Assembly: GCA_902834965.1 (NCBI GenBank)
Contig: CADFKY010000007.1
Coordinates: forward strand, 1 to 23,991
DNA: 23,991 bases
Reading direction: 5' to 3'
Source of the DNA: Veillonellaceae bacterium
Lineage (GTDB): Bacteria > Bacillota_C > Negativicutes > Veillonellales > Veillonellaceae
Positions 1 through 23,991 of this stretch are shown here, piece after piece. The translations under genes were made by a program, and so were the position numbers. Position 1 is the stretch's first letter. Every line of letters begins with the position of its first letter. The notes beneath the pieces were generated by a model, which saw only the letters and a list, made by a program, of their open reading frames with translations, ran no database searches and was not told where the DNA came from.

Positions 1-851
1 TCGCTACAGAAGCAGGCGTACAATTCGCTACAGCTATGGCTATCTTCATGACATCCGTAGTTATTGCTATTGCATCTATTTCTAATGATAACTTGCAAGA
101 CTTGAAAACAGGTCAACTCGTTGGTGCTACACCTTGGCGTCAACAAATTGCGTTGTTACTTGGCTCTGTAGCTGGTGCAGTTGCAATTGCTCCTGTTCTT
201 AACTTGCTTTACCAAGCATATGGCTTTACAGGTGCGTTACCACGTGCTGAAATGGATCCTAATGCTGCATTATCCGCACCACAAGCAACTTTGATGACTA
301 CAATTGCTCAAGGTATCTTCAGCTCCAGCATGGATTGGAACTACATCTTGATCGGCGTTGGTGTTGGCGTAGTAGCAATCATCGTTAACTTGATTCTTAA
401 GAGCACAACAGCTTCTTTAACATTGCCTCCATTGGCAGTTGGTATGGGTATTTACTTACCTCCAACATTGGAAGTACCTCTTATCTTAGGTTCTTTCATT
501 AGCTACTTTGTAGGCCGTTACCTAGTAGCTCGTGCTAAAATGCGTGCTGGCGAACTCGCTGAGTACGATGTTGAACAATCTAACCGCCGTGGCGTTCTCT
601 TCGCTTCTGGTTTGATTGTTGGTGAAAGCTTGATTGGTGTAATCATAGCTGTTATTATTGTATTGTCTGTTACAACTGGTGGTGGTGAATCTCCACTTGA
701 ATTAGTAGGCCCTCAATTTGAAAGCACAGCACAATGGTTAGGATTGCTTGCATTCATCTTCGCTGGTTTATACCTTGTTCGTCGCGTTGTAGCACACAAA
801 TTCAATAAAGAAGAAGCTTTAGCAATGAAAGCTGAGCAAGAACAACAATAA
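1..851 (+). CDS. OPT family oligopeptide transporter, 3' part (5' end outside window)
   Basis: The reading frame is open from the first base of the window (codons begin at base 3), so the ATG at 36 is internal and the gene begins upstream. The visible 280 or so residues are very hydrophobic, with several predicted membrane spans. They include NDNLQDLKTGQLVGATPW, a segment I recognise from bacterial OPT (oligopeptide/metal-chelate) transporters, followed by repeated Gly-rich helices. The C-terminus is a short charged cytoplasmic tail rich in Glu and Gln. OPT proteins are inner-membrane proton-coupled importers of small peptides or metal chelates; the substrate cannot be read from this fragment. 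The next gene starts only 10 bases after the stop behind AGAGG, so the two are probably co-transcribed. Confidence 0.85.
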   Translation, partial: ATEAGVQFATAMAIFMTSVVIAIASISNDNLQDLKTGQLVGATPWRQQIALLLGSVAGAVAIAPVLNLLYQAYGFTGALPRAEMDPNAALSAPQATLMTTIAQGIFSSSMDWNYILIGVGVGVVAIIVNLILKSTTASLTLPPLAVGMGIYLPPTLEVPLILGSFISYFVGRYLVARAKMRAGELAEYDVEQSNRRGVLFASGLIVGESLIGVIIAVIIVLSVTTGGGESPLELVGPQFESTAQWLGLLAFIFAGLYLVRRVVAHKFNKEEALAMKAEQEQQ

Positions 852-861
852 GAGGTAAACA

Positions 862-1704
862 ATGAAATTAAAACAGTCTGTACTCATCATGATGGCTGCT
901 GCGTTGCCAGTGGTATCCTTCGCAGCAAGCGAAATTCCTGTAACTAAAGACACTGCTACAGTACAAGCAGCTCCAGCTGATACGAATAAAGTAAATCGTA
1001 ACGATTTAACATATCGTATTTCTAGCACTGCTACACCAGAGCAAAACCGTGCGTTACGCTCTGTAGCAACAAAAGTTGATCGCAATGCAGTTGAAGTGGT
1101 AGCACCAAATGCGGACCGTTACATGGACCGCAAAGAGGTGGCTGTATCTCCAGTGGAATCCACTACAGATCATCTTGATCTAGTGTTCCCAACAGTTAAA
1201 TCTGTTAGCCCAACTGTAGAAAAAGCAATCAATAATACTATCAAAAAATACGTTGCAAAAGTACAAAACGACGTAGAAAAATTGAATGCCAAAGAAGCTG
1301 ATAAAACAAATGTAGTAATGTACTACGATGTTAAAACAGACAAAAATGGTATTTTCAGTGTATTGATTCATACGTACACAATGCGCGACCGTGATGCGAA
1401 TGGTGTCAACTATGTAAAAGGCTTCACATTCAACACTACAACCGGTCGTCAATTATCCTTGTATGACCTTGGTGGTCTTAATAAAAAAGAATTAGTGAAT
1501 GCTATCGACAATAATCAAGATGTGAAAAATCAATTAGGCGGCGAAGTAAACATCGATAAAATGCCTACTGAATTCTACACAACTGATGATTATTCCGTTG
1601 TAATGGTTTTACAACAAGACGTGGATACAATCCACAGTGCAGGTACTGTATATGTACCAGTTGGTAACTTACGTGACCGCCAAAATGATGTAACAAAAAA
1701 ATAA
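862..1704 (+). CDS. Secreted DUF3298/RsiV-like protein
   Basis: This 280-residue protein has a Sec signal peptide at about residues 1-22 (basic start, hydrophobic core, SFAA cleavage region) and no further membrane segment, so it should be periplasmic or exported. After a low-complexity Ala/Thr/Val region, residues about 100-275 resemble the DUF4163 plus DUF3298 pair found in RsiV-type anti-sigma factors and related lysozyme-binding envelope proteins. The signs are a PTV...AINNTIKKYV helix, KGFTFNTTTGRQLSLYDL, and the end motif with GTVYVPV. Unlike RsiV it has no N-terminal cytoplasmic domain or transmembrane anchor, and no sigma factor lies beside it, so an anti-sigma role is not supported. 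It probably shares a transcript with the upstream OPT transporter. Family call moderately sure, function unknown. Confidence 0.7.
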   Translation: MKLKQSVLIMMAAALPVVSFAASEIPVTKDTATVQAAPADTNKVNRNDLTYRISSTATPEQNRALRSVATKVDRNAVEVVAPNADRYMDRKEVAVSPVESTTDHLDLVFPTVKSVSPTVEKAINNTIKKYVAKVQNDVEKLNAKEADKTNVVMYYDVKTDKNGIFSVLIHTYTMRDRDANGVNYVKGFTFNTTTGRQLSLYDLGGLNKKELVNAIDNNQDVKNQLGGEVNIDKMPTEFYTTDDYSVVMVLQQDVDTIHSAGTVYVPVGNLRDRQNDVTKK

Positions 1705-1760
1705 TCGAACTGTGTGAATTCGATTATGTGTGTATAGTAACAGCTGTTTAATTGTGAGAA

Positions 1761-1790
1761 GAACCGCTCCTTCGGGGGCGGTTCTTTTTT
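1761..1790 (+). terminator. Rho-independent terminator with UUCG tetraloop
   Basis: GAACCGCTCC (1761-1770), TTCG loop, GGGGCGGTTC (1775-1784; one G-T wobble), then six Ts. It closes the OPT/DUF3298 operon. Confidence 0.93.
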
Positions 1791-1850
1791 GTATTATAGC
1801 AATTAAAATATAAAGGGAGATTACTATTTAGCTTTGAATGAGGGTAAAAC

Positions 1851-1878
1851 AAAAAGCCGTGTAGCTACACGGCTTTTT
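1851..1878 (-). terminator. Bidirectional terminator downstream of the first SLH gene
   Basis: A perfect 28-base palindrome, AAAAAGCCGTGTA/GC-centred/TACACGGCTTTTT, has A- and T-runs at either end. It lies 19 bases past the stop of the minus-strand SLH gene and can also stop plus-strand read-through. Confidence 0.88.
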
Positions 1879-1896
1879 ATCGTTGCGATGATTTAA

Positions 1897-3279
1897 TTAT
1901 TTGTTTGTTGTGTCGTAGTAGTTTACGCGTGGAGGCAATGGGAATTGGATGGCTGCATCCGGTTTTACTGTCTCAGGTTGAGGTAACTGTACTACTACAT
2001 TATTTTTGAATTTCTTTTTGAAAGCTTTCACAGTGTCCTTTTGAACGGAGTCTGCTGTAATGATAAGAGCGCTTGTATCGTCGTTAGGACGGATGGAGAT
2101 GATGTTACCCTTTGGCTCTTTTGCTTTGTATAAATCAATAGCGTCAGATTGGTAATCTTCAAGTTGTGCTTGATTTAATTTGCCTTGAGATACAACAAGA
2201 GCACTTTCAAGTTGAGGATCTTGTGTTTCAGAGATTGCATGAGCAACAGCCTCTGCTTTTTTCTTATCTGTTAAAGACGCATGTAATTTGCCGCCATCCC
2301 AGAAGAGGGCACCGTCTTGACGGAATTTTGTGAAGTCGTTGCCATAGCCTAATGTTTTGTCGATGATAGTAGCTGTTTTATTTTCTACTTGTTGTTTGAA
2401 CAATGTGTTGTGGAATGCAAGCGCTTGTTCTGTTTGCGTCATGCGATACGCAATTTCAGCAGCTTCAGCACGTGTTACATATTTTTCAGGATTAAATAAT
2501 GTGCCAGGAGCGTAGTTTGTGAAGCCCAGGTATGCAAGTTCACGAACTGCATCTTGAGCCCAAGGAGCTACGAATTTTTGGTCTCCATAAGCAATATTAT
2601 CAAGTGCTGTTGGATCTTCTGTTGTATATCCTAAGTAGTGAATGTAGTTGTCTGCTACTACAGCAAACTCTTGGCGAGACATATATTTTTCTGGTTTGTA
2701 TGTGTTATCGCCATAACCGCTGATGATGTTTTTGCGTGCTACAGATTCGATAGCGAGGGCAGACCAACGATCGGATGTAATATCTTTAAATTTGCTAGAT
2801 AAGAATGCCGCTGTACCATCATCAGTGATGTTGTTGAAGAGGGCAGCTACTTCTTCACGAGTCATAGGTTGATTAGGTCGGAATGTACCGTCAGAATAAC
2901 CTTTCATTAGATTTGCTTTTGTTACCGTACTGATAGAGTTGGCAGCCCAGAAATCGCTAGGCACATCGGAGAAGATGTGGGCACGGATTTTTTGAATATC
3001 TTGTGGCGTACCAATAGATGTATTAACAACTACAGGAGTAGCAGCTTTAGCGACATCAAATTTATGAGCCTCTGCTTTAGTTGTTGCTACATTAGGAGCA
3101 TCTGTGTTTATAGTAACTGATTGCGTGGAGGCCACTGTAGGTGCTTCAACCTTTGTGGATGCTACTGCAGTGGCAGGAGTATGAGTTGTAGTATTTGCAG
3201 AAGCAAAACCGAAACTTGTTGCGGCTAATAATGTGCCGAGAACGAGGGCACGTAATGGGTAAGAGGTATTCTTGTACAT
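1897..3279 (-). CDS. SLH-domain envelope protein (paralogue 1)
   Basis: This 460-residue protein has a signal peptide at about residues 1-28 (ALVLGTLLAATSFGFASA) and a Thr/Val/Ala-rich linker to about 108. Three S-layer-homology domains follow at about 112-155, 168-215 and 235-285, with typical ends such as GYSDGTFRPNQPMTREE, GYGDNTYKPEKYMSRQE and FNPEKYVTRAEAAE. Residues about 290-460 form a domain I do not recognise, which is shared with the neighbouring paralogue (GALFWDGGKLHASL here, GVMYWRDNQLHVAL there). In Negativicutes, SLH domains bind polyamine-modified peptidoglycan, so a periplasmic peptidoglycan-bound protein is likely. No C-terminal porin barrel like OmpM is visible. The ATG is preceded by GGAAGG at good spacing. 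It is probably expressed separately from the upstream SLH gene, because a hairpin lies between them. Confidence 0.9.
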   Translation of the reverse strand: MYKNTSYPLRALVLGTLLAATSFGFASANTTTHTPATAVASTKVEAPTVASTQSVTINTDAPNVATTKAEAHKFDVAKAATPVVVNTSIGTPQDIQKIRAHIFSDVPSDFWAANSISTVTKANLMKGYSDGTFRPNQPMTREEVAALFNNITDDGTAAFLSSKFKDITSDRWSALAIESVARKNIISGYGDNTYKPEKYMSRQEFAVVADNYIHYLGYTTEDPTALDNIAYGDQKFVAPWAQDAVRELAYLGFTNYAPGTLFNPEKYVTRAEAAEIAYRMTQTEQALAFHNTLFKQQVENKTATIIDKTLGYGNDFTKFRQDGALFWDGGKLHASLTDKKKAEAVAHAISETQDPQLESALVVSQGKLNQAQLEDYQSDAIDLYKAKEPKGNIISIRPNDDTSALIITADSVQKDTVKAFKKKFKNNVVVQLPQPETVKPDAAIQFPLPPRVNYYDTTNK

Positions 3280-3404
3280 AAAAATCCTTCCTAATTATGG
3301 TAAAGGCTAGTGCCAAGTAGCCATAGAATATAAACTTTCACCAACAATAAAATCTATATTCATTATATAGCGAATAATAGGGCATGCATAGTGATATAAA
3401 CAAA

Positions 3405-3432
3405 GCAGCGTAATACTAAGCGTATACGCTGC
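3405..3432 (-). terminator. Probable terminator of the second SLH gene
   Basis: On the minus strand GCAGCGTA and TACGCTGC (plus positions 3425-3432 and 3405-3412) pair around a 12-base loop. TTTGTTTATA follows. It lies about 25 bases past the stop at 3457. The T-tract is interrupted, so strength is uncertain. Confidence 0.6.
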
Positions 3433-3456
3433 CTTGGCTAGTTGAGTGAACGTCGA

Positions 3457-5271
3457 TTAGCGTTTTACTGTCATTTTTACTTTGGAACCGAATAATTTTG
3501 AGATTCCTTGTTGAGTTGCTTTAGATGCAGTTGTTACAACAGCGTAAAGTTGGTTGTTTTCTACATCTGGGAATGTAGCTAGAATTGTACCAGCTTTTTC
3601 GTTTTTGTTGTAATAGTTGCGGAAGTTCGCATCGATTGCATCGTATTCAGTTTGGCTGTATTGGGATGGTTCAACTACAACGTAGTTATTTACAGTGGAA
3701 TCACCACGTGCTGCAAGGTTTGCTTTAACTGTGGAAATATCGCTATCTGTTTTCAAAGCTACGTGCAATTGATTGTCACGCCAGTACATTACACCATAAT
3801 CTTGGAAAGCATCTTCTGTTTTGTATGTTTTATTCAATTCAGCGAATACTTTATCTTCCAAAGCAGCTTGTTGTTTTTGATCAAGTGCTTTTAACGTGCT
3901 GCGACGAACAGGACGAACTGTGCGAGTGGGTTCAGTTTTTTGAGCTACTGCAGCATTTTTATTGCTCTTTACGTCTTTTTCAACTTTTTTTGCATCAGCT
4001 TTTACGGCTTTATCAGCTTTAGCTACAGCTTTTTTAGCATCTTTGCTTACTTTGGACGCATCCTTTTCTGCTGCTGTATCAGCTTTTTTTACATCTTCTT
4101 TTACAGCTGTTTCAGCTTTTGCTTCAGTTGTAGTATGTTTTGGTGTTGCAAGGCCAGCACCATTAAGCATACGGTTCAAGATTGTTGCCGCTTGTGCTCT
4201 TGTTACAGGTTGTTTAGGGTTGAAGTTTTCAGTCGCTCCAGATGCTACGATGCCACGTTGTGCCATGTATTGGATGTCTGCCAAGTAAGCAGAGGAGATG
4301 CTAGCTTCATCTTTAAATGTTACTTTTTCTGTTTTTACAGGTGTAGAAAGATTCAATTTTTTTGCTAGGCTAGCAGCAGAAGCAACGAATTGTTCGCGGT
4401 CCATAGTTTTGCTAGGTGTGAAAGCTGTTTTAGATGTGCCTTCCATTACGCCTGCAGCACTTACTAATTTGATAGCAGAGCTAGACCAACGATCTGCTTC
4501 TACATCAGAGTAAGAAGTAGAGGCCTCTTTAGTTACGATATCAGCTAATTCTTGTTCGTTTAAGTTATGTTGTAATACTTTACCATAAATAGCAGCAGCT
4601 TGTTCACGAGTGATTTGTGCACTAGGTTTGAATGTATTATCAGCATAACCAGAAAGGTAACCAGCTTGTGTCATTGCTTGGATAGCATCGCGAGCCCAGT
4701 TATCTTTTGTGTCAGGGTATATACCAGCAGGTAAGTTTTCTTTAGCTTTTACAGCTTTTTTACCTTCTACCTTAGCAGCATCTTCTTTTACATCGTTTTT
4801 AACAGATGTATCAACGCGTTTAGCGTCATTTTTTACAGAAGTGTCAACACGTTTTGCATCATTTTTCACAGATGTATCTACACGCTTAGCATCGGCTTTA
4901 GCGGATGTATTAGCATGTTTTGCATCATGTTTTACAACTGTAGTGCCATGTTTAGCATCATTTTTTACGGATGTATCAACGCGTTTAGCGTCGTTTTTCA
5001 CAGATGTATCAACGCGTTTAGCATCATTTTTTACAGATGTATCTACACGTTTAGCATCATTTTTAACAGAAGTATCAACGCGTTTAGCGTCGTTTTTTAC
5101 AGATGTGTCTACACGGTGTTCATCAGCTTTAGCTGCTACTTCAGCTTTATTAGCTGTAGCAGATATTTCAGATTTTACATGAGCCGCAGTTGTTTCGGCG
5201 TGAGCCATGCCGAATGTGGAACCGAGGGCTAATGTAATAGCTAAGGATAAGGATAATTTATTTAGTTTCAT
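3457..5271 (-). CDS. SLH-domain envelope protein with Lys/Ala-rich repeats (paralogue 2)
   Basis: The ATG at 5271 was chosen because AAAGGAG lies eight bases before it; an in-frame TTG at 5289 overlaps that ribosome-binding site. The 604-residue product starts with a signal peptide (MKLNKLSLSLAITLALG, cleavage near MAHA). Residues about 50-170 are eleven 11-residue repeats of the form DAKRVDTSVKN, with copies 7 and 8 divergent. SLH domains follow at about 194-245, 258-305 and 320-370. A second Lys/Ala-rich segment (about 375-450) leads to a C-terminal domain (about 465-604) homologous to that of the adjacent paralogue. The highly charged repeat should form an extended or helical spacer between the processed N-terminus and the peptidoglycan-binding SLH part. 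Location is most likely periplasmic or at the peptidoglycan-outer membrane interface; the exact role is unknown. Confidence 0.9.
   Translation of the reverse strand: MKLNKLSLSLAITLALGSTFGMAHAETTAAHVKSEISATANKAEVAAKADEHRVDTSVKNDAKRVDTSVKNDAKRVDTSVKNDAKRVDTSVKNDAKRVDTSVKNDAKHGTTVVKHDAKHANTSAKADAKRVDTSVKNDAKRVDTSVKNDAKRVDTSVKNDVKEDAAKVEGKKAVKAKENLPAGIYPDTKDNWARDAIQAMTQAGYLSGYADNTFKPSAQITREQAAAIYGKVLQHNLNEQELADIVTKEASTSYSDVEADRWSSSAIKLVSAAGVMEGTSKTAFTPSKTMDREQFVASAASLAKKLNLSTPVKTEKVTFKDEASISSAYLADIQYMAQRGIVASGATENFNPKQPVTRAQAATILNRMLNGAGLATPKHTTTEAKAETAVKEDVKKADTAAEKDASKVSKDAKKAVAKADKAVKADAKKVEKDVKSNKNAAVAQKTEPTRTVRPVRRSTLKALDQKQQAALEDKVFAELNKTYKTEDAFQDYGVMYWRDNQLHVALKTDSDISTVKANLAARGDSTVNNYVVVEPSQYSQTEYDAIDANFRNYYNKNEKAGTILATFPDVENNQLYAVVTTASKATQQGISKLFGSKVKMTVKR
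4762..5124 (-). repeat. Eleven 33-bp tandem repeats inside the second SLH gene
   Basis: The unit encodes DAKRVDTSVKN. Copies 2-6 and 9-11 are identical in protein, copy 1 differs slightly (DEH start), and copies 7 and 8 diverge (DAKHGTTVVKH, DAKHANTSAKA). At DNA level the copies differ mainly at synonymous sites. The 33-bp period keeps the frame, so copy-number change would alter spacer length without breaking the gene. Confidence 0.95.
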
Positions 5272-5289
5272 TGAAAAGGCTCCTTTCAA

Positions 5290-5794
5290 ACTATACTTAT
5301 ATAAAATAAATTATAACACTTTTTAAATTTATACACTACTATAAGAAAATGTAATATATGAGGATAAAAATTACATGAATTTGGTGTTTCTCTGTCATTT
5401 ATATAAATATTCAATGAATTATAGGTAAATTACGACATACATTACTCTAAAATACATGAAATGATAAACATTCCCAAAATCTAGATTTTATGTGGCTTTC
5501 ACAAGAAAAATTTATAAATAGAATGGCATTTGTGATAAAATGCAATGTTTGTTATTACAAAAAGTCATAACGATATAAGAAATAAAAGGGTACATACGAA
5601 TATAGCAATCCTTTGGACAATTTATATTGGATTAATTTATAATTATATCGATGAGCTTTTGAATATTTATTTGAAAGCATAAGTAATGTTCAAGGCGGAA
5701 ATTTAGTCGAAAAATTCACTATTAATCTTGCCATAACACATACATATCAAAATTTTTTATTAGGTTAAGTACTAGAAAAGACGAGGACGATAAT
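5290..5794. other. AT-rich divergent intergenic region between the SLH gene and lutA
   Basis: About 500 bases without a convincing ORF, hairpin or known RNA. It must hold the divergent promoters of the second SLH gene (-) and lutABC (+). The best plus-strand candidate is TGTGATAAAAT at 5531-5541 (extended -10, TAAAAT hexamer), which would give a leader of about 250 bases. A weaker TTGGAC (5613-5618) and TATAAT (5638-5643) pair has a 19-base spacer. Base composition is so AT-rich that chance matches are expected. Confidence 0.4.
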
Positions 5795-6532
5795 ATGAAA
5801 ATTCATCTTTTCCAACAGTGTTTGATTGACATGTTCTACCCACATGTAGGTATGGCTGGTGTAGAAGTACTTGAAAGATTAGGTTGCGAGCTCGTAGTTC
5901 CTAAGAAACAAGTATGTTGTGGCCAAATGTTCACTAACTCTGGTTACAATGACGCAGCTATGGATGCCATTAAGAATACAATCGAATGCTTCGAGAACGC
6001 TGAATATGTAGTCAGCATGTCCGGCTCTTGTGCATTTGCTATTCGTGACGAATACCAACATTTCTTGGAAGGTCAACCTGAATGGCAAAAACGCGCAGAA
6101 AAATTGAGCGGTAAAATTTATGAATTCACTGAATTCATTACTGATGTATTAGGTGTTGAAGATGTAGGGGCTCGTTTCAACGAATCCGTTACATATCATA
6201 CATCTTGCCACGTTACTCGTTTGATGGGTGTTAAAGAACCTCCATTCAAACTCCTTAGAAATGTTAAAGATATCAACTTGATTGAATTACCACGTGCAGA
6301 CCGTTGCTGTGGTTTCGGCGGTACATTCTCCGTTAAGAACCCTGAAATTAGTGAAGTTATGACACGCGAAAAAGCCTTGGAAATCGCTGGCACAGGTGCT
6401 AACGTTATTTCTGGTTCTGACCAAGCGTGCTTGATGAACATCGCTGGTATGCTTGACCGTCTTCATAAAGAAGGCGAAATCGATCGCCGTATCAAAGTAA
6501 TGCATATTGCTGAAATCTTAAACTGCCGTTAA
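5795..6532 (+). CDS. lutA: LutA: Fe-S subunit of L-lactate oxidation complex
   Basis: The 245-residue size matches LutA/YkgE-type proteins. Two cysteine-rich CCG motifs are visible: CCGQMFTNSG at residues 41-50 and RCCGFGG, with the cysteine pair at 171-172. These are the cluster-binding signature also seen in GlcF and heterodisulfide reductase HdrB. There is no signal peptide, so it is a cytoplasmic or membrane-associated subunit. LutABC together oxidise L-lactate to pyruvate; for an organism living on lactate this is a central energy step. GAGGA precedes the ATG. lutB follows after 12 bases containing AAGGAGGAG, and the order lutA-lutB-lutC is the standard one. Confidence 0.93.
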   Translation: MKIHLFQQCLIDMFYPHVGMAGVEVLERLGCELVVPKKQVCCGQMFTNSGYNDAAMDAIKNTIECFENAEYVVSMSGSCAFAIRDEYQHFLEGQPEWQKRAEKLSGKIYEFTEFITDVLGVEDVGARFNESVTYHTSCHVTRLMGVKEPPFKLLRNVKDINLIELPRADRCCGFGGTFSVKNPEISEVMTREKALEIAGTGANVISGSDQACLMNIAGMLDRLHKEGEIDRRIKVMHIAEILNCR

Positions 6533-6544
6533 GGAGGAGACGAC

Positions 6545-7990
6545 ATGGCACTTATATATGACAATCGCCCCTATAAAACACGTATAAAAGAATGTTTGGC
6601 TGATGATTTCAAAGTTGCAGCTATCAAAAAAGCACAAGACGTGTTTTATGATAAACGTAATACAGTAGTTGCGGACGTTCCTGAATGGTTAGATTTCCGC
6701 GCAGAAGCAGCTAAGCTTCGTGATCACGTGCTTAATAATTTGGATTACTATGTAAACCAATTTGCTGAAAACGCTGAAAAAGCTGGTTCTAAAGTTCACT
6801 TTGCATTCGACGATAAAGAAGCGACTCAAATCGCTTTAGATATCCTTCGTGAACGCGAAGCTAAAATGATCGTTAAATCCAAAACTATCTTAACTGAAGA
6901 AATTGGTTTGAACGAAGTTCTTGAAGAAGCTGGTATCGAAGTAAACGAAACTGACTTGGCTGAATTCATTTTGCAAACAGCAGTGAGCCCACCATCTCAT
7001 ATCGTTGTACCAGGCCTTCACTTTGAACGTAACAAAATCCGCGAAATTTTCGCTGAAAAATTAGGTTACACTGGCACTGAAAACCCTACAGAAATGACTC
7101 ACTTCGTACGTGGTTATGTACGTGAGCGCTTCTTGAAAGCTGACGTAGGTGTTAATGGTTGTAACTTTGCGGTAGCTGCATCCGGTACTTGTACTATCGT
7201 TTCCAACGAAGGTAACGGTCGTATGTCTAGCTCCATTCCTAAGACTCAATTGATCTTCTTAGGTACAGAACGTATCGTTCCTGACTTCAAAGCTCTTGAC
7301 GTTATGATGGAAATGTTGAACCGCTCTGCAGTAGGTTCTAAAATTTCCAACTACTTCTCCATGATGACTGGCCCTGGTCGTGCTGGTGAAGCAGACGGTC
7401 CTGAAGAAACTCATATCATCATTATCGATAACGGCCGTTCCGGTATCTTAGGTGGTACATTCCAAGAAATGTTACGTTGTATCCGTTGTGGTGCATGTAT
7501 GAATATTTGTCCTGTATACCGTCACATCTCTGGTCACGGTTATGGCTCTGTATATCCAGGTCCAATGGGTGCTGTATTGACTCCATTGTTCAAAGGTTAC
7601 GAAGTAGCAGGCGATCTTCCATATGCGTCTACATTGTGCGGTGCATGTACAGAAAACTGTCCAGTAGCTATTCCATTGCATGAATTATTGATGGAACACC
7701 GTCATATTATGGCTGACATCGAAAAAACTCGTCCAAAAGCAGAAGAAGCAATCTTCACTGCAGCAGCTAAGATGTTTGGTAACTCCACATTATTCGACCT
7801 TGGCACAAAAGCTGGCGCTATCGGTATGAACTTGATTAGTAACAAAGAAGGCAATATGCCTACTTGGACTCAAGCAATTCCAGTTATGAACGGCTGGACT
7901 AAATCCAAAGAAATGGGTACATTGAAGTTCAAAAAATTCCGTGACTTATATGCTGAACATGAAAAGAACAAGAAGAAGGAGAAAAAATAA
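6545..7990 (+). CDS. lutB: LutB: ferredoxin-type Fe-S/LUD subunit of lactate oxidation complex
   Basis: This 481-residue protein has an N-terminal LUD (lactate utilization) domain over roughly residues 60-300. Two cysteine clusters follow: CIRCGACMNICP with Cys312, 315, 318 and 322 (a complete 4Fe-4S site), and CGACTENCP with Cys365, 368 and 372. The C-terminus has the DUF3390-like tail usual in LutB/YkgF. It probably passes electrons from lactate oxidation through its clusters. Its TAA shares one base with the ATG of lutC (TAATG at 7988-7992), which implies translational coupling. The C-terminus is strongly lysine-rich (KNKKKEKK). Confidence 0.94.
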   Translation: MALIYDNRPYKTRIKECLADDFKVAAIKKAQDVFYDKRNTVVADVPEWLDFRAEAAKLRDHVLNNLDYYVNQFAENAEKAGSKVHFAFDDKEATQIALDILREREAKMIVKSKTILTEEIGLNEVLEEAGIEVNETDLAEFILQTAVSPPSHIVVPGLHFERNKIREIFAEKLGYTGTENPTEMTHFVRGYVRERFLKADVGVNGCNFAVAASGTCTIVSNEGNGRMSSSIPKTQLIFLGTERIVPDFKALDVMMEMLNRSAVGSKISNYFSMMTGPGRAGEADGPEETHIIIIDNGRSGILGGTFQEMLRCIRCGACMNICPVYRHISGHGYGSVYPGPMGAVLTPLFKGYEVAGDLPYASTLCGACTENCPVAIPLHELLMEHRHIMADIEKTRPKAEEAIFTAAAKMFGNSTLFDLGTKAGAIGMNLISNKEGNMPTWTQAIPVMNGWTKSKEMGTLKFKKFRDLYAEHEKNKKKEKK

Positions 7991-8718
7991 TGGATGAAGC
8001 TAAACGTAAACAATTTATTGCACGTTTATCTCGTGCATTAGGCCGTGATCAAGAAATGTGCCCTGCATTCGTAGAGGGCTTTGATTACAGCCATGGTCCT
8101 CAAGAAACTATGTTCAAAGATTTGAATAAAGATCAAATTTTGACAATGTTTAAGGAACAATGTCAACGTGTTGGTACAAAATTCGTTGAAACTACACCTG
8201 ATAAATTAGGTGAAACAATTTTGGCAGCTATTGAAGACTGGGGTAACGGTAAAGTTGTATTCCCAAGTGTTCCAGAAGTAGAAGAATATAAATTAAAAGA
8301 ATTATTCGAACAAGATGCAGCTAATAATGGCGGCATTCGTACATACTTCCAATGGGATCCAGCTAAAGGTCGTGAAGAATGTATTTCTAATACTGCCAAT
8401 GCAGATATCGGTATTACATTCCCATACTGCGGTATTGCTGAAACTGCTACTGTAGTACAAGCGTCTGGTGAAGAATCTGGCCGTGCTATCAGCTTGTTGC
8501 CTACTACACATATCGCTGTATTGTACACTGATACAATTAACCCACGTATGACTCAAACAATGGAACATTTGGCTGAACGTTATCACAACGATCCATCCAA
8601 CTTCCCTACAAATATCTGCTTGATTTCTGGGCCATCCCGTACAGCTGATATTGAGTTGGTTACTGTAGATGGTGCTCATGGTCCTATCCAAGTAACTTAC
8701 GTTTTAGTTAACAGATAA
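7990..8718 (+). CDS. lutC: LutC: LUD-domain subunit of lactate oxidation complex
   Basis: This 242-residue LUD-domain protein has no cysteine clusters, as expected for LutC/YkgG. Recognisable family segments include ADIGITFPYCGIAETATVV and ICLISGPSRTADIEL near the C-terminus, the second being the conserved SGPS-(K/R)TADIE motif. It starts within the stop codon of lutB and ends the operon, with a terminator 37 bases downstream. No lactate permease (lutP/lldP) or lutR-type regulator is next to the operon in this window. Confidence 0.94.
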   Translation: MDEAKRKQFIARLSRALGRDQEMCPAFVEGFDYSHGPQETMFKDLNKDQILTMFKEQCQRVGTKFVETTPDKLGETILAAIEDWGNGKVVFPSVPEVEEYKLKELFEQDAANNGGIRTYFQWDPAKGREECISNTANADIGITFPYCGIAETATVVQASGEESGRAISLLPTTHIAVLYTDTINPRMTQTMEHLAERYHNDPSNFPTNICLISGPSRTADIELVTVDGAHGPIQVTYVLVNR

Positions 8719-8754
8719 TCCTATAACTAGGTAGTGTTATAACTAAATATATTT

Positions 8755-8786
8755 AAAGGTGATCTTCCTATGGAAGGTCACCTTTT
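8755..8786 (+). terminator. Terminator of lutABC
   Basis: AAAGGTGATCTTCC (8755-8768), loop TAT, GGAAGGTCACCTTT (8772-8785; one wobble), with the T-run continuing. Confidence 0.92.
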
Positions 8787-8920
8787 TATATGCGTAACTT
8801 TCTGCTGTGATATAGGGCATCTTGAAAAGGCAGAGGTATCGGTATATCAATGGAGATTAACATATTTATAAAACTTGCAGAATCCGCATAGAAAAACTTA
8901 TATAATTTAAATTATTTTAC

Positions 8921-8948
8921 TTGTAAATTTTTCGATATATGATATACT
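8921..8948 (+). promoter_or_regulatory. Promoter of the tcyP-like gene
   Basis: TTGTAA (8921-8926), a 16-base spacer and TATACT (8943-8948), with an extended -10 (TATG-A-TATACT). The predicted start near 8955 leaves a leader of about 40 bases to the ATG at 8994. Confidence 0.7.
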
Positions 8949-8993
8949 GAGTTCATAACCTATTATTGTGATATGAATTAAAAGAGGTGTATT

Positions 8994-10385
8994 ATGAATA
9001 TTCCATTCTTTACAGATTACCTCATGCTAAGCAATCCATTAAGTATTGGTATTATCGCTGTGTTTGTGCTCGCGTTAATCGGTATTTATGCTTTGCAACG
9101 CAAGGGCACATCCTTTGGTAATCTCGTTATTATTGGTACTATTGTTGGTGCCGTACTTGGTATTGCTATTCAAATTATTGCAGGCTTCCCAGATGATCCA
9201 TCTAAAGTGGTTTACATCAAGGAAAGTACAAAGTGGTTCTCCCTTGTGGGTGGCGGCTTTATTGATTTGATCCGCATGCTTGTTATTCCTATTGTATTTA
9301 TCTCCATTGTACATGTTATCTTGCACATGGAAGCAGGTGCGAACCTTAAGAAATTAGTAGTTGCCATGGTTTCTACAAATTTAGGCATGGTAGCGGTTGC
9401 TGCTATTGTTGGTCTTATCTTGGGTAATGCTTTCGGTTTAGGACAAGGTTTTGATATTGTTGAATCTGGTAAAAAGATTCGTGAAATCAAACCGATGGTT
9501 GATACATTCCGTGCCTTGATTCCAAGTAACCCAATTCAAGCTGCAGCCGAAACAAATGTTATCGGCATCGTAGTATTTGCTATCATCTTGGGTAGTGTTG
9601 CTCGTTTGTTGAAGAAAACAGGCACAAATAGCATGGAAATCTTCACTAAGCTATTTGATGAACTTCACCAATTAATCTCTTGGGTTGCAGATTTCATTAT
9701 CGGTCTTATGCCATACGGCGTAGTTGCTTTATTGGCATCTACATTGGCAACACGTGGTTTGCAAGCTATCTTAGACATGGGTCTATTTGTAGTATTGCTT
9801 TACGTTGGCCTTTTGATTATGTTCGTTGTTCAAGCTATCTTGATTGCTAGTTTCGGTTACAACCCAATTACATACTTCAAAAAAGCAAAAGCTCCACTCT
9901 TGTTAGCTTTCACATCCCGTTCCTCTATGGGCGTATTGCCATTAACTGTTGAAACATTGACAAAACGTCTTGGCGTAAATGCTACAACAGCAAATACAGT
10001 AGCATCCTTCGGTACTACTGCAGGCATGCAAGGTTGTGCCGGCGTATTCCCAGCACTTGTTGTTGTGTATATCTCTAACGTAGCGGGTATCCCATTTGAT
10101 TTGACTATGTACATTATGAGCGTTATCGTTATCGCTATCGGTTCTGTTGGTATCGCAGGTGTTCCTGGTACAGCTACAATGGCTGCATCTGTATCCCTTA
10201 GCGGTACAGGTCTTGGTGCATACTTCACATCCATCAGCCCAATCCTTGCCATCGATCCATTGATCGACATGGGTCGTACATGCTTGAACGTATCTGGTTC
10301 CTTAACAAATGCTCTCGTAGTAGATAAAATTATGGGTACTATCGATAAAGACGCATATAACAACCCTAATGAAGGTCGAGTATAA
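8994..10385 (+). CDS. tcyP: TcyP-like L-cystine/dicarboxylate-type cation symporter
   Basis: At 463 residues this matches the length of E. coli/B. subtilis TcyP and belongs to the DAACS (SLC1) fold, with about eight hydrophobic helices plus re-entrant loops. Diagnostic segments are KWFSLVGGGFIDLIRMLVIP near residue 80, LLAFTSRSSMGVLPLTVETL (the SLC1 serine-rich hairpin, here in the TcyP form FTSRSS) and IDPLIDMGRTCLNVSGS in the last helix. It would sit in the inner membrane and import cystine or a related substrate driven by a cation gradient. The following gene is a sulfite/nitrite reductase, consistent with sulfur metabolism, but it has its own promoter and terminator. A dicarboxylate or other amino acid substrate cannot be excluded from sequence alone. 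Confidence 0.82.
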   Translation: MNIPFFTDYLMLSNPLSIGIIAVFVLALIGIYALQRKGTSFGNLVIIGTIVGAVLGIAIQIIAGFPDDPSKVVYIKESTKWFSLVGGGFIDLIRMLVIPIVFISIVHVILHMEAGANLKKLVVAMVSTNLGMVAVAAIVGLILGNAFGLGQGFDIVESGKKIREIKPMVDTFRALIPSNPIQAAAETNVIGIVVFAIILGSVARLLKKTGTNSMEIFTKLFDELHQLISWVADFIIGLMPYGVVALLASTLATRGLQAILDMGLFVVLLYVGLLIMFVVQAILIASFGYNPITYFKKAKAPLLLAFTSRSSMGVLPLTVETLTKRLGVNATTANTVASFGTTAGMQGCAGVFPALVVVYISNVAGIPFDLTMYIMSVIVIAIGSVGIAGVPGTATMAASVSLSGTGLGAYFTSISPILAIDPLIDMGRTCLNVSGSLTNALVVDKIMGTIDKDAYNNPNEGRV

Positions 10386-10443
10386 TTCTCGTACTAAACA
10401 TTGACGTTATAATATAGTCATTAAAATCAGAACTAATCATATG

Positions 10444-10474
10444 AAAAGAACAGTCTTCGGACTGTTCTTTTTTA
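10444..10474 (+). terminator. Terminator of the tcyP-like gene
   Basis: AAAAGAACAGTC, loop TTCG, GACTGTTCTTTT plus further Ts: a perfect 12-bp stem with the stable C(UUCG)G loop. Confidence 0.95.
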
Positions 10475-10600
10475 TTTTAAAATTTACTCCATACTGATTT
10501 GACTCTTATTAAAAGTAATTATTATTACAGATTGTAAAGCATATTATTTGTAATTGATATTAAAATTGTGAGCTTGGCTACTAACATACGTATGCGTGTA

Positions 10601-10609
10601 TGGTATACT
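10601..10609 (+). promoter_or_regulatory. Extended -10 promoter of the nitrite/sulfite reductase gene
   Basis: TATG-G-TATACT has its hexamer at 10604-10609 and no clear -35. The expected start near 10616 falls at or after an upstream in-frame ATG (10615), which argues that the gene starts at 10666. Confidence 0.65.
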
Positions 10610-10665
10610 AGCCTATGAAAAGTTCTGTATTATGCTTAATAAATATAAGCCAAGAGGGTACTAAT

Positions 10666-12219
10666 ATGATTACACAAGAGTTGAAAGATCGATTAATTGC
10701 AGATTATCCAAAGTTTGAAGATATGACGCATAAGTTCTATAAGAAAGAAATGTCTATTGCAGACTATAAAGGGCAATCCGGTGCCTATGGTAGTTATGCT
10801 GAGCGTGGTGCTAACTCTGGTATGAGCCGTTGGCGCTTCAACGGTGGGCGCATGACACGCGAGCACATGCAGTTTTTAGCGGACTCTATTCGCAAATATA
10901 ATTTGCAGCACGTACATTTCACTACTGGCCAATGTTTGCAAATGCATGGCCTCGATGGTGATACAATTCTAAATCTATATAAAGAATGTTATGATCACGG
11001 TATCTATAACCGCGGTGCTGGTGGTGACAATCCAAATGTGGTAGCTAGTATTTTGCGCGGTATTGATCCTCGTGAAACCTTAGATATTACGCCATATGCA
11101 ACGGCTATTAGCGAGTTTCTTCTAGAGCAAATGTTCTACATCAAAATCCCTCGCAAATTTAAAATGGGTATCGATAATGGCTTTGATAGTACGCCGCATG
11201 CTACGTTCAAGGACCTTGGTTTCAATTTAACGAAACACAATACCTTTGATGTATACGCTTGTGGTGGTATTGGCCCAAATCCTCGTATTGGTATTCCTGT
11301 AGCGCACGATGTGGCGCCTGAGGATGTTTTATACCATGTGAAAGCTATGCTTATGGTCTTTGCTAACCATGGAAATTTCAAAAACCGTGGCAAGGCTCGT
11401 ACTCGCTATATGCCTGCGGAAATGGGTGGAGCTGAAGCTTTCATCAAGACCTATGAAGAAACATTGGCGATGGTGAAAGAAGTTGAGCAATTAACCATTA
11501 ACCCAGCTGACTATGCGTATGAAATTACGAAAACGGGTAAGCGTGATAATTCTGTGGAAAATGATCGTATTCACCGTCAAAAACAAGAAGGTTTATACTA
11601 CGTTGAATACCATCCGGCAGGTGGTGATGCTAATGTAGAACATCTATTGGCTGCTCTCGATTATGCCGTAACACTGGATCAAGTGGAGGCTCGTATTGCG
11701 CCAGACCAAGCATTGTTCTTCATCAACCTTACTGCTGATGAGGCTCGTAAAATTGTAGAATTAACAGATGACAGTGCAGAAAATGACTTCCGCCGTTCCG
11801 TATCCTGTGTAGGCTCTACGGTTTGTCAAATCGGTATGCAAGACTCCAATGGTCTTTTAAAAGACATCTTCAGACACCTTGAAGAAAAAGGTGTAGATAC
11901 AAGTAAACTACCTCGTCTACACATCTCTGGCTGTCCACACTCCTGTGGTACACACCAAATCGGTGAAATTGGCTTCCATGGGGCGGTAAAACTAGTAGAT
12001 AAGAAACCTACAGTAGCCTTCATCCTTGTAGACGGTGGTTCCGAACACATGGGCTCCGAAAACTTCGGTAAAATGGCAGGTAATATCGTAGCCACAAAAA
12101 TCCCAGAATTCCTTGAAGCATTGGCAAACATTCTGAACAAATCCCCAGAACCAGACTTTGGTACATGGAGAATGACACACAAAGCGGAATACATGGAACT
12201 TATAAAAGCATTTGAGTAA
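10666..12219 (+). CDS. Siroheme/4Fe-4S nitrite/sulfite reductase, ferredoxin type
   Basis: I chose the ATG at 10666 because AAGAGG lies eight bases before it; the in-frame ATG at 10615 lies at the probable transcription start. The 517-residue product shows the duplicated family layout: a ferredoxin-like half domain (about residues 45-105, with MSRWRFNGGRMT), a first NIR/SIR half, then a second half domain and the cluster site. Cys381 and Cys387 (CVGSTVC) and Cys423 and Cys427 (SGCPHSCG) make the C-x5-C...C-x3-C pattern that binds the 4Fe-4S cluster and the siroheme iron. It should reduce sulfite to sulfide or nitrite to ammonium with six electrons in the cytoplasm. Sequence reading alone does not separate the two; the cystine transporter upstream mildly favours sulfur. 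The last codons form one arm of a long inverted repeat. Confidence 0.9.
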   Translation: MITQELKDRLIADYPKFEDMTHKFYKKEMSIADYKGQSGAYGSYAERGANSGMSRWRFNGGRMTREHMQFLADSIRKYNLQHVHFTTGQCLQMHGLDGDTILNLYKECYDHGIYNRGAGGDNPNVVASILRGIDPRETLDITPYATAISEFLLEQMFYIKIPRKFKMGIDNGFDSTPHATFKDLGFNLTKHNTFDVYACGGIGPNPRIGIPVAHDVAPEDVLYHVKAMLMVFANHGNFKNRGKARTRYMPAEMGGAEAFIKTYEETLAMVKEVEQLTINPADYAYEITKTGKRDNSVENDRIHRQKQEGLYYVEYHPAGGDANVEHLLAALDYAVTLDQVEARIAPDQALFFINLTADEARKIVELTDDSAENDFRRSVSCVGSTVCQIGMQDSNGLLKDIFRHLEEKGVDTSKLPRLHISGCPHSCGTHQIGEIGFHGAVKLVDKKPTVAFILVDGGSEHMGSENFGKMAGNIVATKIPEFLEALANILNKSPEPDFGTWRMTHKAEYMELIKAFE

Positions 12220-12232
12220 ATTTCCTTTTCCG

Positions 12233-12374
12233 CTTGTGATGGGGCCCCGTTAGATTGCGACAACTCAATAAATAATAAAAAGAGGTCCCTCTTTGCTCCG
12301 TTCTTCGCAAAGTCGCTGCATAGGGACCTCTTTTTATTATTTGAGCGTCTGCTATTAACTAGTCCCATCACAAG
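12233..12374 (+). repeat. Structured repeat element, copy A (three-tier hairpin)
   Basis: The outer stem is CTTGTGATGGG (12233-12243) with CCCATCACAAG (12364-12374). The inner stem is 21 bp and perfect, 12270-12290 with 12322-12342, AT-rich at its base (AAATAATAAAAAG) and capped by AGGTCCCT/AGGGACCT. The loop contains a 28-base sequence (12293-12320) found again, inverted and identical, at 12686-12713. The box GATGGGGCCCCGTT (12238-12251) also recurs, inverted, at 12755-12768. A third tier pairs the end of the upstream gene (12201-12220) with 12387-12406. The inner hairpin ends in a T-run and probably also terminates the reductase transcript. No transposase or coding potential is seen. Confidence 0.9.
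12270..12342 (+). terminator. Hairpin of copy A acting as terminator of the nitrite/sulfite reductase gene
   Basis: The 21-bp stem has A-rich 5' and T-rich 3' ends 50 bases past the stop. The 31-base loop is unusually long for a simple terminator, and the hairpin would work in both directions. Confidence 0.65.
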
Positions 12375-12423
12375 CTACATCTGATCTTTACTCAAATGCT
12401 TTTATATGATGGGGAAAGGGAGA

Positions 12424-12533
12424 GACTAGCCGCAGGCTAGTCCTTCCCCTACGGTGGGCATAGCGCCACTACTCTAAATCCTAGTTGCAGGCTATTTTTT
12501 CCCACATGGTGGGCGTGGCGCCACTACTCTAAA
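12424..12533 (+). repeat. Tandem pair of 55-bp repeats
   Basis: Unit 1 (12424-12478) and unit 2 (12479-12533) are exactly adjacent and align end to end with about 80% identity. Both end in GCGCCACTACTCTAAA. Unit 1 holds a perfect hairpin, GACTAGCC-GCA-GGCTAGTC (12424-12442), enclosed by GGGGAA (12411-12416) and TTCCCC (12444-12449); unit 2 keeps only part of it. Unit 2 contains the palindrome GTGGCGCCAC. No reading frame is evident. Confidence 0.85.
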
Positions 12534-12626
12534 GCTTATTATAGGGTGTAAAATTTTAGTGTTTTCTAGATTTATTTTATAGATTAATTGTAATGGTGCT
12601 TGGGAGTGCTTATAACTTGATTATAG

Positions 12627-12655
12627 TTGACTTTTGGATGGGACATCTTTACAAA
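12627..12655 (+). promoter_or_regulatory. Possible promoter in front of hairpin B
   Basis: TTGACT (12627-12632), a 17-base spacer and TACAAA (12650-12655). Transcription would begin near 12662, directly at the foot of hairpin B. The -10 is only a moderate match, and part of the sequence belongs to the repeat element itself. Confidence 0.35.
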
Positions 12656-12773
12656 TAGCGTGATAAAAAAGTAAGGATGCGCTTGTGCAGCGACTTTGCG
12701 AAGAACGGAGCAAGCAAGGGTATCCTTACTTTTTTTACCAAGTTGTACTAACGAAACGGGGCCCCATCCGAAA
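12632..12773 (-). repeat. Structured repeat element, copy B (inverted relative to copy A)
   Basis: The outer stem TTTTGGATGGG (12632-12642) pairs with CCCATCCGAAA (12763-12773; one wobble). The inner 14-bp stem AAAAAAGTAAGGAT (12665-12678) pairs with ATCCTTACTTTTTT (12722-12735). The 28-base loop (12686-12713) is the exact reverse complement of the loop of copy A, and AACGGGGCCCCATC (12755-12768) matches the box of copy A inverted. Stem sequences differ from copy A while pairing is kept. A weaker third tier, GCTTATAAC (12608-12616) with GTGATAAGC (12786-12794), mirrors the extra tier of copy A. Confidence 0.88.
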
Positions 12774-12849
12774 GGGCAATATATAGTGATAAGCTAGCAT
12801 CATTACAATTAGAATGATTGGTTAAAACTAGATATCACTTGATTTTGTG

Positions 12850-12858
12850 TGTTATAAT
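12850..12858 (+). promoter_or_regulatory. Extended -10 promoter of the nitroreductase gene
   Basis: TGTG-T-TATAAT has its hexamer at 12853-12858, a perfect consensus; no convincing -35. The expected start near 12865 excludes the upstream in-frame ATG at 12847 as start codon. Confidence 0.7.
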
Positions 12859-12891
12859 AGGCTTTATAGTAGTGTTTGGAGGATTTATCAG

Positions 12892-13707
12892 ATGTTATTT
12901 ACCGTCAATACAGAAGTCTGTACACGATGCGGCCTTTGCGTAGCTGACTGTCCAACAGGCTTGCTAGTGATGTCCGAAAATGGGCCTGTAACTGGCAAGG
13001 GAGGTTGTATCTCCTGTGGGCATTGTATTTCCGTATGCCCAACGCTTGCTCTTGATAGTGATATGACCCCACGTAAAGAGCAAATCGATATCACAAAAGA
13101 ACAAAAATTAACGCCAGAGCAAGCTGAGTTATTCTTGCGCAGCCGTCGCTCTATTCGTAATTATCAAAATAAACCAGTTCCTGCTGAGCTTATTCGCAAG
13201 GTCTTAAACGTTGCAAGAATGGCTCCAACAGCAACAAATACACAAGGTATTTCCTATATTGTTATTCGGGACAAACAAAAGTTGCGTCGCATTGCAGATC
13301 TCGTTCTTGAGTGGATGCATTTGGCTGCGAAAACTGTGCCGATTATGCGTCTTTATGCTCGTGCAGCACAAGCTGAGGTCGATAAGGGTAAGGAATACAT
13401 CTTGCGCGATGCGCCTGCGCTAGTAGTGGCCATCGGTTCTAAAAAAGATATTCACCGTACTCACGATAGCGGGCATTCCTGCTTGTCTTATGCAGAGTTG
13501 TATGCACCAACATTAGGTTTAGGCACTTGTTGGGCTGGCTTCTTTGAACATGCAGGCGAAGCAGAGTATAAACCACTATTGGAACTATTAGGTGTACCAG
13601 AGGATAAAATCATTGCTGGTGGTATCTTGATGGGCTATCCAAAGGTTCGTTACCGTAACATCGTGGAACGCCAACCATTGGACGTAACATTCGATACTGA
13701 AGAATAG
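12892..13707 (+). CDS. 4Fe-4S ferredoxin-nitroreductase fusion protein
   Basis: The ATG at 12892 has GGAGG eight bases upstream; the earlier in-frame ATG (12847) lies ahead of the promoter start. The 271-residue product begins with a two-cluster ferredoxin domain: CTRCGLCVADCP within residues 10-21 and CISCGHCISVCP near 40-51. A flavin (FMN) nitroreductase domain follows from about residue 80 (RSRRSIRNYQNKPVP, then ARMAPTATNTQG, and LGLGTCWAGFF). Such fusions are common in anaerobes and are thought to use reduced ferredoxin or internal clusters to feed FMN; the physiological substrate is unknown. It is a single-gene transcript with its own promoter and terminator. Sure of the domains, not of the role. 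Confidence 0.9.
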   Translation: MLFTVNTEVCTRCGLCVADCPTGLLVMSENGPVTGKGGCISCGHCISVCPTLALDSDMTPRKEQIDITKEQKLTPEQAELFLRSRRSIRNYQNKPVPAELIRKVLNVARMAPTATNTQGISYIVIRDKQKLRRIADLVLEWMHLAAKTVPIMRLYARAAQAEVDKGKEYILRDAPALVVAIGSKKDIHRTHDSGHSCLSYAELYAPTLGLGTCWAGFFEHAGEAEYKPLLELLGVPEDKIIAGGILMGYPKVRYRNIVERQPLDVTFDTEE

Positions 13708-13753
13708 TAGTGATTGATTACTAATAATAGTGATTGATACTAAAGAATAAAAT

Positions 13754-13790
13754 AAAAGCGATACTCTAAATAGTTAGGGTATCGCTTTTT
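13754..13790 (+). terminator. Terminator of the nitroreductase gene
   Basis: AAAAGCGATACTCTAA, loop ATAG, TTAGGGTATCGCTTTT plus T: a 16-bp stem with one wobble. Confidence 0.92.
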
Positions 13791-13871
13791 GGCATTATAC
13801 ATATTTTACTGTAGTTACTACATTTGTTAAGGTGATAGTCGTATTTATAGATCTATAAAAGATTGTTTATC

Positions 13872-13905
13872 AAAAAGACCGGCCTCGTATTGAGGTCGGT
13901 CTTTT
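13872..13905 (-). terminator. Terminator of metQ (bidirectional shape)
   Basis: AAAAGACCGGCCTC (13873-13886) pairs with GAGGTCGGTCTTTT (13892-13905), one wobble. It lies just past the minus-strand stop at 13908, and the A-run at 13872-13876 gives the T-tract on the minus strand. Confidence 0.9.
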
Positions 13906-13907
13906 GG

Positions 13908-14726
13908 TTAGTTTGCAGATGTAATGCTACCTTTGAAAGTATCGTTGATGAATTGTTTAATTGCATCAGATTTGTAAATGTCTGCAATTTTTTTGTAAGT
14001 TTCGTTGTCTTTGTCTTCACTACGTACCGCAAGTACGATGACTGTTAGTGGTTCATCTTTTGATTCGAAGAAGAAGCCTTGTTTTTCTACACTAAGGCCA
14101 GCACTTTGTACATAATTCATTGGAATAACTGCAATTGTTACATCATCTAGACTACGAGGTAATTGAGCTGCTTCTAGTTCTTGAATCTTTATATTCTTCG
14201 GGTTAGATGTGATATCTGCAACTGTTGCTTTGAAGCCGACACCATCTTTTAACGTAATTAATCCAGCTTTAGCTAATAATGCTAATGCACGACCACCATT
14301 AGTAGGGTCATTTGGGATAGAAACAGTAGCGCCTTCAGGTACATCTTGTACGCTGTGTACACTATTACTATATAAGCCCATACGCACCAAAATTGTTTTA
14401 CCGATTGCTACTAAGTTGGAACCATTTTGTTTGTTAAAGTTTTCCATAAATGGCACGTGTTGGTACGCATTCAATTGAATGTCGCCATCAGCAAGAGCTT
14501 TATCTGGTGTTACATAATCGGAGAACTCTACAACTTTAAGGTCGATACCTTGTTTTTTAGCTTCTTTTGCAACTGCTTCAGCTACTTGAGCGTGAGGACC
14601 TGCAGTAGCACCGATTTTAATTTCTTTTGGTGCTTGGCTAGATTGATTTGTATCTGTGCCGCAACCTGCGATGGCGAATGCTAGAACGCCAACGAGAAGA
14701 GGGGCAATAAATTTTTTTAATTTCAT
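13908..14726 (-). CDS. metQ: MetQ-type methionine-binding lipoprotein (NlpA family)
   Basis: This 272-residue protein has a type II signal peptide with lipobox AIAGC (lipidated Cys22). A Ser/Gln-rich linker precedes an NlpA/MetQ solute-binding domain with the family hallmarks KIGATAGPHAQV, LADGDIQLNAYQHVPFMENF (polyaromatic ligand site) and SIPNDPTNGGRALALL. It would be anchored in the membrane and hand D/L-methionine to the MetNI ABC importer. No metN or metI lies beside it, so it must use a transporter encoded elsewhere or serve another ligand. AAAGGG precedes the ATG at eight bases. The leader is short, so no SAM riboswitch is present; an inverted repeat overlaps the likely promoter. Confidence 0.88.
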   Translation of the reverse strand: MKLKKFIAPLLVGVLAFAIAGCGTDTNQSSQAPKEIKIGATAGPHAQVAEAVAKEAKKQGIDLKVVEFSDYVTPDKALADGDIQLNAYQHVPFMENFNKQNGSNLVAIGKTILVRMGLYSNSVHSVQDVPEGATVSIPNDPTNGGRALALLAKAGLITLKDGVGFKATVADITSNPKNIKIQELEAAQLPRSLDDVTIAVIPMNYVQSAGLSVEKQGFFFESKDEPLTVIVLAVRSEDKDNETYKKIADIYKSDAIKQFINDTFKGSITSAN

Positions 14727-14745
14727 GTGAACATCCCTTTCTACT

Positions 14746-14762
14746 TATACATATAATGTATA
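14746..14762. promoter_or_regulatory. Inverted repeat upstream of metQ, possible operator
   Basis: TATACAT-ATA-ATGTATA lies 20 bases upstream of the metQ ATG, within the probable promoter. An AT-rich palindrome of this size could be an operator or chance; no regulator gene is adjacent. Confidence 0.35.
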
Positions 14763-14889
14763 TATCCTATCATGTGAATGGGATTTTGTATATAGAGCAA
14801 AAGATATCGGTTAGCTATAGATTAAAGCTATGGCTTTTATGAGCTCGCTAATGATAAGGGGTGTAGCATATCTAAGAATATCGAAAAAA

Positions 14890-14898
14890 TGATATAAT
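14890..14898 (+). promoter_or_regulatory. Extended -10 promoter of the yqhD-azlCD group
   Basis: TG-A-TATAAT has its hexamer at 14893-14898 (perfect consensus); -35 unclear. The leader to the ATG at 14959 is about 55 bases. Confidence 0.65.
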
Positions 14899-14958
14899 AG
14901 ATATAAATTTCGTACAATTAGACTTATAGGTTTTATATGATATACATAGGAGGTCACT

Positions 14959-16125
14959 ATGTTTAACTTTGATTTTTATAACCCTACACATATTGTATTC
15001 GGTAAAGATCGCTTGAGCGAATTAAATGCATTAGTACCAAAGGATGCAAAGGTGCTTATTACATATGGTGGTGGCTCTGCTGTGCGCAGTGGTCTTATTG
15101 ACCGTATTGTGGCAGCTCTTGGCGACCGCAAGGTTGAACAATTCGGTGGTATTGAACCAAATCCATCTCTCGAAACATGTGAACGTGCCGTTGCTTTCAT
15201 TAAAGAACATGGCGTAGATTTCGTCCTTGCTGTAGGCGGTGGTTCTGTGGTGGACGCTACAAAGCTCATCGTTATGGGTGCTACTTATGATGGCCCTGTT
15301 ATTGATGTTATGAAAGCTGGTGTTCCAGAGGTTCCGGTAGAAATGGTACCAAATCCATTACCATTTGGTACCGTTATGACACTACCTGCCACAGGTTCTG
15401 AAATGAATAATGGTGCTGTTATTACCTATGGTGATGGTAAGTTCCCTGTGTTCAGTAGCTTAGTATTCCCTAAGTTCTCTATGCTCGATCCAACATTGAC
15501 TTTCACATTGCCAGAAAAACAAGTTAAGAATGGCGTTATCGATACATTCGTGCATACCACAGAGCAATATTTAACATATCCTGTAGATGGCCGTATTCAA
15601 GATCGTTTTAGTGAAAGTATTTTGAAAACTATGATTGAAATCGGCAAAGAAACAGTAGAAAATCCAGAAAACTACGACATTCGCGCTAATCACGTGTGGG
15701 CCTCTACCTTGGCATTAAACGGCTTGATCGGTGCCGGCGTGCCACAAGACTGGGCAACACATCTTATCGGTCATGAGTTAACGGCGGCTTACCATCTTGA
15801 CCACGGCATCACATTGGCTATTGTATTGCCTGCGTTGTTAGAAGTGAAAAAATCCGATAAGCTTGATAAATTGGCCCAATATGCTACACGTGTATGGCAT
15901 ATTACAGAAGGTACAAAGGAGGAAAAAGCAGATAAGGCTATTGCAAAAACTCGTGAATTCTTCGAGTCCCTTGGCGTATCTACCCATTTGAAAGATTATG
16001 GTCTTGGCGTTGAAGCCGTTGATAAAATTGTGAAACAATTAGAAGACCATGGTATGACACGACTTGGTGAAAAAGGTGACGTAACACCAGAAGTAGCTCG
16101 CGAAATTTTAACGCGTGCTTTATAA
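14959..16125 (+). CDS. yqhD: YqhD-type NADPH-dependent aldehyde/alcohol dehydrogenase (iron-containing ADH family)
   Basis: This 388-residue protein aligns along its full length with E. coli YqhD as I remember it. Shared segments include VLITYGGGSA, FGGIEPNPS, LAVGGGSVVDATK (nucleotide-binding loop), LPATGSEMN, and GLIGAGVPQDWATHLIGHEL. Metal ligands expected for the family are present: Asp195, His199, His268 and His282 (the last in HLDHG). YqhD reduces short-chain and peroxidation-derived aldehydes with NADPH, so the likely role is aldehyde detoxification or terminal alcohol formation in the cytoplasm. GGAGG precedes the ATG. azlC starts 52 bases later without an obvious terminator between, so co-transcription is possible. 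Confidence 0.9.
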   Translation: MFNFDFYNPTHIVFGKDRLSELNALVPKDAKVLITYGGGSAVRSGLIDRIVAALGDRKVEQFGGIEPNPSLETCERAVAFIKEHGVDFVLAVGGGSVVDATKLIVMGATYDGPVIDVMKAGVPEVPVEMVPNPLPFGTVMTLPATGSEMNNGAVITYGDGKFPVFSSLVFPKFSMLDPTLTFTLPEKQVKNGVIDTFVHTTEQYLTYPVDGRIQDRFSESILKTMIEIGKETVENPENYDIRANHVWASTLALNGLIGAGVPQDWATHLIGHELTAAYHLDHGITLAIVLPALLEVKKSDKLDKLAQYATRVWHITEGTKEEKADKAIAKTREFFESLGVSTHLKDYGLGVEAVDKIVKQLEDHGMTRLGEKGDVTPEVAREILTRAL

Positions 16126-16177
16126 TAAATGACATTAACACTTTAAATGTATGTGATTTGGAAAGGAGGCGCCCCCT

Positions 16178-16891
16178 ATGAATGAAATAAAAAATCGAAG
16201 TGCATTTTCCTTTGCATTTCCTATTATGGTTCCTATGGGTATCAGCTTCTTTTTCATAGGTTTAGGGTTTGGTTTATATGCAACGAGCCAAGGGTTCCCT
16301 TGGTGGACGGCGCCGGTTTTAGCGGCTACCATTTTTGCAGGATCCATGGAGTTTGTGACGATCGGCATGTTGATGGCCGGATTTGATCCGATTAATGCGT
16401 TTATACTGACCATGTTCGTTAATGGACGCCATTTCTTTTATGGACTATCTGCACTACAACGATATGTACATATGGGCTGGAAATGGTTTCCTACAGTTGC
16501 TTGGATGTGTGATGAAAGTTTTGCCATCAATATGGCTACTAAACTGCCCGATGATGTAGATGAAAAATGGTTTTATTTCCACGTGTCTTGGCTCAACTAT
16601 GTGTTCTGGGTATTTAGTACCTTTGCAGGTGGTCTGTTTGGCAATCTCTTGGCTACTGTAGATTTACGGGGCATCGATTTTGTATTACCAGGTCTGTTCA
16701 TAGTGGTATTTCTTGAAATGCTGCTCAACGCAAAAAATAACAAGATTAGAGCCTTTGGTGTAGCTGGTGCAGCTATGGCCATAGTTATGCTCTTATTGGT
16801 TGGTAAATCGCTCTTTATGCTTTTATCTATGAGCTGTATGCTAGTAGCCTGCTATATTGCGTATAAGTGGGGAGGTGTACATCTTGACTAG
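16178..16891 (+). CDS. azlC: AzlC: large subunit of branched-chain amino acid exporter
   Basis: This 237-residue membrane protein matches the AzlC/YgaZ family in length and content. It has about five to seven hydrophobic helices, with AGSMEFVTIGMLMAG and FVNGRHFFYGLS as typical signatures. With AzlD it forms a two-component exporter of leucine, isoleucine or valine (and their analogues) in the cytoplasmic membrane. A strong AAAGGAGG lies before the ATG. Its last codons overlap the start of azlD by eight bases, implying coupled translation and equal subunit production. Confidence 0.92.
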   Translation: MNEIKNRSAFSFAFPIMVPMGISFFFIGLGFGLYATSQGFPWWTAPVLAATIFAGSMEFVTIGMLMAGFDPINAFILTMFVNGRHFFYGLSALQRYVHMGWKWFPTVAWMCDESFAINMATKLPDDVDEKWFYFHVSWLNYVFWVFSTFAGGLFGNLLATVDLRGIDFVLPGLFIVVFLEMLLNAKNNKIRAFGVAGAAMAIVMLLLVGKSLFMLLSMSCMLVACYIAYKWGGVHLD

Positions 16892-17222
16892 TACAGAAAT
16901 GGTCATTACCGTTGCTATTGTTGTAGCCGGTACATTACTCACTCGTTTTGGTGCCTTCCTTGTATTTCCACCAGGAAAAAAGGCACCAGATTTTGTACTC
17001 TTTTTAGGTAAGGCTTTGCCGGCTGCCGTTATGGGCATGCTCGTTGTATATACCTTTAAGGAGACCGTCATTTTAGCATATCCGTATGGTATCCCTGAGC
17101 TCATAGCATTAGTTGTTACGGTAGGGTTACATTTATGGAAACGTAACATGCTCATATCGATTGCTGCCGGTACAGTGATTTATATGATACTCGTACAAGC
17201 CGTATTTAATGTGCCGAAATAA
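16884..17222 (+). CDS. azlD: AzlD: small subunit of branched-chain amino acid exporter
   Basis: The TTG at 16884 is the preferred start because GGGGAGG (16869-16875) lies eight bases before it. The next ATG (16899) is 23 bases from that site, and an upstream TTG (16857) precedes it. The 112-residue product is a four-helix membrane protein of the AzlD/YgaH family (LLTRFGAFLVFP near the start, LGKALPAAVMGML in the middle). It pairs with AzlC to export branched-chain amino acids. The gene ends the group and a terminator follows within 50 bases. Confidence 0.9.
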   Translation: MTSTEMVITVAIVVAGTLLTRFGAFLVFPPGKKAPDFVLFLGKALPAAVMGMLVVYTFKETVILAYPYGIPELIALVVTVGLHLWKRNMLISIAAGTVIYMILVQAVFNVPK

Positions 17223-17225
17223 AAT

Positions 17226-17276
17226 AAACCACTTGTATCTATTCTTAGAGGAGTAGATATAAGTGGTTTTGTTTTT
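17226..17276. terminator. Convergent terminator shared by azlD and the aldo/keto reductase gene
   Basis: AAACCACTTGTATCTA (17226-17241) pairs with TAGATATAAGTGGTTT (17254-17269; one wobble). Ts follow on the plus strand. It sits between two converging genes and could serve both. Confidence 0.85.
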
Positions 17277-17280
17277 ATAT

Positions 17281-18132
17281 TTATTTAAGTTGTAAAAGTC
17301 TTTCAAGACCTGGTGCAGTATGGTGATCTTCCAAGAAGTCTTGTTGGTCTAATAGTTCCATAACATCCATGTCGATGTTTGTTAGTTTGAAATCGAATAC
17401 ATCGAAGTTGGCTTCCATGTGACTTACATTATTTGCTTTTGGCAATGGAATGATGCCACGTTGGATGTGCCAACGCAAGATAATTTGATGTTTAGACACG
17501 CCGTATTTTTCAGCCAAGCTTTTGATGATAGGATGGTCAAAAATAGGTTGGCGGTCACGGGTGAATGGAGACCAAGCCATGCCTACTACTTGATGTTTTC
17601 TCATCAATTGGATAAGAGAGTGGCGTTGGTTGAATGGATGACATTCAATTTGGTTCACCACCGGTTTCACATTGCAGTGATATAGCAAGTCGATTAAGCG
17701 ATCTTCGTAAAAGTTAGACAGGCCTAACCCGCGCAATACGTTTTGATCGTATAACTCTTCCATGGCACGCCAAGAACCATAATAGTCGCCAAGGGGTTGA
17801 TGTACGAGCATAATGTCGATGTAATTAGTGTCTAATTTTTTCAAGGAGCTTTCAACAGCACGCATTGTATTATCATAGCCTGCGTCGGTATGCCAAATCT
17901 TGGTAGTTACAATAATATCCGTACGTTTAACACCAGATGCTTTGATGCCTCTACCAACGGCCTCTTCGTTGCCGTAGTAAGCAGCTGTATCGAGTAATCG
18001 ATAGCCTACGTTTAATGCATTAGTTACGGCTTGTTCTGTTTCGCCTTCGCTACCTGTTTTGTAGGTACCATAACCGATAGAGGGAATAAAGCTACCGTTA
18101 TTTAAAATTCTAAAATCCATCCGTTCTTCCAT
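17281..18132 (-). CDS. Aldo/keto reductase (2,5-diketogluconate reductase-like)
   Basis: The ATG at 18132 has GGAGG five bases upstream; an upstream in-frame ATG (18153) would have no such site. The 283-residue product is a complete TIM-barrel AKR with the catalytic tetrad Asp48, Tyr53, Lys78 and His111, seen in LLDTAAYYGNEEAVG, TTKIW and LVHQP. The NADPH-binding end with PLPKANNVSH is present near the C-terminus. It should reduce aldehydes or ketones with NADPH in the cytoplasm; the true substrate is unknown. The gene runs opposite to the adaptor gene, with about 110 bases between the start codons. Confidence 0.9.
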   Translation of the reverse strand: MEERMDFRILNNGSFIPSIGYGTYKTGSEGETEQAVTNALNVGYRLLDTAAYYGNEEAVGRGIKASGVKRTDIIVTTKIWHTDAGYDNTMRAVESSLKKLDTNYIDIMLVHQPLGDYYGSWRAMEELYDQNVLRGLGLSNFYEDRLIDLLYHCNVKPVVNQIECHPFNQRHSLIQLMRKHQVVGMAWSPFTRDRQPIFDHPIIKSLAEKYGVSKHQIILRWHIQRGIIPLPKANNVSHMEANFDVFDFKLTNIDMDVMELLDQQDFLEDHHTAPGLERLLQLK

Positions 18133-18195
18133 GAGAACCTCCGTTATATCCATTAATTAAAGGAATTAGCTTTCATACAATTCTAATTGATTTTA

Positions 18196-18204
18196 TGATA
18201 TACT
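18196..18204 (+). promoter_or_regulatory. Extended -10 promoter of the adaptor lipoprotein gene
   Basis: TATG-A-TATACT has its hexamer at 18199-18204, the same form as the tcyP promoter. The leader to the ATG at 18244 is about 33 bases. Confidence 0.68.
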
Positions 18205-18243
18205 AAGGTATTGATAAAAATCAATATGACAGGAAGTGACAGA

Positions 18244-19362
18244 ATGAAATTAAACCGAATTTATTCTGTAGTTGCTATGCTTGGTGTTGTGATGATGGCC
18301 TTGACCATCGCTGGTTGCGGTACGAAAACGGTATCCGTTGCTGATGTAACATACAAGGATATGCCGCTGCAGATCCATAATGACGCCAATGTAACAGCCC
18401 TCAATAAGGCGACGGTAACGCCGACGTTGACGGGGCAGGTCGCATATGCTGTGAAAGTAGGTGACCAAGTACAACAAGGTCAAGTCTTGGCCACTGTAGA
18501 TACATCGGCTTTACAGCAACAGCTAGCATCCTTACAAGGTCAGTTAGCGCAAGTCTCAGCTCAGTCTTATGCGACGTCTGTGACAACTACGACAGCAGCG
18601 TCTGTAGATAGTGCTCAATTGGCACAAGCTCAGAAGATGCGCGAAGCGGGCATGATTACTCAAAAAGAATATGATCGCATTGTAGAGCGGTCTCAACCAC
18701 AAACTACGACAGTAACAACTGGCGGTGGCGGCGGTGGCGCTAATACGGCGGCTATTGAGGCTCAAATCGCTCAAGTATCTGCACAAATGGCAGCATCTAC
18801 AATTGTAGCGCCTATAGCTGGTACGGTAACGGCTATTTACAATGAAGACCGTCAAATGGCCATTGCAGATCGTCCGTTCATGATGATTCAACAATCTACA
18901 CCGATGGTAGCATCCCTTAGCATTCCTCGTGATGCGGCGATGAAGCTTGGCACACCTGATGCTAAAAAGGGGATTAAGGTACTACTTAAGGTAGGTGACC
19001 AAGAATTACCTGGTGAATTGACCTATGTAGATGTAACACAGCCAGAAAATGTACCAAGTGTTCTTGTGAAAGCTACTTTCAACAATGACAAAGGCCTCAT
19101 TAAGGCTGGTGAATTCTATACATTGATTATCGAGTCTAATGTAAAAGCGAAAATGCTCACTGTACCAAGTAAAGCAGTTCGTGAAAACCAAGATGGCAAA
19201 TACGTGTATGTATTGACTGAAAATAATACCGTTGACGTACGTGTCGTTGAAGTAGGTATGACAGAAGACGATGATGTAGCCATTATTTCAGGCCTAAACG
19301 AAGGCGATAAGGTAATCACAAGTGATGGAACCTTTGAATTAGGGGAATCCGTTAAATTATAA
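18244..19362 (+). CDS. Periplasmic adaptor (membrane fusion) lipoprotein, RND/HlyD type
   Basis: The ATG at 18244 follows AGGAAG by seven bases. The 372-residue product has a lipobox (LTIAGC, Cys25), so it is a lipid-anchored periplasmic adaptor. A biotinyl/lipoyl-like segment (VTPTLTGQVAYAVKVGDQVQ) is followed by a short Gln/Ala-rich helical hairpin interrupted by six consecutive glycines (after TTTVTT). The returning lipoyl half (STIVAPIAGTVTAIYNEDR), a beta-barrel and a membrane-proximal domain ending in ISGLNEGDKVI come next. Adaptors of this kind bridge an inner-membrane pump and an outer-membrane channel, but neither is encoded in this window. The next gene is 70 bases away with no clear terminator between. 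Confidence 0.88.
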   Translation: MKLNRIYSVVAMLGVVMMALTIAGCGTKTVSVADVTYKDMPLQIHNDANVTALNKATVTPTLTGQVAYAVKVGDQVQQGQVLATVDTSALQQQLASLQGQLAQVSAQSYATSVTTTTAASVDSAQLAQAQKMREAGMITQKEYDRIVERSQPQTTTVTTGGGGGGANTAAIEAQIAQVSAQMAASTIVAPIAGTVTAIYNEDRQMAIADRPFMMIQQSTPMVASLSIPRDAAMKLGTPDAKKGIKVLLKVGDQELPGELTYVDVTQPENVPSVLVKATFNNDKGLIKAGEFYTLIIESNVKAKMLTVPSKAVRENQDGKYVYVLTENNTVDVRVVEVGMTEDDDVAIISGLNEGDKVITSDGTFELGESVKL

Positions 19363-19432
19363 TGAACAACCATGTGGTTGTATGTATCCATAGTGAATAC
19401 CTCGACTGAGGAATCTGATAGGAGGGATTATT

Positions 19433-20350
19433 ATTTTAGAATTTAAACGTTTTGAACTAAGAGATAAACCATTAATCGATAAATATTTTGAACAACATCA
19501 TTACGAAGCATCTGATAACTGCTTTACTACATTGTTTATGTGGCAAGAGGCGTACGGCATTCGTTGGGCTGAGGAAAATGGTGTATTGTACATCCAAGGT
19601 GGCGGTAAACGTGAACCGTTCCTATTGCCTCCATTTGCCGGTAAAGATGCAAAGTTCCTCGATGGTTTATTACGCGCTAAAGAATGGTTCGTAGAAAACA
19701 ATTTGCCATTCCGTTTTAAAGGTGTTAGCAAAGTTGTAAAAGAACGCATGGAAGAGTTATGTCCTGGTCGTTATGAATTTACACCTGACCGCGACAACTA
19801 CGAATACATTTATAAGTCTGAAGATCTTATCAACTTGTCTGGCAAGAAATTCCGTCAAAAGAAAAACCATTTGAATCAATTCCGCATGCAATATTCTAAC
19901 TATGAATATATGCCAATCACTGAAGATATCATTCCATTGTGCCGCGAAACAGCAGCATCTTGGGTAGAAACTCATCATGAAGAAGGTATCGAAGATGAAT
20001 TGGTAGCTATCAACTTGTTATTCGATAACTGGGAGGCGTTAGGTCTTAAAGGCGGCGCCATCAAATTGTTTGGCCGCGTTGAAGCCTTCAGTATCGGTGA
20101 ATTGTTGAATGATAAAATGGCGTTGATTCACATTGAAAAAGCAAATCCAGATATCCGTGGTTTGTACCAAGCTATCAATAATGAATTCATTCGTCATGAA
20201 TTTAGCGATGTAGAATTCATTAACCGTGAAGAAGATATGGGCTTGCCTGGTCTTCGCCAAGCAAAAGAATCTTACAATCCAGATCACTTTGCTGAAAAAT
20301 ACGACGCAGTATATGCTAACGAAGCAGACAATGCGACAGGCGGTAAATAA
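19433..20350 (+). CDS. DUF2156 (phosphatidylglycerol lysyltransferase C-domain-like) protein, probable ATT start
   Basis: The first in-frame ATG (19532) is too late. Upstream codons encode LEFKRFELRDKPLIDKYF and then EASDNCFTTLFMW, the usual N-terminus of DUF2156 proteins. No ATG, GTG or TTG precedes this stretch in frame; ATT codons at 19427, 19430 and 19433 follow a strong GGAGGG (19421-19426). ATT at 19433 (six-base spacing) is my choice and gives 305 residues; a TTG at 19526 would cut off the conserved start. The protein has two GNAT-like halves of the LPG-synthase C-domain type (KKNHLNQFRMQY, then IHIEKANPDIRGLYQAINNE). No membrane segments are seen, so it is a soluble protein; substrate unknown. 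Coordinates of the start are less sure than the family. Confidence 0.8.
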   Translation: MLEFKRFELRDKPLIDKYFEQHHYEASDNCFTTLFMWQEAYGIRWAEENGVLYIQGGGKREPFLLPPFAGKDAKFLDGLLRAKEWFVENNLPFRFKGVSKVVKERMEELCPGRYEFTPDRDNYEYIYKSEDLINLSGKKFRQKKNHLNQFRMQYSNYEYMPITEDIIPLCRETAASWVETHHEEGIEDELVAINLLFDNWEALGLKGGAIKLFGRVEAFSIGELLNDKMALIHIEKANPDIRGLYQAINNEFIRHEFSDVEFINREEDMGLPGLRQAKESYNPDHFAEKYDAVYANEADNATGGK

Positions 20351-20356
20351 AAATCT

Positions 20357-20391
20357 GAGCTATGAAGCCGATGTGCTTCATAGCTCTTTTT
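20357..20391 (+). terminator. Terminator of the DUF2156 gene
   Basis: GAGCTATGAAGC, loop CGATGT, GCTTCATAGCTC and TTTTT: a perfect 12-bp stem starting seven bases after the stop. Its T-run touches the next promoter. Confidence 0.95.
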
Positions 20392-20399
20392 GTTATAAT
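20391..20399 (+). promoter_or_regulatory. Extended -10 promoter of the Eis-like/RluA operon
   Basis: TG-T-TATAAT has its hexamer at 20394-20399 (perfect consensus) and directly abuts the preceding terminator. The predicted start near 20406 puts the GCGAT repeats inside the leader. Confidence 0.6.
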
Positions 20400-20445
20400 A
20401 GAAGTATTAGCCTATCTATTTGACTGTATGTTTTGTATCATCATG

Positions 20446-20485
20446 GCGATGCGATGCGATGCGATGCGATGCGATGCGATGCGAT
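20446..20485 (+). repeat. Pentanucleotide repeat, eight copies of GCGAT
   Basis: Eight uninterrupted GCGAT units lie in the leader of the Eis-like gene, 44 bases before its ATG. The frame of that gene is closed by TAG at 20494-20496, so the repeat is not translated as part of it. Each unit junction creates an ATG, giving out-of-frame start codons, one frame of which runs to 20689 and overlaps the gene start. Confidence 0.97.
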
Positions 20486-20529
20486 ATAACAGATAGAAAG
20501 CGGTTTATTACTATAACGAGGATATACTT

Positions 20530-21723
20530 ATGGAATTTAGAATTGCAACGGCTCAAGATACGCCACATGTGGAAAATCTATGGGCGTACTGCTTTGAACC
20601 AAAGGAAGACCCATTCTTCCAATATTACTTTACAAATTGCTATGAACCAGAAAATACCATGGTTGGTCTTGAACAAGGTCAATTGTTGAGTACCGTTCAT
20701 TTGCGTCAATATAATATCAATGTTCGTGGTGCTGTATTGCCTACAAGTTACATGGTTGGCGTAGCAACACATCCAGCAGCTCGCCGTGGTGGCGTAGGTG
20801 GTGCTTTGCTAAAGGCTTCTCTTGAAGAACTTTGCAAACGAGGTCAAGCATTGACGATTTTAATGCCTTCCAAGGCTGCATTCTACCAACAATATGGTTG
20901 GGAACTCTATGCTCATCAATGGGTAAATACTATGTCTCTTGAAGACTTGCGCCCTATGACGGATAAATCCTTGAGCTTTGGCCTGCTAAATAGCGTGGAT
21001 CAATGGACCTTATTGGACCCTGTATATAAAGCATATACAGCTCGTCTTTCTGGCTATGCTGAGCGCGGTGAAAAGGAATGGAAACGCTTGCTCGGTAGCT
21101 TCTTCGCAGAAGGCGTAAATATCGCTGTAGTGCGCAATGATGAAGGTGTTATTGAAGGCTATGCAGTATATCGCTTAGGCCAACCAGAAATTCCTGTTTC
21201 TGAATTAGTTTACACTACACGCCGTGCCCAACGAGCATTGTTAAATTACTTCTATAATCACCGCTCTCAAGGTACAACTATTCGCTGGAATGAAGGCCTT
21301 CACGATACCTACTATCGATTCTATCCTGATGGTAAAAGCGGACACGCTACGATGCCGTACATGATGAGCCGTATTGTAGATGTGAAAGCTGCCTTCGAAG
21401 CCATTCCTGTAAATCCAGAGGCTTTGATGATGCCGATTACAATGACCTTTGGTGTGAAAGATAGTCTTTGTGAGTGGAATGAAGGCCGCTATGAAGTCCA
21501 ATATGGCGGCGCATTGATTCCATCTGTTAAAAAGGTGTCTGATACATTGGATGGGGACGTAGATATTACCGTTGAAGTTGGTGCTTTAAGCCAACTCTTG
21601 ATTGGTACATTAACAGCTCGTGATCTTGCCTTTGAAGGTAAACTTTCAGCCAATGAAGAATGGTTAGAGTTCTTTGATATCTTGTATCCTGAACAAAAAA
21701 CATATATTAACGAATGGTGGTAA
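20530..21723 (+). CDS. Eis-like GNAT acetyltransferase with SCP2-type C-domain
   Basis: At 397 residues this has the typical length of Eis-family proteins. The N-terminal GNAT domain carries the acetyl-CoA motif VGVATHPAARRGGVGGALL (residues about 76-94) and a following LMPSKAAFYQQYGWELYA segment. A second GNAT-like half and a C-terminal sterol-carrier-like domain (about residues 290-397) follow. Eis-type enzymes acetylate lysines or amines on varied substrates, including aminoglycosides in mycobacteria; the substrate here cannot be deduced and resistance should not be assumed. GAGG lies eight bases before the ATG. The RluA gene starts two bases after this stop codon, so the pair is an operon. 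Confidence 0.88.
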   Translation: MEFRIATAQDTPHVENLWAYCFEPKEDPFFQYYFTNCYEPENTMVGLEQGQLLSTVHLRQYNINVRGAVLPTSYMVGVATHPAARRGGVGGALLKASLEELCKRGQALTILMPSKAAFYQQYGWELYAHQWVNTMSLEDLRPMTDKSLSFGLLNSVDQWTLLDPVYKAYTARLSGYAERGEKEWKRLLGSFFAEGVNIAVVRNDEGVIEGYAVYRLGQPEIPVSELVYTTRRAQRALLNYFYNHRSQGTTIRWNEGLHDTYYRFYPDGKSGHATMPYMMSRIVDVKAAFEAIPVNPEALMMPITMTFGVKDSLCEWNEGRYEVQYGGALIPSVKKVSDTLDGDVDITVEVGALSQLLIGTLTARDLAFEGKLSANEEWLEFFDILYPEQKTYINEWW

Positions 21724-21724
21724 T

Positions 21725-22594
21725 ATGAGCTGGAAAACATATACAGTGAAAGAACCGACAGAACTGACGGTTTCTAAATATGTAAAGGAACGCTTCTCCT
21801 TGTCCTCTCGGGATATTCAAATGATGTTCCGCAAGAAACGGGTGAAAGTAAATAGCCGTGTAGCCCATTCCCAGCGTTCCCTCAAAAAAGGTGATGTATT
21901 AACCTTGGAACTACCACAGGATAAAGACTATGGTGTGGACGTAGAAAAAGGGCCTATTACCGTTCTCTATGAAGATCCCCATACCTTGGTGGTTAATAAA
22001 GCTCCATTCATGCTTGTTCATCCTGCAGGTCAAACTAAATCTGGTACATTGAGTAACTATGTGGCTGGATACTATGCGAAAAAAGGTGTAGTACATAAGG
22101 TGCGTCCTGTACATCGCCTTGACCGAGATACATCGGGGTGTATTCTCTTTGGTAAAACAAAGGAAGCTCAGCAATATTACACTGATGAACTACAAGCTGG
22201 TCGTATCGATCGTATCTACACGGGGCTTGTGGAAGGTCGCATTGAGGAGAATGGCGTAGTTGATGCACCTATCGGCGTTGATCCTGTATTTGATAACCGC
22301 CGTGTCATTGATGAATTTGGTCAACCGGCTCAAACGGAATATACCGTTCTTGGTCATGAAGGGGAACATACGCTGTTAAAGTTCAAATTACTAACAGGCA
22401 GAACACATCAAATTCGTGTGCACATGGAACACATTGGTCATCCCATTGTTGGTGATGCCATGTATGGGACACGCAACAAGCCATATACACGCCAATGCTT
22501 GCACGCATCAGAACTCACCTTTGTTCCCTATGGTAAGGATGAGCCTATGACGGTAAACTGTGAAGTAGGGGACGACTTTGGCCGTGAAAAGTAA
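21725..22594 (+). CDS. RluA-family RNA pseudouridine synthase
   Basis: The ATG at 21725 lies one base past the stop of the Eis-like gene; translation is probably coupled, with GGTGG of the previous gene end serving as ribosome-binding site. The 289-residue product has an N-terminal S4-like RNA-binding segment (about residues 15-62) and the catalytic motif HRLDRDTSG at 130-138, with Asp133 the expected nucleophile. The C-terminal family motif GRTHQIRVHMEHIGHPIVGD follows. It converts specific uridines of rRNA or tRNA to pseudouridine in the cytoplasm; which position cannot be told (RluD/RluC/YtzG-like subgroups are similar). Confidence 0.92.
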   Translation: MSWKTYTVKEPTELTVSKYVKERFSLSSRDIQMMFRKKRVKVNSRVAHSQRSLKKGDVLTLELPQDKDYGVDVEKGPITVLYEDPHTLVVNKAPFMLVHPAGQTKSGTLSNYVAGYYAKKGVVHKVRPVHRLDRDTSGCILFGKTKEAQQYYTDELQAGRIDRIYTGLVEGRIEENGVVDAPIGVDPVFDNRRVIDEFGQPAQTEYTVLGHEGEHTLLKFKLLTGRTHQIRVHMEHIGHPIVGDAMYGTRNKPYTRQCLHASELTFVPYGKDEPMTVNCEVGDDFGREK

Positions 22595-22635
22595 TAATTG
22601 CTTTTCTAATTTTCATCAATTATAATTTATACGAT

Positions 22636-22729
22636 GATGTGGTCATAGAGCATGCCACGTAAAATAAAGAAAGCTCAATTGCTAGATGTGGACATAGAGC
22701 GTGCCACGTAAAACAAAAAAAGCTCAATC
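22636..22729 (+). repeat. Two direct repeats of 45 bp at 49-bp period
   Basis: Copies 22636-22680 and 22685-22729 differ at five of 45 positions. Each has GTGG...GCCAC arms around CATAGAGC, making a small hairpin that is kept by wobble pairing despite substitutions, and each ends in AAAGCTCAAT. No ORF. Confidence 0.9.
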
Positions 22730-22760
22730 GATGATAAAAAAACATATCCCTTGATGCTTG

Positions 22761-22776
22761 TGTATACATGTATACA
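22761..22776. promoter_or_regulatory. Perfect 16-bp palindrome, possible operator
   Basis: TGTATACATGTATACA is the kind of AT-rich palindrome bound by GntR-family dimers (TTGTATACAA-like). It lies about 25 bases before a strong terminator, and no regulator gene is adjacent. Chance cannot be excluded. Confidence 0.35.
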
Positions 22777-22798
22777 AAAAACAATGGTGATAAAAATG

Positions 22799-22837
22799 CA
22801 TAGTCTATGACTTTAAGTCATAGACTATGTTTTTTTT
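22799..22837 (+). terminator. Strong terminator upstream of gltB
   Basis: CATAGTCTATGACT pairs with AGTCATAGACTATG around TTA, followed by eight Ts. It is about 200 bases past the RluA gene stop, which is far for its own terminator, so the sequence between may be a long 3' UTR or a separate small transcript. Confidence 0.93.
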
Positions 22838-22864
22838 ATATTTTCAATTCACAGTGGACAGGAG

Positions 22865-22870
22865 TATACT
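22865..22870 (+). promoter_or_regulatory. Possible -10 of gltB
   Basis: TATACT with a weak -35 (TTTCAA, 17 bases upstream). It would give a leader of about 175 bases. Confidence 0.4.
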
Positions 22871-22882
22871 ATGTATAGACAA

Positions 22883-22898
22883 AAATTCTATAGAATTT
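22883..22898. promoter_or_regulatory. Perfect 16-bp palindrome at the start of the gltB leader
   Basis: AAATTCTATAGAATTT lies just downstream of the predicted start, so it could be an operator or a leader hairpin. The rest of the leader holds CCAAG (22987-22991), which can pair with CTTGG (23016-23020); CTTG can also pair with CAAG at 23027-23030. Confidence 0.35.
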
Positions 22899-23051
22899 AA
22901 AACTTAGATGAGGTTATGGACAGTCACAGCCGATAATATCACTACAGAATGGATTCTTTAGAGGTAGTTTATAGTTTATACTTTCACCAAGACCGAACGG
23001 AACGATGCCGCAGAGCTTGGATTGATCAAGTGATATGAAGGAGTGCACGTT

Positions 23052-23991
23052 ATGGATATGAATCAGAGCACAATCGAGCAACAACGTCTAGATCAAGCTA
23101 GACTAGAAGCTAATGGTATGTACAGCAGCCAATTTGAAAAAGATGCTTGTGGCATGGGCTTTGTCGTTAATATTAAGGGTAAAAAATCTCACGATATTAT
23201 CGATGATGGCTTGCGCATTTTAGAGCGTCTTGAGCATCGTGGTGGTGCTGGTGCAGATAAGGACACAGGGGATGGTGCCGGTATTTTGGTGCAAATTCCT
23301 CATGAGTTCTTCAAACGCGAGTGCGAAGTGCTTGGCATTAACTTGCCCTCCGCTGGTGATTACGGCGTAGGCATGGTATTCGCTCACAAATATGAAAGCC
23401 TCCGCAACGAGCAAAAACGTATTTTTGAAGAGGTGGTACGCGAAGAAGGTCAAGTAGTTCTCGGCTGGCGTGAAGTACCAGTTGATGGTACTAAAGTTGG
23501 TCATGAAGCTGCTGCCATTCGTCCATGGATGATTCAAATCCTCATCGGTAAAGGCCCAGATATTACAAATAATAAAGAGTTCGAACGCAAATTATACATC
23601 ATTCGTAAATTAGCGGAAAAACGCATCATTCCATTGAGCAAAGAATTATCTAGTGATTTCTATATTGCATCCTTGTCCTCTAAAACAATCGTATATAAAG
23701 GGATGTTGACACCTGGTCAATTGCGTGACTTCTACCTTGATTTGAGTGACCTTGACTTTACATCTGCATTGGCGATGGTTCACTCTCGCTTCAGTACGAA
23801 TACATTCCCAAGCTGGGCCCGGGCACATCCTAACCGTTTCTTAGTTCACAATGGTGAAATCAACACTATTCGCGGTAATGTAAACTGGATCAATGCTCGT
23901 GAAGGTAAAGCAGAATCTCCATTGTTCCCGGACATCAAAAAAGTATTCCCTGTAGTTGATGACAGCGGTTCTGACTCCGCTATGTTCGATA
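23052..23991 (+). CDS. gltB: Glutamate synthase large subunit, 5' part (continues past window)
   Basis: The frame runs open from the ATG at 23052 (AAGGAG eight bases upstream) to the window end, about 313 residues. A 32-residue leader precedes ACGMGFV, whose Cys33 is the expected N-terminal nucleophile of the class II glutamine amidotransferase domain after propeptide removal. Family segments LEHRGGAGADKDTGDGAGIL, VHSRFSTNTFPSWARAHP and LVHNGEINTIRGN are present and complete the glutaminase site. GltB with GltD makes two glutamates from glutamine and 2-oxoglutarate and is the main ammonium-assimilation route together with glutamine synthetase. The FMN/Fe-S synthase and C-terminal domains lie beyond the window. 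Confidence 0.96.
   Translation, partial: MDMNQSTIEQQRLDQARLEANGMYSSQFEKDACGMGFVVNIKGKKSHDIIDDGLRILERLEHRGGAGADKDTGDGAGILVQIPHEFFKRECEVLGINLPSAGDYGVGMVFAHKYESLRNEQKRIFEEVVREEGQVVLGWREVPVDGTKVGHEAAAIRPWMIQILIGKGPDITNNKEFERKLYIIRKLAEKRIIPLSKELSSDFYIASLSSKTIVYKGMLTPGQLRDFYLDLSDLDFTSALAMVHSRFSTNTFPSWARAHPNRFLVHNGEINTIRGNVNWINAREGKAESPLFPDIKKVFPVVDDSGSDSAMFD

What the first reader, a model, noticed from the sequence alone, without database searches (positions are those of the whole stretch)
12201..12794. Two inverted copies of a structured element with an invariant 28-nt loop and covarying stems
Seen directly: the loops at 12293-12320 and 12686-12713 are exact reverse complements (28 of 28). Both sit on long perfect stems whose sequences differ (AGAGGTCCCT in A, AGTAAGGAT in B), yet each stem is fully self-complementary. 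The outer stems also differ while pairing (CTTGTGATGGG in A, TTTTGGATGGG in B). GATGGGGCCCCGTT is shared at matching distance. Conserved loop plus compensated stems is the hallmark of selection on structure, not of a simple duplication. Inference: a structured RNA motif, a protein-binding RNA loop, or a hairpin-type non-autonomous mobile repeat (REP/MITE-like). I do not recognise it as a named family.
Basis: seen in the sequence. Interest (0 to 1): 0.85.

Follow-up and report, generated by a model that had tools for sequence, protein, structure and literature searches.

The report
Conserved-tip hairpins ending Veillonella genes
The two matching hairpins belong to a family of structured hairpins that sit just after genes in Veillonella and its close relatives, look like transcription stop signals with a conserved tip, and often lie at the centre of an inverted copy of the neighbouring DNA.

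Summary
The two loops are exact reverse complements on long stems of different sequence, and they belong to a dispersed family: 138 core-bearing hits (136 sites) at 48 locus groups were analysed, all from the family of Veillonella, with no Rfam match. The conserved part is two short strands, GCTCC and AAGTCGC, around a variable insert, on a stem whose 20 pairs all change on both sides. Copies lie 3' of unrelated, often housekeeping, genes, in their sense at 32 loci against 3, mostly with a T-tract. In seven orthologous sets the core diverges 0-3%, outer flanks 15-48%. Best reading: an intrinsic-terminator/3'-UTR RNA element whose tip is kept by selection, probably as a binding site for an unknown factor. 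Unexpectedly, at 29 of 47 loci the flanks are inverted copies of each other, sometimes of coding 3' ends, against 2 of 103 coreless hairpins; template switching during replication may explain this and some double-sided stem changes. Against: the wobble test does not favour sense RNA, A-tracts are nearly as common as T-tracts, and window B follows no gene end. REP/RAYT and attC membership is not supported. Termination, binding and mobility are untested.

The parts
12270..12342 (+). Element A: stem P1 (12270-12290 / 12322-12342) with loop
   Evidence: 21 of 21 pairs; 86.2 bits with model R1, 83.3 with R2; it is in the training set of both
12293..12320 (+). Element A core loop; conserved strands GCTCC and AAGTCGC
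   Evidence: family conservation
12201..12243 (+). Element A outer left arm: 3' coding end of the NIR_SIR gene plus CTTGTGATGGG
   Evidence: inverted match to 12364-12406, 35 of 43 columns
12364..12406 (+). Element A outer right arm, inverted copy of the left arm
12665..12735 (-). Element B: stem P1 (12665-12685 / 12715-12735) with loop
   Evidence: 19 of 21 pairs; 84.5 bits with R1, 82.9 with R2; in the training set of both
12686..12713 (-). Element B core loop, exact reverse complement of 12293-12320
12763..12874 (-). Element B outer arm (upstream in B's sense): region before the nitroreductase-like gene, with a promoter-like site
   Evidence: inverted match to 12522-12642, 87 of 124 columns; TATAAT hexamer ends at 12858, a consensus match only
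12522..12642 (-). Element B outer arm (downstream in B's sense), inverted copy of 12763-12874
10615..12219 (+). Gene upstream of A: nitrite/sulfite reductase (NIR_SIR, NIR_SIR_ferr)
   Evidence: Pfam
12892..13707 (+). Gene to the right of B: 4Fe-4S and nitroreductase domains (start at the ATG chosen by eye; the longest ORF begins at 12847)
   Evidence: Pfam; ORF

Best explanation
Each element is a structured 3'-end RNA element of genes in the family of Veillonella: an intrinsic-terminator-like hairpin (P1, about 20 bp, usually an A-tract before and a T-tract after) whose tip carries a conserved asymmetric internal loop, GCUCC on one side and AAGUCGC(UGCA) on the other, closed by a variable apical part. 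SHOWN by computation: the family, the covariation, the 3' sense placement, and the low divergence of the core within the orthologous sets examined. INFERRED: that P1 terminates transcription; that the tip is bound by a trans-acting factor (protein or RNA) acting on the mRNA 3' end or on read-through. INFERRED for the DNA side: template switching during replication copies one stem arm or flank onto the other, which repairs P1 with double-sided changes and lays down the long inverted copies of local flanking DNA around the hairpin. In the window, A is the 3' element of the sulfite/nitrite reductase gene; B is an exception with no same-sense gene ending before it.
For: Covariation: 20 of 20 pairs with a double-sided change, 90.4% of cells paired, covariation score 0.852 against 0.245 in shuffles and 0.18-0.26 for slid partners. 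Core letters over 90 aligned copies: GCTC 88-89, TCGC 84-86. A gene of at least 100 codons ending within 200 nt: 32 loci sense only, 3 antisense only, 4 both, 9 neither. At least 5 T in 8 near the 3' foot: 95 of 120 distinct copies. Orthologous sets (7 sets chosen by me, 42 sequences): core 0-0.029, P1 0-0.14 with 786 of 840 pairs Watson-Crick, outer flanks 0.147-0.483. dnaB: element in 7 of 14 genomes; a rule-based scan finds strong coreless terminator hairpins at the same place in 2 of the other 7 (G003, G014), a 9-bp one in G007, none in the remaining 4. Inverted flanks: 91 of 136 copies and 29 of 47 loci above the 99% control level, against 2 of 103 coreless hairpins. Double against single pair differences: 5:0, 8:0 and 91:19 in three sets. 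Monttinen and Loytynoja (PMC8794818; abstract and start of introduction seen) report that template switching can create and maintain RNA hairpins.
Against: Single mismatches in P1 favour A-C (28) over G-T (17) on the sense strand, counted once per cluster over 22 clusters; RNA function of the sense strand would predict the reverse. At least 5 A in 8 stand near the 5' foot of 86 of 120 copies, so the T-tract alone does not show direction. The outer right arm lies beyond the T-tract, so a terminated transcript would not contain it. In the glmM and mfs sets single differences exceed double ones (54:9, 12:0), cit has 0 double and 2 single, dnaB none. Window B and 8 other loci have no gene ending within 200 nt on either side, some of them close to the edge of the fetched stretch. 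A standard terminator scan found none at 12100-13000, as it allows loops of 3-8 only. 18 of 47 loci do not pass the inverted-flank level. No expression data, no known binding factor.
Confidence: 0.6

Rival explanations
1. A DNA-level mobile palindromic element (MITE- or REP-like) whose tip is a recognition site for a transposase-like enzyme; terminator activity is incidental.
For: ligA-gatC: element in 2 of 14 genomes and not in the other 12, none of which has a terminator-like hairpin there. Near-identical copies at two loci share the inner parts and TATATTGATGGG. At dnaB one genome (G011) has a different inner module between the same outer arms. Inverted flanks are nearly confined to core-bearing hairpins.
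Against: Orientation follows the upstream gene, 32 loci to 3. The core diverges least within orthologous sets. Y1 transposases were not found in copy-rich genomes such as G002, G048 and G008 and give 12 hits, many partial, in copy-poor G007. Reverse transcriptase domains in 6 of 28 genomes. Other transposase families were not tested.
Confidence: 0.25
2. An attC-like recombination site folded as single-stranded DNA.
For: Same general plan (recalled): variable complementary stems, a few conserved unpaired letters, variable tip, placement after genes; ORFs downstream of glmM differ between genomes.
Against: No integron integrase above cut-off in any of 28 genomes; 5 have weaker matches, and the 14 control genomes hold none above cut-off either, so there is no positive control. 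The conserved letters are at the tip, not at the base of the hairpin. Copies follow housekeeping genes.
Confidence: 0.04
3. A terminator-embedded riboswitch or other cis-regulator of the downstream gene.
For: [quoted passage not shown]
Against: Placement follows the upstream gene end, several copies stand between convergent genes, and upstream genes are functionally unrelated. Downstream genes were not compared by function.
Confidence: 0.06
4. Ordinary terminators; the tip is alike only because copies are recent duplicates.
For: Terminator-like anatomy and position.
Against: Stems differ completely between loci while the tip stays, and within orthologous sets the tip diverges far less than the flanks.
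Confidence: 0.05

Closest known systems
Rho-independent (intrinsic) transcription terminators
   Same: Stem followed by T-tract in 95 of 120 copies, directly 3' of genes in sense orientation
   Different: Conserved asymmetric tip on a long loop region; long inverted local flanks
Terminator-embedded aptamers: HMP-PP and guanidine-IV riboswitches, HRC-8-4 motif (PMC8632094, passages)
   Same: Terminator stem with well-conserved letters at the tip
   Different: Those are cis-regulators placed before or between the regulated genes; these follow genes of unrelated function
REP/BIME and other stem-loop repeat families (PMC2267715, passages)
   Same: Dispersed stem-loop repeats outside genes
   Different: REP stems are conserved in sequence (recalled); here stems vary and the tip is conserved; Y1 transposase distribution does not match
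attC sites of integrons; OTH-22-1 (PMC8632094, passages)
   Same: Variable complementary stems with a few conserved letters and variable tip (attC features recalled)
   Different: Conserved letters at the tip; no integron integrase above cut-off
Template-switch (quasipalindrome) mutation (PMC8794818, abstract)
   Same: Double-sided stem changes and reverse-complement copies beside a hairpin
   Different: Here the inverted copies are concentrated at one conserved element family

Membership tests
Rfam release 15 families | Reaches a family's gathering score | tested here: not met
   0 matches in the window at gathering; in 6 further loci 2 weak overlapping snoRNA hits below gathering, at L136 1207-1268, away from the elements
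Intrinsic terminator | Stem followed by T-tract on the transcript strand | tested here: met
   95 of 120 distinct copies with at least 5 T in 8; 86 of 120 also have an A-tract on the other side
Intrinsic terminator | Sense position after a gene end | tested here: met
   32 loci sense only, 3 antisense only, 4 both, 9 neither
Intrinsic terminator | Stops transcription | not testable with these tools
   no expression data held
REP/REPIN mobilised by RAYT (Y1) | Y1 transposase in genomes that carry the repeat | tested here: not met
   PF01797 in 13 of 28 family genomes; none in copy-rich G002 and G048
REP/REPIN mobilised by RAYT (Y1) | Stem sequence conserved between copies (recalled) | tested here: not met
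   stems vary, tip conserved
attC site | Integron integrase in the genome | tested here: not met
   TIGR02249 above cut-off in 0 of 28; no positive control in that call
attC site | Recombination of the folded bottom strand | not testable with these tools
   -
Terminator-embedded riboswitch | Lies in the leader of the regulated gene | tested here: not met
   placement follows upstream gene ends
Terminator-embedded riboswitch | Binds a ligand | not testable with these tools
   -
DNA uptake sequences paired in terminators | Hundreds of short identical copies per genome (recalled) | tested here: not met
   0-4 near-exact core copies per genome of the genus; at most 29 model matches at E<=0.1 in any of 28 family genomes, some doubtful

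The most novel reading that the evidence does not exclude
The tip is the signature of a self-propagating 3'-end hairpin: the hairpin primes snap-back copying of the sequence before it (by a polymerase on DNA, or on the terminated transcript), so that the element grows inverted copies of local gene ends, spreads between gene ends in transcript orientation, and is then kept as a terminator bound by a lineage-specific factor.
Probability: 0.15. Interest if true: 0.9.

Novelty: new variant of a known kind. Interest (0 to 1): 0.7.

Why it matters
If the reading holds, a bacterial family uses terminators with a conserved, probably bound, tip at the ends of many genes, a layer of 3'-end control for which I found no published name in the searches made. 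Separately, the elements give a natural, repeated test of the idea that template switching builds and repairs RNA hairpins, because the inverted copies include known coding ends and can be compared with orthologues. They also warn that strong covariation need not come from stepwise compensation.

Tried and rejected
Named RNA family: no Rfam match at gathering in the window, none near the elements in six further loci. Phage, plasmid and viral-contig origin: no match at the settings used. Loop cassette dropped into a pre-existing terminator: not supported at ligA, where 0 of 12 genomes without the element have a terminator-like hairpin by the scan, though at dnaB an inner module differs between genomes within the same outer arms. 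REP/RAYT, reverse transcriptase and integron integrase as obligatory partners: distribution does not fit. Strand choice by G-U wobble: an apparent 47:15 bias for A-C became 28:17 after clustering; left open. A general paired P2 at the tip: only some variants exceed shuffles (e.g. L138, L144, L136, L153), most short ones do not. Weak model matches: below about 35 bits they include coreless hairpins, e.g. window 17216-17279, so the '28 of 28 family genomes at E<=0.1' must not be read as presence. Outside the family, 5 genomes had one hit each at E<=0.01 among 300 of the class: G146 and G039 have no core, G018 has an AAAGTCGTTGCA look-alike without GCTCC and stays ambiguous; G087 and G103 were not looked at. 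A hit in G019 has no core pair either.

Rows left out: A2 used 26 of the 27 distinct copies (L006:7707-7787 omitted). A5 holds the best 150 of 195 hits; 138 were kept by a loose core pattern; one site was fetched twice (L151 and L181), so two of the 138 are repeats; one kept hit per copy of that site (L151:587-789) has a 135-nt insert and is doubtful. Flank tests used 136 of 138. The 7 orthologous sets were chosen by me. In one search the control pairs included orthologous loci; one search repeats it without them. In one search (0 of 74 coreless hairpins at score 36) the cross-control could pair a hairpin with itself; one search replaces it. An earlier by-eye reading that G002 has an ordinary terminator after dnaB was not borne out by the scan.

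Full report
WHAT IS THERE. The window carries two elements in the intergenic region between a nitrite/sulfite reductase gene (10615-12219) and a 4Fe-4S/nitroreductase gene (ATG at 12892, end 13707). Stem A is 21 of 21 pairs, stem B 19 of 21. Both fold far better than shuffles (z -12.3 and -7.5). The source is not held; the nearest genome shares 22% of sampled words, and a 25-nt core pattern has exact matches in 3 stretches of named genomes: Veillonella rogosae, V. infantium and V. parvula SKV38.

THE FAMILY. A near-exact core pattern is found in 11 of 61 genomes of the order, all in the genus of G001 (11 of its 14 genomes), and in 0 of the 47 others. A covariance model from 26 copies (R1) finds more divergent copies: 13 of the 14 genomes of that genus match at E<=1, G007 not; so do G048 (genus g11) and 5 of 7 genomes of g13; three genomes of other families have one weak hit each. 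A second model (R2, 90 copies) gives up to 29 matches at E<=0.1 in one genome, but its weak matches include coreless hairpins. In 300 genomes of the class, searched with stricter filters, 25 match at E<=0.01, 20 of them in the family of Veillonella; the other 5 have one hit each, of which three were looked at: two have no core, one is ambiguous. Genus g12 had only weak hits that I did not inspect.

ANATOMY. Comparing copies shows that the conserved part is two strands, GCTCC (15 of 90 have A at the last place) and AAGTCGC followed by TGCA, with a variable insert between them. Stem P1, about 20 bp, differs from locus to locus and stays paired: 20 of 20 pairs change on both sides, 90.4% of cells are paired against 57.2% in shuffles, covariation score 0.852 against 0.245; sliding the partner by 1-3 columns gives 0.18-0.26. 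As the tool warns, related sequences can exceed such shuffles, and A2 holds many orthologues. In the Veillonella genus a second conserved layer lies outside P1: ATGGGGCCC..ACAACTTAATTAAAAA on the left and TTTTTATAAC..GTCCCAT on the right (by eye).

POSITION. Of 48 locus groups (138 hits), 32 have a same-strand gene ending within 200 nt before the element and none ending into it from the other side; 3 have the reverse, 4 both, 9 neither. Genes were called by a simple ORF rule. Upstream genes are unrelated: of ten upstream proteins scanned, NCBIfam names DnaB, GlmM, FtsH, AspS, GuaA, GroEL and Gnd above cut-off; a purL-like one is cut by the locus end and stays below cut-off, a TrkA-domain protein (Pfam) and a 172-aa protein have no NCBIfam hit at E<=1e-30; the LigA fragment has HHH and BRCT domains. 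95 of 120 distinct copies have a T-tract and 86 an A-tract on the other side. Several inverted pairs are simply the 3' elements of two convergent genes. Window B is not of that kind: no gene ends before it in its sense.

SELECTION IN PLACE. In seven orthologous sets chosen by me (42 sequences) the core differs by 0-2.9%, the insert by 0-22%, P1 by 0-14% with 786 of 840 pairs Watson-Crick, the J region by 9-27% and the outer flanks by 15-48%. This argues that the tip does something where it stands. At dnaB, 7 of 14 genomes have the element; of the other 7, a rule-based scan finds strong coreless terminator hairpins in G003 and G014, a weak one in G007 and none in 4. At ligA the element is present in 2 of 14 genomes; none of the other 12 has a terminator-like hairpin there.

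INVERTED LOCAL FLANKS. The DNA on either side of P1 is often an inverted copy of itself: 91 of 136 copies and 29 of 47 loci exceed the 99% level of 2588 between-locus controls; of 103 coreless hairpins with stems of at least 13, 2 do. 18 of 47 loci do not. In 23 copies the arm overlaps the upstream coding end by at least 12 nt. Examples: 82 of 108 columns for a trkA-like gene (L117), 76 of 102 for ftsH (L123), 43 of 52 for purL (L122), and in the window 35 of 43 (A) and 87 of 124 (B). At about 70-85% identity with gaps these arms look like decaying copies, unlike P1. Because a coding end is the constrained partner, the downstream arm is probably the copy (inference).

MECHANISM. I propose a terminator-type 3'-end RNA element with a bound tip, and template switching as the source of inverted flanks and of part of the double-sided stem changes. 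Template switching has been reported to create and maintain hairpins (PMC8794818, abstract and introduction start). For it: double against single pair differences of 5:0, 8:0 and 91:19 in three sets. Against: 9:54, 0:12 and 0:2 in three others, and none in dnaB. These are pairwise counts, not events. The sense-strand wobble test does not favour RNA (28 A-C to 17 G-T). The outer right arm lies after the T-tract and cannot be in a terminated transcript. These points keep confidence at 0.6.

WHAT IT IS NOT, AS FAR AS TESTED. No Rfam family; no Y1 transposase correlation; no integron integrase above cut-off, with no positive control in that call; reverse transcriptase domains in 6 of 28 genomes; no phage, plasmid or viral-contig match at the settings used.

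LITERATURE. Searches on Veillonella or Negativicutes with repeats, palindromes, terminators and structured RNA gave listings, in part capped, without this element by title or start of abstract. In PMC8632094 I read passages and one section: it names ilvD and potE motifs in Veillonella and a gltD motif in Selenomonadales and Veillonellales; its supplements could not be read, so an unnamed candidate there cannot be excluded. In PMC8040213 (passages) palindromic candidate RNAs of microbiomes are listed in supplements that I could not read; 'Veillonella' does not occur in its main text. PMC2267715 was seen in passages.

CHECK. 

Noticed in passing
window 12426-12535: Two 55-nt tandem units (80% alike) with GGTGGGC..GCGCCACTACT; a like 25-nt stretch occurs once in each of 7 of 14 genomes of the genus, at coordinates between the A/C and B elements.
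   Followed up: partly
L107, L131, L154, L155, L161: Element copies stand beside a 121-aa ORF of RnpA size and TGTGGATAAC-like letters, some at chromosome ends, i.e. probably near the replication origin (by eye).
   Followed up: no
L210 1360-1440 (G011 dnaB 3' end): A different inner module sits between the same outer arms as in the other species, as if modules were exchanged.
   Followed up: partly
L024, L028, L003, L032, L015: The ORFs downstream of glmM differ between genomes, and the flank changes at the element.
   Followed up: no
window 12522-12642: The inverted copy beside B includes a copy of the promoter-like region of the nitroreductase gene, with TATAAT kept on the minus strand (by eye).
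   Followed up: no
L142 281-610: Further GC-rich repeats (CGTAGCGAGCGAAGCAATGCGG and like) near three element copies in a g13 genome.
   Followed up: no
G001, G003, G006, G007, G012 and others: Y1 transposase genes with up to 12 hits per genome, patchily distributed.
   Followed up: no
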